Shown piece after piece: positions 1 to 64,000 of a DNA stretch of 64,000 nucleotides. A program made the translations under genes and the position numbers. Source of the stretch: an actinobacterium SCGC AAA278-O22. GTDB lineage: Bacteria; Actinomycetota; Actinomycetes; Nanopelagicales; Nanopelagicaceae. Positions within the stretch are counted from its first letter, which is position 1; each line of letters opens with the position of its first letter. The stretch covers positions 67,873 through 131,872 of the forward strand of contig AQUA01000002.1 of the NCBI GenBank assembly GCA_000372185.1, given 5' to 3'. The notes below the pieces were generated by a model. That model saw nothing but the letters and a program-made list of their open reading frames with translations. It did no database searches and was not told where the DNA came from.

Positions 1-2
1 TC

Positions 3-800
3 GCGCTCTTCACTCCTTCAATTAAGGAAGGCGCACGCAATCTACGGGGCGCAGTTGATCGTAAAGAGTTACCTCGGTGGACACTCTTTGCTGGCGCCCT
101 TGGTGGCAGTTTCGTAGCAGTCCAGACTCACATCGTGCCGCTCATTGGCGTTGCTATTTACTCTGTTGCATCTATCGCTGGCCAAACTGCAGCTTCACTG
201 GTTGTAGATCGCATTGGTCTGACGGGTGGCGGAAAGAAGCACATTACTCCGCGCCGTATCGCTGCAGCTTTCTTCACGGTCTTTGCAGTCTTTATCTCTG
301 TCTTTGATCGCATTGATGCTAAAAATCTCTCACTCTTTGCAGTGCTTATGGGATGTGTTGCAGGTGCCATCGTCGGTGTGCAGCGTGCAATGAACGGACA
401 AATTAATGAGCACTCTCATCAGAGTTTTACAACGTCATTTCTGAACTTCATTATGGGTACATCTTTTCTCGTTATTTTCTTAACAATCTTGGTTCTTATT
501 CATTCTGAAGATCTCGTCCCACTTCCAGCTGGACCCTGGTGGATCTACACAGGTGGAGTAATAGGAGTTATCTATATCGCATTTACATCCACAATCGTTC
601 AACACCTGGGAGTGCTTACCTTCACACTTTTTAGCGTTGGTGGACAACTAGTGGGTTCGCTCTTAATCGATCTGTATTCACCTACTGATGGTGTACACAT
701 TTCAGTTTATTTAGTAACTGGAATTGCCATGACTTACTTTGGAGTTATCGTGGGCGGCGTGAATAATTCACAATCCCGGAAACGATTGACGCACAAATAA
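3..800 (+). CDS. DMT-superfamily transporter, DUF606/YdcZ type (5' end outside window)
   Basis: The reading frame is already open at base 3, so the start lies upstream of the window; 265 residues remain. Hydrophobic helices alternate with short loops over the whole length. The segment GQTAASLVVDRIGL followed by a basic loop recurs in diverged form as GGQLVGSLLIDLYSP near the C-terminus, the two-repeat pattern of YdcZ-like (DUF606) members of the drug/metabolite transporter superfamily. It is an inner-membrane protein of unknown substrate. Its last 56 bases run antisense over the end of dedA. Family assignment is firm, function is not. Confidence 0.8.
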   Translation, partial: ALFTPSIKEGARNLRGAVDRKELPRWTLFAGALGGSFVAVQTHIVPLIGVAIYSVASIAGQTAASLVVDRIGLTGGGKKHITPRRIAAAFFTVFAVFISVFDRIDAKNLSLFAVLMGCVAGAIVGVQRAMNGQINEHSHQSFTTSFLNFIMGTSFLVIFLTILVLIHSEDLVPLPAGPWWIYTGGVIGVIYIAFTSTIVQHLGVLTFTLFSVGGQLVGSLLIDLYSPTDGVHISVYLVTGIAMTYFGVIVGGVNNSQSRKRLTHK

Positions 801-1347
801 AGAAAGTTGCAATTGCATAAGACGATGTTTTAACCCAAGGTAAGGTCGCTGCGTAGTAACCAGCCAAGGTAATGCCTGCACCCCACAGAACAGCACCGAG
901 GGCGTTGGCAGATAAGAATTTGTAGTAATTCATCTTTGAAGCACCAGCGATAGGTGGAACAAAGGTGCGAATCCAAGGGAAGAACCGCGCTGCAACAACT
1001 GCCCACCAACCAGTGTGTTCGTAGAAACGTTCAGAGCGAGCAATCATGCGGCGCATGCGCGGTGAATCGCGCTTATCTAAATATGGACGACCAACAACTC
1101 GACCGATGACAAACCCAACTTGATCGCCGAAGAATGCGGCGGCAAGAATGACAGTTACCAAAATAACGATATTCACATCGGTCATCGCAGCAGCGACCAA
1201 ACCAGCGCTAAATAGGACTGAATCACCAGGCAGGAAGAAGCCAAAGAGCAACCCTGTTTCAATGAAGACGATTGCGCCCACTAATACGTAGAAGATAAAT
1301 GGGTTGAGCGCAGCAAATTGAGCATCAAAGGACGCAAGAACTTCCAT
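745..1347 (-). CDS. DedA family membrane protein
   Basis: A 200-residue polytopic membrane protein of the DedA/SNARE-associated family, implicated in other bacteria in polyprenyl or phospholipid flipping and envelope homeostasis. Family hallmarks are visible: an N-terminal FFLPGDSVLFSAG segment, then ARFFPWIRTFVPPIAG containing the conserved arginine and prolines of the re-entrant loop, and a glycine-rich helix afterwards. The ATG at 1347 is chosen because it overlaps the malic-enzyme stop (TAATG), which implies translational coupling. It is the last gene of a upp-malic enzyme-dedA operon. Its 3' end overlaps the opposing transporter by 56 bases. Confidence 0.88.
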   Translation of the reverse strand: MEVLASFDAQFAALNPFIFYVLVGAIVFIETGLLFGFFLPGDSVLFSAGLVAAAMTDVNIVILVTVILAAAFFGDQVGFVIGRVVGRPYLDKRDSPRMRRMIARSERFYEHTGWWAVVAARFFPWIRTFVPPIAGASKMNYYKFLSANALGAVLWGAGITLAGYYAATLPWVKTSSYAIATFFICASIVSGIVNYSRRPR

Positions 1348-2723
1348 TACACCGACTTCTTTACTGCCGCTGCCACCATCGCTACAACATTGGGATCGAA
1401 GACACTCGGCACGATAAAAGATGTATTGAGCTGTGAGGGGCTTACGCAATCAGCGATTGCTTCGGCAGCTGCAACGAGCAACTTATCGGTGATCTTGTGT
1501 GCATTAGCATCGAGCAATCCGCGGAAGATTCCTGGGAATGCAAGAACATTGTTGATCTGGTTGGGATGATCGCTGCGACCCGTTGCAACAACTGCTGCAT
1601 ATTTGCGAGCAATAGCGGGATCAATTTCAGGATCTGGGTTGGCAAGTGCAAAGACGATTGAACCAGCAGCCATGGAAGCGACATCAGCTTCATTCAAAAC
1701 ATTCGGCGCGCTTACGCCGATAAAGATATCTGCCCCTGCCATCGCTTCATGGATAGTTCCCTTGAAGTTAGCGGTATTTGAGTTCTCAATAAACCAATCG
1801 CGCATCGCATCTTCAGATGTGGAATCCTTTGAAATAACGCCATCTTTATCAAATGCGATGATATTTGTGGCACCGCTGAGAACAAGTAGTCGTGCAATGG
1901 CAGTGCCCGCAGCACCTGCACCGCTCATGATGATCTTTACCTTCGAGATATCTTTCTTTACCAACTTCAGTGCATTGCGCAGAGCAGCGCTGACAACGAT
2001 TGCTGTTCCGTGCTGGTCATCATGGAAGACAGGAATATCAAGAAGTTCGCGTAGACGACGTTCAACTTCAAAGCAACGCGGCGCCGAAATATCTTCGAGG
2101 TTGATACCGCCGTAGACAGGAGCAATTAATTGAACCGTGCGAACAATTTCATCAACATCTTGTGTATCAAGGCAGACAGGCCAGGCATCAACATTGGCAA
2201 AGCGCTTGAAGAGTGCAGCTTTACCTTCCATGACAGGAAGTGCCGCAGATGGACCGATATTTCCAAGTCCTAGAACTGCTGATCCGTCTGTGACAACTGC
2301 GACCGTATTGCGCTTCATCGTGAGGCGACGGACATCGGATGGATCATCGACAATCGCTTGGGAGATACGAGCTACGCCAGGAGTGTAGGCGCGAGATAAA
2401 TCATCACGAGTTTTGAGCGGAACTTTGGAGGAGACTTCAATCTTTCCGCCGAGGTGAAGTAGGAATGTGCGGTCACTGATTTTACGTACGGTTAATCCAT
2501 CGTGGGCCGATAAGGCGCCATGAATCTCTTGCGCGTGATTTGCATCGATGGTGTCGCACGTGACGTCAACAACTACTTTTTCAAGGAGTGATTCAACGAC
2601 GTCGAGTGCAGTAATTGTTGCCCCAGCGGATGTAATTGTTGAAGTAATAAGTGCCACAGGGTGAAGCTCAGGAGCACCTTCGACACGAATTGTTATTCCG
2701 TAGCCGGGCGAAGTGGATGCCAT
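1347..2723 (-). CDS. NAD(P)-dependent malic enzyme with N-terminal ACT domain
   Basis: This 458-residue protein oxidatively decarboxylates malate to pyruvate, making NAD(P)H. Residues about 1-80 look like an ACT ligand-binding domain (GITIRVEGAPE start, alternating beta strands). The malic N-domain follows with YTPGVARIS, TDGSAVLGLGNIGP and FHDDQHGTAIV; the NAD-binding domain has GAGAAGTAIARLL and later ALANPDPEI. The order and length match the short bacterial malic enzymes with an ACT domain. The ATG at 2723 directly abuts the upp stop (TAAATG). Whether NAD or NADP is preferred cannot be read here. Confidence 0.92.
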   Translation of the reverse strand: MASTSPGYGITIRVEGAPELHPVALITSTITSAGATITALDVVESLLEKVVVDVTCDTIDANHAQEIHGALSAHDGLTVRKISDRTFLLHLGGKIEVSSKVPLKTRDDLSRAYTPGVARISQAIVDDPSDVRRLTMKRNTVAVVTDGSAVLGLGNIGPSAALPVMEGKAALFKRFANVDAWPVCLDTQDVDEIVRTVQLIAPVYGGINLEDISAPRCFEVERRLRELLDIPVFHDDQHGTAIVVSAALRNALKLVKKDISKVKIIMSGAGAAGTAIARLLVLSGATNIIAFDKDGVISKDSTSEDAMRDWFIENSNTANFKGTIHEAMAGADIFIGVSAPNVLNEADVASMAAGSIVFALANPDPEIDPAIARKYAAVVATGRSDHPNQINNVLAFPGIFRGLLDANAHKITDKLLVAAAEAIADCVSPSQLNTSFIVPSVFDPNVVAMVAAAVKKSV

Positions 2724-3362
2724 TTAAACAACACCGTAGAGGCGATCGCCTGCATCACCAAGACCTGGAACGATGTAACCCTTTTCATTGAGTTTCTCAT
2801 CGAGAGATCCAGTAACGAGAGTGATTGGAACTCCAGAATCTTTAAATTCATCTTCAAGTACTTTGATTCCTTCTGGTGCAGCAAGTAAACAAATGGCAGT
2901 AATTTCATTTGCGCCGCGTTCAATCAAATATTGAATTGCCATCACCAATGTTCCACCAGTTGCAAGCATTGGGTCGAGGATGAAACATTGACGACCAGAG
3001 AGATTTTCTGGCAAGCGGTTGGCATACGTGGTTGCTTTCAAAGTTTCTTCATTGCGGACCATACCTAAGAAACCAACTTGAGCAGTGGGAAGCAATTTGG
3101 TCATTCCCTCTAACATGCCAAGACCTGCTCGAAGAATGGGCACAACAACCGGACGCGGCTCTGCCATCACTTGCCCTGTAGTTTCAGAGACAGGAGTCTT
3201 AATTTTTATAGTTTTAGTGCGAACCTCGCGCGTTGCTTCGTATGCAAGGAGTGTCACCAGTTCTTCAACAAGAAGTCGAAATGTTGGCGAATCGGTTCTT
3301 TCATCGCGTAAAACAGTGAGTTTGTGAGAGATCAGTGGGTGATTCGCAACGTGAACTTTCAT
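2724..3362 (-). CDS. upp: uracil phosphoribosyltransferase
   Basis: Salvages uracil: uracil plus PRPP gives UMP and pyrophosphate, in the cytosol. The 212-residue protein has the PRPP-binding loop [13 protein letters not shown], the uracil-recognition tail GDAGDRLYG at the C-terminus, and the N-terminal [13 protein letters not shown] typical of the family. The start at 3362 was preferred over an upstream ATG at 3407 because family members begin at this MKVHVANHP stretch and because a -10-like TAAGGT lies seven bases before it. First gene of the minus-strand operon with the malic enzyme and dedA. Confidence 0.95.
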
Positions 3363-3369
3363 GTCATCT

Positions 3370-3375
3370 ACCTTA
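3370..3375 (-). promoter_or_regulatory. -10 element of a probable leaderless promoter for upp
   Basis: On the minus strand TAAGGT (TAnnnT) ends seven bases before the upp ATG at 3362, placing the transcription start at or next to the start codon. No clear -35 was seen. Confidence 0.45.
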
Positions 3376-3408
3376 CAGGGCTTTCTTTCCACTTCAATGA
3401 GTGCCAAT

Positions 3409-3882
3409 ATGGGAGATGTGTCAGAGCAAACCCAAGACTTCGCAATCGAGGCGTGGCATGAAGATGGCCGCTGGTCTGTTGCAGCCTTACCTGACCCTGA
3501 TGACCTAACTCACATCATCGACCGCCTCAAGAAACAACAGACAAATGGTGGGGCAGTTGCACTGATTGCAATTGATGATGAGTTTTTCTTAGCTATACGA
3601 GTACTTGGAACACATGTGAAATTCTTTATTAGCGATATTACATGCGCTATTGATTACGAAGTTGCCGCAGAATTTTTAGATCTTGCAGATATTGATCAAC
3701 CGGAAGACGATGACGAACCTCTTCCAGCTGGCGATCTCGATATCTTTGCAGATTTAGGCCTGCACAGCATGGAGCTTTCTACGCTTTGTGATGATGCAGA
3801 TCTATTTCCTGATGAACAAATTGAGGCAATAGCAAACCGTTTAGGTTTTAGCGATCAATTAACTGAACTGTTGGAGTCTTAA
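3409..3882 (+). CDS. tRNA adenosine deaminase-associated protein (TIGR03941 type)
   Basis: A 157-residue acidic protein found in Actinobacteria directly before tadA, as here (28-base gap). It has no known enzymatic motif. It opens with an alpha/beta segment ([17 protein letters not shown]) and ends in a run of aspartate/glutamate and helices ending [10 protein letters not shown]. The partner arrangement suggests a role with TadA in A34-to-inosine tRNA editing, which is inference from synteny. The start is uncertain: ATG 3409 is given, but GTG 3418 sits seven bases after a weak -10-like CAATAT and could be a leaderless start. Confidence 0.78.
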
Positions 3883-3910
3883 AATTTCCTCTCGTCCGCC
3901 TGAAGATTTC

Positions 3911-4339
3911 ATGAATGAAGCGCTCGACATTGCTCGTTCTGCGATTGCAACGGGTGATATCCCGGTTGGAGCAATCGTCATTAATAAAGATGGTGTTGTC
4001 ATTGGTAAAGGTTCAAATGAACGAGAAGCCAATAACGATCCCACTGCTCATGCTGAAGTAGTTGCGATTAGAAACGCAGCTGCTCGCTTACAAAATTCTC
4101 GTCTCGATGGATGTACATTGATTGTGACGCTCGAACCATGCGCAATGTGTGCTGGGGCAATAGCCCAGTCGCGGATTTCTCACCTCATCTTTGGTGCTTG
4201 GGATGAGAAGGCAGGTGCCGTGGGATCAGTGTGGGATGTGCTTCGTGATCCGCGCTCGATATTTAAAGTTGAAGTTACTTCAGGAGTTCTTGAGAATGAG
4301 TGCGCTGAGCTGTTGAAAGAGTTCTTCTTAGACAAGTAG
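3911..4339 (+). CDS. tadA: tRNA-specific adenosine deaminase
   Basis: Deaminates adenosine 34 of tRNA-Arg(ACG) to inosine. The 142-residue cytidine-deaminase-fold protein has the zinc histidine and catalytic glutamate in THAEVVAIRNA and the zinc cysteines in PCAMCAGA. The N-terminal DIPVGAIVI segment and length fit TadA. An in-frame extension (PPEDF before the first Met) resembles the family's usual N-terminus but has no good start codon, so the ATG at 3911 is used. The gene ends by overlapping the opposing permease gene by 12 bases. Confidence 0.92.
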   Translation: MNEALDIARSAIATGDIPVGAIVINKDGVVIGKGSNEREANNDPTAHAEVVAIRNAAARLQNSRLDGCTLIVTLEPCAMCAGAIAQSRISHLIFGAWDEKAGAVGSVWDVLRDPRSIFKVEVTSGVLENECAELLKEFFLDK

Positions 4340-6667
4340 TTCGTACGATGGATTCAAAATAGTCAGCTGACCTTCTTCTTCTCCGACCATACCCTCAGCG
4401 CGTAACTCCATACCTACTTCAAGCCCTGCAATTTCACGACGGCCTAAGAAGTTAAGAGTAATTCCGCCAGTTTCATCCCAGACTTCTACTTGAAGCATTG
4501 GCGCAGAACCGCGCGGAGCTGTTGATATTGAAGTAACTCGACCATGCACTTTGGAGCGTTTGCGCCATTCAATTTTGCCAATCGGAGTGACATCTTCAGC
4601 GTAGTGAGTGACAGGAGCAAATACCTTTGGTGCTTGCTGAGCAGGCTTCTCCTTTTCAGCAACTGGAGCAACTTTCGCTTCGCTCTTTTCACGGTGGATA
4701 TCAAGCTTTTTACCTGACGTAATTTGATTTACATCGAAAGGAACGATGGTTGCTACAACGCGCTCAAGCTGTGAAATTGGTGCTGCAATTTCTTCTGCAG
4801 TTTGGTCGTGAAGCAATCGACCTAAGAAACGTGAATATGAACGTCGTGGAAGCAGAATAGTTAATTCGACATCGGGCTGTTCAGTCTTCCGGATCGCATA
4901 ATCAAGAGCTGAGTTTGCAAGACGGCGATCAGGGCAGTCGATTAAATCAAGCTGCACATCTTCGAGCGCTTCGGATTCTGCCCATGCTTTCTGAATAGCT
5001 TCGGCGCGACGATCATCGATAACAAAGTGAACTGCTTTGATTTTATGAGGCTTGAGGCTGCGTGCATAACGAACTGCACCAACAGTTGCTAGGTCAACGC
5101 TATCGACGAAGATTGTGACGTTATGGCGCGCCATTGATGTTGCGCGCTCTTCGTGAGACTTCACAGATAGCGCATTCTGTTCGCGTGTGTATTGGCGGCG
5201 GAGGCGCAAGAAGGTTGCGACCAAGATCGGTGCAGTTACGAGTACTAACCAGGCACCTTCAGTGAATTTAACAACAGAGAAGATAATGACAATTGTTAAC
5301 GAAACAGATCCAGCTACGGTATTGATAGCTACTTTTAGTTTCCAATTTTTTGGCTTAGTGCGAGTGAAGTATCGAGACATTCCAAAGCCAGCCAAGGTAA
5401 ATCCGGTAAATACTCCAAGTGCGTAGAAAGCAACGAGGTGCTCGACAGAGCCAGCAGTTATTGTGACAAGAATGATTCCGCCAGCTGAAAGCAAGAGAAT
5501 TCCGTTGGAGAAAGCTAAACGGTGTCCACGCTTGGTAAGTTGACGAGGCAAATAACCATCGGTTGCTACAAAGTTAACAAGTAATGGGAAAGCGCTATAT
5601 GTGGTGTTTGCGCCAGCAAACAAGATAAGCATCGTCGCAAGCTGAACCAAGATAAACATTACTGAGCCAAATGTGCCGGTGCCGACTGCTGCTTTTGCAA
5701 TCTGTGAGATCACAGTTGGTACACCAGACTCGTAAGGCATGGCATGTATATGGTGCGCGAAGTATGAAACACCCAGTACAAGCGTTCCAAGCAGGGTACT
5801 CATTACTACCAAAGTTCGTTTTGCATTCACGTGTTCAGGTGTCTTAAAGAGGGCCACGCCATCTGATATTGCTTCAAGACCGGTCAGTGAAGAGCCACCA
5901 TTTGCGAAAGCGCGAAGCAGAATGAAGATTGCAGAGAATGTCAGTAGCCCTTGTGCTTCACCGATATGAACAGCTCCAGGAAGATCGGTATCAAGGACTG
6001 GAAGAGTTCCATTAGCTAAGCGATAGAGACCCATACCAAAGACGATAAACATGCAACCAACGAAGAAGTATGTGGGAAGTGCAAATGCCTTGCCAGCCTC
6101 TTTGACACCGCGCAGATTTCCGTAGGTGAGGATTCCGATGACGGTAAAGATCATGTACATCTTCGCTGGTTCGAAGGAAGGGAATGTAGAAATAATCGCT
6201 GCAACACCTGCTGCAGATTGAATAGCAACGGTAACGATGTAATCGAGCATCAGCGCAACTGCAGCAATCTGTGCAACTACGGGCCCGAAATTATCGCGCG
6301 AAACAATGTATGCGCCACCCGTCTTTGTGTAGACATCAATAACACTTCGATAAGACAAAGTTATAAGTACGAGAATTGCCAGAACGACTGCGGTCATTGG
6401 CATCAAGATCGCGAAAGCAGCTAAACCAAATGCAGGTAAGAGGGCAATAAGAATCTGTTCAGAACCATAAGCAGAAGATGAAATGCAGTCAGAAGAAAGA
6501 ATTCCAAGTGCGTATCTCTTGCTCAGACGTTGATGTCCAAGAGAGTGACGGTTGAGCGCGCTCCCGAGAAAGAAGCGCTTGACCTTGTATGAGAAGGGAT
6601 CCTTCACATGTGCGTGATCCTGAAGTGCCACCGGCTGAGGTGCATCATCAGTCCAAGACTTCGCCAC
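4328..6667 (-). CDS. APC-family amino acid permease with C-terminal OB-fold domain (fusion)
   Basis: A 779-residue protein in three parts. Residues about 35-500 are a 12-helix APC permease, with SSDCISSSAYGSEQILIAL near the first helix and GLEAISDGV in the middle. A soluble alpha/beta region of the universal-stress type follows (about 515-650: VTIFVDSVDLATVGAVRYA and a later LPRRSYSRFLG). After a Lys/Glu/Pro-rich linker the last roughly 75 residues look like an OB-fold (HGRVTSISTAPRG, VEVWDETGGITLNFLGRREI, QLTILNPSYELLV). In mycobacteria a permease of this kind and a small OB-fold protein are separate genes near the TrkA/Ceo genes; here they form one frame. The start is GTG 6667 with upstream AGGGAG. 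Substrate unknown. Confidence 0.85.
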   Translation of the reverse strand: MAKSWTDDAPQPVALQDHAHVKDPFSYKVKRFFLGSALNRHSLGHQRLSKRYALGILSSDCISSSAYGSEQILIALLPAFGLAAFAILMPMTAVVLAILVLITLSYRSVIDVYTKTGGAYIVSRDNFGPVVAQIAAVALMLDYIVTVAIQSAAGVAAIISTFPSFEPAKMYMIFTVIGILTYGNLRGVKEAGKAFALPTYFFVGCMFIVFGMGLYRLANGTLPVLDTDLPGAVHIGEAQGLLTFSAIFILLRAFANGGSSLTGLEAISDGVALFKTPEHVNAKRTLVVMSTLLGTLVLGVSYFAHHIHAMPYESGVPTVISQIAKAAVGTGTFGSVMFILVQLATMLILFAGANTTYSAFPLLVNFVATDGYLPRQLTKRGHRLAFSNGILLLSAGGIILVTITAGSVEHLVAFYALGVFTGFTLAGFGMSRYFTRTKPKNWKLKVAINTVAGSVSLTIVIIFSVVKFTEGAWLVLVTAPILVATFLRLRRQYTREQNALSVKSHEERATSMARHNVTIFVDSVDLATVGAVRYARSLKPHKIKAVHFVIDDRRAEAIQKAWAESEALEDVQLDLIDCPDRRLANSALDYAIRKTEQPDVELTILLPRRSYSRFLGRLLHDQTAEEIAAPISQLERVVATIVPFDVNQITSGKKLDIHREKSEAKVAPVAEKEKPAQQAPKVFAPVTHYAEDVTPIGKIEWRKRSKVHGRVTSISTAPRGSAPMLQVEVWDETGGITLNFLGRREIAGLEVGMELRAEGMVGEEEGQLTILNPSYELLV

Positions 6668-6760
6668 AACTACTCCCTCTGCTTCGCAGCCAGCCGTTGC
6701 ATTTAAAGCATCAGCGCTGCGTAGGTAACCATTTTAGGTGACCCGTTGATTTCTCGTAAG

Positions 6761-6766
6761 TATGCT
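6761..6766 (+). promoter_or_regulatory. -10 element of a probable leaderless promoter for the aldehyde dehydrogenase
   Basis: TATGCT lies six bases before the ATG at 6773, and no Shine-Dalgarno sequence is present. The same hexamer precedes the gene at 47030. Confidence 0.5.
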
Positions 6767-6772
6767 TATCTT

Positions 6773-8191
6773 ATGCGCACACAGTTATATATAGATGGTC
6801 AATGGGTCGATGGAAGCGGGACTTTAGACGTTATTGATCCCAGCGATGGCTCAGTTATCGCCAAAGTTGCGACTTCTAGCGATGAACAGAACCTCGCAGC
6901 TGTTGATGCCGCTGACCGCGCTGCAGCCTCATGGGCCAAGACAGCGCCTCGCGTTCGTAGTGAAATTTTGCGCAAAGCATTTGAAATGATGATCGCTGAA
7001 GCTGATTACTTAGCTGAACTCATCTCTAAAGAAAATGGAAAAGCGCTGCCTGATGCAAAAGCTGAAGTGAATTACGCAGCTGAATTTTTCCGTTGGTTTG
7101 CTGAAGAAACTGTTCGTATCTCAGGAGATTTCCGAATGGCTCCATCAGGAGATAAGCGCATTCTCGTTACTCATCAACCGATTGGTGTATCACTTCTTAT
7201 TACACCGTGGAACTTTCCTGCAGGTATGGCTACTCGCAAGATTGGTCCAGCAGTTGCAGCAGGATGCACCATGATTTTGAAACCAGCAGGTGAAACACCA
7301 CTGACTGCGCTCGCCATCGTCGACATCCTTGAACGGTGCGGATTACCTAAAGGTGTACTCAATGTGATTCTCCCTGCGCAATCAGGACCAGGAATTAGCA
7401 AAGTCCTTCACGATTCACGCGTTAAGAATCTTTCATTTACTGGTTCAACACAGGTCGGAAAGATTCTTCTTAAAGAAGCAGCCGATCAAGTAATTCGCTG
7501 CTCAATGGAGTTAGGTGGCAATGCGCCATTCGTTGTTCTCGATGACGCAAATATTGAAGAAGCAGTTAAAGGTTTGATGATGGCGAAGATGCGCAATGGT
7601 GGCGCTGCATGCACTGCAGCAAACCGCATCTATGTCGCACGTTCTATCGGCGAAAAGTTCATTGCAGAATTCGCAAAGGCTATGGCAGCGCTGAAAATGG
7701 GCGTTGGTCGCGAAGCTGGAATTCAACTTGGTGCAAGTGTTTCTATGAAAGAACGTAACAAGATTGCAGAACTCGTTGATGCATCAAAGTCACGCGGAGC
7801 AAAAGTTCACTTAGGTGGAACAACTCCAGATGGTGCGGGTGCTTTCTATCCTGCAACCGTGCTTGAAGTTTCAAAGGATGATGAAATCCTTGCTAATGAA
7901 GTCTTTGGCCCCGTTGCACCAGTCGTTCTCTTCGATACAGATGAAGAAGCGCTCAAGATGGCTAACGACACCGAATACGGACTTATAAGTTATGTGTATT
8001 CAGAAGACCTCAAGCGCGCCATTCGTTTCGCTGAAGGTATTGAAGCTGGAATGGTCGGCATCAACCGCGGACTTCTCTCGGATCCTGCAGCACCTTTCGG
8101 TGGCGTAAAGCAATCAGGTCTTGGTCGCGAAGGTGGCTTCGATGGAGTTCACGAGTTCTTGCAGACTAAATACATCGGCGTCGAGATTTAA
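6773..8191 (+). CDS. gabD: NAD(P)-dependent aldehyde dehydrogenase, succinate-semialdehyde dehydrogenase type
   Basis: Oxidises an aldehyde, most likely succinate semialdehyde, to the acid. The 472-residue sequence has the whole family set: ITPWNFPAGMATRKIGPA, the Rossmann FTGSTQVGK, the general-base glutamate in MELGGNAPFVV, the catalytic cysteine in GGAACTAANRIYVA, EVFGPVAPVV and the C-terminal PFGGVKQSGLGREGG. AANR after the cysteine is characteristic of the SSADH/GabD subgroup. The ATG at 6773 is preferred over 6746 because homologues begin at this point and a -10 element ends six bases before it. No gabT is in the window, so a GABA pathway is not shown. Confidence 0.85.
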   Translation: MRTQLYIDGQWVDGSGTLDVIDPSDGSVIAKVATSSDEQNLAAVDAADRAAASWAKTAPRVRSEILRKAFEMMIAEADYLAELISKENGKALPDAKAEVNYAAEFFRWFAEETVRISGDFRMAPSGDKRILVTHQPIGVSLLITPWNFPAGMATRKIGPAVAAGCTMILKPAGETPLTALAIVDILERCGLPKGVLNVILPAQSGPGISKVLHDSRVKNLSFTGSTQVGKILLKEAADQVIRCSMELGGNAPFVVLDDANIEEAVKGLMMAKMRNGGAACTAANRIYVARSIGEKFIAEFAKAMAALKMGVGREAGIQLGASVSMKERNKIAELVDASKSRGAKVHLGGTTPDGAGAFYPATVLEVSKDDEILANEVFGPVAPVVLFDTDEEALKMANDTEYGLISYVYSEDLKRAIRFAEGIEAGMVGINRGLLSDPAAPFGGVKQSGLGREGGFDGVHEFLQTKYIGVEI

Positions 8192-8262
8192 CACCGCCTT
8201 TTCACAGAATTCTCGCTACAACTTCCCCAAAATAATATGATGTCTTTTCTTGGATAGTCACC

Positions 8263-8268
8263 TACCGT
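8263..8268 (+). promoter_or_regulatory. -10 element of a probable leaderless promoter for the exported phosphatase cluster
   Basis: TACCGT (TAnnnT) ends seven bases before the ATG at 8276, the first gene of the four-gene exported cluster. No Shine-Dalgarno sequence is visible. Confidence 0.4.
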
Positions 8269-8275
8269 TTTACCC

Positions 8276-9763
8276 ATGGGCCGAGAAATTCTTCAGACAC
8301 ATCTGAGCCGCCGCTCGGTTATCGCAGCATCGATCACTGGCTTAATTGCAAATTCATATCTTGCAAAGGCCTTCAGTCTTGATCCGGGACTTTCAAACAT
8401 AATCCTGGGGCGACCTACCGATTCAACGATTGCTATCAGTGTTTTGGGCTCAGAGGCTCAGAGCGTCTACGTTGAGTATGGAACATCCAAAACTGCACTC
8501 GTGAAGAAATCTCCAACTGTTGCACTAACGGCAGGCGTACCTCTAGTCATCGAAATTAGCGGACTTAAAGCAAATACAAAGAACTACTACAGATTGCGCT
8601 ACAAGAAAACCACTGAATCTTCATTTGCAACCGGGAAAACAAATTCATTCTCTACTGCCAAGAATTCAGGTAAATCATTCTCCTTCTCTGTGCAAGGTGA
8701 TACTCACCCAGAGCGTGCTGGAAAGATGTTCAACGCAGATTTATACAGCGTGACGATGGCCAATATTGCTTCGCAGCAACCAGATTTCCATATTCTTCTT
8801 GGAGATGACTTCAGCATCGATCCTCTGATTGATAAAGGTCAGGCGAATCAAGATGGCGTTGAAAATATTTATCGCACCCATCGCAACTGGCTGGCAATTG
8901 CAGGAGCAAGCGTTCCAATATTTCTTGTCAATGGAAATCATGAGCAGGCTGCTGCCTATTTGCTTGATGGCACAGCTTCAAACCCAGCTGTTCTAGCCGG
9001 AAATGCGAGATTGAAGTACTACCCGCTTCCAGCTCCCAATCGTTTTTACACTGGCGACAGTTACGAAATCCCCAATGTCGGACTCCCGCGCGATTACTAC
9101 TCATGGACTTGGGGCGATGCACTTTTTATCTCAATCGATCCTTATTGGCACTCCAAGCAAGCAGTCGACAATGTCGCGGGCGTAAGTGCAGATACCAACG
9201 ATAAAGCCGGTGGTAAATCTGGAAGTGGGAAGACCACAAACTTATGGAACGTTGGAATTGGTGATGAGCAGTACGCATGGCTAAAGAAAACGCTTGAAAC
9301 CAGCAGGGCTAAGTACAAATTTGTCTTCGCACACCACGTTCTTGGAACTGGCCGTGGCGCTGTTGAAGTTTCTACCAATTACGAATGGGGAGGAAAAGAT
9401 CCAAAAGGAATAAGTACTTTCGCAAAGGAGCGACCAAATTGGGAGCTTCCAATCCACGATCTGATGGTGAAGAACGGAGTATCTATCTTCTTCCAAGGTC
9501 ACGATCACATATTTGTTACACAGGAGCGAGATGGATTGATTTATCAATCTATGCCGAATCCAGCAGACGACACTTTTTCAATGTTTAACGATTCAGCTTA
9601 TTTATCAGGCACCAAAGCGCCCAACTCTGGCCACGTGCGAGTAAGCGTTTCTCCAACTGAGGCAAAAGTTGAATACTTCTTGGCAGCACGTACTCAAGAT
9701 TCCGGTCGTACGAATCTATCTACTGCCCACTCATACACAGTCAAACCAAAGTCAGTGAGGTAG
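8276..9763 (+). CDS. Tat-exported calcineurin-like metallophosphoesterase with Fn3-like N-terminus
   Basis: A 495-residue predicted exported phosphatase. Residues 10-34 form a twin-arginine signal (SRRSVIAAS then a hydrophobic stretch). Residues about 40-128 resemble the fibronectin-like domain of purple acid phosphatases (VYVEYGTS, ISGLKANTKNYYRLRY). The catalytic domain carries all binuclear metal motifs: D142-T-H144, GDDFSID, GNHE, FAHHVLG and QGHDHIF. Tat export fits a protein that folds with its metals before secretion. It is first of four closely packed genes (6-base gap to the YHYH gene) and shares its architecture with the third. Substrate unknown; phosphate scavenging is plausible but unproven. 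Confidence 0.85.
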   Translation: MGREILQTHLSRRSVIAASITGLIANSYLAKAFSLDPGLSNIILGRPTDSTIAISVLGSEAQSVYVEYGTSKTALVKKSPTVALTAGVPLVIEISGLKANTKNYYRLRYKKTTESSFATGKTNSFSTAKNSGKSFSFSVQGDTHPERAGKMFNADLYSVTMANIASQQPDFHILLGDDFSIDPLIDKGQANQDGVENIYRTHRNWLAIAGASVPIFLVNGNHEQAAAYLLDGTASNPAVLAGNARLKYYPLPAPNRFYTGDSYEIPNVGLPRDYYSWTWGDALFISIDPYWHSKQAVDNVAGVSADTNDKAGGKSGSGKTTNLWNVGIGDEQYAWLKKTLETSRAKYKFVFAHHVLGTGRGAVEVSTNYEWGGKDPKGISTFAKERPNWELPIHDLMVKNGVSIFFQGHDHIFVTQERDGLIYQSMPNPADDTFSMFNDSAYLSGTKAPNSGHVRVSVSPTEAKVEYFLAARTQDSGRTNLSTAHSYTVKPKSVR

Positions 9764-9769
9764 TAGGAA

Positions 9770-10726
9770 ATGCATGACCATGAAGTATTCCATCTCAGCG
9801 AATTTGATCGACGACGATTCTTACAACTTGCAGGGCTGGCAACAGGTGTCGGCCTACTAAGTTCTTTAGCCGAAACTAGTGCTTCAGCAGCACTTCCTGC
9901 GGTGAAACTTCCCGGGTTCTCTGCATTTGCAAAGAGTGTCAAAGTATTTAAGAGCGATAAGTATTACCTTGTTGAAAGCGATGGAATTCCGGCCCATCAA
10001 ATGATGGTTGGTATTAAGAGTTGGCAACAACAAGTGCCAACTGTGCAGCCTTACTCAGGAACAAATGCATGGTCCATTCCCATTACTCCGGTGATTGTAA
10101 CAAACCCCATTTTGGCAAAAGATCATTTCTTACGAGGCGCTATTGCAATCGCAGTGAATGGAGTTCCGATATTTAACGCGCTCAATAATCGTGGGGATGA
10201 CGCACTATTGGCTGGCGAACTTGATAACTGGGGAGGGCACTGCGGTCGCGCTGATGATTACCACTACCACGTTGCACCAACTCATCTACAGAGCGTTGTT
10301 GGTACCAAAGTGCCGATCGCATATGCCCTCGATGGCTTCCCGATTTATGGTGAAAAAGAACCAGATGGAAAGAAAGTTGTAGGTCTTGATTCTTTTAATG
10401 GCCATTTCGATTCGAAGAAAAATTATCACTATCACGCAACCAAGACTTATCCATATATCAATGGTGGATTTAAGGGAGTAGTTACAGAGATTGAAGGCCA
10501 AGTTGACCCACAATCACTCACGAAAGCATTTAGGCCAGCAGGTGAACCACTCAGAGGTGCAGTCATTACAGGGCTTACCCGAATTTCAACAGATACTTTC
10601 GATCTCACATACACGCTCAATGGTGCAGAAGGTCATGTGAAGTACACAGCATCACTTGCTCAAGTAAGTATGCAATTTACTGATCCATCTGGAGCAACTC
10701 GAAGTGAGGTGTATGCGAGAAAATGA
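9770..10726 (+). CDS. Tat-exported YHYH-domain protein
   Basis: A 318-residue exported protein with a clear Tat signal (DRRRFLQLAGLATG, cleavage probably after SASA). The mature part matches the YHYH domain: GHCGRADDYHYHV is followed by PIAYALDGFPIYG and then NYHYHATKTYPYINGG. The paired His/Tyr motifs suggest metal coordination, but no enzymatic role is established for the family that I know of. It lies between two Tat-exported metallophosphatases, and its stop overlaps the next start as ATGA, so the three are very likely one transcript and may act together outside the membrane. Confidence 0.85.
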   Translation: MHDHEVFHLSEFDRRRFLQLAGLATGVGLLSSLAETSASAALPAVKLPGFSAFAKSVKVFKSDKYYLVESDGIPAHQMMVGIKSWQQQVPTVQPYSGTNAWSIPITPVIVTNPILAKDHFLRGAIAIAVNGVPIFNALNNRGDDALLAGELDNWGGHCGRADDYHYHVAPTHLQSVVGTKVPIAYALDGFPIYGEKEPDGKKVVGLDSFNGHFDSKKNYHYHATKTYPYINGGFKGVVTEIEGQVDPQSLTKAFRPAGEPLRGAVITGLTRISTDTFDLTYTLNGAEGHVKYTASLAQVSMQFTDPSGATRSEVYARK

Positions 10727-12012
10727 GTAACCCATTCGCTTTCTTTAGCCGCCGAAATTTCCTCAAGGCATCGGTTTTAGGAGTCGCTGCCGCGTCTCCA
10801 CTTTCTCGCGCGATTGCAGCCGTTCCAGTCACCGCGAAAATATTTGGGACACCTTCTGCATATTCATTCGCTGTTGCCGTCTCAGCATCCGTCAAAGCAA
10901 ACGTCTATATCGAATACGGGTACACAAAAAGTTCTATCGCTGGGAAGACCGCCACCGTAGGAATCGCTCAAGGGGCTACCTCGAATTTCACTATCTCGGG
11001 GCTTAAAGCCAACTCGCAAGTTTTTTATAGAGTCAGATATGCAATTGGTACTAGCAAAAATTTTGCATCTTTAACGCAGAAAATAGTTTCAACAGCTGCG
11101 ACAGCAAATAATGCAGTATTCGCAATTCAAGCAGACCCTCACATGGATGAAAATTCAAGTGCGGATGTTTATAAGGGGACTCTGAAGCAGATTGTGGCCG
11201 CCAGCCCGGCATTTCTTTTGGATCTAGGCGACATTTTCATGGTCGACAAGCTCGCCGATAAATCCGAGTCAAACATTCGTGGCCGTTTTGAGCTAATGAA
11301 AGGTTATTACCAAGAACTCGGAAACGTCCCGCTGAAAATCTGTTTAGGTAATCACGACGGAGAACTTGGCTATAGCAAGTTCAATACGAAGAGTTATCGC
11401 AAAGAGTATTTCCCAGAGCAAACTGGTGAGCTGGCTTATTACTCATTTACAGGGCCTGATCAACTCCATATTGTGCTCGATCCATTTACATACACAACCA
11501 AAAACCCTTCAGCAGCTGGGTGGGAATGGACCTTGGGCAAGACCCAATATGACTGGTTTGTTGCCACCTTAAAGAATTCGCAAGAGCGCCATAAGTTCAT
11601 ATATATCCACCACTTACTTGTTGGAGATCAAACCTCACGCGGCGGAATTGAAATCGCAAAGAAAAATGAGTGGGGCGGAAATAACAATGATGGAACATAT
11701 GGTTTCGATTCCAACCGTCCGGGTTGGGGAAAGCCAATTCATCAGCTTCTGCTTGATTACAAAGTTGGTTTTGTCTTTAAGGGTCACGACCATCTCTATG
11801 TGAAGCAAGAGCTCGACGGAATTATTTATCAGACTCTTCCCCAGCCAAGTCATCCTGGAGAGAAAATTGATGTCACGCAGTACGGATATATCTCAGGTAA
11901 GGGCGTGGGAGGCTCGGGGTATCTCAAAGTTTCAACTTCAGGATCGGTAGCGCAGGTCGACTTCATTACCTTTGAAGGAAAAGTTGCCGATACATATACG
12001 AGAACGGTGTAA
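10723..12012 (+). CDS. second Tat-exported metallophosphoesterase
   Basis: A 429-residue paralogue of the protein at 8276. It has a textbook Tat motif (SRRNFLKAS) and an Fn3-like segment (VYIEYGYTKSS, ISGLKANSQVFYRVRYA). Its metal motifs are QADPHMDE, LGDIFMVD, GNHDGE, YIHHLLVG and KGHDHLYV. It differs in having GNHD rather than GNHE, and it is about 65 residues shorter. The start overlaps the YHYH stop by four bases. Two related enzymes around one YHYH protein suggest different substrates or a subfunctionalised duplication. No substrate can be named. Confidence 0.85.
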   Translation: MSNPFAFFSRRNFLKASVLGVAAASPLSRAIAAVPVTAKIFGTPSAYSFAVAVSASVKANVYIEYGYTKSSIAGKTATVGIAQGATSNFTISGLKANSQVFYRVRYAIGTSKNFASLTQKIVSTAATANNAVFAIQADPHMDENSSADVYKGTLKQIVAASPAFLLDLGDIFMVDKLADKSESNIRGRFELMKGYYQELGNVPLKICLGNHDGELGYSKFNTKSYRKEYFPEQTGELAYYSFTGPDQLHIVLDPFTYTTKNPSAAGWEWTLGKTQYDWFVATLKNSQERHKFIYIHHLLVGDQTSRGGIEIAKKNEWGGNNNDGTYGFDSNRPGWGKPIHQLLLDYKVGFVFKGHDHLYVKQELDGIIYQTLPQPSHPGEKIDVTQYGYISGKGVGGSGYLKVSTSGSVAQVDFITFEGKVADTYTRTV

Positions 12013-12014
12013 CG

Positions 12015-13169
12015 ATGAAGAGGTTCGCACTTGTTCTAGCAATGTTATGTACAACCCTCTCCGTTCCTGCAGATGCAGCAGTGAGCAAACCAACTACTTT
12101 CCAGGCAGAAATTTGGGTAGATAACTGGTTCGCCCTCTATATCAATGGCAAGAAAGTCGGAGAAGATTCTGTCCCAATTACAACAGAACGTTCTTTCAAT
12201 AGTGAAAAGATTAAATTCACTGCTACCTATCCATTTACCGTGGGGCTTATGGTTCGCGACTTCACCGAAAATAGTTCAGGCCTCGAATACATTGGTAAAC
12301 CAAATCAACAAATTGGCGATGGTGGAGCGATAGCCCAAATTCGAGATGTATCAACGAATAAAATTATTATGGCCACAGACACATCATGGAAGACGCTTGT
12401 TATAAACAAGGCGCCACTCAATCCGGAATGTGTTTCATCTTCAAACCCACTTGTTGATTGCAAATATCTGAACACAAATACCCCAGCTAACTGGTCTACT
12501 AATAGCTTTAAAGACACAGCATGGAAGTCTGCTACCTCATATACAAAGGAAGAAGTGGGAGTGAAGGATGGCTATCTCGATATTTCGTGGTCCAACACCG
12601 CAGGACTCATCTGGAGTTCAGATCTCAAACTCGATAACACGGTTTTGATTCGCAAGACTATTTCAGCACCTGCCTCATCTAAACAAGTTTCGACAGCTAA
12701 CTTTCAATTAACTAGCCCTGCTTTTGTCGATGGCGGAAAATTTCCTATCGAGTACACCTGCGACGGTGCAAGCATGTCTCCAGCATTAGCCTGGAGCGGG
12801 GCTCCAGCAGGAACTAAATCATTTGCAATTACCTTTGACACGCTTCCGGGACCACCACGTCCTGGAGAAACTGATTCAGGAAAGCATGCAATGTTCACGC
12901 TCTTCAATATTCCGGCTACTGCAACTTCAATCGCAGCTGGAAATAAATCAGCAGGCACTTATGGCCAGAACTTCCAAGGAAAGACGCTGGGATACACACC
13001 GCCATGCTCGCAAGGTCCTGGCGACAAGATCTATACATTCACTATTTATGCACTCTCATCAATGCTCGACCTTCAACCTTCAGCGACAACGGAGGCCGCG
13101 CTAGAAGCTGCGGTAGTTGGAAAAGTTCTTGCCCAGAAAAGCTTGAGCGTCTCATACGCCCGTAAATAA
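12015..13169 (+). CDS. exported PEBP (YbhB/YbcL-like) protein with N-terminal beta-sandwich domain
   Basis: A 384-residue protein with a Sec-type signal (KRFALVLAMLCTTLSVPADA). Residues about 30-215 form an unrecognised beta-rich module (ALYINGKKVGED, TDTSWKTLV, FKDTAWKSA) that resembles jelly-roll carbohydrate-binding or beta-galactosidase-like domains. Residues about 230-384 are a phosphatidylethanolamine-binding-protein domain (SPAFVDGGKFPIEYTCDG, MSPALAWSGAP, HAMFTLFNIPA). Bacterial PEBP proteins have no settled function. It follows the second phosphatase by two bases, closing the cluster. The N-terminal fold is a guess from residue pattern. Confidence 0.8.
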   Translation: MKRFALVLAMLCTTLSVPADAAVSKPTTFQAEIWVDNWFALYINGKKVGEDSVPITTERSFNSEKIKFTATYPFTVGLMVRDFTENSSGLEYIGKPNQQIGDGGAIAQIRDVSTNKIIMATDTSWKTLVINKAPLNPECVSSSNPLVDCKYLNTNTPANWSTNSFKDTAWKSATSYTKEEVGVKDGYLDISWSNTAGLIWSSDLKLDNTVLIRKTISAPASSKQVSTANFQLTSPAFVDGGKFPIEYTCDGASMSPALAWSGAPAGTKSFAITFDTLPGPPRPGETDSGKHAMFTLFNIPATATSIAAGNKSAGTYGQNFQGKTLGYTPPCSQGPGDKIYTFTIYALSSMLDLQPSATTEAALEAAVVGKVLAQKSLSVSYARK

Positions 13170-13282
13170 GTTTTCGCTCGCTATTTACCTGACATTCATC
13201 CTCAACTAGCCAGTAGGGCGTGCGGAGAGCGGATTATTTAACTGCTTCCCCAGCCATTTACTTGCAATAAGAAGGGGTTGCC

Positions 13283-13453
13283 ATGTCACAAATTAATGAT
13301 CTGCCAGAGTGCTTCTTGTGTCGTTCTCAAGACCTCGAGCTCGTGATGAATGCAGAAAACGGTCCAATGGTTCTCTGCGACGAGTGCGGGTATTCAAGCT
13401 TGATGTCTAATAAACATCTCACGCTGCCAACAGTTTTCACCATCGCTTCGTAA
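13283..13453 (+). CDS. 56-residue zinc-ribbon protein
   Basis: A short frame with GAAGGGG as Shine-Dalgarno seven bases before the ATG. The protein has two CxxC pairs, C10/C13 (CFLC) and C32/C35 (CDEC), 18 residues apart, which should bind one zinc. The rest is short and partly hydrophobic, ending TLPTVFTIAS. No family was recognised. It stands alone after the exported cluster and converges on the gene ending at 13466. The good ribosome site and regular cysteine spacing argue that it is real. Confidence 0.6.
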   Translation: MSQINDLPECFLCRSQDLELVMNAENGPMVLCDECGYSSLMSNKHLTLPTVFTIAS

Positions 13454-13465
13454 TCCAACTAGAAA

Positions 13466-13825
13466 CTAACCGTCTATCTGTGCCCTAGCTTCACACTCAG
13501 CTAATGCATCTGTAATAGCAGTGATTCTCTCCGCGAGATTTTCTGTGAGTTTCATCCACCCAAGTCTTTGGAAATTTATCCCATCTGTCTCTCGGCAACT
13601 ATAGCCACAACCATTCTTGTCCACGGAAATTTTATAAGTTCCATTTGGCAATTCGAGAGGCTCCTCGCCTCCAGCTGAAAGGCGAACAGCAAGTTCCTCG
13701 TACCTCGACAAATTAATTCTTTTCAAATCTGCCATCAGCGAAAAGTACGAACCTTCCCAAGCCAAATCCTGTTGGCTAAGAATGTTTTCGGAATTTTCGG
13801 CCATATATAACCGTACCGAGTTCAT
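13466..13825 (-). CDS. hypothetical protein beside tRNA-Ser
   Basis: 119 residues, no recognised family. The sequence is soluble, with mixed charge: an N-terminal part rich in helix formers (ENILSQQDLAWEG, LMADLKRINLSRYEEL), then LPNGTYKISVDKNGCGYSC and a C-terminal helix with acidic/alanine residues. The frame stays open upstream through the tRNA-Ser gene, but translation cannot sensibly start inside the tRNA, so the ATG at 13825 is used; a later Met at LYMAEN is possible. Sitting just downstream of a tRNA, with no orthologue in the conserved dnaX neighbourhood, it may be acquired DNA. Confidence 0.5.
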   Translation of the reverse strand: MNSVRLYMAENSENILSQQDLAWEGSYFSLMADLKRINLSRYEELAVRLSAGGEEPLELPNGTYKISVDKNGCGYSCRETDGINFQRLGWMKLTENLAERITAITDALAECEARAQIDG

Positions 13826-13874
13826 GCGATCACCCGCAGTAGTTTCCGTAACCTTCGGTAACTGGGTGAGAATC

Positions 13875-13962
13875 TGGCGGAGGATGAGGGATTTGAACCC
13901 TCGATAGGTTTCCCTATACACGCTTTCCAAGCGTGCGCACTCGGCCGCTATGCGAATCCTCC
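13875..13962 (-). tRNA. tRNA-Ser(GGA)
   Basis: Class II tRNA on the minus strand. The acceptor stem pairs GGAGGAT with ATCCTCC, the anticodon loop TTGGAAA gives GGA (reads UCC/UCU), there is a long variable arm, and the T loop is TTCAAAT. The 3' CCA is encoded, unlike the four other tRNAs here. It lies next to the SRP RNA gene and dnaX, as in many Actinobacteria. Confidence 0.93.
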
Positions 13963-14037
13963 AGCGCTAAGGCGCGAGCCTCAACGAGCCAAGGGTAGCG
14001 GTGTGCAGCGTCAGCTCCGACACATAAGATAAGCGCA

Positions 14038-14125
14038 GATCTCCGGTGCGACGTTATCGTGCCGAACTCCCCCAGGGTAGGAATACAGCAAGGGTAGGTA
14101 CGCTCTAGCGGGTGCACCGGAGGTC
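14038..14125 (+). ncRNA. ffs: bacterial signal recognition particle RNA (4.5S-like)
   Basis: A single long hairpin. Bases 14038-14049 pair with 14114-14125 over 12 positions (one G-U). The apical domain shows CCCAGG, then a GTA/TAC stem closing a GGAA tetraloop (14080-14083), then AGCAAGGGTAGG, which is the conserved Ffh-binding region. The place between tRNA-Ser and dnaX is the usual actinobacterial one. The exact ends are inferred from pairing. Confidence 0.87.
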
Positions 14126-14202
14126 CCAAGAATTAAATACCACCAAGCGTTGCGGCCAATTAGAAGTGAATTGAATCGCGACCTTAACGAGAGTAGATAA
14201 AG

Positions 14203-15969
14203 ATGTCGTTAGCGTTATATCGAAAGTATCGCCCCTCTGTATTTGCAGATGTCATCGGGCAAGAACATGTGACTGTTCCTTTATCTAACGCGCTTGAATC
14301 AGGCAAAACGCATCACGCATATCTATTTAGTGGCCCACGTGGCTGCGGAAAAACTTCTAGCGCTCGCATCATGGCGCGCTCACTTAACTGTGAAAAAGGC
14401 CCCACACCTACTCCTTGTGGCGAGTGCCAATCCTGCAAAGACCTTGTAGCAAACGGCCCTGGTTCAATCGATGTCATCGAACTCGATGCGGCAACACACG
14501 GCTTAGTCGATGATGCCCGCGATCTTCGCGATAAAGCATTCTTCGCACCGGTGCAGAGTAAATACAAGATTTACATTATCGATGAGGCGCATCAGCTTGG
14601 GCCAGGTGCAGCAAATGCGCTGCTCAAAGTTGTTGAAGAGCCACCTCCCCACGTTATTTTTATCTTTGCAACAACTGAACCCGAAAAGTTAATCTCAACT
14701 ATTCGTTCTCGTACACATCACTATCCATTCCGTTTAGTTCCGCCTGGAACTCTTGGTGCGCATCTTGAAAAAGTATGTGAATCCGAAGGCGTGAAAGTCG
14801 CTAAGGGCGTTATTCCACTTGTTGTTCGTGCATCTGGTGGCTCTGTTCGTGATGCACTTTCTGTGCTGGGCCAGTTGCTTGCAGGTGCTGGCAAAGATGG
14901 AGTCAGCTACGAAATCGCGATTCAATTACTTGGATTTACTGATGGCGCACTTCTTGATGATGCGATGGATGCAATTTCTGCTCGCGATGGTGCAACGCTC
15001 TTTAAAACTGTTGACCGTGTCATTGAATCCGGTCACGACCCACGTCGATTCACGCAAGATTTACTTGAACGACTTCGCGATCTCATGATTGTTGATGCAC
15101 TTGAAGCAACAAATGCCAACAGCATTTTGCGCGAATTGCCGGATGATCAACTCGAACGTATGCGTGTGCAAGCAAAGAACATCGGACAAGCATCTCTTTC
15201 ACGTGCTGCAGATATTGCAGCTGAAGGTCTGACCCAAATGCGCGGTGCAACAGCGCCACGTTTAATTCTCGAACTCATCTGCGGTCGCATCCTTCTCCCT
15301 ATCGGCGACTCTTCAGAATCAGGACTACTCGCTCGCATCGAACGCCTAGAGCGAGTAGAGAACATTGCTCCGCAACCTCGCACTGCTGAAACTCCCGCAA
15401 AAGAGGTTCCCGTAGCGAAGCCGAAGGTAAGTAAAGACGCGGCTCCAGTAACTTCAAATGAAGCGAAGCGCGAAGTTCCTGTCAAAGAGGCGAAAGAAGT
15501 TGCTGGAGTCGAAGTTGTGCGCGAAGCAAGCAGTTCGACGAAGCAAGCTTCTGAGCCCGCCAAACAGATCAACACGATTGATGTTGCTGGGCTTCGTCGT
15601 TTGTGGCCAGATGTTATTGAAAACGTAAAGAAGCGCCGCCGCTTAACGTGGTCACTGCTTTCTGCAAGTGCGCAGATTCTGGGCGTCGATGAAAAAATCA
15701 TCACGATCGGAATCGTCAACGCGGGTGCTCGTGATTCATTTGTGCGCAGCGAGTCTGATGAAATTCTGCGACAAGCATTTATCGAAGTGGTTGGCCTCGA
15801 TCGAAAGATTGAAGTCACTGTCGATCCAAGTATCGATACAACCTCAACTCCTGAAGCTCGCGCAGTGCGAACATCGGAAGCGCCAACAGATCCCACACAA
15901 CTTTCAGGTGCAGCACTCCTTGCAGCAGAACTTGGTGCAACTGTCATTAACGAAACGAGCCACGACTAA
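14203..15969 (+). CDS. dnaX: DNA polymerase III subunit gamma/tau
   Basis: The clamp-loader ATPase of the replicative polymerase. Residues 1-370 contain the AAA+ core: Walker [11 protein letters not shown], a zinc-binding cysteine set around [10 protein letters not shown], Walker [10 protein letters not shown] and sensor 1 FATTEPEKL. From about 385 a charged Lys/Glu/Ala linker leads to a C-terminal tau-like domain (about 475-560, [15 protein letters not shown]). At 588 residues it is short for an actinobacterial tau. The stop overlaps the recR start (TAATG). The small ybaB gene that usually separates dnaX and recR is absent. Confidence 0.95.
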
Positions 15970-16574
15970 TGTCTACCGGAATGTATGAAGGTGCGATTCA
16001 AGATCTGATTGATGCACTCGGTCGTTTGCCGGGAATCGGACCAAAGTCAGCGCAACGAATTGCCTTTCATATTTTGCAATCGGATTCTGAAATCGCAGCC
16101 AACTTGGTTGAAGCAGTACGCACCGTAAAAGAGCGCGTGAGGTTCTGCACCCAATGCGGAAACGTTTCTGAAGAAAGTGAATGTCGAATTTGCCGCGATC
16201 CAAGACGCGACGGAACAAAGATCTGTGTGGTTGAAGAGAGTAAAGACGTGATTGCAATCGAACGTACTCGCGAATTCCGCGGGAAGTATCACGTACTTGG
16301 CGGTGCCATCAGTCCCATCGATGGAATTGGTCCAGACCAGCTACGTATTCGCGAATTAATGCAACGCCTTTCTGATTCGACAATTACTGAAATTATTTTG
16401 GCGACTGATCCCAACCTTGAGGGAGAAGCAACCGCCACTTATCTGGCCCGCCTCATCAAGCCGATGGGTATCAACGTCTCGCGCCTTGCCTCAGGCTTGC
16501 CTGTCGGCGGCGATCTCGAATATGCCGATGAAGTGACGCTCGGACGAGCCTTCGAGGGTCGAACCAACCTTTAG
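15969..16574 (+). CDS. recR: recombination mediator RecR
   Basis: Acts with RecF/RecO in loading RecA at gaps. The 201 residues show the usual order: an HhH motif ([18 protein letters not shown]), a four-cysteine zinc finger ([18 protein letters not shown]), then a Toprim domain ([34 protein letters not shown]). Length is normal. An internal ATG (MYEGAIQ) could also serve as start, but the first overlaps the dnaX stop. It belongs to the dnaX transcript. Confidence 0.95.
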
Positions 16575-16664
16575 TCTCATTATGTGGGCGATACGCTGTC
16601 TCATATATCGGGATTTTCAATAAACTGGCTAGCGCCATCTTTTCCATTGCTTCACTATTAAGCC

Positions 16665-17936
16665 ATGGGTCTGATCGTTCAGAAGTTTGGCGGTTCCTCG
16701 GTCGCTGATGCCGAAGGCATGAAGCGCGTTGCTGCGCGCATTGTGGCGACGAAGAAAGCTGGCAACCAGGTTGTTGTCGTAGTCAGCGCGATGGGCGATA
16801 CCACCGATGAGTTGATCGATCTTGCCAACCAAGTCAGCCCAATTCCACCAGGGCGCGAACTCGATATGTTGCTTACAGCAGGCGAGCGAATTTCGATGGC
16901 GTTGCTTGCAATGGCTATTAACAATCTTGGATTTGAAGCGCTCTCATTTACCGGTTCGCAAGCTGGAGTTATTACAGATTCAGTTCACGGCAAGGCGCGC
17001 ATTATCGATGTGACACCAGGTCGTATTCGTGAAGCGATTGATTCTGGTTCGATTGCAATCGTTGCGGGCTTCCAAGGAATTTCGCAAGATACAAATGACA
17101 TTACAACTCTTGGTCGCGGTGGATCGGATACAACTGCAGTGGCGCTCGCCGCAGCCCTCGAAGCAGATGTCTGTGAAATCTATACAGATGTTGATGGAAT
17201 CTTCTCTGCAGATCCGCGGGCAATTCCTGCAGCTCGTAAATTAAAGACTGTTACTTATGAAGAGATGCTCGAACTTGCAGCTGCGGGAGCAAAAGTTCTT
17301 CATCTGCGCTGCGTTGAATATGCGCGCCGATTTAATTTACCGATCCACGTACGTTCATCTTTTTCACCACTAGAAGGAACATGGGTAGTTGAAAACCACC
17401 CAGAAGGAGGCACCATGGAGCAAGCAATCATCGCCGGAGTTGCACACGATAAGTCAGAGGCCAAGGTGACCATCGTTGGTGTTCCTGACCGCACTGGTGT
17501 TGCAGCGCGTATCTTCCAGGCACTTGCTGATAACGATCTCAATATCGACATGATTGTGCAGAACGTATCGGCAGCAGCTACTGGCCTCACAGATATCTCC
17601 TTCACGCTGCCAAAGTCAGATGGTGCAGAAGCAACAACAGTTCTTAAGAAGATTCAAGGTGAAGTCGGATTTGCATCACTTCAATATGACGACTCCATTG
17701 GAAAACTTTCACTTGTAGGCGCAGGAATGCGTTCACACCCTGGAGTGACAGCAACTTTCTTCGCTTCCATGGCTGAAGCCGGCGTGAATATCGAGATGAT
17801 TTCTACATCAGAAATTCGCATCTCTGTCATCGTTCGCGAGGATGATCTCGAACGTGCAGCACGTGCAGCACACACTGCCTTTGGACTTGATTCAGATCAG
17901 AACGAGGCAGTCGTCTATGGAGGAACAGGTCGATGA
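16665..17936 (+). CDS. lysC: aspartate kinase (alpha subunit, full length)
   Basis: Phosphorylates aspartate, the first step to lysine, threonine and methionine. The 423 residues begin with the kinase signature [19 protein letters not shown], continue with [18 protein letters not shown], and end in two ACT domains (from about 265: [19 protein letters not shown], then [20 protein letters not shown]) that mediate feedback inhibition. Length matches the actinobacterial enzyme whose gene also encodes a beta subunit from an internal start. The stop overlaps the asd start by four bases. Confidence 0.95.
17403..17410 (+). promoter_or_regulatory. internal Shine-Dalgarno inside lysC
   Basis: GAAGGAGG lies inside the lysC frame, four bases before the in-frame ATG at 17415. 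It is one of the strongest ribosome sites in the window and sits in coding sequence, the expected arrangement for separate translation of the beta subunit. Confidence 0.7.
17415..17936 (+). CDS. aspartate kinase beta subunit (internal, in-frame start in lysC)
   Basis: 173 residues, identical to the C-terminal part of LysC, starting [19 protein letters not shown] and containing both ACT domains. Corynebacteria make an alpha2-beta2 aspartokinase by this in-frame overlap, with a beta subunit of about 172 residues. The strong Shine-Dalgarno, the position at the kinase/ACT boundary and the length all agree. That it is expressed separately here is inference. Confidence 0.7.
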
Positions 17937-18994
17937 GTAAGAAAAAGAAACTTCCTTCACTTGCAGTAGTTGGTGCAACCGGTGCAGTCGGCACCGTCAT
18001 GCTCGACATCTTGAGCAAGCGCAAGAATGTCTACGGCGAAATTCGCCTCATTGCATCTGCTCGTAGCGCCGGCAAGAAGTTAATGTGCCGTGGCGAAGAA
18101 CTTACAGTCGTAGCGCTTTCACCAGAAGCCTTCGATGGAATTGATATCGCTATGTTCGATGTCCCAGATGAGATTTCAGCTGAATGGGCGCCGATTGCTG
18201 CAAAGCGTGGAGCAGTTGTCGTTGATAACTCAGGTGCATTCCGCATGGATAAGAAAGTTCCACTGGTTGTTCCAGAGGTAAATCCAAAGGACATCAAGAA
18301 ACGTCCAAAGGGAATTATCTCTAACCCAAATTGCACAACACTTTCAATGATTGTTGCAATGGGTGCACTTGATAAAAAGTTTGGTCTTAAAGAATTAGTT
18401 GTCTCTTCTTATCAAGCAGCATCAGGTGCAGGACAACCAGGAATCGATGCGCTACATGAGCAGATCTCACAGGTTGCAGGAAAGAACCTTGGTTCTACTG
18501 CAAAAGATGTGCGCGGTGCAATTAAAGATCTTGGACCATTCCCAGCCCCTCTTGCCATGAACGTTGTCCCATGGGCAGGTTCACTGAAAGAGGCCGGTTA
18601 CACATCTGAAGAACATAAAGTTCGCAATGAATCTCGCAAGATTCTTGGAATGCCAAAGCTAAAAGTTTCTGCCACATGTGTTCGTGTTCCGGTAATTACA
18701 ACTCACTCACTCACAGTGCATGCAACTTTCTCAAAAGTTGTTACACGTAAAGCTGCACAATCTGCGCTCAAGAAGGCAGAGGGCGTCATGCTCTATGACA
18801 ATCCAGAGAAGAAGGAGTTCCCAACTCCTGCCGATGTCGTTGGAACTGATCCAACTTGGGTAGGTCGTGTCCGTCAATCTTTGGATAATCCAAAGGCGAT
18901 CGACCTCTTTGTCTGCGGCGATAACTTGCGCAAGGGTGCAGCGTTAAATACTGCACAAATTGCGGAACTCGTAGCTGCTGAACTCACACGCTAA
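17933..18994 (+). CDS. asd: aspartate-semialdehyde dehydrogenase
   Basis: Reduces aspartyl phosphate to aspartate semialdehyde with NADPH. The 353-residue sequence has the nucleotide-binding [14 protein letters not shown], the catalytic cysteine in [10 protein letters not shown], the [19 protein letters not shown] segment and the active-site histidine in [12 protein letters not shown]. The start overlaps the lysC stop as ATGA, so the two form a coupled operon that supplies the aspartate-family amino acids. Confidence 0.95.
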
Positions 18995-19001
18995 CGACAA
19001 C

Positions 19002-19007
19002 TAGACT
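19002..19007 (+). promoter_or_regulatory. -10 element of a probable leaderless promoter for fcl-gmd
   Basis: TAGACT ends six bases before the fcl ATG at 19014, within the 19-base gap after asd. It suggests that fcl-gmd can be transcribed separately from lysC-asd. Confidence 0.5.
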
Positions 19008-19013
19008 GACGCC

Positions 19014-19946
19014 ATGACAATCGTTGTCGCAGGCGGAACTGGTCTTGCAGGCTCTGCAATCGTTCGCGCCTACCTGGCAACCGGGGCAGATGTAGTTGCA
19101 GTCAACCGAAAAGTTGTCGATCTCCTTGATCGCGATGCGACGACAGCGCTTCTGAAGAAGATAAAACCATCGCTGGTTATTGATGCGGCTGCCAAAGTTG
19201 GTGGAATCGGCGCCAACAACGCATTTCCTGTTGAATTCCTTTCGGACAATGTCCGCATCCAGAGCAATCTCATGGAAGCAGCGCACGCTGCCGATGTTGA
19301 AAAATTTATCTTCCTTGGATCAAGCTGTATCTATCCACGTGATTGTGCGCAGCCAATCAAAGAGGAGTACCTGCTCACTGGTCCACTTGAAGAGACCAAC
19401 TCTGCATATGCAATCGCAAAGATTGCTGGAATCGAATTAATTAAATCTTTCCGTAAAGAATATGGTCGTACGTGGATTTCATTGATGCCAACGAATCTCT
19501 ACGGCCCACATGACAACTTTGAACTTCAAGGTTCACACGTACTGCCTGCATTTATCCGCCGTTTTGTTGAGGCGGCAGAAAATAACGTTGCTACTGAAAC
19601 TTTATGGGGAACAGGTTCACCAAAACGCGAATTTCTCCATGTCGACGATTTAGCTGCAGCTGTTGTGCACCTTGGTTCTTCTTATAACTCCTCTGACCAT
19701 CTCAATATCGGTACTGGCGAAGATCTCACCATCAAGGAACTTGCCGAACTTGTCGCTGAATTAGCTGGCTTTAAGGGCGAAATTGCCTGGGATTCATCAA
19801 AACCTGATGGAACTCCACGTAAGGTTCTTGATGTTTCAAAGGCTAAATCGCTAGGTTGGGCACCGAAGATTTCTCTACGCGATGGAATTGCATCAACTAT
19901 CGCTTGGTATAAAGATGCATCTGCAAAGGGAGTAGCGAGACGATGA
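19014..19946 (+). CDS. fcl: GDP-L-fucose synthase
   Basis: Epimerises and reduces GDP-4-keto-6-deoxymannose to GDP-L-fucose using NADPH. The 310-residue short-chain dehydrogenase has the N-terminal [16 protein letters not shown], the conserved [10 protein letters not shown] and [13 protein letters not shown] segments, and the catalytic tyrosine and lysine in [10 protein letters not shown]. The C-terminal part contains [16 protein letters not shown]. Its stop overlaps the gmd start by four bases, so the pair makes GDP-fucose for surface glycans. Confidence 0.94.
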
Positions 19947-20926
19947 GTAGAAAAGTTGCACTAATTACTGGTGTTACCGGCCAAGATGGTTCATATCTTG
20001 CAGAGTTCTTACTTGCCAAAGGATATGAAGTTCACGGCCTTATTCGTCGTTCCTCAACATTTAATACATCTCGCATCGATCACATCTACCAAGATCCACA
20101 CGAGAAGAACCCAAAGCTCTTCTTGCACTATGGAGATTTGATTGATGGTGTGGGACTTACAAACCTGATTCGCGAAATTAAACCAACTGAGGTTTATAAC
20201 CTTGGTGCGCAGTCACACGTGCAGGTTTCATTCACGATGCCTCAGTACACAGGTCAAGTCGATGCTGTTGGCGCAGTCGGTCTACTTGAAGCAATTCGTT
20301 CAGCAGATCTTGATATTCGTTTCTACCAAGCATCCACATCTGAACTCTTCGGCTCAACTCCACCACCACAGAGTGAAACTTCAGTTTTCCGCCCGCAATC
20401 TCCTTATGCAGCTGCAAAGTTGATGGCGTATTGGTGCACAGTCAATTACCGTGATGGTTATGGCCTCCACGCAACAAATGGAATTTTGTTTAACCACGAA
20501 TCTCCTCGCCGTGGTGAAACATTCGTTACTCGCAAAATTACCCGTGCGGTTGCTGCAATCAAGGCTGGCAAGCAAGACAAGCTATTCCTTGGAAACCTTG
20601 ATGCAGTTCGCGACTGGGGTTATGCAAAAGAGTATGTCGAATCAATGTGGCTGATGCTTCAGCAAGATAAGCCATCTGATTACGTCGTTGCTACAGGTGT
20701 TGGTGCAACAGTGAAAGACTTTGCAGAAGCGGCATTTTCACGAGCCGGACTTAATTGGGCCGACCATGTGGAAACCGATAAGAAGTACATCCGCCCAACA
20801 GAAGTTGATGCACTCATCGGAGATCCATCAAAGGCTGAAAAGGCGCTTAATTGGAAGGCTAAGACCCACTGGAAAGAGCTTGCAGAACTTATGGTCGATG
20901 CCGATATTGCAGCTCTCAATAATTAA
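19943..20926 (+). CDS. gmd: GDP-mannose 4,6-dehydratase
   Basis: Converts GDP-mannose to GDP-4-keto-6-deoxymannose, the substrate of Fcl. The 327 residues contain [15 protein letters not shown] at the NADP site, [13 protein letters not shown], the TSELFG motif, the catalytic pair in [12 protein letters not shown], and [19 protein letters not shown] near the sugar-nucleotide site. Compared with the usual 340-370 residues it is slightly short but complete. The gene ends exactly where the opposing metallophosphoesterase gene ends (no spacer). Confidence 0.95.
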
Positions 20927-21742
20927 TTAAAAAGCTGCAGTTAGGGTCACCAGGGAAACCTCTGGTGGGCTTGCAACTCTGATACGTGAGAATGGTCCGG
21001 TTCCCATACCGGCAGATACATGCAATAAAGGTTCGCCTTTAACGACAGTTAATCCACGTGCGCGCCAATTTGGAAGATCACAATTTGTCGTAAGAGCCTT
21101 TGATCCACCTGGCCATGGCAAACGTACTTGGCCACCATGTGTATGGCCGGCAAAGATTGCATCAAGGTGGTCGTTTTTCATGCCTTCAATGATGCGTAAA
21201 TAAGGTGCGTGAGTGACACCGATTGCAATATCGCATTTTCCTGCTTCGCCTGCAACGAGTGAATAGTCATCAAATTCAAGATGTGCATCATCAGTGCCGC
21301 GCGCTTCAATCACCGTGTTATTGATTTTGATTGTTGTGCGCGAGGTATTGATGTTCTTCCATCCACGAGCCTGAAGACCGGCATCAAGATCTTTCCACGG
21401 TAATTCAGGTCCATGTACTCGCTTGCCGTGATTGGGTAGTAGGTACTTCAAAGGATTCTTAGGTACTGGTTCGAAATAATCATTTGAACCAAATACATAG
21501 AGGCCTGGAATATCCATAAGTGCATCAAGAGCATCAAGTACAACAGGAACTGCTTTCTTATGTGCCAAGAAGTCGCCTGTACTAATAACGAGATCCGGCT
21601 TCAGTGAGATAAATGACTTGATATCGGCAATCTCTTTCTTGCGCGAAGGTGTTAAGTGCAGGTCAGAGAAGTGCAGGATGCGAATATCGTCATGGCCTGC
21701 AGGCAGAATAGGCATCTCGGCCTCGCGGAGAACGTATGTCAT
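20927..21742 (-). CDS. membrane-associated metallophosphoesterase
   Basis: About 271 residues with calcineurin-like motifs in order: HFSDLHL, STGDFLAH, FGSNDYFEP (SND in place of the usual GNH), GVTHAPYLRI and AGHTHGGQVRLP. The SND form is typical of the actinobacterial protein encoded beside ponA and yqeY. The start is ambiguous: ATGs exist at 21748, 21742 and 21715; 21742 is given because the first two lie very close to the divergent yqeY start. No transmembrane anchor is obvious. Substrate unknown. Confidence 0.85.
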   Translation of the reverse strand: MTYVLREAEMPILPAGHDDIRILHFSDLHLTPSRKKEIADIKSFISLKPDLVISTGDFLAHKKAVPVVLDALDALMDIPGLYVFGSNDYFEPVPKNPLKYLLPNHGKRVHGPELPWKDLDAGLQARGWKNINTSRTTIKINNTVIEARGTDDAHLEFDDYSLVAGEAGKCDIAIGVTHAPYLRIIEGMKNDHLDAIFAGHTHGGQVRLPWPGGSKALTTNCDLPNWRARGLTVVKGEPLLHVSAGMGTGPFSRIRVASPPEVSLVTLTAAF

Positions 21743-21762
21743 AACCATGAGAAGATTAACCC

Positions 21763-22221
21763 ATGGGCTTAAAAGAGACACTCAAGAACGACCTCACCGA
21801 GGCGATTCGTAGCAGCGACAAGGTCGTATCAGGAACTATTCGAATGGTTCTGACTGCAATTACCAACGAAGAAGTATCAGGTAAAGAGGCGCGCGTTCTT
21901 ACTGATGACGAGATCATTACCGTTCTCTCACGCGAAGCGAAGAAGCGCCGCGAAGCAGCTGAAGAATTTGCAAAGGCAGGACGTGCCGATAAAGCAGCAG
22001 ATGAAAAGGCAGAAGGTGAAGTCATTGCCAAGTATTTGCCGGCTCAACTTTCTGAAGATGATATTAAGAAGTTAATTGCTGCAGCAGTTGCATCAACAGG
22101 TGCAGCAGGTCCTGCTGATATGGGCAAGGTGATGGGCGCGATCAAGCCACAGATTGCAGGAAAAGCTGATGGAGCACTTGTTTCATCACTCGTTAAAGCT
22201 GCCTTAGCCGGAGGAAATTAA
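21763..22221 (+). CDS. GatB/YqeY domain protein
   Basis: A 152-residue helical protein of the YqeY family, related to the tail domain of GatB that contacts tRNA. The sequence opens KETLKNDLTEAIRSSDKVV, has REAKKRREAAEEFAKAGR in the middle, and shows the family's LPAQLSEDDIKKLI and DMGKVMGAIKPQIAGKADG. A role in tRNA-dependent processes is presumed, not shown. It leads a set of small cytosolic genes (DUF4177, RidA) with one-base spacing to the next. Confidence 0.88.
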   Translation: MGLKETLKNDLTEAIRSSDKVVSGTIRMVLTAITNEEVSGKEARVLTDDEIITVLSREAKKRREAAEEFAKAGRADKAADEKAEGEVIAKYLPAQLSEDDIKKLIAAAVASTGAAGPADMGKVMGAIKPQIAGKADGALVSSLVKAALAGGN

Positions 22222-22222
22222 T

Positions 22223-22375
22223 ATGAAATTTGAATACGCGACAGTTCCACTACTTTCACATGCAACCAAGCAGATTCTCGATACATGGGGTTCAGATGGA
22301 TGGGAACTCGTCACAGTCATTCCGGCACCAGGTGGAGAACAACTCGTTGCATATATGAAGCGCGAGGTGAAGTAA
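22223..22375 (+). CDS. DUF4177-like 50-residue protein
   Basis: MKFEYATVPL begins the protein, and GSDGWELVTVIPAP is the characteristic core of DUF4177 proteins. It starts with GAGGAAATTAAT before the ATG, one base after the YqeY stop, and ends overlapping the RidA start as TAATG. Mycobacteria have a similarly small gene at the same place next to the RidA gene. No function is known for the family. Confidence 0.8.
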   Translation: MKFEYATVPLLSHATKQILDTWGSDGWELVTVIPAPGGEQLVAYMKREVK

Positions 22376-22833
22376 TGACTGATGTCCGCGCAAAACTTGC
22401 TGAAAAAGGGTTAGTTCTTCCGGTTTCATCAAAGCCACTTGCTGCCTATGTTCCAGCAGTTCGCACAGGCAACATCGTCTTTACTGCAGGCCAACTTCCT
22501 ATGGTCGATGGTGCAATCGCCAAGACTGGAAAAGTTGGCGCTGATGTCACTGTTGAAGAAGCATATGAATTAGCAAAGATTTGTGCACTGAATGCACTCT
22601 CTGCAGTCGAACTTGTTGCGCCCGTTGATTCAATTGTTAAAGTTGTACGTATCGTCTGCTATGTAAATGGCGCACCGGGATTTATTTCTCAACCAGCAGT
22701 TGCTAATGGGGCATCAGAACTCTTTATGCATATCTGGGGAGATGCTGGAGTTGCTGCACGTAGCGCACTTGGTGTTGCTGAACTTCCACTCAATTCACCT
22801 GTTGAGGTTGAGCTTACGGTCGCGTTGGCTTAG
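22375..22833 (+). CDS. RidA (YjgF/YER057c/UK114) family protein
   Basis: 152 residues. RidA-type enzymes hydrolyse reactive enamine/imine intermediates made by PLP enzymes. The fold signature is seen in RTGNIVFTAGQLPMVDG, the middle AKICALNALSAVE and the C-terminal GVAELPLNSPVEVELTVA. The actinobacterial subgroup is longer than E. coli RidA (about 128 residues). The conserved arginine of archetypal RidA is not clear here, so activity should not be assumed. The ATG overlaps the preceding stop. Confidence 0.85.
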   Translation: MTDVRAKLAEKGLVLPVSSKPLAAYVPAVRTGNIVFTAGQLPMVDGAIAKTGKVGADVTVEEAYELAKICALNALSAVELVAPVDSIVKVVRIVCYVNGAPGFISQPAVANGASELFMHIWGDAGVAARSALGVAELPLNSPVEVELTVALA

Positions 22834-22904
22834 CGACATATAATTTTTTCGCACACGTGCGAGGAACCTCGAACTAATTTCCGAAGGCAGTGTCTCCGGA
22901 CACG

Positions 22905-23588
22905 TCATTTACCGCGTTTCTCGAGGCGCTCTAGATCTGTAATCAATACAGCGCGACCGTCGAGTTTGAGCCATCCACGTCCTGCGAAATCTGCGAGTGC
23001 TTTATTTACTGTCTCGCGTGATGCGCCAACAAGTTGAGCAAGTTCTTCTTGAGTCAGGTCGTGGTGGACGAAGAGTCCGTCATCAGTCTTCTTTCCAAAG
23101 CGTGAACCGAGATCAATCAACGCTTTGGCAACGCGACCTGGAACATCAGAAAAGACGAGATCGCCAACTGCTTCATTGGTGCGGCGAAGGCGCTGCGCTA
23201 AACGAGCAAGTAGCTGAAGTGATACATCTGGATTTCCCTTAAGCCAAGGGATTAATTTTTCGTGGCTCAGTGATAAAAGTTTTGCGTCAGTGACAGCGGT
23301 GGCAGTTGAAGTGCGTGGACCTGGATCAAAGAGCGAAAGTTCACCAAACATTTCACCTGGTCCGAGGATAGAGAGAAGATTTTCTCGCCCGTCACCACTT
23401 GATGTTCCGAGCTTAAGTTTTCCATCGACGATTACGTATACGTGCTCGCCCTCATCGCCTTCTTTGAAGAGGATTCCACCTTTAGAAATTTTGACAGAGT
23501 CCATTGAGGCGCGAAGAGATGCCGCTTGAGCATCATCGAGGGCGGTAAATAGGGGGGCTCGTCTTACGACTTCATCTTCTTGAGGCAC
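22905..23588 (-). CDS. crp: Crp/Fnr-family transcription regulator (GlxR/Crp type)
   Basis: A 227-residue cAMP-receptor-type regulator. The cyclic-nucleotide domain has the phosphate-binding cassette GELSLFDPGPRTSTATA with the arginine and serine/threonine that hold cAMP. The C-terminal winged helix has LTQEELAQLVGASRETVNKAL. In Mycobacterium and Corynebacterium the orthologue sits next to nth and is a global regulator of carbon metabolism. The start is GTG at 23588, six bases after a -10-like TAAACT that overlaps the nth -10 on the other strand, so the mRNA is probably leaderless. Confidence 0.93.
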   Translation of the reverse strand: MPQEDEVVRRAPLFTALDDAQAASLRASMDSVKISKGGILFKEGDEGEHVYVIVDGKLKLGTSSGDGRENLLSILGPGEMFGELSLFDPGPRTSTATAVTDAKLLSLSHEKLIPWLKGNPDVSLQLLARLAQRLRRTNEAVGDLVFSDVPGRVAKALIDLGSRFGKKTDDGLFVHHDLTQEELAQLVGASRETVNKALADFAGRGWLKLDGRAVLITDLERLEKRGK

Positions 23589-23593
23589 ATCTG

Positions 23594-23600
23594 TAGTTTA
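23594..23600. promoter_or_regulatory. overlapping divergent -10 elements of crp and nth
   Basis: The seven bases TAGTTTA read TAGTTT on the plus strand, six bases before the nth ATG (23606). They read TAAACT on the minus strand, six bases before the crp GTG (23588). The whole intergenic gap is 17 bases, so both leaderless promoters share the same melting region and cannot be open at once. Confidence 0.6.
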
Positions 23601-23605
23601 CTCGC

Positions 23606-24304
23606 ATGACCGCAGATAGCGAAACTCGAAAAAGCGCTCGAGCTATCTATCGGATCTTGACCAAGACCTACCCCGAAATCCGTTGCGAATTAGATTTTAA
23701 GAATCCTCTCGAACTCACGGTTGCAGTAATTCTCTCTGCACAGTGCACCGATAAGAGAGTGAACACCATTACGCCAGCGCTCTTTAAGAAGTATAAGAAG
23801 GCGAAAGATTATGCAAAGGCACCTGTTGCTGAGATAGAAGAATTTATTTATTCAGCAGGCTTCTATCACGCAAAAGCTCGTCACCTGAAGGGATTGGGAA
23901 CGAAGTTAGTTGAAGAGTTTGATGGACAAGTTCCGGGAAATCTTGAAGATTTAATTACGCTTCCTGGTGTGGGTCGCAAAACTGCAAATGTAGTTCTTGG
24001 CCACGCTTTTGATATTCCTGGAATCACAGTTGATACACACTTTGGTCGATTGTCACGACGCTTTGGTTGGACAACGTCGATGGATCCGGTGAAAGTCGAA
24101 CACGAAGTCGGAGAACTCATCCCACAGAAAGAGTGGACCAATCTTTCGCAACGCATGATTTGGCACGGTCGTCGCATCTGTCATTCACGTAAACCTGCAT
24201 GTGGTGCCTGCCCCGTAGCAAAGATTTGTCCTTCTGTAGGAATCGGTGAGATGGATAAAAAGAAAGCGAAGCTATTGGTAAAGACAGATAAGGACTTTCG
24301 ATGA
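23606..24304 (+). CDS. nth: endonuclease III
   Basis: A DNA glycosylase/AP lyase that removes oxidised pyrimidines. The 232 residues contain [12 protein letters not shown], the helix-hairpin-helix [13 protein letters not shown] with the catalytic lysine, the catalytic aspartate in [11 protein letters not shown], and the C-terminal 4Fe-4S loop [17 protein letters not shown] (C-x7-C-x2-C-x5-C as written). A basic C-terminal tail ([15 protein letters not shown]) follows. The stop overlaps the next start as ATGA. Confidence 0.95.
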
Positions 24305-24822
24305 AGAAGATTCTTATTGCGTTGTTATCTGTAGTCGCGCTCACTGGTTGTTCACTTACGCAGCCGATTCCAATAAAAGGTGAAGTCATGAGCTGTTCTG
24401 GTATCAAGACCATCTCCAGCAGTGGAACCTCGTTGGAATGCCTCGATGGATCTCAGGGCGTTGCCGTTGATGCCATCGCCGGACCAGCTCTGATCAATGT
24501 GTGGGGAACATGGTGTGCCCCATGTCGCCAAGAGCTTCCACATTTTGTTCATTACATTGCGAAAGAGAATTCTGTACCTGTTATTGGTATTGCGGTAGAA
24601 GAGAAGAGCAAAGAGACAGTAAAGAAGTTTGTAGAAACACACGGTATGACATGGCCGATTCTCTACGATACACATGGTTCCACTCGCGGGAAATTTGGCA
24701 TGGGAGTGCCTGTCACGTGGTTTGTCGATTCTTCGGGCAAGGTGGTCTATAAGAAGTATGGTCCATTTAAGTCAGTTGAAGAGATAGAACTTGATGTCAT
24801 TAAATATCTAGGAGCCCAATGA
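24301..24822 (+). CDS. thioredoxin-like lipoprotein (TlpA/ResA type)
   Basis: 173 residues. A lipobox (VVALTGC) follows a short hydrophobic signal, so the protein should be anchored outside the membrane. The thioredoxin fold has the active site [11 protein letters not shown], the TlpA-type insert, and the cis-proline in GVPVTWFVD. It likely reduces disulfides in extracytoplasmic proteins, perhaps in cytochrome or CuA maturation, which is inference from the family. Overlapping ATGA junctions on both sides couple it to nth and the CvpA gene, the mycobacterial order. Confidence 0.9.
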
Positions 24823-25289
24823 TTTTTGATCTCATCATCGTCATCATCGCAGTTGGAGCCTTCTTCAATGGTTACAAGAATGGATTGCTGACAACAATTC
24901 TTCGTACCGCTTTCTTTATTGCAGGTGGTGTTGCCTCGATGTATCTGGTTGTGAAGCACAATCAAAGCGGATGGCTCATTGCAGCAATCATTGTCGGCGC
25001 ATATGCGGCTGCATGGGTTGGAACGCAGATTGCTAAGTTGCTTAAGTTCACACTCATCCGTGGCCCACTTCGATTCATTGATTCAATTCTCGGTGCAGTA
25101 CTTGAAGTGGGAAAGTATGTAATTCTCTTCTACGTTATCGGAACAATCTTGTTATGGGCTCCTTGGACTGCAGGGCAGAACGCGGTCTCTGAAAGTAAGT
25201 TCTATTTACAGGTCGATAAACATGCACCCAGAGTTATCGCAGATATTCGCCGTGAAGTTGAGAAAGTTCTCGCTAATCCTCGTCTTTAG
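24819..25289 (+). CDS. CvpA-family membrane protein (MarP-like without protease domain)
   Basis: 156 residues with about four transmembrane helices (DLIIVIIAVGAFFNGYKNGL, ILRTAFFIAGGVASMYLVV and two more), matching the N-terminal CvpA domain. In mycobacteria the gene at this place encodes MarP, whose CvpA domain carries a periplasmic serine protease. Here the frame ends after an amphipathic tail (EVEKVLANPRL) with no GNSGGP-like motif, and no protease frame follows because acs lies antisense. Either the protease was lost or this is the short ancestral form. Its 3' end overlaps acs by 17 bases. Confidence 0.85.
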   Translation: MIFDLIIVIIAVGAFFNGYKNGLLTTILRTAFFIAGGVASMYLVVKHNQSGWLIAAIIVGAYAAAWVGTQIAKLLKFTLIRGPLRFIDSILGAVLEVGKYVILFYVIGTILLWAPWTAGQNAVSESKFYLQVDKHAPRVIADIRREVEKVLANPRL

Positions 25290-27231
25290 CGGATTTCAAA
25301 CCCTCTGAAATTAACTTCATCACATTGGGATCTGCCAGCGTTGTTGCATCTCCTACTGCTCGATTTTCAGCAACATCTTTCAAAAGCCTACGCATGATTT
25401 TTCCGCTTCGAGTCTTTGGCAATTCATTGACGACCATAATCTGACGAGGCTTTGCGATCGCACCAATTTCTATTGCAACATGGTTGCGTAACTCTTTTAC
25501 GAGTTCATCTCCATTTGCATGTTCGATACCACCACGCAAAATCACGAAGGCAACGATTCCCTGGCCTGTAAGTGGGTCGGCTGCTCCCACAACTGCAGCT
25601 TCAGCAACTGCTTCGTGGGATACGAGCGCTGATTCAACTTCTGTCGTTGAAATACGGTGGCCCGAAACATTCATCACATCATCTACGCGACCCATCAACC
25701 AAATCGCGCCGTCGTTATCGAGTTTGGCGCCATCACCTGCAAAGTAGATGCCAGGAAAACGTGACCAGTACGTCTCTTTATAGCGTTGATCTTCACCCCA
25801 CACACCACGCAACATTGATGGCCATGGTTGATCGAGGATAAGAAAACCTCCATGCCCATTGGGAACAGGCACTGCTTTATCGTCGACAACTTTTGCACTA
25901 ATTCCTGGAAGAGTTCTCATCGCCGATCCTGGCTTCGTTTCTGTAACACCTGGCAAAGGCGAAATCATGATTGCGCCAGTTTCTGTCTGCCACCAGGTAT
26001 CAACTATGGGGCAATTACTTCCACCAATTACTTCGCGATACCAGATCCATGCCTCAGGATTAATTGGTTCTCCAACAGAACCGAGCAAGCGAAGAGTTGA
26101 GAGGTTAAATTTATTTGGGAATTCATCGCCCCACTTCATCCATGTGCGAATCAATGTTGGAGCTGTATACAAAATAGTCACACCATACTTTTCAATAAGC
26201 TCGAAGATACGACCTTTATGTGGAGTATCTGGGGTACCTTCATAGATAACTTGAGTCGCACCATTAATCAGTGGTCCATAAACCATGTATGAGTGGCCGG
26301 TAATCCAACCAACATCAGCAGTGCACCAGTAGACATCGGACTCAGGTTTAATATCGAAGACAACTTTGTGCGTGTACGCAACCTGCGTCAGATACCCACC
26401 CGTTGTGTGAAAAATACCTTTTGGCTTTGCGGTTGTACCCGATGTGTACAAAATAAAGAGTGGATGTTCGCTATCGAAGAATTCAGGAGTATGTGTGGGG
26501 CTCTGGTGATCGACCAATTCGTGCCACCACAGATCACGACCTTCAACCCACGCTGTTTCTTGCCTCGTGCGTTGTACGACAAGCACGTGGCTCACGTTGG
26601 TCTGACCTTTGAGCGCTTCATCTACTGCTGGTTTCAATGCAAAAGCTGCACCTTTTCTAAATCCACCATCTGCAGTGATCACTAACTTTGCATCTGCATC
26701 TTGAATACGAGAAAGAAGAGCATCGGCAGAGAATCCACCGAAAACGACCGAATGAATGGCGCCGATGCGAGCACAAGCAAGCATGGCAACAACTGCTTCA
26801 GGAATGAGCGGCATGTAAATTGCTACGCGATCGCCATCTTTAATTCCTATTGAAGTCAGCGCATGAGCAGCTTTGCTAACGTCAGCGAGTAAATCTGCAT
26901 ACGTGATCGTTCGGGTATCACCTGGTTCACCTTCAAAGTGGAACGCGGTACGGCTTCCGCGACCTTCAGCGACATGGCGATCAAGAGCCGAAACTGTGGC
27001 ATTGAGTTTTCCGCCTACAAACCACTTTGCATACGGAACTTCCCACTCGAGCGTTGTATTCCACTTCTGCTGCCACACAAGTGCATCAGCCTGTTTCTCC
27101 CAAAAAGCTAAACGATCCTTCTCAGCTTCAGCGTAAAGCGTTGACTTCGCATTTGCCTGAGCTGCGAACTCTGGCGATGGCGCAAAGGAACGGTCCTCGG
27201 TTGAGAGATTTTCAATTGAGTCGTTAGCCAT
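25273..27231 (-). CDS. acs: acetyl-CoA synthetase (AMP-forming)
   Basis: Activates acetate: acetate, ATP and CoA give acetyl-CoA, AMP and PPi. The 652 residues include the P-loop-like YTSGTTAKPKGIFH, VDTWWQTETGAIM, FAGDGAKLDNDGAIWLMGR and the C-terminal KTRSGKIMRRLL, whose lysine is the acetylation switch in other Acs proteins. An N-terminal extension from 27285 is possible but unlikely; ATG 27231 has a -10-like TAATCT seven bases upstream and gives normal length. It can feed acetate carbon into central metabolism. Confidence 0.95.
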   Translation of the reverse strand: MANDSIENLSTEDRSFAPSPEFAAQANAKSTLYAEAEKDRLAFWEKQADALVWQQKWNTTLEWEVPYAKWFVGGKLNATVSALDRHVAEGRGSRTAFHFEGEPGDTRTITYADLLADVSKAAHALTSIGIKDGDRVAIYMPLIPEAVVAMLACARIGAIHSVVFGGFSADALLSRIQDADAKLVITADGGFRKGAAFALKPAVDEALKGQTNVSHVLVVQRTRQETAWVEGRDLWWHELVDHQSPTHTPEFFDSEHPLFILYTSGTTAKPKGIFHTTGGYLTQVAYTHKVVFDIKPESDVYWCTADVGWITGHSYMVYGPLINGATQVIYEGTPDTPHKGRIFELIEKYGVTILYTAPTLIRTWMKWGDEFPNKFNLSTLRLLGSVGEPINPEAWIWYREVIGGSNCPIVDTWWQTETGAIMISPLPGVTETKPGSAMRTLPGISAKVVDDKAVPVPNGHGGFLILDQPWPSMLRGVWGEDQRYKETYWSRFPGIYFAGDGAKLDNDGAIWLMGRVDDVMNVSGHRISTTEVESALVSHEAVAEAAVVGAADPLTGQGIVAFVILRGGIEHANGDELVKELRNHVAIEIGAIAKPRQIMVVNELPKTRSGKIMRRLLKDVAENRAVGDATTLADPNVMKLISEGLKSAKDED

Positions 27232-27238
27232 GCAATGG

Positions 27239-27244
27239 AGATTA
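27239..27244 (-). promoter_or_regulatory. -10 element of a probable leaderless promoter for acs
   Basis: On the minus strand TAATCT ends seven bases before the ATG at 27231, and no Shine-Dalgarno sequence is seen. Confidence 0.45.
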
Positions 27245-27370
27245 CCGTCGCAGAGTTGCTTTTTAAAGGGATTACTTATCAACAATGACGATAAATATTT
27301 AGATGGTCATTGATTGCATTGCGAATAATGCGCGCCTTCGAAAGAAACGATCACAAACGAAAGGAGAAAA

Positions 27371-27472
27371 ATGACCGTATCGGCATTTCTTGCGATTCTG
27401 CTCAAAGTGCTCAGTAGCCCTGCCCTTATCGCAGGTCTCATCGCCTTCCTGCAGAAGACCCTCCATCCATAA
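27371..27472 (+). CDS. 33-residue hydrophobic peptide
   Basis: A tiny frame in the 387-base gap between acs and fba. AAGGAG lies about five bases before the ATG, one of the best Shine-Dalgarno sequences in the window. The product is one amphipathic or transmembrane helix with a single internal Lys (FLAILLKVLSSPALIAGLIA) and a short basic tail (QKTLHP). It resembles in form single-helix regulatory peptides or type I toxins, but no family was recognised. A stem-loop follows at 27491. Because it has the signals of translation, it is listed as probable. Confidence 0.5.
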   Translation: MTVSAFLAILLKVLSSPALIAGLIAFLQKTLHP

Positions 27473-27490
27473 CGCCTGGGTCGGCCTCCG

Positions 27491-27554
27491 CCCCTCGCGT
27501 AATGAGTGCGCCGATTTTTCTTACGCGGGGGTAGGTGGTTGGATTAGGCGTAAG
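27491..27554 (+). promoter_or_regulatory. structured region with mutually exclusive pairings upstream of fba
   Basis: Bases 27491-27502 (CCCCTCGCGTAA) can pair with 27521-27530 (TTACGCGGGG) in an 11-pair stem with one bulge. A second GCGTAAG at 27548-27554 could pair with the same CTTACGC (27520-27526). No U-run follows, so it is not a standard terminator; it may be a transcript end, an attenuator or an RNA element for fba. Structure was judged by eye only. Confidence 0.35.
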
Positions 27555-27618
27555 CCTCACTTAGACCCAATGGTGCGTCAGAGCGTTTACACACAGTTCT
27601 AGTACTTGGGAGCAGAAG

Positions 27619-28653
27619 ATGCCAATAGCAACCCCTGAAGTTTATGCAGCGATGTTGGACCGTGCTAAGGCCGGTGCATTCGCATATCCAGCAATCAACG
27701 TTTCATCATCACAGACAATCATTGGCGCTATTCGCGGTTTCGCAGAAGCTGAATCAGATGGAATTATTCAATTCTCTTGGGGTGGAGCTGAATACGCGTC
27801 AGGTTCGACTGTAAAGCACATGGTCGATGGCGCAGTAGCGCTCGCAGAGTTTGCTCACGTTGTTGCAAAGAATTACAACGTCAATATTGGAATTCATACT
27901 GATCACTGCCCAAAGGAGAAGCTCGACGGTTTCATGCGTCCACTCCTTGAAATCGGTGCGCAGCGCATTAAGGAAGGCAAGCAACCACTCTTTAACTCAC
28001 ATATGTGGGATGGGTCAGCAGTTGATATGCCTGAAAATATGAAGGTTGCGCGCGAACTTCTCGATAAGTCTGTTGCTGCGCGCACAGTTCTTGAAATCGA
28101 AATCGGCGTTGTCGGCGGAGAAGAAGATGGCATTGAGGCAAAGCACGATGCAAAGTTGTACTCAACTCCCGAAGATGCACTTCTTACAATTGAAACTCTC
28201 GGCACCGATGCACATGCGCGTTACATGGTGGCGGCAACATTCGGAAACGTTCACGGTGTTTACAAGCCAGGAAACGTTGTTCTTCAGCCAAAGATTCTAA
28301 AGACTCTCCAAGATGCAGTTGCTGCAAAGCTAGGTCTTCCAGCTGGAAGCAAGCCAATGGATCTCGTATTCCACGGTGGTTCAGGCTCACTTCTTTCAGA
28401 AATTCGCGAATCACTTGATTACGGTGTGATCAAGATGAATATCGATACTGATACTCAATATGCATTTACACGTCCAGTCGTTGATCACGTCATGAAGAAC
28501 TACGACGGAGTTCTCAAGGTTGATGGTGAAGTTGGAAATAAGAAGGCTTACGATCCACGTGCGTGGGGTAAGGCTGCTGAAGCAGGAATCGCAGCACGCG
28601 TTGGCGTTGCTTGCGAAGATCTTCGTTCAACTGGCACATCACTACGTAAGTAA
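27619..28653 (+). CDS. fba: class II fructose-bisphosphate aldolase
   Basis: Interconverts fructose 1,6-bisphosphate and the two triose phosphates. The 344-residue zinc enzyme shows HTDHCPKEK with the metal histidine, EIGVVGGEEDGI, ATFGNVHGVYKPGNVVL and VFHGGSGS. Length and motifs fit the long class II (FbaA-like) actinobacterial enzyme. GGGAG precedes the ATG by about eight bases, so unlike many first genes this one has a normal leader, which could carry the structured region upstream. It is followed 28 bases later by purA. Confidence 0.95.
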   Translation: MPIATPEVYAAMLDRAKAGAFAYPAINVSSSQTIIGAIRGFAEAESDGIIQFSWGGAEYASGSTVKHMVDGAVALAEFAHVVAKNYNVNIGIHTDHCPKEKLDGFMRPLLEIGAQRIKEGKQPLFNSHMWDGSAVDMPENMKVARELLDKSVAARTVLEIEIGVVGGEEDGIEAKHDAKLYSTPEDALLTIETLGTDAHARYMVAATFGNVHGVYKPGNVVLQPKILKTLQDAVAAKLGLPAGSKPMDLVFHGGSGSLLSEIRESLDYGVIKMNIDTDTQYAFTRPVVDHVMKNYDGVLKVDGEVGNKKAYDPRAWGKAAEAGIAARVGVACEDLRSTGTSLRK

Positions 28654-28657
28654 TTAA

Positions 28658-29965
<1,308 letters not shown>

Positions 29966-29968
29966 ACC

Positions 29969-31213
29969 ATGAAAATCCTCCTAGTCGGAAGCGGCGGTCG
30001 TGAACACGCACTCGCACTAGGACTCAAAGCAGATAAAAGTTGTACCGAACTCCATGCAGCTCCCGGTAATCCCGGCATTGCTTCAGTTGCAACACTTCAC
30101 TCTGTTGCAATTACCGACAACCAAGCAATCTGCGAACTTGCACAGAAATTGGCAGTTGATCTTGTTGTCGTAGGCCCTGAAGTGCCTTTGGTAAATGGCG
30201 TTGCCGATGTATTGCGGGATGCAGGGTTTGCTGTCTTTGGCCCTTCAAAAGCGGCGGCGCAATTAGAAGGTTCAAAAGATTTTGCAAAGGGAGTCATGCG
30301 CGATGCTGGTGTTCCCACAGCACGAAGCTTTACCTGCTCTGAACAATCTGACATTGAAAAAGCACTCGATACTTTTGGTGCACCGTATGTTGTGAAAGAT
30401 GACGGCCTTGCTGCAGGCAAAGGGGTAGTTGTCACCCAAGATCGCCAAGTAGCGCTGAATCACGCACTTGCATGTACGCGCGTTGTGATTGAGGAATATT
30501 TAGCAGGTCCTGAAATTTCACTCTTTGGAATTTCTGATGGTCGCAATATTTTGCCGATGCAACCAGCGCAAGATTTCAAACGCGCCTATGACAATGATGA
30601 AGGTCCTAACACTGGTGGAATGGGTGCATATTCGCCACTGCCATGGGCGCCCGACGATATTGTCGAAGAAACATATGAAAAAGTTTTAGCACCGATGATT
30701 GCGGAAATGGCTGCACGAGGCACTCCATTTGTAGGTTTGCTCTATGCAGGTCTTGCCCTGACCGATGATGGAATTCGGGTGATTGAATTTAATGTGCGAT
30801 TCGGAGATCCTGAAACACAAGTTTTGATTCCAAGGCTTATGACGCCGCTTGCAGATTTACTGTATAAAGCAGCAACAAATAGCCTCGATGATGCAGTGCT
30901 GCAATGGCGCGAAGAAAGTGCAGTCACTGTCGTACTAGCAGCCCAGGGTTATCCAGAATCACCCAAGACTGGCTCTGCTATTTCAGCAATTCCTGCAATT
31001 GATAAATCACAGATATTCCATGCAGGCACGTCGCTGAGCGGAAATACATTGCTTTCATCGGGAGGCCGTGTGCTTACGGTGACCGGAACTGGCAAGGATT
31101 TAACTGAAGCTCGTGATCGCGCATACCGAGCAATCTCACAGATTGAACTCGAGGGTTCGTTCTACCGCTCTGATATTGCACTCAATGCGTCGGTCGCGGA
31201 GAAGGGCAATTAA
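29969..31213 (+). CDS. purD: phosphoribosylamine-glycine ligase
   Basis: Second step of purine synthesis: phosphoribosylamine, glycine and ATP give GAR. The 414-residue ATP-grasp enzyme has LLVGSGGREHALALGL, the glycine-rich VVKDDGLAAGKGVVV, NTGGMGAYSPLP and VIEFNVRFGDPETQ. Length is normal. It starts three bases after the purA stop. Intact motifs throughout suggest a functional enzyme. Confidence 0.95.
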   Translation: MKILLVGSGGREHALALGLKADKSCTELHAAPGNPGIASVATLHSVAITDNQAICELAQKLAVDLVVVGPEVPLVNGVADVLRDAGFAVFGPSKAAAQLEGSKDFAKGVMRDAGVPTARSFTCSEQSDIEKALDTFGAPYVVKDDGLAAGKGVVVTQDRQVALNHALACTRVVIEEYLAGPEISLFGISDGRNILPMQPAQDFKRAYDNDEGPNTGGMGAYSPLPWAPDDIVEETYEKVLAPMIAEMAARGTPFVGLLYAGLALTDDGIRVIEFNVRFGDPETQVLIPRLMTPLADLLYKAATNSLDDAVLQWREESAVTVVLAAQGYPESPKTGSAISAIPAIDKSQIFHAGTSLSGNTLLSSGGRVLTVTGTGKDLTEARDRAYRAISQIELEGSFYRSDIALNASVAEKGN

Positions 31214-31231
31214 ATGAGGGAGAATGCACCA

Positions 31232-32635
31232 GTGAGCGTATTAGCTGATCGTTATGCGTCTAATGAGATGCGCCAAGTCTTTGCGCCAGAACAGAAAATT
31301 ATCGCCGAACGCAAACTATGGATCGCAGTTATGCGTGCGCAATCAAAGCTCGGGCACCCAATCTCTGATGCTGTTATTGCCGACTATGAAAAAGTATTAA
31401 CAAAAGTAGATTTGGCTGCTATCGATGCCCGCGAAAAAGTAACGCGTCACGATGTCAAAGCTCGTATCGAAGAGTTCAATGCTCTTGCAGGACATGAAGC
31501 AATTCATGCAGGAATGACGAGTCGTGATCTGACAGAGAATATTGAAGCTCTCCAAGTTCGTGATGGACTAGCAATCGTTCATGACAAGACCGTGTCACTA
31601 CTTGCTGCACTCGGTGCAAAAGCTGCGCAGTATGCTGATCAAGCAATCGCTGGTCGCTCTCATAATGTTCCGGCTCAAATCACCACACTGGGAAAGCGTT
31701 TTGCCTCAGCAGCCGAAGAACTTCTCTACGCCTACGAACGATTAGCATCTCTTCAGAGTCGGTATCCAATGCGTGGAATTAAAGGACCAGTTGGAACTGC
31801 ACAAGATTCCATCGATCTATTGGGTTCAACTCAAGCGCATCAATCACTCGAAGCTGCGATAGCAAAAGAACTCGGTTTCGATCGCGTCCTTGATTCCACT
31901 GGCCAGGTCTACCCACGTTCACTTGATTATGAAGTTCTCACCACTCTTGTTCAGCTCGCCGCATCACCATCATCACTTGCGACATCAATCCGATTGATGG
32001 CCGGTGCTGAACTTGTGACAGAAGGCTTTAAAGCAGGCCAAGTTGGCTCATCAGCGATGCCTCACAAGATGAATACCCGCTCGTGCGAACGCGTTAATGG
32101 CCTCACCGTTATTTTGCGTGGTTATGCCTCGATGGTCTCTGAACTGGCGGGCAATCAATGGAATGAAGGCGATGTCTCATGCAGCGTGGTTCGTCGCGTT
32201 GCACTCCCTGATGCCTTCTACGCAATGGATGGTTTGCTCGAAACAATGCTCACAGTTCTCAATGAATTTGGTGCGTTTCCTGCAGTTATTTCTGCAGAAC
32301 TCGAGCGTTACTTACCATTCCTAGCAACAACAAAGATTTTGATGGCATCTGTAAAAGCTGGCGTCGGTCGTGAAGTTGCACATGAAGTAATCAAGGAACA
32401 TGCGGTTGCTGCAGCTCTTGGAATGCGCGAAGGCAGAGCTAATAATTTCCTTGATGCGATTGCAAATGATAATCGCATTCCATTGAAGCGCACTGATCTA
32501 GATGCCTTGATTGGAAACCCACTTGAATTTACTGGCGATGCTCGCCAACAAGTAGCTCGAGTTGTAACTCGCATCGAGGCGATTACATCCGCGCACCCTG
32601 CCGCAGCGCAGTACAAACCTCAATCTATTCGATGA
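31232..32635 (+). CDS. purB: adenylosuccinate lyase
   Basis: Splits fumarate from SAICAR and from adenylosuccinate, serving both IMP and AMP synthesis. The fumarase-superfamily signature GSSAMPHKMNTR is intact, with the catalytic histidine segments HEAIHAGMTSRDLTENI and GRSHNVPAQITTLG. The frame opens with ATG 31214 directly after purD, but GTG 31232 is preferred: AGGGAG (31217-31222) stands nine bases before it and homologues begin SVLADRYAS. The first reading would add six residues. About 467 residues. Confidence 0.94.
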   Translation: MSVLADRYASNEMRQVFAPEQKIIAERKLWIAVMRAQSKLGHPISDAVIADYEKVLTKVDLAAIDAREKVTRHDVKARIEEFNALAGHEAIHAGMTSRDLTENIEALQVRDGLAIVHDKTVSLLAALGAKAAQYADQAIAGRSHNVPAQITTLGKRFASAAEELLYAYERLASLQSRYPMRGIKGPVGTAQDSIDLLGSTQAHQSLEAAIAKELGFDRVLDSTGQVYPRSLDYEVLTTLVQLAASPSSLATSIRLMAGAELVTEGFKAGQVGSSAMPHKMNTRSCERVNGLTVILRGYASMVSELAGNQWNEGDVSCSVVRRVALPDAFYAMDGLLETMLTVLNEFGAFPAVISAELERYLPFLATTKILMASVKAGVGREVAHEVIKEHAVAAALGMREGRANNFLDAIANDNRIPLKRTDLDALIGNPLEFTGDARQQVARVVTRIEAITSAHPAAAQYKPQSIR

Positions 32636-32648
32636 GTTTGGCAATCCG

Positions 32649-33530
32649 GTGAGCGGCTTCGGCGCAGCTGGCGCACCGCCAGCACCAACCATTGTTGGTT
32701 GGAAACACCTGCGCACAGGAAAAGTGCGTGATCTCTATACCAATGACGCTGGCGAAATTCTCTTAGTGGCTTCCGACCGCATATCTGCATTTGATTGGGT
32801 ATTGCCAACCACAATTCCCAATAAGGGCGCAATCATTACCCAACTTTCACTCTTCTGGTTTGAACTCCTTGCAGATATTGTTCCTAACCACATCATCAGC
32901 GATGAAGTGCCAGCTTCGGTTGCCGATCGCGCAGTGATTGTTCAACCCCTAGAAATGTTTGCTATTGAATGTGTTGCTCGTGGTTATCTCACCGGTAGTG
33001 GGCTCAGTGAATATAAGAACAATCAAGCAGTCTGCGGAAACCCACTCCCAGCAGGGTTATTAGATGGTTCAAAGCTACCTGCCAGCATCTTTACTCCCGC
33101 GACAAAGGCTGAAATCGGCGATCACGATATCAATATTGATTTTGACAATGCTGCGAAGATTGTTGGCGCAGAACAAGCTGCAGAACTTCGCAATTTTACA
33201 ATTCGCTTATATGACACCGCTGCAGACTTTGCTGCAGAGCGCGGAATTATCCTTGCAGATACTAAATTTGAATTCGGAATCAATCTGGCTGGCGAAATTA
33301 CTCTAGGAGATGAAGCCTTAACTCCTGACTCTTCTCGATTCTGGGAAGCAGATGGATGGGCTCCAGGAAAATCACAACCATCTTTTGATAAACAATTTGT
33401 CCGCGATTGGTTGACATTAAGTGGATGGGATAAAGAATCCACGCCTCCAGAATTGCCTGCAGAAATTGTCGAAAAAACTGCGGCTCGATATGAAGAAGCT
33501 TTTCAACGAATTACCGGAAGTAAGTTCTAA
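32649..33530 (+). CDS. purC: phosphoribosylaminoimidazole-succinocarboxamide synthase
   Basis: Makes SAICAR from CAIR, aspartate and ATP. The 293 residues include HLRTGKVRDLYTND, LVASDRISAFDWVLP, ECVARGYLTGSG, the DTKFEFGI motif and LTPDSSRFWEADGW. It starts with GTG at 32649, 13 bases after purB; there is little Shine-Dalgarno, suggesting coupling to upstream translation. The C-terminal part matches the longer bacterial/fungal type rather than the short Bacillus form. Confidence 0.94.
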   Translation: MSGFGAAGAPPAPTIVGWKHLRTGKVRDLYTNDAGEILLVASDRISAFDWVLPTTIPNKGAIITQLSLFWFELLADIVPNHIISDEVPASVADRAVIVQPLEMFAIECVARGYLTGSGLSEYKNNQAVCGNPLPAGLLDGSKLPASIFTPATKAEIGDHDINIDFDNAAKIVGAEQAAELRNFTIRLYDTAADFAAERGIILADTKFEFGINLAGEITLGDEALTPDSSRFWEADGWAPGKSQPSFDKQFVRDWLTLSGWDKESTPPELPAEIVEKTAARYEEAFQRITGSKF

Positions 33531-33562
33531 TAAATTTACAATCAAAAATAAGGGAGATAAAA

Positions 33563-33808
33563 ATGGCAAAGATCGTGGTTGATGTGATGTTAAAGCCCGA
33601 GATTCTCGACCCACAAGGAAAAGCTGTTGCTGCAGCTCTCCCTCGCCTTGGATTTACCTTTGCGAAAGATGTGCGCCAAGGAAAGCGCTTCGAAATCGAA
33701 GTCGATGGTGAACCAACTGCAGCTCAGCTTGCAGAAGTTGAAAAAGCGGCCGAAAAGTTACTTTCTAATCCTGTTATCGAAAATTTCACAGTTCGAGTGG
33801 AGAAGTAA
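33563..33808 (+). CDS. purS: FGAM synthase small subunit PurS
   Basis: An 81-residue subunit of the three-part FGAM synthase (PurS, PurQ, PurL), needed for complex assembly and ammonia passage. [19 protein letters not shown] at the start and [14 protein letters not shown] in the middle are family typical. AGGGAG stands seven bases before the ATG, marking a fresh ribosome entry after purC. The spacing to purQ is five bases. Confidence 0.94.
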
Positions 33809-33813
33809 AAGAT

Positions 33814-34494
33814 ATGAAAATTGGTGTTGTAACTTTTCCCGGCACTCTCGATGATCGAGATGCTGCGCGCGCTGTAAACCATGCAGGTGGTCAAGCAGTT
33901 GCGCTGTGGCATAACGATGCAGATTTGCGCGGCGTAGATGCGGTCATCCTCCCTGGCGGCTTCTCCTATGGTGACTATCTTCGATGCGGCGCAATCTCTC
34001 GCTTTTCTCCCGTGATGGAACCCATTATTAAGGCTGCCCTTGATGGGATGCCTCTACTCGGTATCTGTAACGGGTTTCAGGTTCTTGCCGAAGCTCACTT
34101 GATCCCAGGGGCACTTACTCGTAATCATGAACTTCATTTCTTATGTCGTGATCAAAAGCTGACTATTGAAAATACCAATAAAGCCTGGACTTCTTCATTT
34201 ACCCATGGACAAGAGATTCTTATTCCCCTAAAAAATGGCGAAGGCGCATATATGTGTGATGACAACACTCTTGCCATGCTTGAGGGCGAAGGTCGCATCA
34301 TCGCCCGTTATGTCGGTGAAAATCCTAATGGCTCACGCAACTTGATTGCTGGAATTACAAACGAACGCGGAAATATCGTTGGCTTGATGCCTCACCCTGA
34401 ACATGCAATTGATTCACTCACTGGACCATCTGCAGATGGACTTGGTTTCTTCACATCAGTATTGAACAGTTTTCTTGCTGGGAGTGTGAAGTAA
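33814..34494 (+). CDS. purQ: FGAM synthase glutaminase subunit PurQ
   Basis: Provides ammonia from glutamine to PurL. The 226-residue class I glutamine amidotransferase has the nucleophile cysteine in [12 protein letters not shown], the oxyanion region [15 protein letters not shown] and the His/Glu pair in MPHPEHAID. Its stop shares one base with the purL start (TAATG), so the two subunits should be made in step. Confidence 0.95.
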
Positions 34495-36725
34495 TGTCAC
34501 TTGATACTGTCGCTAAAGCACAAGAAAATCCAGATGCTTCACAACCATTTGCTGAACTTGGACTTAAGCCCGATGAGTATGCCCGCATCAAGGAAATTCT
34601 GGGTCGCCGCCCTACGTCATCTGAACTCGCTATGTATTCAGTGATGTGGTCTGAACATTGCTCATATAAATCTTCAAAGGTTCACCTCAAGCAATTTGGA
34701 GAGAAGGCAGTGAAGACAGATGCACTTCTTGTAGGTATTGGTGAAAATGCTGGCGTTGTCGATGTCGGACAGGGTTACGCAGTTACTTTCAAGATTGAAT
34801 CGCATAACCACCCATCATTTATCGAGCCGTATCAAGGCGCTGCAACTGGCGTTGGCGGAATCGTGCGCGATATTTTGACGATGGGTGCACGCCCTATTGC
34901 GGTAATGGATCCACTTCGCTTTGGTCCTGCAGATGCAGCGGACACACGTCGCGTATTACCAGGGATTGTTGCTGGCGTTGGTGGATACGGAAACTGTTTA
35001 GGTCTGCCAAATATCGGCGGTGAAGTTGTCTTCGATGAAACCTATCTTGGAAACCCATTGGTAAACGCTCTTTGCGTAGGCGTGATGAAACATAGCGATA
35101 TCAAGCTGGCGAAGGCAGCTGGCGCTGGCAACCTCGTTGTTCTCTACGGTGCAAAGACTGGTGGCGATGGAATCGGTGGCGTATCAGTTCTTGCCTCTGA
35201 AACTTTTGAATCAAAGGGGCCAGCAAAACGTCCTGCGGTTCAAGTCGGAGATCCATTTGTAGAAAAAGTATTGATTGAGTGTTCACTTGAAATCTTTGCT
35301 GAAGATCTCGTTGTTGGTATTCAAGATTTGGGTGGCGCTGGTCTTTCATGTGCCACATCAGAACTTGCATCAGGTGGTTCAGGTGGAATGAAAGTACAAC
35401 TCGACAAGGTTCCACTACGCGATCCTTCTCTTTCACCAGAAGAAATTCTGATGTCGGAATCACAAGAGCGTATGTGTGCCATTGTCGAACCAAGCAAGAT
35501 TGATCGCTTCCTCGAAATCTGCGAGAAGTGGGATGTGACTGTCACTGTTATTGGTGAAGTTACTGACGGCAACCATCTAGAAATAACCTGGAACGACGAA
35601 CTCATCGTCGATGTTCCACCCCGCACAGTGGCGCACGATGGGCCGGTCTATAACCGCCCACTTGCACAACCTGCTTATATCGATGCAGTTGCTAAGGAAG
35701 TAATCAACGTTCCTCTTCCAACAACAGCTGTTGAAATTACATCCACTGTTCTGAAACTTGCCGCTACTCCAAACTTGGCAGATAAGTCGTGGGTCACTGA
35801 TCAATATGATCGTTATGTACAGGGAAATACCATTCAGTCACAACCAGATGATTCTGGAATGGTGCGCATAGATGAGAAGACCCATCTTGGAGTTGCAGTT
35901 GCTACCGATGCCAATGCCAACTGGTCGTATCTCAACCCCTATGAAGGTGCAAAGCTCGCACTCGCTGAAGCTGCTCGCAATATTGCAACAGCTGGTGCAA
36001 AGCCACTTGCGGTGACCAATTGTCTTAACTTTGGTTCACCAGAAGATCCTGGTGTGATGTGGCAATTTGCTGAATCCGTGCGCGGTCTGGCAGATGGTTG
36101 CCTAGAAATGGGTCTTCCTGTTACTGGCGGAAATGTCTCGTTCTATAACCAGACTGGCTCTGTTGCAATTCTTCCAACGCCTGTCATTGGCGTACTTGGC
36201 GTCATCGATGATGTCCGCACGCGCACACCGATGTCATTTGATCGCGCTGGACTCGATCTTTATTTACTCGGTGAGACTCATAGCGATTTGGCGGGAAGCG
36301 AATGGGCATATTTACACAATCAGCGCGGAGGAGTTGCACCTGTTGCAGATCTGCAACGTGAAATGCGTCTGATTGAATTTCTTGTCGCAGGTCGCACCAA
36401 AAAGATATTTGCAGCAGCACATGACCTTAGCCAAGGAGGACTTGCAGCAACTCTGACTGAAATGGTGCTTCGCCACAACATCGGTGCAACGGTTCAACTC
36501 GATAACGTTGGGCTCATGCTCTTGAGTGAAACTCCAGGTCGTGTAGTTGTTGCAATTGATCCATCCCAAAGTGCAGCACTGACTCAGGAAGCTCCAGCAC
36601 AGAAGATTGCGTTGACCAAGATTGGTGTAACGGGGGGAGATTCACTCGTTATCAATGATGCGAAGATTTCATTGACCGAACTTCGCCAAGCGCATACCTC
36701 AACTTTTAAGAAGTTATTTGGATAA
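34494..36725 (+). CDS. purL: FGAM synthase large subunit PurL
   Basis: Converts FGAR to FGAM with ATP and ammonia. The 743 residues contain [15 protein letters not shown], the [20 protein letters not shown] loop, and two AIRS-type domains ([16 protein letters not shown] and the later [15 protein letters not shown]). This is the small type that works with PurS and PurQ. The fold repeats internally, N-half and C-half, as expected. The sterol-carrier-like gene starts five bases after the stop. Confidence 0.96.
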
Positions 36726-36729
36726 AGAC

Positions 36730-37026
36730 ATGCGCGATCCCAAGGTACTTGCTGAAGTGAAAGAGACGCTTGCTCTCTTGACTGAACGTTCACCTGGTCG
36801 CGCCATTGAAGTTCGTATCCCGCCATATGCAGCTGTGCAATGTGGTGATGGACCTACACATACTCGCGGAACTCCACCCAATGTCATCGAGATGGATGCC
36901 AAGACGTGGCTCGCACTTGCTCGTGGTGAAAAAAGCTGGGCAGATGCAATGGCTGAAGGCCTCATTGTTGCATCGGGTGTACGCGCCGATTTAACGCAAC
37001 TATTACCGCTTAGGATGACCCCATGA
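36730..37026 (+). CDS. sterol-carrier-family (SCP2-like) small protein
   Basis: 98 residues between purL and purF, the place where Actinobacteria often keep a 'sterol carrier family' protein. The core GRAIEVRIPPYAAVQCG, MDAKTWLALARGEKSWADAMAEG and the C-terminal LTQLLPL resemble the SCP2/MDMPI C-terminal fold. The ATG at 36730 is used; TTG 36718 is possible. Its stop overlaps the purF start as ATGA. Its link to purine synthesis is positional only. Confidence 0.75.
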   Translation: MRDPKVLAEVKETLALLTERSPGRAIEVRIPPYAAVQCGDGPTHTRGTPPNVIEMDAKTWLALARGEKSWADAMAEGLIVASGVRADLTQLLPLRMTP

Positions 37027-38510
37027 GCCGTCGCCCCGATGGATTGTTAAATCACAATGTTCTTGAAGACGATAAAGGTCCACAAGATGCATGTGGAGTA
37101 TTTGGTGTCTGGGCACCTGGCGAAGAAGTTGCCAAATTAACGTTCTACGGACTCTATGCGCTCCAACATCGCGGTCAAGAGTCAGCAGGAATTGCTACCT
37201 CTGATGGTGATCGCATCTTGGTATATAAAGATATGGGCCTAGTCTCGCAGGTCTTTACTGAGACAGATTTAGCTTCGCTTGTCGGCAATCTTGCAATCGG
37301 ACATTGTCGTTACAGCACAACGGGATCAAGTACATGGGTCAATGCCCAACCCACACTGCGTCCAACTAAATACGGAACTTTGGCGCTTGCTCATAATGGA
37401 AATCTCACCAACACTGGAGATCTCGCCGAGTTAGTGCAGAAGTTGGAAATAGATGTATCAAAGAATGATCGCGGTGCTACCACTGATACTGAAATCATGA
37501 CAGCTCTTATCGGCTTACAAGATGAGAAGAATGTTGAAGCTAGCGCGATGGCAGTTCTACCGAAACTTGAAGGTGCATTTTCATTGGTATTTATGGATGA
37601 ACATACCTTGTACGCAGCACGCGATCGACACGGCGTTCGCCCGCTTGTTATCGGCAAATTAGATCGTGGTTGGGTTGTTGCATCTGAATCTGCAGCGCTC
37701 GACATTGTTGGCGCTGCATTTGTGCGCGAAGTCGAACCCGGTGAATTTTTAGCAATTAATGAAGATGGAATTCGTTCCGAGATGTGGGCACAGTCAGAAC
37801 CCAAGGGTTGCATCTTTGAATATGTCTATCTTGCGCGTCCTGATACATCTATTGCAGGCCAGAGTATTCATGCAGTACGTGGTCGCATTGGGCAACGGTT
37901 AGCAATCGAAGCTCCCGTTGATGCCGATCTCGTTATTCCAGTTCCTGAATCTGGAACTCCTGCCGCTATTGGTTATGCAAAGCAATCTGGCATTCCTTAT
38001 GGGTTAGGACTTGTTAAGAATTCATATGTTGGTCGCACATTTATTCAGCCATCGCAGACTATTCGTCAATTAGGTATTCGCCTCAAACTCAATCCATTAC
38101 GTGAAATCATCGAAGGCAAGAGGATCATCGTTGTCGACGATTCCATCGTTCGCGGAAATACACAACGCGCACTTGTTCGCATGTTACGTGAAGCAGGAGC
38201 ACTCGAAATTCACGTCCGTATCTCTTCTCCTCCGGTGAAGTGGCCATGTTTCTATGGAATCGATTTCGCAACTCGCGCTGAATTGATTGCAAGTGGTCTT
38301 GAAATTGAAGAGATTCGACGTTCTATCGGAGCAGATTCATTGGCTTATGTCTCTGAAGAAGGCCTGATTGAAGCGACCAACGTCCCAGCAGAAAAGCTCT
38401 GTCGCGCCTGTTTCTCAGGTCAATACCCAATTGCTATCCCAACAGATATGTCTGAAGGAAAGATGCGCCTTGAAATTACTGATGTGCATACTGAGAGAGT
38501 GCATAAGTAA
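37023..38510 (+). CDS. purF: amidophosphoribosyltransferase
   Basis: Committed step of purine synthesis: PRPP and glutamine give phosphoribosylamine. The 495 residues hold a short propeptide ending before the Ntn cysteine of DACGVFGVWAPGE, then LQHRGQESAGIA, the glutaminase GHCRYSTTGSS, and the PRPP loop VVDDSIVRGNTQRALV. Cysteines late in the protein (CRACFSGQYP) fit the Fe-S type of PurF. The stop overlaps purM as TAATG. Confidence 0.96.
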   Translation: MSRRPDGLLNHNVLEDDKGPQDACGVFGVWAPGEEVAKLTFYGLYALQHRGQESAGIATSDGDRILVYKDMGLVSQVFTETDLASLVGNLAIGHCRYSTTGSSTWVNAQPTLRPTKYGTLALAHNGNLTNTGDLAELVQKLEIDVSKNDRGATTDTEIMTALIGLQDEKNVEASAMAVLPKLEGAFSLVFMDEHTLYAARDRHGVRPLVIGKLDRGWVVASESAALDIVGAAFVREVEPGEFLAINEDGIRSEMWAQSEPKGCIFEYVYLARPDTSIAGQSIHAVRGRIGQRLAIEAPVDADLVIPVPESGTPAAIGYAKQSGIPYGLGLVKNSYVGRTFIQPSQTIRQLGIRLKLNPLREIIEGKRIIVVDDSIVRGNTQRALVRMLREAGALEIHVRISSPPVKWPCFYGIDFATRAELIASGLEIEEIRRSIGADSLAYVSEEGLIEATNVPAEKLCRACFSGQYPIAIPTDMSEGKMRLEITDVHTERVHK

Positions 38511-39568
38511 TGGCGACATATAAAGATTCTGGCGTCGATATTGATGCAGGAGATCGCGCTGTTGAATTGATGAAGGCATCCATCGCGCGCGCTTCACGCC
38601 CAGAAGTAATGGGTGGAATCGGTGGATTTGCTGGACTCTTTGATGCATCGGCGCTCAAAGAGATGAAGCAACCACTTCTTGCAACATCAACAGATGGCGT
38701 TGGAACAAAGACTGAGATAGCTCGCCAGATGGGTAAGTACGACACCATCGGCGAAGATCTCGTTGCCATGGTTGTTGATGATCTAGTTGTCTGCGGTGCA
38801 GAACCACTCTTTATGACTGATTACATCGCAGTTGGGAAAGTGATCCCTGAACGGATTGCCGAAATCGTCGCTGGAATCGCGCGCGGATGCGAAAAGGCAG
38901 GAACAGCGTTAATCGGTGGCGAAACTGCAGAGCATCCTGGATTACTTGCTGACGATGAATTCGATATCGCAGGTGCTGCAACCGGCGCCGTTGATGCAGA
39001 TAAGCAATTAGGCGCACATCGCGTTAAGGCAGGTGACCTCATCGTTGCGATGCCAGCGAGCGGTTTCCACGCTAATGGATATTCACTCATCCGCCATATC
39101 CTTAAAGAAGAAAAACTTGATCTTGCTAAGACCTATCAAGGTTTCGCACAAACACTTGGAGAAATTCTTCTCACACCTACTGAGATTTACTCACTTGATT
39201 GTTTAGCGCTCATCAAGGCGCAAGGAGAAAAATTGCGCACCTTTAGCCACATCACAGGTGGTGGACTTGCCGATAACACAGCCCGAGTTATTCCTGCGGG
39301 GCTAACTGCACAATATGATCGTTCGACGTGGGCACTTCCGGCAGCAACACGATTCTTGGCAGATGTTGCAGGTGTTCCACAAGCAGATATGGAACGCACC
39401 TGGAATTGCGGAATCGGAATGTCGGCGGTGGTCGATCCAGCTATCGGCGATTTGGTGATTCGCTCACTCGCTGCGCGTGGAATGACGGCATGGATTGCAG
39501 GAGTCGTTGAGCCTTCTACAGATAAAGACGCACCTCGTTCATACTTGGTATCTGACTACAAGGGGTAA
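38510..39568 (+). CDS. purM: phosphoribosylformylglycinamidine cyclo-ligase
   Basis: Closes the imidazole ring (FGAM to AIR) with ATP. The 352-residue AIR-synthetase fold shows ATSTDGVGTKTEIARQMG, LVAMVVDDLVVCGAEPLF, GGETAEHPGL and HITGGGLADNTAR. It is the last purine gene of the run; purE, purK, purN and purH are not in the window. A membrane glycosyltransferase begins five bases later. Confidence 0.96.
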   Translation: MATYKDSGVDIDAGDRAVELMKASIARASRPEVMGGIGGFAGLFDASALKEMKQPLLATSTDGVGTKTEIARQMGKYDTIGEDLVAMVVDDLVVCGAEPLFMTDYIAVGKVIPERIAEIVAGIARGCEKAGTALIGGETAEHPGLLADDEFDIAGAATGAVDADKQLGAHRVKAGDLIVAMPASGFHANGYSLIRHILKEEKLDLAKTYQGFAQTLGEILLTPTEIYSLDCLALIKAQGEKLRTFSHITGGGLADNTARVIPAGLTAQYDRSTWALPAATRFLADVAGVPQADMERTWNCGIGMSAVVDPAIGDLVIRSLAARGMTAWIAGVVEPSTDKDAPRSYLVSDYKG

Positions 39569-39573
39569 ATTTC

Positions 39574-40962
39574 ATGGCAAGTAAGTCCAAAGTCGCACGA
39601 CAGAAGCAGGCAACATCTGCAAAGAAAATTAATTTCTATCTGATTGCAATCCCTATATTCGCCTTCTTCATCAAGTTAATCATCATGGCCAATATCAAAG
39701 GCACCGATGGAGCGATGTTAGGCGGTTGGCTCGGAGCTGACGGTGAAAACTATCTGAGCGGCGTTGATGGCTTACTTCAGCAAGGATATTTCAGCGATAA
39801 GAGCATCTTGTCTTACTGGCCAGCAGGCTATCCAATACTCATTTGGATTCTCACCAAAATTTCTTTGGCTCATGTCATCTACTTGATTTCATTTACCCAA
39901 TCGATTTTCTACGCATATGCCAGCTATTACTTTGTGAAGCAACTTCGTGGAACTAAGTTGCAACCATTTATGTTTCTCATTGGGATTGCCCTTGCGTTTA
40001 ACCCAACTCTTTCGCTGAGCTCGCTCGCAGTCGGATACGAAAGCCCCATTGCAGCATGCATGTTGATGGTAGTTGGACTGATTATGAAGTCACGTCAGAG
40101 CAGCCACGATCGCCAATTTGCTCTTCGCGTTGTTGCAGTTGGATTTTTCTCAGCGCTTGCCTCATTTATGCAACCGCGCTGGGTTTTGACATCAGTTGTG
40201 ATTGCGATTGTCTGGGCAATCATGACTCAAGGGCGCAAAGCGCAAGCTCTCATTCTGGTCGGAGTCGTTGCCATCATGGCAATTGCACCTGCAATCATGA
40301 TTCAACGCAACGTAAAGTCAATTGATAAGGCTGTTATTTCAACAAACCTTGGTGTCACCATGCGTCTTGGTGCTGGCGATGAAACGCAAGGTGGCTACGC
40401 ACATACCGGTCCAGATGTTCCATGCGATCCTGTTCCACCAGCAACAACTGTGAGTGATAACGAAGTAGTGAAGTGCGTGGTCAAGTGGTATGTCAGCCAT
40501 CCCACTAAATCAATCCGCCTCTTTATCAATAAGGGGTGGTTCTACTGGTCACCATGGTCAGGACCACTTGGCAACGGAACCATGGCGCGTAATCCATGGC
40601 TGAAAATTAATCCGATTGTAAATATCGCTAAGGGCAGCCAATCTGGTAATGACCTTGTCTATAAATCAGTAGGCCGCGGAATTTCATTCTTCTGGGTCAT
40701 CGGTTGCATCTCACTCTTCTTCATCGGATTCTTCTGGCTGCGTTCAATGAAGGGCATCTACGCCAATCTTGCTTACGCCAGTTTCATTCCTGTGGTGATT
40801 TCTTGGCTCGTAGCCATGGGAACGATCGGCGATCACCGCTTCCGTATTCCAACGATGTCGCTGAGCGTCTTCCTGCAGGTGATGGGCTACTTCGCCCTGC
40901 GCCATAGGGTCAAAACAGGCTCATTTGCCGTTGCTTTGGAGTCCGGCGCCGAGGCGCGATAA
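39574..40962 (+). CDS. GT-C-type membrane glycosyltransferase-like protein
   Basis: 462 residues with about 10 hydrophobic helices after a basic N-terminus. The layout (aspartate-containing first loop GADGENYLSG, then helices, a large extracytoplasmic loop near residues 260-340, and the closing GDHRFRIPTMSLSVFL) recalls dolichyl-phosphate-mannose-type GT-C enzymes, which move sugars from a lipid carrier outside the membrane. No sugar can be assigned. It stands between purM and DUF3073, a place where purM and DUF3073 are adjacent in Streptomyces, so it may be inserted. Confidence 0.65.
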   Translation: MASKSKVARQKQATSAKKINFYLIAIPIFAFFIKLIIMANIKGTDGAMLGGWLGADGENYLSGVDGLLQQGYFSDKSILSYWPAGYPILIWILTKISLAHVIYLISFTQSIFYAYASYYFVKQLRGTKLQPFMFLIGIALAFNPTLSLSSLAVGYESPIAACMLMVVGLIMKSRQSSHDRQFALRVVAVGFFSALASFMQPRWVLTSVVIAIVWAIMTQGRKAQALILVGVVAIMAIAPAIMIQRNVKSIDKAVISTNLGVTMRLGAGDETQGGYAHTGPDVPCDPVPPATTVSDNEVVKCVVKWYVSHPTKSIRLFINKGWFYWSPWSGPLGNGTMARNPWLKINPIVNIAKGSQSGNDLVYKSVGRGISFFWVIGCISLFFIGFFWLRSMKGIYANLAYASFIPVVISWLVAMGTIGDHRFRIPTMSLSVFLQVMGYFALRHRVKTGSFAVALESGAEAR

Positions 40963-41004
40963 CCTACGCGCCTGACACACCAGCTATTCGTAAGGAGGTC
41001 GCCC

Positions 41005-41181
41005 ATGGGCCGCGGCCGTGCAAAAGCTAAGCAGACCAAGGTTGCTCGCGATTTGAAGTACAACTCTCAGGAGATGGATCTCGACCGCCTTGCAAAGGAA
41101 CTCCACGGGGATGTCCCTGATCAGCAGAACCAGGATGATGACGATCCATTTGCTGAAGGCAATTACATTCCACGCGCTTGA
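41005..41181 (+). CDS. DUF3073 protein
   Basis: A 58-residue protein found almost only in Actinobacteria, commonly after purM. It begins GRGRAKAKQTKVARDLKYN (strongly basic) and ends acidic (QNQDDDDPFAEG). AAGGAGG lies seven bases before the ATG. Function unknown; the charge split hints at a nucleic-acid or ribosome contact, which is inference. Its stop overlaps the TTG start of the next gene. Confidence 0.85.
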   Translation: MGRGRAKAKQTKVARDLKYNSQEMDLDRLAKELHGDVPDQQNQDDDDPFAEGNYIPRA

Positions 41182-41993
41182 AACCAACACCGTACGTCGC
41201 ATCGCTGCGCATCTACGAACCACTTTCAGCATTTGAACCTGTCGATCGAATCCGTTGGCAGAATATTGATGCAACGATTGATTCACGCAAAGAAGAACAA
41301 GCGCTCGCACTTCGCCGGTTAGTTTTTCCTGAACCTCCCGCTGTGCGTCCAGATGGAGCACATGTTCTTGATATCAATGGAATTCGCTATGTGTCTCCAT
41401 GGTCAACTGCCACTCGATGCTGGGCAGCGCTCGATGATTTTAAAGAATCACTTCCTTCTTCCATCACTCCATTTTTTATTCCGCCATCACTTGAAGAAGT
41501 CATTACTACCGGAGTTGATCTCCTCGAAGATCGCGTCCCACATATCATCACCGAAAATTGGGTAATCCCTCCTCGCTGGTTCTCTATCTTTACTCCTGAT
41601 GAAAGAGTCCGCGGCGAAGATGACGATGGTCCATATTCATTTGCTCGCACCACGATGTCGAAAGCGCGTGAACGTGCACTGAACTCTCATGAGGTTGTCC
41701 TCGGCGCATTTGGCCAAGGTCCGGTCGAGCAAGAGATTGAAAATATGATTGATTGGCTTGAACTCTTCCATCCCGAGTCACTCGTCGAACTCGATTACGG
41801 CGGGTTGGCTGCTTATCTTGATGTAGCGCTTCGCAAAAATGGCCTAGACGGTATTCATGAAGATTCATCGATCGAAGATGTCGCATTTAGCTTGTCCGGG
41901 CTCTCGGCAGGAGATGGCGCAATCGCAGGTCAGGGCTATGAGCGCCTGGTTTCTCGCTGGCGCACCGTCCAAGCATTCGAATCCGCTATTTAA
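41178..41993 (+). CDS. conserved actinobacterial hypothetical protein
   Basis: 271 residues, soluble, no catalytic motif recognised. It begins TPYVASLRIYEPLSAFEP and carries YVSPWSTATRCWAAL, a proline-rich IPPRWFSIFTPDER and a helical C-terminal half. The TTG at 41178 overlaps the DUF3073 stop (TTGA) and gives a start consistent with coupling. Between DUF3073 and bldC there is a similar hypothetical gene in other Actinobacteria, so it is probably a lineage-conserved protein. Function not known. Confidence 0.65.
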   Translation: MKPTPYVASLRIYEPLSAFEPVDRIRWQNIDATIDSRKEEQALALRRLVFPEPPAVRPDGAHVLDINGIRYVSPWSTATRCWAALDDFKESLPSSITPFFIPPSLEEVITTGVDLLEDRVPHIITENWVIPPRWFSIFTPDERVRGEDDDGPYSFARTTMSKARERALNSHEVVLGAFGQGPVEQEIENMIDWLELFHPESLVELDYGGLAAYLDVALRKNGLDGIHEDSSIEDVAFSLSGLSAGDGAIAGQGYERLVSRWRTVQAFESAI

Positions 41994-42120
41994 CGCTGCA
42001 TTTATTCATTTGCAGCGGTATTGCCAGAGCGGGAACTGTGGGGAATACTTCCCGTCATTACGGAGCAAAACGGACATTTCAATCCGTGAATCCGATGAGT
42101 GAATGAGCTGGGAGAAGCAT

Positions 42121-42318
42121 ATGAATCGTCTGCCCGATGCAGAAGTCTTGCTGACTCCTCGCGAGGTTGCAGATCTCTTCGGCGTCGATCCCAAGACAGT
42201 CACACGTTGGGCAAAGGCAGGAAAGCTCACCTCAATTCGCACATTGGGTGGACATCGTCGTTATCGCAAATCTGAAGTCGATGAACTTCGCGCACATTAT
42301 TTCAAGGCCCAGAACTAA
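42121..42318 (+). CDS. bldC: BldC-type MerR-like DNA-binding protein
   Basis: A 65-residue winged-helix protein. The sequence LLTPREVADLFGVDPKTVTR followed by WAKAGKLTSIRTLGGHRRYR is nearly that of Streptomyces BldC, a developmental regulator that binds DNA as head-to-tail oligomers. ATG 42121 is preferred over 42103 because GGGAG lies seven bases before it. In a non-sporulating planktonic cell its targets are unknown; retention suggests a wider role. The position after DUF3073 is conserved. Confidence 0.92.
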   Translation: MNRLPDAEVLLTPREVADLFGVDPKTVTRWAKAGKLTSIRTLGGHRRYRKSEVDELRAHYFKAQN

Positions 42319-42333
42319 TCTTTCACTAGCACC

Positions 42334-43374
42334 ATGACCTATTCAATCGCGCAATTTTTCTTACTTGGTTTGCTTACCTTTATTTTAGTTGGAGTAATAA
42401 CTCCACCTGTGCGCCAACTCGCTCTTCGATTAGATGCAGTAGATGCTCCAACTTTGGCGCGTAAAGCGCAGAAAGAACCTGTTCCGTATTTAGGCGGCGT
42501 AGCGATTGCACTTGGAATCGTGGCCGTTTCTTATGGATCACTTCTTGCCGTGAACTTTTCGTTCGAGACAGTGAAATTAGCGAGCTTCGTCTTAGTCCCA
42601 GCGATGGCAATTTCAGCAATGGGGTTATGGGATGACCTTAAAGGCCTTGAACCATGGCCACGTCTTGTTGCGCAGACCTTCACCGGAATTATCGTCGCAG
42701 TAATTTTGACCGTAACAGATACGATGGGATTTGCCTTCAACAACCACTATCTCAATTACTTCATCACCGTTGTGTGGATTGTTGGTGTCTGTAATTCGAT
42801 CAACTTCTTTGATAACCACGATGGTGGGGCAGCAGGCACAGTGGCAGTCATTACCTTCTTCCTCTTCTTTATCGCCTATGACCGCCAACAGATATTGGTG
42901 AGCGCGTTGGCCATCGTTACAGCAGGTGCCACAGCGGGATTTCTCATCTGGAATCGCCATCCTGCAAAGATTTATATGGGGGATGCGGGTTCGCTCTTTC
43001 TTGGCATCATCATCTCTGTATTAACAATCAGACTTAGTCCAGGAGTTGTTCCTTCTTATAAATCTCTTGCCATTCCACTTTTCTTAATGGCCACACCGAT
43101 TCTCGATACAACGGTTGCAGTTGTCTCACGTCTCTATCGCGGAATCTCGCCATTCCAAGGCGGCCGCGATCACTTGTCACATCGCCTCATGCGAAAAGGT
43201 CTTAACCGTCGAACAACGGCATTTACTCTCTGGGGCCTTGCTGCAATTTATGGTCTGATTGCGGTTGCTATATACATTTGGCCAGATAGCTATGGACTCC
43301 CACTGATTCTCGTTGGCGCATCCGCTTGGATTGCGATGCTCATATTCTTCTTACGAATTCCATCTGAGGGGTAG
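42334..43374 (+). CDS. WecA/TagO-like undecaprenyl-phosphate sugar-1-phosphate transferase
   Basis: Transfers a sugar phosphate (usually GlcNAc-1-P) from UDP-sugar onto undecaprenyl phosphate, starting surface-polymer synthesis. The 346 residues, about 10-11 helices, show VPYLGGVAIALG, MGLWDDLKGL, NSINFFDNHDGGAAG, IYMGDAGSLFLG and the terminal GGRDHLSHRLMRKG with the HxxH motif. These are all the MraY/WecA catalytic signatures; the absence of pyrophosphorylase neighbours does not allow the sugar to be fixed. Confidence 0.9.
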   Translation: MTYSIAQFFLLGLLTFILVGVITPPVRQLALRLDAVDAPTLARKAQKEPVPYLGGVAIALGIVAVSYGSLLAVNFSFETVKLASFVLVPAMAISAMGLWDDLKGLEPWPRLVAQTFTGIIVAVILTVTDTMGFAFNNHYLNYFITVVWIVGVCNSINFFDNHDGGAAGTVAVITFFLFFIAYDRQQILVSALAIVTAGATAGFLIWNRHPAKIYMGDAGSLFLGIIISVLTIRLSPGVVPSYKSLAIPLFLMATPILDTTVAVVSRLYRGISPFQGGRDHLSHRLMRKGLNRRTTAFTLWGLAAIYGLIAVAIYIWPDSYGLPLILVGASAWIAMLIFFLRIPSEG

Positions 43375-43383
43375 ACTCACACC

Positions 43384-43575
43384 ATGGCCGATAAGAATGA
43401 TGATGTAAAAGCAAGAATGCTTGCTGCCCTTGAAGCTAAGAAGAATAAGAAGGGCGTTCCTGGGACTCAAACACATTCTGAGGGCGGATCAAAGATTCGT
43501 GGCGGACAGCGCAGCGGTGGCGCACCACAAGTTCAGCGCAAAGCAGGACCTTCGGGTTCTGGTTCTGCAGGCTAA
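43384..43575 (+). CDS. DUF5302-like small protein
   Basis: 63 residues, nine bases after the WecA-like gene. MADKNDDVKARMLAALEAKK begins it as a basic helix, and a Gly/Ser/Arg-rich tail with HSEGGSKIRGGQRSGGAPQ follows, the layout of actinobacterial DUF5302 proteins. Likely disordered at the C-terminus. Function unknown. Confidence 0.7.
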   Translation: MADKNDDVKARMLAALEAKKNKKGVPGTQTHSEGGSKIRGGQRSGGAPQVQRKAGPSGSGSAG

Positions 43576-43617
43576 TAGTTAACAAATAACCAGTAAGAAG
43601 TAATTAATAAGTAATTG

Positions 43618-43691
43618 TGGCTCGGGACAGGATCGAACTGTCGACCTCACGATTTTCAGTCGCGCGCTCGTACCAACTGAGCTACCGAGCC
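43618..43691 (-). tRNA. tRNA-Phe(GAA)
   Basis: Acceptor GGCTCGG pairs with CCGAGCC; the anticodon loop CTGAAAA gives GAA; the T loop is TTCGATC. CCA is not encoded. First of three minus-strand tRNAs that fill the 517-base gap between DUF5302 and the SIMPL gene. Confidence 0.95.
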
Positions 43692-43793
43692 AATATGTAG
43701 TTGTAGGCACTTCTATATGTAAAAAAGATGAAGGTGTGTGGACACCTTCGCCTCGCAATGTGTTTCACATGGCTACGCCATTGAAACTTCTCG

Positions 43794-43867
43794 CGACCCG
43801 GACGGGACTTGAACCCGCGACCTCCGCCGTGACAGGGCGGCGCGCTAACCAACTGCGCTACCGGGCC
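43794..43867 (-). tRNA. tRNA-Asp(GTC)
   Basis: Acceptor GGCCCGG pairs with CCGGGTC (one G-U), anticodon loop CTGTCAC gives GTC, T loop TTCAAGT, discriminator G. CCA is not encoded. Confidence 0.95.
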
Positions 43868-43930
43868 TTACACATTTTCATGCGTTCGACCATCGCTACT
43901 TCTTTCAAAGCAGCTACTTCTTTCGAAGCG

Positions 43931-44003
43931 TGCCCCCAACGGGATTCGAACCCGTGTTACCGCCGTGAAAGGGCGATGTCCTAGGCCCCTAGACGATGGG
44001 GAC
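43931..44003 (-). tRNA. tRNA-Glu(TTC)
   Basis: Acceptor GTCCCCA pairs with TGGGGGC, anticodon loop CTTTCAC gives TTC, T loop TTCGAAT, discriminator A. CCA is not encoded. It is the upstream member of the Glu-Asp-Phe group and probably heads the transcript. Confidence 0.95.
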
Positions 44004-44092
44004 GTTTGAGGCTCGCAAATCGTACCTGCTTAAGCGGGCACGACCAAACTCGGTGAAAAAGCCCCTCGAGATAGGTATGAAATAAGGAGTTT

Positions 44093-44797
44093 TTAGAGCA
44101 AGGCCCACTGCACTGTGACAGAGATGGTCACATCTTGCTGACCTAAATCAATCACCGTTGCATCTGATTCTGTTTTAGCAACAGACATCACAGGTGTGTA
44201 ATTTGTTGGCGCAGAATTTTCAACAAGGTAATTAACTTTGCCAAGTTTTACCCCCATCAATTTTGCATAGGAAACTGCCTTTGCTCGCGCACTTTTTACT
44301 GCTGCAGAGCGCGCTGCTTCCAAAGAATTGGTTGAATCAAGAACAAAAGGAGTTGCGCCGTTTATCTGCACGTTATCTCCACCAGCTACAACGAGTGCAT
44401 CCACCAACGCCCCGGCGGTATCAGCTGCGCGAACGATGATAGTGAATGACTGAGACCCCCGATAACCGATGAGAGTAGATCCACCCTCGTTGGTGTATTT
44501 ATATTCCGGATAGACGGTAACGCTCTGCGTGGAAATATCTTTGGTATCAATCTTCGCACTCTTCAGGGCTGCTCGAACTGCATTGGCAGTCTTTGCCGTT
44601 GCAGCGAGAGCATCTTTACTGGAAGCGGCTACTGCGGATGCAGTTGCATTAATTCGCACTGCATCGGGGACAACTTTGACCGACCCTTGAGCCGACACTG
44701 TGATGTAGCGAGTTGCTGCAGCATCTGCTGTTGGAGCAACTACGGAAACAACAGCGGTAAAAAGTGCAATCAGTGAAACGCGTGTACGAGTTGTCAT
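44093..44797 (-). CDS. exported SIMPL-domain (DUF541) protein
   Basis: 234 residues with a Sec signal (VSLIALFTAVVSVVAPTADA) and a SIMPL domain: ITVSAQGSVKVVPDAVRI, KIDTKDISTQSVTVYPEY, IGYRGSQSFTIIVR and a C-terminal DVTISVTVQWAL. The family is periplasmic or surface, linked to oxidative-stress and envelope phenotypes without a defined activity. It follows the GT4 gene after 14 bases on the same strand. Confidence 0.85.
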   Translation of the reverse strand: MTTRTRVSLIALFTAVVSVVAPTADAAATRYITVSAQGSVKVVPDAVRINATASAVAASSKDALAATAKTANAVRAALKSAKIDTKDISTQSVTVYPEYKYTNEGGSTLIGYRGSQSFTIIVRAADTAGALVDALVVAGGDNVQINGATPFVLDSTNSLEAARSAAVKSARAKAVSYAKLMGVKLGKVNYLVENSAPTNYTPVMSVAKTESDATVIDLGQQDVTISVTVQWALL

Positions 44798-44811
44798 AAC
44801 CCTATTATCTC

Positions 44812-45951
44812 TTACTTATTGTGGCTTCGGTTATAGATCTCTGTGTGATCTCGGAGCATTCGCTCAAGAGAGAAGTACTCATGTGCACGCACTTTTCCAG
44901 CGGCGCCCAAACGATTCCGAAGGTCTGCATCAGTTGCCAGTGCACTGAGTGCGCTAGCCATTGCCCCTGGCTGAGGAGATGTAAGGAGGCCAGTTTTATC
45001 ATTTTCGACAATATCTGAAATAGATCCAACCTCTGGAGCGAGGATCGGAAGTCCTGCCTGTGCTGCTTGAATTAAAGTAAGTGGAATACCTTCGTTATCA
45101 CTTGTCAAAATTGCGATATCACTGGCTGCAAAGAGATCGCTAATATCTTTACGCCACCCTAAAAATGTGACAGGTAAGTTTTCATTTGTTGCGCGCGCCT
45201 TTGAACTATCAAAGAGTTCACCTTCTCCAGCAATAAGAAAGTGAATAGGGACTTCGCGCTTGATCATTGCAGCAGCAATATCGAGCAAACGATCTGGACG
45301 TTTAATGTGGGTTAAACGACCGACAAAGGTGCAGTAAATCGCACTCGGATCGAGTTCAAGTTTTCTGCGAATTTCCGCCTTGCTTGCTGTATGTGGTTCA
45401 GGAAGACCTGGGAAGAAGACGCTGTACTGGCTAGCTTTCCCGATTCCCGCTGCAAGTAATTCACGTTCTACTTCAGTGCCGATGGCAATTAAGTGATGAG
45501 TGCGCTTTGCAAAGAATTTTTCAACCACCACAACAAGCTTTGTTTTCCATCCCGCGAAGTAGCCATGCAGCAGGTGACCGTGAAAGGTATGAATTCGCAC
45601 TGCTCCGCGGCCAGCGATGATTGAAGCTAATCGCCCTAGGGCTCCAGCCTTTGCTGTATGAGTATGAATAACATCTGGTTGCAGCGTTTTGATTGTGCGG
45701 ACCAATCCAAAGAATGCCTTGAGATCTGCGATAGGTGAAACTGATCTCCCAAGACCAGCAATTCGAGTTGCCGTGATATCGGTTGCAACTTCATCGAGAT
45801 AATCCGCTTCGGTTTCATCGCAATAACCCGTTATAAGAATCTGCTCAAAGCGAGATGAATCAAGGCCGCGCATTAATTCAGCAACAATGACAGCTGGTCC
45901 ACCCACATTCATGCGGGCAATGATCTGCATAACTTTGATGCGCTGCGCCAT
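44812..45951 (-). CDS. GT4-family glycosyltransferase
   Basis: 379 residues with two Rossmann-like halves. The N-half has QIIARMNVGGPAVIVAELM and VIHTHTAKAGALGRLASI; the C-half has TFVGRLTHIKRPDRLLDIA, FLGWRKDISDLFAASDI and the donor-site ILTSDNEGIPLTLIQAAQAG (an EGxP-type motif). This fits retaining GT4 enzymes used in polysaccharide or glycolipid synthesis. The ATG at 45951 is preferred over 46005 because homologues begin at AQRIKVM. Divergent from the threonylcarbamoyl-AMP synthase gene. Confidence 0.88.
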   Translation of the reverse strand: MAQRIKVMQIIARMNVGGPAVIVAELMRGLDSSRFEQILITGYCDETEADYLDEVATDITATRIAGLGRSVSPIADLKAFFGLVRTIKTLQPDVIHTHTAKAGALGRLASIIAGRGAVRIHTFHGHLLHGYFAGWKTKLVVVVEKFFAKRTHHLIAIGTEVERELLAAGIGKASQYSVFFPGLPEPHTASKAEIRRKLELDPSAIYCTFVGRLTHIKRPDRLLDIAAAMIKREVPIHFLIAGEGELFDSSKARATNENLPVTFLGWRKDISDLFAASDIAILTSDNEGIPLTLIQAAQAGLPILAPEVGSISDIVENDKTGLLTSPQPGAMASALSALATDADLRNRLGAAGKVRAHEYFSLERMLRDHTEIYNRSHNK

Positions 45952-45977
45952 GTGGTTATCTTCTCGCAAAAAGGCTG

Positions 45978-45983
45978 GATAAT
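45978..45983 (+). promoter_or_regulatory. -10 element of a probable leaderless promoter for the Sua5 gene
   Basis: GATAAT, preceded by TG, ends seven bases before the ATG at 45991; no Shine-Dalgarno sequence is seen. Confidence 0.5.
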
Positions 45984-45990
45984 TGAACTT

Positions 45991-46956
45991 ATGACGAGCG
46001 GGCAATTCGTAACCAACTGCACAGCAGATGCGATGACTCGCGCCGCCGCCAGTATCAAATCAGGGGCTCTAGTCGCCTTTCCCACCGAAACTGTCTATGG
46101 ACTTGGAGCTGATGCCACAAACGCTGCGGCGGTTGCTCGAATTTATAAAGTAAAAGGTCGCCCTGCTGATCATCCACTTATCGTTCACCTCGCCGATATG
46201 CAGGATGTTGCTGATTGGTCTGACGATATTCCTGACTACGCGATTGCTCTTGCTCGCGCATTTTGGCCAGGGCCCATGACTTTAATTTTGAAAAGATCTT
46301 CACTTGCTCACGATTTCATCACGGGTGGACAAGAGACTGTTGGGCTTCGAGTTCCCAATCACGTCATTGCACTTGCACTGTTGAATGAATTTAAAAAGAT
46401 TGGCGGCAAAGGTATTGCAGCCCCCAGCGCTAATCGTTTTGGCCATGTCTCACCGACAACTGCACAGGCTGTTAGTGAAGAACTGGCTGAGTTTTTAGAT
46501 TCAGAAGATTTGATTCTTGATGGTGGCCCGTCTCTGGTTGGTGTGGAATCTACGATCATCGATTGCACAACCGATCACCCCAAGATTTTGCGCCCCGGTG
46601 CAGTTACAGAAGAGATGATTGAAGAAGTTACCAACCTCGATTTGTCTTATGACGCGACTGAGATTCGAGTGAGCGGTTCTCTTGAAAACCATTACTCACC
46701 AGCAGCACAAGTTTTTCTTGATATCACTCCCGAGAAAGGCGACGGCTTCATTGCGGCCGCTTCATTCGCAACCCCTGATGGAGTCATTCGATTGGCATCA
46801 CCCACAAGCAATGAAGAATTTGCGCGAGTGCTGTATGCGGCGCTGCGAAGTGCAGATCAGCAATTACTTGCGCGAGTAGTTGTAATGCAGCCTTCCGGTG
46901 ACGATATCTCCGTTGCAATCAGAGACCGACTACTGCGTGCAAGCCGCGGGCGTTGA
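45991..46956 (+). CDS. L-threonylcarbamoyladenylate synthase, Sua5 type
   Basis: Makes threonylcarbamoyl-AMP from threonine, bicarbonate and ATP for the t6A37 modification of ANN-reading tRNAs. The 321 residues have the YrdC core (GALVAFPTETVYGLGADA, KGRPADHPLIVH, AFWPGPMTLIL, VGLRVPNH, GIAAPSANRFGHVSPTTA) and STIIDCT, followed by a C-terminal Sua5 domain (about 225-321, beginning SGSLENHYSPAAQ). A longer frame from 45952 would swallow the promoter and is rejected. Confidence 0.92.
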   Translation: MTSGQFVTNCTADAMTRAAASIKSGALVAFPTETVYGLGADATNAAAVARIYKVKGRPADHPLIVHLADMQDVADWSDDIPDYAIALARAFWPGPMTLILKRSSLAHDFITGGQETVGLRVPNHVIALALLNEFKKIGGKGIAAPSANRFGHVSPTTAQAVSEELAEFLDSEDLILDGGPSLVGVESTIIDCTTDHPKILRPGAVTEEMIEEVTNLDLSYDATEIRVSGSLENHYSPAAQVFLDITPEKGDGFIAAASFATPDGVIRLASPTSNEEFARVLYAALRSADQQLLARVVVMQPSGDDISVAIRDRLLRASRGR

Positions 46957-47015
46957 GGAAGTAAGCAGCGCGAGTAAAAATGTTTAGCTTCTAGATTGAA
47001 GTTTCCGTATTCCGC

Positions 47016-47021
47016 TATGCT
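47016..47021 (+). promoter_or_regulatory. -10 element before the copper-cluster membrane gene
   Basis: TATGCT lies eight bases before the GTG at 47030, so the message is probably leaderless or nearly so. The same hexamer precedes the aldehyde dehydrogenase gene. Confidence 0.4.
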
Positions 47022-47029
47022 CGCTCTAT

Positions 47030-47527
47030 GTGTCGGATGAGCGCCCAATGACATTATTTGTCAGGTTTCAGGTCCTGTTGCTCTCGGCACTTTCGGCCCA
47101 CGTAGTTGCGGGAGGTACTTTCGTAGAAACCCCCAACTTCATTTGGCAAGGAGTCGGTCTAGGGGCAATTCTCTTTGGCATTCGGGGCATCAAACTTGAA
47201 GGGCCATGCTTGGCGCTACTAATACTGTTCATACAGAGCTCTAGCCACTTCGTACTAGGTGGAAATACTTATCAAAACGAATCAAGAATGACTTTCGCTC
47301 ACTTACTTTCTGGTTTCGTTTCTTACTTCGCTATATCGTATTTTGACATCGTTTGGGATTTGATTGCTTCAATCCTGATAGCCCTAGTTCCAACGAAAAT
47401 TTTTCTCACGCTTTCTCTCCCCGAGCCATTTGGACATACGGCGGCAGAAGGCATCTCTAACTTTCAGATAAGCCAGCTCACCGCCTCTCTCAAATTCCGT
47501 GGCCCACCTTTTGCTTGGGAGAACTAA
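47030..47527 (+). CDS. integral membrane protein of the copper cluster
   Basis: 165 residues with about four helices (VLLLSALSAHVVAGGTF, WQGVGLGAILFGIRGI, ALLILFIQSSSHFVLGG, LIASILIALVPTKIFLTL). Histidines lie within or near helices (SAHVV, SSHFV, FAHLLS), which could bind metal. No family was recognised. GTG 47030 is chosen from its -10 spacing; ATG 47048 is the alternative. It directly abuts the His-rich small gene (TAAATG) and is followed by YcnI and CopC, so a copper role is inferred from context. Confidence 0.6.
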   Translation: MSDERPMTLFVRFQVLLLSALSAHVVAGGTFVETPNFIWQGVGLGAILFGIRGIKLEGPCLALLILFIQSSSHFVLGGNTYQNESRMTFAHLLSGFVSYFAISYFDIVWDLIASILIALVPTKIFLTLSLPEPFGHTAAEGISNFQISQLTASLKFRGPPFAWEN

Positions 47528-47641
47528 ATGAATCATGAACACGACTCATTTTTTCATATGCACCAAATGCACATTATTGAAACGGCAGTAGCTCTTGTCG
47601 CTATTGCTGCCTGGTGGTACTTCACCAAGAAGCGCCGCTAA
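47528..47641 (+). CDS. 37-residue His/Met-rich single-helix membrane protein
   Basis: The N-terminus reads MNHEHDSFFHMHQMH: five histidines and three methionines in 15 residues. A single transmembrane helix (IIETAVALVAIAAWWYF) and a TKKRR stop-transfer tail follow. GGGAG stands six bases before the ATG, which directly follows the stop of the preceding gene. The HMHQMH cluster is a plausible Cu(I)/Cu(II) site outside the membrane. With YcnI and CopC downstream it looks like a copper-carrier component, though no known family was recognised. Confidence 0.65.
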   Translation: MNHEHDSFFHMHQMHIIETAVALVAIAAWWYFTKKRR

Positions 47642-47671
47642 TAATTTATTCTTATCAAAAAAAAGGAATTT

Positions 47672-48232
47672 ATGAAAAAAGTTCTAGCAGTTTTCGGCAT
47701 TTCATTTTCTATGCTTCTGGCACTTGTTTCACCAGCTTCAGCGCATGTCTCTTCTCAATCAAAGGGATATACATTGATTGCTGGTCAATCAAGTCGCCTC
47801 TGGCTTTCGCTCGGTCATGGTTGTACTTATAAAGATGGCCATTATCCAACGAGCGTATTCAAAGTTGTTGTCCCTGCTACTGCAGGTAAACCGACACCTG
47901 AATTTCACTACGGATTCAAAACATCAGTAGTAGCCAGCGCTGAGTTAGATAAAAATAATGCTCCACTCAGCTATACCGTAACTTGGACAGCTAAGACATT
48001 GGGTCATGCAATCGATGATGGCACCTTCTATGACTTCGGATTGAAGTTGAAGTGGGATGCAACACCACAAACCATTGCATTCCCTACAACTCAGATTTGC
48101 TATGCACCTGGGAAGAAGCCCCTCTATCTTCAGTGGATTATCACTGATGGAAGTACAAAGGCGGCAACAGAGGACACTGAGTTCGGACCTGCTCCAACCG
48201 TCACCACTATCGCAGCACCATCGACTAAGTAG
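47672..48232 (+). CDS. YcnI-like (DUF1775) copper-binding exported protein
   Basis: 186 residues with a signal ending SPASA and the mature N-terminal His (AHVSSQSKG) that in YcnI helps hold Cu(II). The domain core GHGCTYKDGHYPTSVFKV followed by beta strands and YLQWIITDG fits DUF1775. A TTIAAPSTK tail ends it; no C-terminal anchor is seen. AAAGGAA precedes the ATG by about six bases. It is probably a copper sink or chaperone acting with CopC. Confidence 0.82.
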   Translation: MKKVLAVFGISFSMLLALVSPASAHVSSQSKGYTLIAGQSSRLWLSLGHGCTYKDGHYPTSVFKVVVPATAGKPTPEFHYGFKTSVVASAELDKNNAPLSYTVTWTAKTLGHAIDDGTFYDFGLKLKWDATPQTIAFPTTQICYAPGKKPLYLQWIITDGSTKAATEDTEFGPAPTVTTIAAPSTK

Positions 48233-48240
48233 AAAGGGAG

Positions 48241-48268
48241 AGCCCCCAGCTAATATTGGCTGGGGGCT
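48241..48268 (+). terminator. strong stem-loop between ycnI and copC genes
   Basis: AGCCCCCAGC (48241-48250) pairs perfectly with GCTGGGGGCT (48259-48268) around an eight-base loop. No U-run follows, so it is not a textbook terminator. Such stems end transcripts in some Actinobacteria. It lies eight bases before the copC ATG, leaving no room for a Shine-Dalgarno site. Confidence 0.45.
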
Positions 48269-48276
48269 AACTCATA

Positions 48277-48651
48277 ATGAGAAAACTAATATTCGCAGCG
48301 CTTTCAGTTGCACTTATTCTTTCGCACACTGAGAGCGCAAATGCTCATGCACAATTGACTTCAAGTGTCCCGCGCAAGAACCAGACGATAAAAATGTTGC
48401 CAAATTTGGTGTGGCTCGAATTTGATGGCGACCTCATAACTCTTGATGGCAAGGCAGTCAATGAACTTACCGTCACAAATTCAAAGAAGGTACGGGTAGA
48501 TATCGGCGGATCGATTGTCGGTGGCGCCCGAATCTCCACTAAATTGAAACCGGGTTTGCCTTCCGGAAAGTACATGGTTTCCTACAGAATCGTTTCTGAA
48601 GATGGTCACCCAGTTGATGGAAGCTTCTCGTTTACCTATAAACCCAAGTAG
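48277..48651 (+). CDS. copC: CopC-domain copper-binding exported protein
   Basis: 124 residues with a signal ending ANA before the mature HAQLTSSVPRKNQTI, whose first histidine and a later SEDGHPVDGSFSF motif are the Cu(II) ligands of CopC proteins. Length fits a stand-alone CopC; there is no fused CopD helix block. It follows YcnI after a 44-base gap containing a strong hairpin. Likely binds copper outside the membrane for handling or delivery to the oxidase (inference). Confidence 0.88.
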   Translation: MRKLIFAALSVALILSHTESANAHAQLTSSVPRKNQTIKMLPNLVWLEFDGDLITLDGKAVNELTVTNSKKVRVDIGGSIVGGARISTKLKPGLPSGKYMVSYRIVSEDGHPVDGSFSFTYKPK

Positions 48652-48783
48652 TTCATATGGATCAGCTCGCATTGAGCCGATGGAGTAACTGTCGAATAAT
48701 CACTCAAAAAATGCCGTAGTATGACCCCGCTAAACAGAAGTTGATATCCATCATTGATTCGGAAGTAAACCTGTTTACCAGTG

Positions 48784-48856
48784 GGGCCTATAGCTCAGTC
48801 GGTAGAGCAACGGACTTTTAATCCGTGGGTCGACAGTTCGAGCCTGTCTGGGCCCA
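48784..48856 (+). tRNA. tRNA-Lys(TTT)
   Basis: Acceptor GGGCCTA pairs with TGGGCCC (one U-G), anticodon loop CTTTTAA gives TTT, T loop TTCGAGC, discriminator A. CCA is not encoded. It is the only plus-strand tRNA; the next gene's stop codon lies one base beyond it on the other strand. Confidence 0.95.
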
Positions 48857-48857
48857 C

Positions 48858-49163
48858 TTACTTAATTTCACCGCCATCAATTTCATTGAGGTTCGGACGC
48901 GGAATCTTTGGTCGATCTCCGATTAAAAATCTGCGATACATATAGATAGCAACGCCTGCAAAGAATGGCCATTCGAAGGTATATACCCAAGCGCGCCAAT
49001 GGCCTTCATGTGCACGGTGCCATTCAAACCAACCGGCCCATAAACAAAAAGGAATCACTATTGCAAGTACTGCCAGAAAGTATCGCTTCTGTTTCGGCGT
49101 AAGAGGCTTGAGCTCCTCATTCTTCTGTACCCAGTCCGGAGCTTCAAACTCTTTCTCAACCAT
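48858..49163 (-). CDS. small membrane protein next to CtaG
   Basis: 101 residues with two helices (YFLAVLAIVIPFCLWAGWFE and WVYTFEWPFFAGVAIYMYRRF) separated by a short His-containing loop (HRAHEGHWRAW), and an acidic N-terminus. The ATG overlaps the end of ctaG by eight bases, which implies translation coupling. It may be an oxidase assembly or accessory subunit, judged by context; no family was recognised. The loop histidines could bind copper or haem. Confidence 0.6.
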   Translation of the reverse strand: MVEKEFEAPDWVQKNEELKPLTPKQKRYFLAVLAIVIPFCLWAGWFEWHRAHEGHWRAWVYTFEWPFFAGVAIYMYRRFLIGDRPKIPRPNLNEIDGGEIK

Positions 49164-49926
49164 TCTTCGCTACTCTCTCTGCAGCTATTTGCGCATCTAC
49201 TTCAACTGATTTTCGCTCTTCGGATTTAATCCAGTGATAGACAGCGAAAGACATCCAAATAGTGTCGATGATCATCGCACCAGACCACATGAGTGATCCA
49301 CCTCTGCGTTGATCATTGAGTGTGTACATATCGTTGTAAAGAGATCCGTGGCTGACATAGATAAAAAATCCGGTCAGAGTTTCAGGAACCATCATGAGAA
49401 AGAGTGAGATGACAGCCAGCGCTGGTGAAATTCTGCGCTCGGCAGTTTTTCGATCTAAAAGATTAAAGTAGAAGAAATATGGAAGAGCAATATAAAGAGG
49501 TACTTCGATATACGTATGCGCCCAAGGATTTTCCATGATGAAGTTATGTGGCCCGGGAAGATGAACGCCAATCATCAGTGCGGCATAGGTAACCCAGCTC
49601 ACGATGGGGTGGGTGAGTGCTCGGAAAATTTGGCCCGATGGGTTGAATGAGGTCGGGGTACCGAGCACCAATAAAGGCCCGGTAACCATCATTAAAGTAA
49701 TGTGTTGAATCATGTGGAGTGAGAAATAATCCATTGCACGTGCACCTATTGGGGTGTTTACGACGGCAACAATTGAAAGTATTCCTGAGAAGAAGAAAAT
49801 AGTTTGGCGGCTGGTTGACTTCGCGAATCTGAGGTAGAGGTACCCGAGAAGAATGACAGGAATCAGAATTTCGGGAGCAACTTGCCACGAACTGATGACG
49901 CTTTGGTCGTGGTGATGCATCTCCAT
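49156..49926 (-). CDS. ctaG: caa3-type CtaG cytochrome c oxidase assembly protein
   Basis: 256 residues, about six to seven helices, COG3336/caa3_CtaG family. HMIQHITLMMVTGPLLVLG, the ALTHPIVSWVTY segment and DQRRGGSLMWSGAMI are family hallmarks, and the N-terminus MEMHHHDQ is His-rich. The protein is required for CuB insertion in the Bacillus-type system. It is divergent from the oxidase genes at 50104 and is therefore suited to shared timing of expression. A TAGCCT -10-like element lies eight bases before its ATG. Confidence 0.88.
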   Translation of the reverse strand: MEMHHHDQSVISSWQVAPEILIPVILLGYLYLRFAKSTSRQTIFFFSGILSIVAVVNTPIGARAMDYFSLHMIQHITLMMVTGPLLVLGTPTSFNPSGQIFRALTHPIVSWVTYAALMIGVHLPGPHNFIMENPWAHTYIEVPLYIALPYFFYFNLLDRKTAERRISPALAVISLFLMMVPETLTGFFIYVSHGSLYNDMYTLNDQRRGGSLMWSGAMIIDTIWMSFAVYHWIKSEERKSVEVDAQIAAERVAKNG

Positions 49927-50103
49927 AAAAGTGGAGGCTAGCCCTCAACTCCTCAAATTCCTATGCAAGACCTGAGAGAAATGCGAGAAATAAGGGCTGT
50001 AAGTCCTTCTTATATAGAGATGCCAGGCGTACCCTGCTGTGAAGCAACCCATGGAACTCTGTGGGTCACCCGAGGTAAAACTCAACGAAGAGTGGGGGAA
50101 TGC

Positions 50104-50886
50104 ATGAATAGGCGAATATTCGCTGCGCTTACAACTGTCGTTCTTGGTTTCGGCATCATCGCCGGAATTGGAACGTATGTTGCAGCGGCCAAGAATGATC
50201 CAGGTGTTCTGATAGCAAAGAGTGCAGAGGACTACACCGCTCCTGATGGCACTCAATATCCTCAAGTAAAACTCTCGCTCAACGTGTATCCCAACAGCCT
50301 CTTTGGCGGTCATCATGGCGCTGGCGGTGGTGCGCATCCTGATTACGTCAGTTATGCGGCCGGAGGCCCTAACGGCGAAGTTCTCTCTGATGCCAAAGCA
50401 GGAACTAACTTTCAAGTACCTCCACATACAGCGGTAACAATCACCGTGTATCAATATGACTCTGGAGAAACGCTAAATAACGACTACTTCGCACATATCC
50501 GCGGAACCGTTGGTGGGACTGCAACATTTGTTCAGCGCTGGGATACAAAGGCGAAGGCAAATGCTTCACCTGAGCAGCAGATTACAAATATTCCAGCCGA
50601 TATGGTCGGTCATACCTTCACAGTGCATGGAATTTCAGATAAGAAATCACAACTTTTTGTCAGCGTCCCTTTGATGATGTCTAATGATGACGAAGTTACA
50701 GCAGCTGAAGAAGCAGGTGGTTATACCCAGTTCCCAACCAAAACGACTTTCACCTTTATTACAGGCGATGAAGGTGAATATGTGTGGAACTGCGAATTCC
50801 CTTGTGGCGACGGAACTATCGCTCGATTCGGAGCAGCTATGTCAACCATGGGCTATATGTCCGGTCACCTGATTGTGAAGGGGTAA
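50104..50886 (+). CDS. exported cupredoxin-like protein with CuA-like CX3C motif
   Basis: 260 residues. A signal anchor (IFAALTTVVLGFGIIAGIGTY) leads to a histidine-rich stretch (FGGHHGAGGGAHPDYV) and a cupredoxin beta-barrel (VPPHTAVTITVYQYD). The C-terminal loop reads WNCEFPCGDG with C230 and C234, then Met 246, 249 and 252 and His 255 (GYMSGH). This imitates the CuA loop of oxidase subunit II, but the histidine four residues after the second cysteine is missing. GGGGG precedes the ATG by about five bases. Six bases before ctaC, it may carry copper or electrons to the oxidase. Confidence 0.75.
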   Translation: MNRRIFAALTTVVLGFGIIAGIGTYVAAAKNDPGVLIAKSAEDYTAPDGTQYPQVKLSLNVYPNSLFGGHHGAGGGAHPDYVSYAAGGPNGEVLSDAKAGTNFQVPPHTAVTITVYQYDSGETLNNDYFAHIRGTVGGTATFVQRWDTKAKANASPEQQITNIPADMVGHTFTVHGISDKKSQLFVSVPLMMSNDDEVTAAEEAGGYTQFPTKTTFTFITGDEGEYVWNCEFPCGDGTIARFGAAMSTMGYMSGHLIVKG

Positions 50887-50891
50887 GACAG

Positions 50892-51695
50892 ATGCCAGAT
50901 ACAAATACTCCGTACTTCACTGGTCAGTGGTGGAAGCGCAAGGATGTAAAACGCCACGCAGTTCTCTGGGTAATTCTTACCGCGTTGATTGGCTACTTCG
51001 GATCAGAAATTCAGACTCGTGCGATGGGTACGCCTGCTTCAGAAGCCATGGAGAATGTCATTCACTTGATTCGTATCTTCACTTGGGCAGCAGCGCCCGT
51101 TGCAGGATTTGTTGCAGCAATTGCAATTGGAGCCCTCATGGGCAAACGGCATCATGGAGATTTTCCACCTCCTGAAGCTGAACACAACATCAGCAATTCG
51201 CCACGTACTAATGCAGTGTGGATAGTAATTTCTGCACTCCTCTGCCTCTTTGCACTTGTTGCGGGGTTAATTGCTCTTCAGAAAGACAATGCTTCTTTAC
51301 TTGATGCAAAAGCCATCCATGTCAATGTCGTTGGCCAGCAATGGGCATGGAACTATGACTATCCAGGAACTGCTGGTGTACGCAGCAATGTCTTGCACTT
51401 ACCAGTCGACCGACCTGTTGTCTTTCATGTCACAAGTAAAGATGTGAAACATTCTTTCTGGGTCGTTCAAATGGGAATCAAGATTGATGCAAACCCAGGT
51501 GTATTTACTGAGAGTGCAGTGACACCAAATAAAATTGGAACTTTCGACATTCGGTGCGCTGAATTATGCGGACTACTGCATGCTTATATGCAGAACAAAG
51601 TTATCGTCGAAAGCCAATCAGATTATGAAACATGGTTGGCAAGCCAACCTGATACGGGTAAGACAACGTGGACAGAAGAAAAGGCGGCTGCGTAA
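50892..51695 (+). CDS. ctaC: cytochrome c oxidase subunit II
   Basis: 267 residues. Three hydrophobic segments (LWVILTALIGYFG, AAAPVAGFVAAIAIGALMG, VWIVISALLCLFALVAGLI) precede the CuA domain, one more than the usual two. The domain has GQQWAWNYDYPG, the first His in DVKHSFWV, and the complete CuA loop CAELCGLLHAYM. It passes electrons from cytochrome c (or a donor) to subunit I. Its stop shares a base with the next start (TAATG). Confidence 0.94.
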   Translation: MPDTNTPYFTGQWWKRKDVKRHAVLWVILTALIGYFGSEIQTRAMGTPASEAMENVIHLIRIFTWAAAPVAGFVAAIAIGALMGKRHHGDFPPPEAEHNISNSPRTNAVWIVISALLCLFALVAGLIALQKDNASLLDAKAIHVNVVGQQWAWNYDYPGTAGVRSNVLHLPVDRPVVFHVTSKDVKHSFWVVQMGIKIDANPGVFTESAVTPNKIGTFDIRCAELCGLLHAYMQNKVIVESQSDYETWLASQPDTGKTTWTEEKAAA

Positions 51696-53572
51696 TGACA
51701 ACCATGATGGAACATCCAGCGCCAACGTCAGGTCATTCACCAAAGGTGGGAATTATTCGCCACCTCAACATCTTTACCGCCTTTGCACTTGGCGCTCTCA
51801 CTGCAATCGTCGTATGGAGATTATCGCTATCACTTCTGCCTGCCGATTCTGAGAGCGCACCACTCTTCACACGTGAAGACAAGATCACGCTGCTCTCGAT
51901 GATTGGTTGGTTTGTGGGATTCATGACCGGCATAGGTGCACTCGTGGCACCGTTCCGCTGGGTGATGGGTAAAGATCTTTCTCATGAAGAAAATATGTAT
52001 CTTGCTGGTAAAGATATGGGAGTAAAGCGCTATTTCAGATATACAACTGATCACAAAGTTGTAGGTATTCAGTACCTGGTCATCACAATGACAATCTTTG
52101 GAATGGGTGGAATCCTTGCGATGTTAATCCGTGCCAACCTCGGAACTCCCGAAGGTGGATGGATTCATCCGCAGGCATATAACTCAATCGTAGGAACTCA
52201 CGGCATCATCATGATTGTTGGAACGATCATTATGGTGACAGGTCCATTTGGTAACTACATCATGCCAATCATGATTGGTGCCCGCGATATGGCATTTCCT
52301 CGCCTCAATGCGCTGAGCTTCTGGCTGATTGTTGCTGCAGCAATTCCACTTATCTGGGGCCAATTTATCGGCGGTATTTCAACTGGCTGGTCTGCATATA
52401 ACCCACTTGCAGGACAAGCGCCTCTCGGCATGAACGGTTACATCATGTTCATCTGTATTTTTGCTCTTTCAACAATGGTTGCGGGTGCAAATATCACAAC
52501 AACAGTTGTGCGCATGCGCGCACGTGGTATGACATGGAATCGCACGCCGATTTTTATTTATGGTGTTGTTGCATCTGTGGCACTTGCACTTCCTGCCTTC
52601 CCCGTCTTCTTCCTCTCACAAGTAATGTCAGGAATGGATCGCGCGCTCGGCACTTCTTTCTATGACACAGCGCGTGGCGGAAGCGGTTGGCTCTATGAAA
52701 ATCTCTTCTGGATTATGGGCCACCCCGAGGTTTACGTAATTTTGATTCCAGCAGTTGCAGCGCTCATGGAGATGGCTCCAGTATTTACTCGACGCCCACT
52801 CTTTAGCTTCAACGTTGCAGTGATGGGTATCGCAGGAATCTGTGGACTTTCAGTTCTTGTTTGGGCTCACCACATGTATATGTCAGGTTGGGCTCCATTA
52901 CTGAACGCACCATTTATGTTAACGACAGAATTGATTTCGATACCAACCGGAATGCTCTTCTTGGTTCTTGTCGGAACTTTGTGGCGAGGGCGTTTGTGGA
53001 TGACCGTTCCTACGATGTCAATCTTTGCGCTGCTCTGGAATTTCATGATCGGTGGAGTTACTGGAATCTATCTCTCAGATGTTCCTGCAGATGCATTCCT
53101 CCACGGTTCGATGTATGTGACAGCGCACTTCCATTACACCTTGATGGGAGCAGGACTTACCGGAGCCATCGCTTCCCTTGTGTACTGGTTCCCAAAGATG
53201 ACCGGAAGAATGCTTGATACCAAGCTTTCTTGGGCTTCTTTCTGGCTCGTTCAAATCGGCTTCAACGTGGCATTTATTGGAATGTTCTTTGTTGGACTTC
53301 AAGGACAACCTCGTCGCGTAGAAGCATATGCAGCGATATTTAATAAGGGCAATCTTGTTACATCTATCGGTGCAGCAACGATTATGACGGGAATGCTTAT
53401 ATTGCTTGCAGCCGTCATTGGTTCTTGGCGCAATGGCGTCAAAGCCTCTATGAATCCATGGCATGCCAAATCTCTGGAATGGACAGTTCCAAATCCTGTT
53501 CCACTTGAGAACTTTGAAACGTTGCCAGTTGTCACAGAAGATGTTTATGGATACGGAAGGAAGAGCTCATGA
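51695..53572 (+). CDS. ctaD: cytochrome c oxidase subunit I
   Basis: 625 residues. An extra N-terminal part (about 100 residues with two helices, FALGALTAIVVWRLSLSLL and MIGWFVGFMTGIGALVAPF) comes before the conserved core that starts TTDHKVVGIQYL. The core has the haem a His in SIVGTHGIIMIVG, the CuB His-Tyr GHPEVYVILIPA, WAHHMYMSG and the haem a3/a segment VTAHFHYTLMG. The K- and D-channel type was not worked out. It is proton pumping by family. The extension is uncommon compared with the usual 530-560 residues. Confidence 0.95.
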   Translation: MTTMMEHPAPTSGHSPKVGIIRHLNIFTAFALGALTAIVVWRLSLSLLPADSESAPLFTREDKITLLSMIGWFVGFMTGIGALVAPFRWVMGKDLSHEENMYLAGKDMGVKRYFRYTTDHKVVGIQYLVITMTIFGMGGILAMLIRANLGTPEGGWIHPQAYNSIVGTHGIIMIVGTIIMVTGPFGNYIMPIMIGARDMAFPRLNALSFWLIVAAAIPLIWGQFIGGISTGWSAYNPLAGQAPLGMNGYIMFICIFALSTMVAGANITTTVVRMRARGMTWNRTPIFIYGVVASVALALPAFPVFFLSQVMSGMDRALGTSFYDTARGGSGWLYENLFWIMGHPEVYVILIPAVAALMEMAPVFTRRPLFSFNVAVMGIAGICGLSVLVWAHHMYMSGWAPLLNAPFMLTTELISIPTGMLFLVLVGTLWRGRLWMTVPTMSIFALLWNFMIGGVTGIYLSDVPADAFLHGSMYVTAHFHYTLMGAGLTGAIASLVYWFPKMTGRMLDTKLSWASFWLVQIGFNVAFIGMFFVGLQGQPRRVEAYAAIFNKGNLVTSIGAATIMTGMLILLAAVIGSWRNGVKASMNPWHAKSLEWTVPNPVPLENFETLPVVTEDVYGYGRKSS

Positions 53573-54177
53573 GCGTCGATACCCACGCAAACCCACATCA
53601 CGAACATCCCGATGTTGTAGGTAGTCGCAATCGACTAGGAGTTATCCTCTTGATTGTTGCTGACGTTGCATTCGCACTCAGCATGGTCTTTACCTTTTTC
53701 TATCTCAAAGCACAGAATGTCAATGAGATGTGGCTTCCTGCAGCAACTGAAGAGAACCCAGCGATAACTCCTGTATCAAGCTCAGGAGCATGGAGAATCA
53801 CTGCAATTGCAGCAGTAGGTCTGATTGCCCATTTCATGGCGCTCAGGAATGTTCGCAGTGGAAATCAGTCAGGGCTTAAGACTTTCGGCCTGATGGCATT
53901 TATAGCTTCTCTATTTGCCACGGTTTTACAGATTCAGCAATTCGGAACAGTTCCATTTACCTTTTATAGCGGTGCATATGCATCCTGCTGGTATCTATTT
54001 GCAGTGATGAACACAGTTCACTTATTGCTCACGGCATTTATTTCGCTAGGAAACTGGAATCGATCACGACTTGGGCTCTATAAGGCTGATCATTGGCATG
54101 TAGATATCGTTAATGTCTGGTGGGTCTGGATGGTTGTGTCATCATTGCTAGGTGCCTTCTCACTCAGCTTCGCCTAA
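53569..54177 (+). CDS. ctaE: cytochrome c oxidase subunit III
   Basis: 202 residues, with about five helices (GVILLIVADVAFALSMVFTF, ITAIAAVGLIAHFMAL and others) after a histidine-rich N-terminus (THANPHHEHPD). A conserved HVDIVNVWWVWMVV segment lies in the last helix region. This is the short five-helix subunit III, probably stabilising subunit I. The start overlaps the ctaD stop as ATGA; the next gene begins 26 bases before its end. Confidence 0.9.
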   Translation: MSVDTHANPHHEHPDVVGSRNRLGVILLIVADVAFALSMVFTFFYLKAQNVNEMWLPAATEENPAITPVSSSGAWRITAIAAVGLIAHFMALRNVRSGNQSGLKTFGLMAFIASLFATVLQIQQFGTVPFTFYSGAYASCWYLFAVMNTVHLLLTAFISLGNWNRSRLGLYKADHWHVDIVNVWWVWMVVSSLLGAFSLSFA

Positions 54178-55075
54178 ATCTGGTTCTGGCTGGATAGCTT
54201 CCTATTTAGCCCTAGGGCTAGCGTGGGGCTGCTCGTTCATCTTTATCAAGCTAGGCCTAGAATTCTTAACGCCATTTGGCGTTGCCTTTGGACGATGTGC
54301 ACTGGGAGCGGCAACTCTTCTTATCGTTGCTCGCATTCGTGGCACCCAACTACCTTCAGATCGCATTGTGCGCTTTCACATATGGGTCGTTGCACTTTTG
54401 CTCAATGTGATTCCGGGAATTCTCTTTGCTCTTGCAGAGACCGAAGTAACGTCGATACTTGCAGGAATTATCAATGCAGTAACTCCCTTGATGACAATCA
54501 TCGCAATTCTGGTTGTCAATCGCGAAGAAAAACCCAAGTCATTTCAATTAATTGGGTTGGCAATAGGATTTATTGGAGTGCTGACTGTTCTTGGAGTCTG
54601 GAAGGGGCTTGGAGAGAATCCATTGTGGGCAATTCTCGTGCTCCTTCTTGCCGTCTCTTGCTACGGGATCTCATTTCCATACACGCGCAGATTTGTCATG
54701 CCATATAAATTAAAATCTGAATCTGTCGTTTCACTTCAACTTACACTTGCGGCTTTCACTCTGCTTCCGTTCTATCTCTTTGATGGGATTGCCAAAGATG
54801 AATATCGAGTTGGACCAATACTTGGAATGTTAGGGCTTGGCATATTTGGTAGTGGTTTTGCTTATCTATGGAATTTTAAGGTTATGGAAGAAGCAGGCAG
54901 TGCGATTGCCAGCACTGTTACTTACTTAACGCCGGTTGTTGCAGTTATTGTTGGCTTGATATTTCTCAATGAGGAAATTACTTGGCATGAACCTGTGGGA
55001 GCGCTCATTGTTTTGCTAGGAGCCGCAATCGCTCAAGAGCGAATCAGAATTAGTCGATCTTCCAACCATCTTTAA
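54152..55075 (+). CDS. EamA/DMT-family transporter
   Basis: 307 residues with ten helices in two EamA repeats. Repeat one: YLALGLAWGCSFIFIKLGL and LAETEVTSILAGIINAVTPL. Repeat two: AVSCYGISFPYTRRF and GSAIASTVTYLTPVVAVIVG, ending FLNEEITWHEPVGALIVLLG. It exports small metabolites; substrate unknown. The GTG at 54152 lies within the last 26 bases of ctaE, so it is probably co-transcribed with the oxidase. It ends overlapping the nickel transporter by 26 bases, antisense. Confidence 0.88.
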   Translation: MPSHSASPKSGSGWIASYLALGLAWGCSFIFIKLGLEFLTPFGVAFGRCALGAATLLIVARIRGTQLPSDRIVRFHIWVVALLLNVIPGILFALAETEVTSILAGIINAVTPLMTIIAILVVNREEKPKSFQLIGLAIGFIGVLTVLGVWKGLGENPLWAILVLLLAVSCYGISFPYTRRFVMPYKLKSESVVSLQLTLAAFTLLPFYLFDGIAKDEYRVGPILGMLGLGIFGSGFAYLWNFKVMEEAGSAIASTVTYLTPVVAVIVGLIFLNEEITWHEPVGALIVLLGAAIAQERIRISRSSNHL

Positions 55076-56237
55076 TCGGTCCTAAATCAATACCAGCTGC
55101 AGCGTGGTCGGTATTTTCTCCTCGCGCCATTTGAGCAGCATGGGCGGTGTTATGCCAGCGTTCTTCGATTTTTCCATAGCGCCACAAGAGAAGGGCGATA
55201 GCCCAGACAACAGCGAAAGCGCCCACAATAAAGTAGCCAGCTGCGTTGAGATCGAAATCTAAGGCGTAATCCCAGAATCCACCTGTGAGGCTGAGTTGGT
55301 TTGCAAGCACTTGGCAGAGCTCAAGCCCACCAACAAAGAGTGCAACTGCAACTGACAGTCCAGTAATAATGATGTTGTAATACACCTTACGCACTGGCTT
55401 TGAAAATGCCCAGCCATAAGCAAAATTCATAAAAGAACCATCGATGGTGTCCAGCAAACTCATTCCTCCTGCAAAAAAGAGGGGGAGCGAGATTATTGCC
55501 CACCAAGGAAGACCTGCAATAACTGAAGATCCTGCAAGAACGAGTAAACCAATTTCAGTTGCGGTATCAAATCCAAGTCCAAAGAGAATTCCGAGCGGAT
55601 ACATCTTCCAACTTGCATCAATACGACGAGCTATCGGTCCGAAGAAGCGCATCAACAACCCACGCGAGTTGAGATGTTTTTCGAGCTCTTCTTCGTTGTA
55701 CATACCCTTGCGCATTTGCAAGAAGACACCAACAATAGAGATGAGAATCATCAAATTTAAAAGAGCGATAACAAGCAAGAAGGTTCCTGACACCGTGGTG
55801 CCAATTAAGCCGGTGTAATGGTGCAAAGTGGAATTGTCATCTTTCAGTTGGCTACCAACAGCTTTAATTCCAAAGTTCAATAGAATTGCTAACGTTGCAA
55901 CAACTGATGAGTGACCGAGTGAAAAGAAGAATCCAACTGCTAACGGGCGCTTGCCTTCAGACATTAATTTTCGAGTCGTGTTATCGATGGCGCTGATGTG
56001 ATCAGCATCGAATGCATGTCGCATGCCAAGTGTGTATGCGAGTGCTGCTGTTCCCCAGCCGAAGAGTGAGCCATCAGCGAGTTGATACTTTCCAGTGGTG
56101 GCTTTCCACATCAAGAGCGCTCCAGCAATGTGAAGGAATGCGATAAAGCCGAACATCAGCCCCATGCGGCGCCATTCGTCGCGTGTGAGGCGATCGCGCA
56201 TAGGAATCTTGGGCGCTGGGCGTACAACTTCGTTCAC
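55050..56237 (-). CDS. nickel/cobalt transporter, NiCoT family
   Basis: 395 residues, eight helices, HoxN/NixA family. All four signatures are present: RHAFDADHISAIDNTTR, FFFSLGHSSVV, GLGFDTATEIG and GGMSLLDTIDG. The protein imports Ni2+ and/or Co2+ for enzymes such as Ni-superoxide dismutase, urease or hydrogenase; none of these is in the window. GTG at 56237 is the start, with AAAGGG before it. Upstream are two palindromic Nur-type boxes around a promoter (56258-56310), so repression by nickel is likely. Confidence 0.93.
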   Translation of the reverse strand: MNEVVRPAPKIPMRDRLTRDEWRRMGLMFGFIAFLHIAGALLMWKATTGKYQLADGSLFGWGTAALAYTLGMRHAFDADHISAIDNTTRKLMSEGKRPLAVGFFFSLGHSSVVATLAILLNFGIKAVGSQLKDDNSTLHHYTGLIGTTVSGTFLLVIALLNLMILISIVGVFLQMRKGMYNEEELEKHLNSRGLLMRFFGPIARRIDASWKMYPLGILFGLGFDTATEIGLLVLAGSSVIAGLPWWAIISLPLFFAGGMSLLDTIDGSFMNFAYGWAFSKPVRKVYYNIIITGLSVAVALFVGGLELCQVLANQLSLTGGFWDYALDFDLNAAGYFIVGAFAVVWAIALLLWRYGKIEERWHNTAHAAQMARGENTDHAAAGIDLGPIKDGWKID

Positions 56238-56257
56238 GGGGAGCCCTTTCTAGCTAG

Positions 56258-56274
56258 ATGCAAATCATTTGCAA
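56258..56274 (-). promoter_or_regulatory. Nur-type operator box 1 (proximal) of the nickel transporter
   Basis: ATGCAA-ATCAT-TTGCAA, containing the perfect palindrome TGCAAATCATTTGCA. It fits the nickel-responsive Fur-family (Nur) box of Streptomyces, TTGCAA-N5-TTGCAA. It lies just at the predicted transcription start. Confidence 0.7.
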
Positions 56275-56281
56275 CAACACA

Positions 56282-56310
56282 AGGTTATGCTAGATGCAAA
56301 CCATTTGCAA
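56282..56310 (-). promoter_or_regulatory. promoter of the nickel transporter
   Basis: On the minus strand TTGCAA (56305-56310) and TAACCT (56282-56287) are 17 bases apart, ordinary -35/-10 spacing. The -35 is part of Nur box 2, so bound repressor would block polymerase. The expected start, near 56275, touches Nur box 1. Confidence 0.55.
56294..56310 (-). promoter_or_regulatory. Nur-type operator box 2 (distal) of the nickel transporter
   Basis: ATGCAA-ACCAT-TTGCAA. With box 1 it forms a 22-base direct repeat (56253-56274 and 56289-56310) with one mismatch and a 36-base period. It overlaps the -35 hexamer. Confidence 0.7.
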
Positions 56311-56418
56311 GAAGAAAAGGTTAAGGGAGAAATTAGGCGCATGCGAGTTGAAATAACCACGGCACAGGCAGCGTTAGGTCTACAGTGCGGGAATCTCGAG
56401 TTGTTGGGGGGTCTTTAG

Positions 56419-57381
56419 ATGAGTGATGACGAAGGCCAGGACGAGCTAGTTACTGAAGAGATGCTGTGGGATCGAATCCCAGAGGTCCAAGGTGAAGAAC
56501 GTGCCAATACGTATTACGAGCTCTCTGCCCGAATCTTTGCTCGCGGCCAATATGACGAAGCGCTCGCGCTCGCCGAAACTGCGCGAGATATTTTCTCTGA
56601 ACTCGGAGCATCTGCACCCAGTGAAGGGCTAGCGCAAGCATATTCAGCAATTGGTTACAACCTTAACCAATTAAAACGAATGGATGAAGCTGCAACTGCA
56701 ATGAGCAAAGCAGTATCTATTTTGCGCGAAAACAAATCTCCTATTGCTCTTGAACTTGCCTGCACCTTAGGTGAGTGGTGGTATGCATCAAAGAATTACG
56801 AAAAAGTCATTGAAACTATGTATGAATGTTCGCAAGAACATTTAGTTGATGGAAATACAATTGGTGCTGCTAACGATATGCACCTGATTGGTTGTGCGCA
56901 GCGCGAACTAAAGAATTATGCCGAAGCAATTATCTGTTTCCAAGAAGCGCGCAAAATGTTTAAACTTGAAAAAGAAGTTATCCATGTAGCTCGCTGCGAT
57001 CAGAAGATTGCATCTTGCTATGTTGAACTCGGCGATGGTGAAAAAGCAATCGATGCTGCTCGAAAGGCAATCGATGTCTTTGAGACTGCGCATGATCATC
57101 GTCGCGAAACTTTTGCCCTCTTTGAGTTTGGCAAGGCAGAAATACTTCTTGGCAAACTTGAAGATGGACTTTCAACTCTTGATGGAGTTCTACAAATCAT
57201 CGCCGAAGAAGAACCAAAAGATTTTGAATTTATTCTAGATATTGAAGAACGAATGGTTTCTGTGATGCGCCAGCTCGGGCGCATGGATGAAGCTGATGAG
57301 GTCGAAAGACGCCTTAAGACTGTGCGTGAAGCCCTTGCTGATGAACCAGCTTCTGAGGCCGACTCCACACTCAACGACTAA
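56419..57381 (+). CDS. tetratricopeptide-repeat protein
   Basis: 320 residues, soluble and acidic, largely helical TPR pairs: YYELSARIFARGQYDEALAL, AYSAIGYNLNQLKRMDEAA, DMHLIGCAQRELKNYAEAI, KIASCYVELGDGEKAIDAA and FGKAEILLGKLEDGLSTL. Such proteins act as binding scaffolds. GGGGGG lies before the ATG at about eight bases. The stop abuts the next start (TAAATG), so it probably partners in some way with the membrane transporter that follows. Confidence 0.8.
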   Translation: MSDDEGQDELVTEEMLWDRIPEVQGEERANTYYELSARIFARGQYDEALALAETARDIFSELGASAPSEGLAQAYSAIGYNLNQLKRMDEAATAMSKAVSILRENKSPIALELACTLGEWWYASKNYEKVIETMYECSQEHLVDGNTIGAANDMHLIGCAQRELKNYAEAIICFQEARKMFKLEKEVIHVARCDQKIASCYVELGDGEKAIDAARKAIDVFETAHDHRRETFALFEFGKAEILLGKLEDGLSTLDGVLQIIAEEEPKDFEFILDIEERMVSVMRQLGRMDEADEVERRLKTVREALADEPASEADSTLND

Positions 57382-58419
57382 ATGATCCAATCGTTTTCAG
57401 GGGCTGACGCAGCCCTTTTTATCTCTGTCTTCTTAGCATGTGCAGTTGAAGCGGTCGAAGCTGTCACAATCGTTCTCGCAGCGGGGACATCGCGAAACTG
57501 GAAGTCATCGTTTCAAGGTGTCATCTCAGCTTTAGTGGTCCTTGTTGCGCTGATTGCTCTACTTGGCCCCAATATTGAAAAACTTCCTGAAAATACCCTT
57601 CGATTAGCAGTCGGAGGGCTATTACTTGTTTTCGGCATGCAATGGCTTCGGAAAGCAATCTTGCGTGCGAGTGGATTTAAGGCGCTCCATGATGAAGAAA
57701 AGATCTTTCAAGAAGAGGTACGTGCTTCACAATCTGTAGCTCGAGTTTCACATTTTATTGTTAGCGATTGGTATGCCTTTACACTCTCATTTAAAGGGGT
57801 ATTACTCGAGGGACTCGAAGTAGTATTTATTGTGCTCACCTTTGGAGTGATTCAAAAGGGTGCAAATCCACAAGCGCTTTCTCTAGCTATCTGGGGTGCG
57901 CTTATTGCAGTTGTTATCGTCACCATTGCAGGATTTGTAATACATAAGCCACTCTCCAAAGTTCCTGAAAATACGATGAAATTTATTGTCGGCGTACTCC
58001 TTACTTCCTTTGGAATTTTTTGGGGCACCGAGGGCGTGGGAGTGAACTGGCCTCATCACGATTTATCTCTGCTTGGGATAATTCCATTTGTTGTGGCAGT
58101 CAGCTTTGTGCTTATTCAACTTCTTAAGGTACGTAAAGCGAAGAATTATGCAGTCCGGCCGCTAAATATTCCCAGCTTTCATCAGCCGCAAAGAACTTCA
58201 TCCAGATTGGTTCGGTTGGTTGGAGGATTCCTCTTCTTTTGGTATGACTTCATCATCGGCGATGACTGGCGAGTGGCTGCAGCAATAGCGCTTGGTTTAC
58301 TTTCGACTCACCAAATTGGTTCGCAATCGTGGTGGCTCATGCCGATGGCTTTCGCTGCAATCCTTACCTTTACTTTGCTCGAGGCAAGTGCTGCAAAGCC
58401 CAGTGATACATCGCAATAG
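57382..58419 (+). CDS. two-repeat membrane transporter-like protein (COG4280-like)
   Basis: 345 residues and about eight to nine helices. The chain is an internal duplication: ACAVEAVEAVTIVLAAG (E23, E26) matches KGVLLEGLEVVFIVLTFG (E143, E146), and PENTLRLAVGGLLLVFGMQW matches PENTMKFIVGVLLTSFGIFW. Paired ExxE motifs in helices resemble FTR1-type iron permeases (REGLE) and GDT1/MntP-type cation transporters. A metal-cation exporter or permease is a reasonable guess, not a proof. The end overlaps the opposing methyltransferase by 50 bases. Confidence 0.65.
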   Translation: MIQSFSGADAALFISVFLACAVEAVEAVTIVLAAGTSRNWKSSFQGVISALVVLVALIALLGPNIEKLPENTLRLAVGGLLLVFGMQWLRKAILRASGFKALHDEEKIFQEEVRASQSVARVSHFIVSDWYAFTLSFKGVLLEGLEVVFIVLTFGVIQKGANPQALSLAIWGALIAVVIVTIAGFVIHKPLSKVPENTMKFIVGVLLTSFGIFWGTEGVGVNWPHHDLSLLGIIPFVVAVSFVLIQLLKVRKAKNYAVRPLNIPSFHQPQRTSSRLVRLVGGFLFFWYDFIIGDDWRVAAAIALGLLSTHQIGSQSWWLMPMAFAAILTFTLLEASAAKPSDTSQ

Positions 58420-59020
58420 CTCCCGCTGCAGAAGCATTCATAGATCTGGTTGAACCGTACTGTTCAATCGCATAGAGCACTTCACAGATCTGAATTCCTT
58501 CTTCAGACATTCCAGCTCCTTCTTGGCCAAAGAGCAGTACACATTTCTCAGGAAGTTCTGCGCCTTCCAAATGTTTAGAGCCAGGGACATTATCGATACC
58601 AATAATGGGAGTCTCGTTGTCAGCACACCACTGTGCGAATTCAGCAATTGTGGCGTGATGTAAGACGTTGAGATATCGATCGGTGACCATCGCCCCGCGC
58701 TTATTCCAATCACGCTTTCCAACGATATGAACATATGAAGCATTAAATGCATTTGCGGTGCGCACAATCGAGCCGATATTTAAATCGTGTTGCCAATTTT
58801 CAATTGCAATCTGTAACTTATGGCGTTTGGTATTGAGATCAGCAACGATTGCTTCGACAGTCCAGTATCTGTACTGGTCTAAGACATTCCTGCGATCGCC
58901 ATTTTCAAGAAGCTCGGGATCGTAGTGGGGCCCGGTGGGCCATGGTTTTTCATGAGGACCGACTCCAACTACAGGGAAAAATTCACCCGGACCAATGACT
59001 GCAGGCGTATTGATTTCCAT
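58370..59020 (-). CDS. SpoU/TrmH-family RNA 2'-O-methyltransferase
   Basis: 216 residues with the knotted SPOUT motifs: NIGSIVRTANAFN (motif 1), CVLLFGQEGAGMSEEG (motif 2) and STRSMNASAAGAIAMYHW (motif 3, SAM and dimer contacts). It would methylate a ribose in tRNA or rRNA. The target is not clear. The N-terminal extension (about 70 residues) is not typical of TrmL and may contribute to RNA binding. A leaderless-type -10 (TAGAGT) lies six bases before its ATG. Confidence 0.88.
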   Translation of the reverse strand: MEINTPAVIGPGEFFPVVGVGPHEKPWPTGPHYDPELLENGDRRNVLDQYRYWTVEAIVADLNTKRHKLQIAIENWQHDLNIGSIVRTANAFNASYVHIVGKRDWNKRGAMVTDRYLNVLHHATIAEFAQWCADNETPIIGIDNVPGSKHLEGAELPEKCVLLFGQEGAGMSEEGIQICEVLYAIEQYGSTRSMNASAAGAIAMYHWALQHLPRAK

Positions 59021-59026
59021 AGATGC

Positions 59027-59032
59027 ACTCTA
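59027..59032 (-). promoter_or_regulatory. -10 element of a probable leaderless promoter for the SpoU gene
   Basis: On the minus strand TAGAGT ends six bases before the ATG at 59020. Confidence 0.45.
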
Positions 59033-59064
59033 AACTTAAGTATCCATTAATACCAAGGAGTCTC

Positions 59065-59415
59065 ATGAGTATCGCCTATAACATCGCTTTCGGTATCCAC
59101 GTTCTTTCGGTTATCTCAATTCTGGCCATGCTATTGACTCAGATTAAGAAGAACCCAAAGAAACTCAATCCCGGTGTAGTGCATGCAACGCTCACGGCAC
59201 TTATTGCAGGTCTTGTGATGGTTGGTTTATATACAAAAGTTAATCCGGACGAAGTTCTCAACCATACAAAGTATGGGATTAAAGGACTGGTAATCACTGC
59301 TCTTCTGACCCTCGGATATAAAAATGTTAAAAAGACAGAGTTAAAGAACTCTGTATGGGCAACCATGTTGGGACTCACCATTCTCAACGTGCTTATTGCA
59401 ACAATCTGGAATTAA
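59065..59415 (+). CDS. small four-helix membrane protein
   Basis: 116 residues with four helices (AFGIHVLSVISILAMLLTQ, LTALIAGLVMVGLY, YGIKGLVITALLTLGY, MLGLTILNVLIATIW). ATG 59065 is chosen from AAGGAG six bases upstream; an ATG at 59023 is rejected. No family was recognised. It is followed seven bases later by the carboxypeptidase gene. A role in the envelope is plausible from context. Confidence 0.6.
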   Translation: MSIAYNIAFGIHVLSVISILAMLLTQIKKNPKKLNPGVVHATLTALIAGLVMVGLYTKVNPDEVLNHTKYGIKGLVITALLTLGYKNVKKTELKNSVWATMLGLTILNVLIATIWN

Positions 59416-59422
59416 TTCTCAC

Positions 59423-60610
59423 ATGAAGAAGTTGGCGATAGTTGCATGCTTTCTACTTGCTATCTCCAACTTTTCGATTTCTTCGGCACAAGCTCTTGAT
59501 CCGAATTCCGTTGCATCGATTTTTGATCGGATCTCATCAAATAAAGAGCTCGCTAATCCTTCTATCGTGGTGATCGATCAAAAAACTGGCGAGACAGTTT
59601 TCGAAAAAAATGGTTACTCTCCACGTAAACCGGCATCAGTGCAGAAGTTACTCACTGCTTCAGCTGCTTTGACCTACCTCACTCCAACTCAGCGATTTAC
59701 CACTTCAGCTTGGATTGGCGTGAAAGAGAAGAGCGTTGTGATTCAAGGTTCACTCGATCCGTGGATAAGTCTGAACGATCCTCAAGCCAAGAAGATGGGG
59801 CGCACATCGCTTCCTCGCATCGAGTACAACACCCTCAACGCTCTTAAAGAGACAAATTCTGGATCGATTCGCTACTCAACTATCTATTACTCAAATCTAT
59901 ATTCCCAAGATGTAGCAAACCTCAAAAATTTCTATGTCAAACATGGTTTACGTCCGAATATGAAGCGAGTCAGTGATGTCGAGGCTGCAGAATTAGCAGC
60001 ACAGCCAATACTTTCTTCAGATTCCCCTGAGCTCCAAGAAATCCTGGCTTTTACACTCACATGGAGTGACAACCTTCTTGCAGAACGGATAGCCAGATTG
60101 GCATCTCAAGCTGCTGGTTATTCGCTGGATGATGCTGGAGTAGCACAGACTTTTAGCGACGTTCTCTCCAGTTTTGGCATCGAGAAGAAGAACGCCATCA
60201 TTCAAGATGCCAGTGGTCTTTCACGTGATAATCGAATAACTGCAAAACAAGTCGCCGAGTTGCTCTTTAAAATTCGCCAAGATTCAAAATTCGCAGCGCT
60301 CATTGGAGGATTACCAGTTGGAGGCGTGACTGGAACGTTGCGACATAGATTTATTGAGACAGCACCACAAGCTGTTGGTTTGATTAAAGCTAAAACAGGA
60401 ACTTTAAATGGAACCGCAAATTTAGCGGGATATGTGGAATCTGGTGATCGCGAATACGCGTTTGTAATTCTCGCCGATCGTTTACGTAAAGGAAGCGTGG
60501 CAGAAAGCAGAGCGAGAAATACTGTTGACCGATTGCTTGGAAAAGTAGCTGAGCCACTTCTTCCGGAGTTTCTACCTATTCAAAGTGAGGTAAGTATTTC
60601 GGCTAATTAG
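59423..60610 (+). CDS. dacB: D-alanyl-D-alanine carboxypeptidase/endopeptidase (PBP4, S13 family)
   Basis: Trims peptidoglycan cross-links or stem peptides outside the membrane. The 395 residues begin with a signal (ACFLLAISNFSISSAQA). The penicillin-binding motifs are PASVQK (SxxK), WSDNLLAE (SxN) and KAKTGTLNG (KTG). The insert between SxxK and SxN is shorter than in E. coli PBP4. ATG 59423 is chosen rather than 59396 because it leads directly into the basic signal n-region (MKK). Its end overlaps the opposing gene by four bases. Confidence 0.92.
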   Translation: MKKLAIVACFLLAISNFSISSAQALDPNSVASIFDRISSNKELANPSIVVIDQKTGETVFEKNGYSPRKPASVQKLLTASAALTYLTPTQRFTTSAWIGVKEKSVVIQGSLDPWISLNDPQAKKMGRTSLPRIEYNTLNALKETNSGSIRYSTIYYSNLYSQDVANLKNFYVKHGLRPNMKRVSDVEAAELAAQPILSSDSPELQEILAFTLTWSDNLLAERIARLASQAAGYSLDDAGVAQTFSDVLSSFGIEKKNAIIQDASGLSRDNRITAKQVAELLFKIRQDSKFAALIGGLPVGGVTGTLRHRFIETAPQAVGLIKAKTGTLNGTANLAGYVESGDREYAFVILADRLRKGSVAESRARNTVDRLLGKVAEPLLPEFLPIQSEVSISAN

Positions 60611-61023
60611 TCGTCGTGTTCTGGGCGATCGCCATCATGATGATCTCCGTCAGGATAATAGCCATCATGGTGTTCTCCGCGCTCTCGACCGTCATGATCA
60701 CCATCACCGCGCTTAGGAACGTTGGTGACTGTAGGCACGGGAAGTGAATTCATTCCTGAAGCAGTTGTTGTTGGTGTTGGAAATCCGGTTGCTGATGCAG
60801 ATGCAGATGCAGATGCTGATGCAGATGCTGATTGAGAGGTTGCAGGTGTATCTGCTGATGCAGATGGTTCATCATTTGCATTTGCAAAAAGTGAACCGGC
60901 CACAATGATTACTCCAGCAGCAGCAACGGCCACAATAGGAAGCTTCTTATTGATTCTTCGAACCTGCGCAGGTGAATTTTCACCATCTGTGAGCTCAAAC
61001 CAGTCGGGCTTCTTTGGTGTCAT
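60607..61023 (-). CDS. membrane-anchored protein with Ala-Ser repeat and His/Asp-rich tail
   Basis: 138 residues in four parts: a cytosolic N-terminus (KKPDWFELTDGENSPAQ), one helix (LPIVAVAAAGVIIVAGSLFA), a SASASASASA linker followed by PTPTTTASG, and a tail of about 35 residues very rich in His, Asp, Gly and Arg (GDHDGRERGEHHDGYY, GDHHDGDRPEHDD). The tail should lie outside the cell and could bind divalent metals. AAAGGGG lies six bases before the ATG. No family recognised. Confidence 0.65.
   Translation of the reverse strand: MTPKKPDWFELTDGENSPAQVRRINKKLPIVAVAAAGVIIVAGSLFANANDEPSASADTPATSQSASASASASASASATGFPTPTTTASGMNSLPVPTVTNVPKRGDGDHDGRERGEHHDGYYPDGDHHDGDRPEHDD
60791..60832. repeat. hexanucleotide tandem repeat inside the Ala-Ser linker
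   Basis: About seven units of GATGCA or GATGCT, six bases each, encode the alternating Ala-Ser stretch on the minus strand. Six-base steps keep frame, so slippage would only change linker length. Confidence 0.75.
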
Positions 61024-61109
61024 TGTGGACCCCTTTCGTTGATTGAAAGGTAGTTCTACTTCCTTAAAGCGAACTGAGAGAAAACCCCTTATCCCCTGTT
61101 AATAGTGGG

Positions 61110-61115
61110 TACCCT
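61110..61115 (+). promoter_or_regulatory. -10 element of a probable leaderless promoter for ctaB
   Basis: TACCCT ends six bases before the GTG at 61122, and there is no Shine-Dalgarno sequence. Confidence 0.45.
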
Positions 61116-61121
61116 AAGCGC

Positions 61122-61991
61122 GTGCCAGTACTTCGCGCCTATATCGATCTGATGAAGTTGCGCGTAGTAGAGCTCTTGATCATCACCACTCTGCCCGCCA
61201 TGGTTCTAGCCCAGAAAGGGCTGCCCAACTTTGGATTGGTTGCAGCAACCCTCATCGGTGGAACTTTGGCCGCTGGGGCATCGAATGCATTTAATATGGT
61301 GATCGAATCCGAATCCGACAAATTAATGGCACGTACATCAAAGCGTCCATTAGTAACTGGAGTAATTAGCCGAACGCAAGCCACAGTGTTTGCATGGGCT
61401 ATCACGATTATCTCATTGGCAATCTTTCAAATCTTTACGACAACTCTTGCCACGTTACTTACTGCGCTCGCTATTTTTTATTACGTAATCATTTACACAA
61501 TAATCTTAAAACCAAATACATCTCAGAATATTGTCTGGGGCGGAGCAGCTGGGTGCATGCCGGTACTGATAGGTTGGGCCGCAGTGACAGGTTCACTTAC
61601 TTGGGTGCCTGTCGCTTTCTTTATGGTGATTTTTTTCTGGACACCTCCGCATTTTTGGGCACTTGCTATTAAATATAAAGATGATTACTCAGCAGCTGGA
61701 ATACCGATGCTTCCCTCTGTTGCAAGCCAATCAATAGTCATCAGCCAAATGTGGTTCCATACAATTGCCATGGTTGTTTCATCGGCTGCCATGATTCAGT
61801 TGTCACATCTGCCAGTCTGGGTTCTTTGTGCGACTGTTTTTCTAGGTGCAGTATTTACCTTCCAACTCTTTGCCCTAAAAGAGAATTCAGATAATTACAA
61901 TAAAGTTGCAGCGGGCATCTTTCACTGGTCAATTTCCTATTTGAGTTTGCTCTCTGTCTTGCTTGTTGTGGCTCAGCTATTAAGTGCTTGA
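61122..61991 (+). CDS. ctaB: protohaem IX farnesyltransferase (haem O synthase)
   Basis: Adds the farnesyl group to haem B giving haem O, needed for the aa3-type oxidase at 50.9-54.2 kb. The 289-residue UbiA-family protein has about nine helices. The first prenyl-diphosphate motif reads NMVIESESDKLMARTSKRPL, with glutamates where many homologues have aspartates; the second is YKDDYSAAGIPMLP. WTPPHFWALAIKYKD is also typical. Start GTG 61122. No haem A synthase (ctaA) is in the window. The 3' end overlaps metZ by 19 bases. Confidence 0.93.
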   Translation: MPVLRAYIDLMKLRVVELLIITTLPAMVLAQKGLPNFGLVAATLIGGTLAAGASNAFNMVIESESDKLMARTSKRPLVTGVISRTQATVFAWAITIISLAIFQIFTTTLATLLTALAIFYYVIIYTIILKPNTSQNIVWGGAAGCMPVLIGWAAVTGSLTWVPVAFFMVIFFWTPPHFWALAIKYKDDYSAAGIPMLPSVASQSIVISQMWFHTIAMVVSSAAMIQLSHLPVWVLCATVFLGAVFTFQLFALKENSDNYNKVAAGIFHWSISYLSLLSVLLVVAQLLSA

Positions 61992-63196
61992 GTTAAATCT
62001 TTTATGAGATCATCGACGTGCTCAAGGCCAACAGATAGTCGTAGAACCGAAGGCGTAATACCCATCTCTGCCTGCACCTCAGGGCTGAGGCGACGATGTG
62101 TAGTCGATGCTGGATGAGTAATGAGCGATTTGCTATCGCCAAGGTTGTTGGAGATATCTATAACGCGCAGAGCATCCATGACACGGAATGCATCTTTCTG
62201 TGAGCCTGCGAATTCAATGCCAATAGTGGTTCCACCAGCTTTCATCTGCTTCTTGATAACGTCGCGATCTGGGTGTGAATCAAGTCCTGGATAGCGAACG
62301 CTCTTTATCTCCTTGCGCGTTTCCAAGAACTCAGCAATTTTCTGTGCATTTTCACTCATACGAGTAACCCGAAGTTCCATCGTTTCTAGTGATTTCACCA
62401 GAACCCACGCATTAAATGCACTCAGTGATGGACCGGTGTGGCGGGTAAAAGGAATCAATTTTTCATAGATGTATTCAAAGGAGCCAAGAAGAGCGCCAGC
62501 TAGAACGCGACCTTGACCATCAATATGTTTTGTAGCCGAGTACATAACGACATCTGCGCCATTTTCGAGTGGTTTCTGTAATACGGGTGAAGCCATAACG
62601 TTATCGACAATCACCGTTGCGCCAACTTTATGCGCCAAATCTGAAACAAAGCGAATATCTACAATTTCAAGCAATGGATTGCTTGGCGTTTCAATAAATA
62701 CTGCCTTCGTTGGCTTTGAGAGCACCTTTTCCCAAGCAGCTTTATCGTTTGCCTTAACAAGCTCGTAAGTAACGCCCCACTTAGGCAAGATCTCTGTGAT
62801 AACAACGTGACAAGAACTAAACATCGCTGCGGATGCAACGATGTGATCTCCAGCTTCAACCAAACATGCAAGAGATGCAAACATGGCAGCCATTCCTGAG
62901 CCAGTTGCTACACAATGTTCAGCTCCTTCGATAGCGGCAAGGCGCTTTTCAAACATTGCAACGGTGGGGTTATGGAAGCGGCTATATAGGAAGTGATCAG
63001 TCTCATCGGTAAATGAATCAACTGCTTCCTGTGAATCTGCATAGGTGAAGCCGCTATTGAGATAGAGAGCTTCAGATGTCTCGCCAAAGCCAGATCGGGC
63101 TAAACCTTCGCGCACTGCGGCAGTTTGCGGATTGATTTCCCAATCCGGCTCGCGACGCTTTGGATGCTCGTGATAGCCCCACACCTCTTTACTCAT
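61973..63196 (-). CDS. metZ: O-succinylhomoserine sulfhydrylase
   Basis: A PLP enzyme that makes homocysteine from O-succinyl- or O-acetylhomoserine and sulfide, for methionine. The 407 residues contain the Tyr/Arg of YSRFHNPTVAMFE, CVATGSGMAAMFASL, the PLP lysine in MYSATKHIDGQGRVLAGAL, and DSKSLITHPASTTHRRL. The TKHIDGQGR form is that of MetZ rather than cystathionine gamma-synthase. ATG 63196 is used, seven bases after a TAGGAT. The acyl donor cannot be told from sequence by eye. Confidence 0.9.
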   Translation of the reverse strand: MSKEVWGYHEHPKRREPDWEINPQTAAVREGLARSGFGETSEALYLNSGFTYADSQEAVDSFTDETDHFLYSRFHNPTVAMFEKRLAAIEGAEHCVATGSGMAAMFASLACLVEAGDHIVASAAMFSSCHVVITEILPKWGVTYELVKANDKAAWEKVLSKPTKAVFIETPSNPLLEIVDIRFVSDLAHKVGATVIVDNVMASPVLQKPLENGADVVMYSATKHIDGQGRVLAGALLGSFEYIYEKLIPFTRHTGPSLSAFNAWVLVKSLETMELRVTRMSENAQKIAEFLETRKEIKSVRYPGLDSHPDRDVIKKQMKAGGTTIGIEFAGSQKDAFRVMDALRVIDISNNLGDSKSLITHPASTTHRRLSPEVQAEMGITPSVLRLSVGLEHVDDLIKDLTQALNS

Positions 63197-63203
63197 AAGG
63201 AAC

Positions 63204-63209
63204 ATCCTA
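63204..63209 (-). promoter_or_regulatory. -10 element of a probable leaderless promoter for metZ
   Basis: On the minus strand TAGGAT ends seven bases before the ATG at 63196, within a 37-base divergent gap. Confidence 0.5.
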
Positions 63210-63221
63210 AGGTTTGGAGGC

Positions 63222-63227
63222 TATATT
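63222..63227 (+). promoter_or_regulatory. -10 element of a probable leaderless promoter for the ABC gene
   Basis: TATATT ends six bases before the ATG at 63234, in the same 37-base gap as the metZ promoter. Confidence 0.5.
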
Positions 63228-63233
63228 GCCCAC

Positions 63234-64000
63234 ATGACCGCTTTAGCAATATCTGTAAAGGATCTCAGCAAGAAATATGAGACGGGATTTGCAGTTTCTC
63301 ACGCAAATTTTGAAGTACCGCTCGGAACTATCTGTGGATTTGTGGGACCTAATGGAGCTGGCAAGACAACAACAATTCGCATGCTCCTTGGATTAATCAC
63401 GCCAACTGGCGGCACCGCAGAGGTTTTGGGCGAATCCATTACACATCCTGAAAAATATCTCTCCCGTGTTGGTGCGATGATTGAAGGACCGGCTTTCTAT
63501 CCAGCTTTATCAGGAGAAGAAAATCTCAAAGTTTTAGCAACACTAGGTGGCTATCCCATCGAACGAGTTTCCAAACTTATTGAAACGGTAGGCCTAGCAG
63601 GCCGCGGTGGTTCGAAATATAAAACTTACTCACTCGGCATGAAGCAGAGATTGGGTATTGCAGCAGCTTTACTTCCTGAACCTAAAGTCTTGGTACTTGA
63701 TGAACCAACAAATGGATTAGATCCCGAAGGTATTCAAGAAGTTCGTGACCTTCTCAAGAAGCTTGCTAGCGGCGGAACAACTGTCTTTGTCTCTTCACAT
63801 TTACTCTCCGAACTAGAACTCATCAGTGAGTACATCGTGATGCTACGAAAAGGTGAAGTTGTCTTTGCTGGATCTATGCAAGACTTATTAATGAAGCAAC
63901 AACCAGTAATTTTGGTAAAGACTGAGTCATCAGCCGATTTAATTAAAATAGTTGAGATTGCACATGCCGATGGTCACCGAGCGACAATTAGATCCGAGGT
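63234..64000 (+). CDS. ABC transporter ATP-binding protein (3' end outside window)
   Basis: 255 residues are visible and the frame is open at the window end. The ATPase has Walker A GPNGAGKTTTIRMLLGL, the signature YSLGMKQRLGIAAALL, Walker B VLVLDEPTNGLDPEG and the switch histidine in FVSSHLLSELE. The subfamily is the ABC-2/drug-antibiotic exporter type (CcmA-like), so a membrane permease probably follows beyond the window. Substrate unknown. Divergent from metZ. Confidence 0.92.
   Translation, partial: MTALAISVKDLSKKYETGFAVSHANFEVPLGTICGFVGPNGAGKTTTIRMLLGLITPTGGTAEVLGESITHPEKYLSRVGAMIEGPAFYPALSGEENLKVLATLGGYPIERVSKLIETVGLAGRGGSKYKTYSLGMKQRLGIAAALLPEPKVLVLDEPTNGLDPEGIQEVRDLLKKLASGGTTVFVSSHLLSELELISEYIVMLRKGEVVFAGSMQDLLMKQQPVILVKTESSADLIKIVEIAHADGHRATIRSE

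Follow-up and report, generated by a model that had tools for sequence, protein, structure and literature searches.

The closest described counterpart of this locus is the Nur regulon of Streptomyces coelicolor, with boxes before sodF and nikABCDE. The published Nur box reads tTGCaa-N5-ttGCAA (PMC3919588), and ygfZ adjoins nur in that organism (PMC4531530). A second point of comparison is NikR, a single nickel repressor that governs unrelated transporters (PMC2667541), spanning NikABCDE, NikMNQO and NiCoT systems.

The window analysed here is a stretch of 64,000 nucleotides (64 kb) from the genome of a freshwater acI actinobacterium (Nanopelagicaceae), 1.14 Mb in size, 75% complete and in a fragmented assembly. 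Close relatives of this genome are freshwater acI actinobacteria, several of them labelled Candidatus Planktophila or Nanopelagicaceae; the acI actinobacteria rank among the most abundant bacteria of lakes. The locus shares with S. coelicolor a Nur orthologue, with ygfZ directly downstream of nur, and boxes that fit the published tTGCaa-N5-ttGCAA form and overlap a predicted nickel-uptake promoter. It differs in its target, which is NikABCDE in S. coelicolor and NicT or a CbiM-type ECF transporter here; in the absence of sodF, the nickel superoxide dismutase (NiSOD) being the only SOD found; in the loss of one M-site histidine from the Nur proteins of the family; and in the operator, which is doubled in the window species. 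As in the NikR system, one nickel repressor would preside over unrelated transporter families. NikR, however, belongs to a different protein family and uses different operators, Nur being the likely regulator here, and the exchange of transporters described below occurs among close relatives and partly behind one promoter.

The doubled box upstream of nicT

The features of the locus are as follows (boxes carry no strand; promoter functions are putative).

55050..56237, minus strand: nicT, NiCoT-family nickel transporter, 395 aa, GTG start; Pfam NicO, 324 bits
56244..56251, minus strand: putative Shine-Dalgarno-like AGAAAGGG, 6 nt upstream of the GTG
56258..56274: proximal predicted Nur box ATGCAAATCATTTGCAA, derived copy, over the predicted start of P2
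56282..56287, minus strand: putative P2 -10, TAACCT, derived copy
56294..56310: distal predicted Nur box ATGCAAACCATTTGCAA, ancestral position, after the P1 -10 and overlapping the P2 -35
56305..56310, minus strand: putative P2 -35-like TTGCAA within the distal box, 17 bp from the P2 -10
56318..56323, minus strand: P1 -10, TAACCT, ancestral, aligned with the -10 of relatives
56341..56346, minus strand: putative P1 -35 position, TCGCAT, weak, 17 bp from the P1 -10

The product of the gene is predicted to be a NicT-type nickel transporter with nickel uptake activity. It passes the NCBIfam NicT equivalog NF052500 (498.5 bits against a cut-off of 450), from which it shows no notable difference, and its translation contains RHAFDADHI, FFSLGHSSVV, LGFDTATE and GMSLLDTID, which we take to be the four signature motifs of NiCoT proteins and which the first-pass annotation had reported in full.

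The two boxes lie 36 bp apart and are the only exact matches to WTGCAA-N5-TTGCAA in the window. Each forms a 7-1-7 palindrome (TGCAAAY-N-RTTTGCA), and the family consensus around the box extends over about 25 bp (CTAnWTGCAAAYNRTTTGCAWnTAG). With twelve fixed bases, about 0.005 such sites are expected in the window and a pair within 60 bp only at about 2e-8; this expectation, along with conservation across the family, excludes a chance origin of the pair. The direct repeat GCTAGATGCAAAYCATTTGCAA described by the first-pass annotation (56253-56274 and 56289-56310, 22 bp, one mismatch) is confirmed, as is the 17-bp spacing between its TTGCAA -35 (56310-56305, minus strand) and TAACCT -10 (56287-56282, minus strand). 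The predicted start of either promoter coincides with a box or lies close to one. Since a spacing of 36 bp corresponds to about 3.4 helical turns, two dimers bound here would sit on roughly opposite faces of the DNA.

Alignment with the nearest relatives shows that the repeat is part of a larger unit of about 36 bp, comprising the -10, the box and CTAGC, that is duplicated in tandem in the window (31/36 identical), and that the distal box occupies the ancestral place. Because the unit includes TAACCT, the distal box has a -10 of its own at 56323-56318. Other promoters of the family carry one box after a -10 of the form TAACCT or TACCCT, and in many other genera a -35-like TGGACA lies 17 bp above this -10. 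The pattern of two neighbouring boxes matches one of 135 genus genomes, that of the window; none of the other 134 has tandem boxes. These observations indicate that the one-box arrangement is ancestral and that the double box, seen in one assembly, is a derived, species-specific duplication. The earlier proposal that two operators bracket the promoter thus stands as regards both boxes and the promoter, but not as the original design: that design has one box, and since the distal box is ancestral and the unit duplicated, the bracketed TTGCAA-17-TAACCT promoter is the younger P2, with the older P1 upstream of it.

The second box could also have arisen by duplication as a neutral change, or through misassembly, with the ancestral box alone being of consequence, a reading that we consider quite possible but do not prefer. 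Every other promoter examined has a single box, and the double form occurs in one of the 135 genomes and in a fragmented assembly. The two units nevertheless differ at 5 of 36 positions, which argues against a simple assembly stutter; the palindrome and TAACCT are kept in both copies; and P2 gains a -35-like element matching TTGACA at four of six positions, where P1 has a weak -35.

The regulator and the reach of its box

The first-pass annotation had made its nickel reading depend on a Fur-family regulator in the genome and proposed a search for a Nur/Fur homologue. One Fur-family gene was detected in the window genome, and its product is a Nur orthologue: the best PDB match is S. coelicolor Nur (3EYY, E=3e-45; next match 9e-16), with 71/130 residues identical. 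In 30 of 30 Nur proteins of the family (nur loci L128-L157), H33, H70, H72, H88, H90 and H126 are kept, as are cysteines 93, 96, 133 and 136, and position H86 is Leu or Ile. If, as we assume, the Ni-site histidines are 70, 72 and 126 and the M-site histidines 33, 86, 88 and 90, with H86 serving as an M-site ligand in S. coelicolor, the Ni-site is complete in these proteins and the M-site retains 33, 88 and 90 without 86, a departure that counts against the Nur reading. The M-site of Nur has four histidine ligands (PMC7055735).

Close Nur orthologues (at least 65% identity) occur in 59 of 61 family genomes, the other two having distant Fur-family matches only. A second Fur-family gene, about 33% identical, is present in many relatives; as the window genome is 75% complete, this gene may be missing from its assembly. 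A further point against Nur comes from G041 (L244, 94% complete), where neither a close Nur nor NiSOD was found and a boxed CbiM is kept; the genes could be on their way out, or the assembly could have gaps.

The box is found before NicO in all 67 distinct family promoters, compared with 46 of 468 control stretches (present at no more than 5 mismatches in both sets), and lies just downstream of the -10, between it and the start codon. It also occurs in 8/10 promoters of more distant NicO copies of the family (about 45% identity), and a few NicO genes outside the family, in other actinobacteria, are likewise preceded by it (L111, L113, L121, L125 and L126). Two other near-matches in the window genome (C1:132463 and C2:63176) have neighbouring ORFs that lack a clear nickel link and are probably due to chance. 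The Nur orthologue, the 67 conserved boxes and the boxed replacement Ni/Co transporters support the initial identification of Nur-type nickel operators at the transporter promoter, and we consider it very probable, on comparative grounds, that this is a nickel-controlled promoter of NicT repressed by Ni-loaded Nur through the palindromic boxes.

Under such control, Ni-loaded Nur dimers would bind the palindromic boxes at nicT, cover the region of the transcription start and here also a -35, and block RNA polymerase, with nickel acting as co-repressor. When nickel is short, Nur would release the DNA and NicT would be made, importing nickel for NiSOD, the only SOD type found. In the window species, the duplicated unit of -10 and operator would provide a pair of promoters that overlap, both of them boxed at the predicted start, and transcription might proceed from P1 or P2.

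A different regulator, either the second Fur-family protein (Fur/Zur type) or a regulator of boxes before sulfur genes, could instead read these sites. That second gene, common among relatives, would be one candidate, and the other is suggested by a class of boxes of the approximate form TTGCRAGTNACTYGCAA found before cysK, a Cys/Met PLP enzyme, a secreted rhodanese and a DUF4395-(rhodanese-DUF1416)-nur operon (L210, L212, L226, L230, L208, L206, L209, L211; L190:1490-1506; L275-L294). Because similar boxes occur in these places as well, box sequence alone is no proof of Nur. Yet Nur is the only Fur-family gene found in the window genome, and the box agrees with the Nur consensus from the literature (PMC3919588). 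Across the family, close Nur orthologues are retained much more consistently than the second Fur-type gene, and where a transporter gene follows a near-perfect box in these genomes, it encodes a Ni/Co transporter from one or the other of two unrelated families. We thus consider a different regulator improbable. The sulfur-gene and nur-operon boxes may belong to Nur, which would then regulate itself and a set of sulfur genes, or may be read by another protein; they leave the assignment of the transporters to Nur standing. Upstream of DUF4395 there is also a conserved short reading frame ending in ...GSLCRM-stop (L280, L281 and L283), which looks like a cysteine leader peptide.

Nickel superoxide dismutase

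NiSOD is encoded in the window genome and in 58 of 61 family genomes overall, and no Fe/Mn SOD was found in any of the 61, the window genome included (Cu/Zn SOD lay outside this search). The NiSOD of the window genome begins HCDLPCGVY, presumably the nickel hook of NiSOD, and its gene is accompanied by a divergent signal-peptidase-like gene that resembles the NiSOD maturation protease and scores below the cut-off of that model. With NiSOD as the only SOD type found in these acI genomes, nickel supply should be vital.

The first-pass annotation suggested scanning for a further box before sodN, and that scan came back empty: no box at 3 or fewer mismatches was present in 40 sodN loci, and a direct Nur box before sodN is rejected on this basis. 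Because boxes are lacking near sodN, Nur most plausibly controls nickel import here rather than the choice of SOD. An Fe-SOD as a second Nur target is likewise rejected, no Fe/Mn SOD having been found in the 61 genomes.

Exchange of the transporter behind the operator

The switch itself is of a known kind; its more interesting side is the family-wide exchange of the transporter. Among the 61 family genomes, 43 have NicO, 16 have CbiM (15 found by Pfam, plus G008, whose gene runs off the contig), none has both, and two have NicO remnants only. Apart from these two, genomes without NicO have a CbiM-type ECF permease instead (L221-L224, L239-L253 and L274), and a box lies shortly upstream of the ATG in all 15 Pfam-found CbiM genes and in G008. 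The two exceptions (G019, L254; G082, L255) have Nur and NiSOD, with NicO remnants next to a gene of about 465 aa; no CbiM was found in either.

In G061, G079, G016 and G127, CbiM occupies the locus that holds NicO in the window: the neighbouring TPR gene, oriented divergently, and the rRNA-methylase-like gene nearby are the same. This TPR gene was not found beside CbiM in the other four genus genomes that have CbiM. The CbiM promoters of G061 and G079 are 87% and 80% identical, respectively, to NicO promoters of relatives; CbiM in these two genomes stands behind what is essentially the NicO promoter. CbiM in G016 and G127 lies behind a different, probably leaderless promoter. The G020 locus (L248:1077-1500) is a snapshot of transporter replacement: a stop-containing NicO remnant, with a degenerate box of its own, immediately precedes a CbiM that is intact and boxed. 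On a tree of 18 genomes, built from the nur and sodN regions and thus from few genes whose recombination could disturb it, six changes of transporter type are required, and opposite transporters occur in sister genomes (G079/G097, G067/G103 and G016/G040).

On balance we lean towards viewing nickel uptake as a swappable slot, in which the Nur operator is kept, NicT and CbiM flip about six times among 18 genomes and two species had the coding region exchanged behind what is essentially the resident promoter. The doubled box would then be a further, local tuning of this slot, in which two promoters and two Nur dimers might give the window species a tighter or steeper nickel response. A Nur-controlled importer, whether NicT or CbiM-type, would predict the nickel supply line of each species, and sister species with opposite transporters and the same kind of operator offer natural pairs for asking what drives replacement. 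Our literature search found no report of Nur governing unrelated transporters in these bacteria, nor of Nur or nickel uptake in Nanopelagicales.

That the transporter imports cobalt and the box serves cobalt or B12 control is very unlikely: the NiCoT and CbiM families do include cobalt transporters (PMC2667541) and NCBIfam names the CbiM matches cobalt transporters, below cut-off, but the NicT equivalog match is above cut-off, the transporters occur together with NiSOD and Nur, and the window has no B12 riboswitch.

Rfam matches in the window comprise tRNAs and the SRP RNA only, and an RNA element as an explanation is rejected on this basis. On the plus strand, the region at 56419-58419 of the window holds the divergent TPR gene and, after it, the gene for a membrane protein that weakly resembles OFeT/GDT1 metal permeases and is possibly a second metal transporter.
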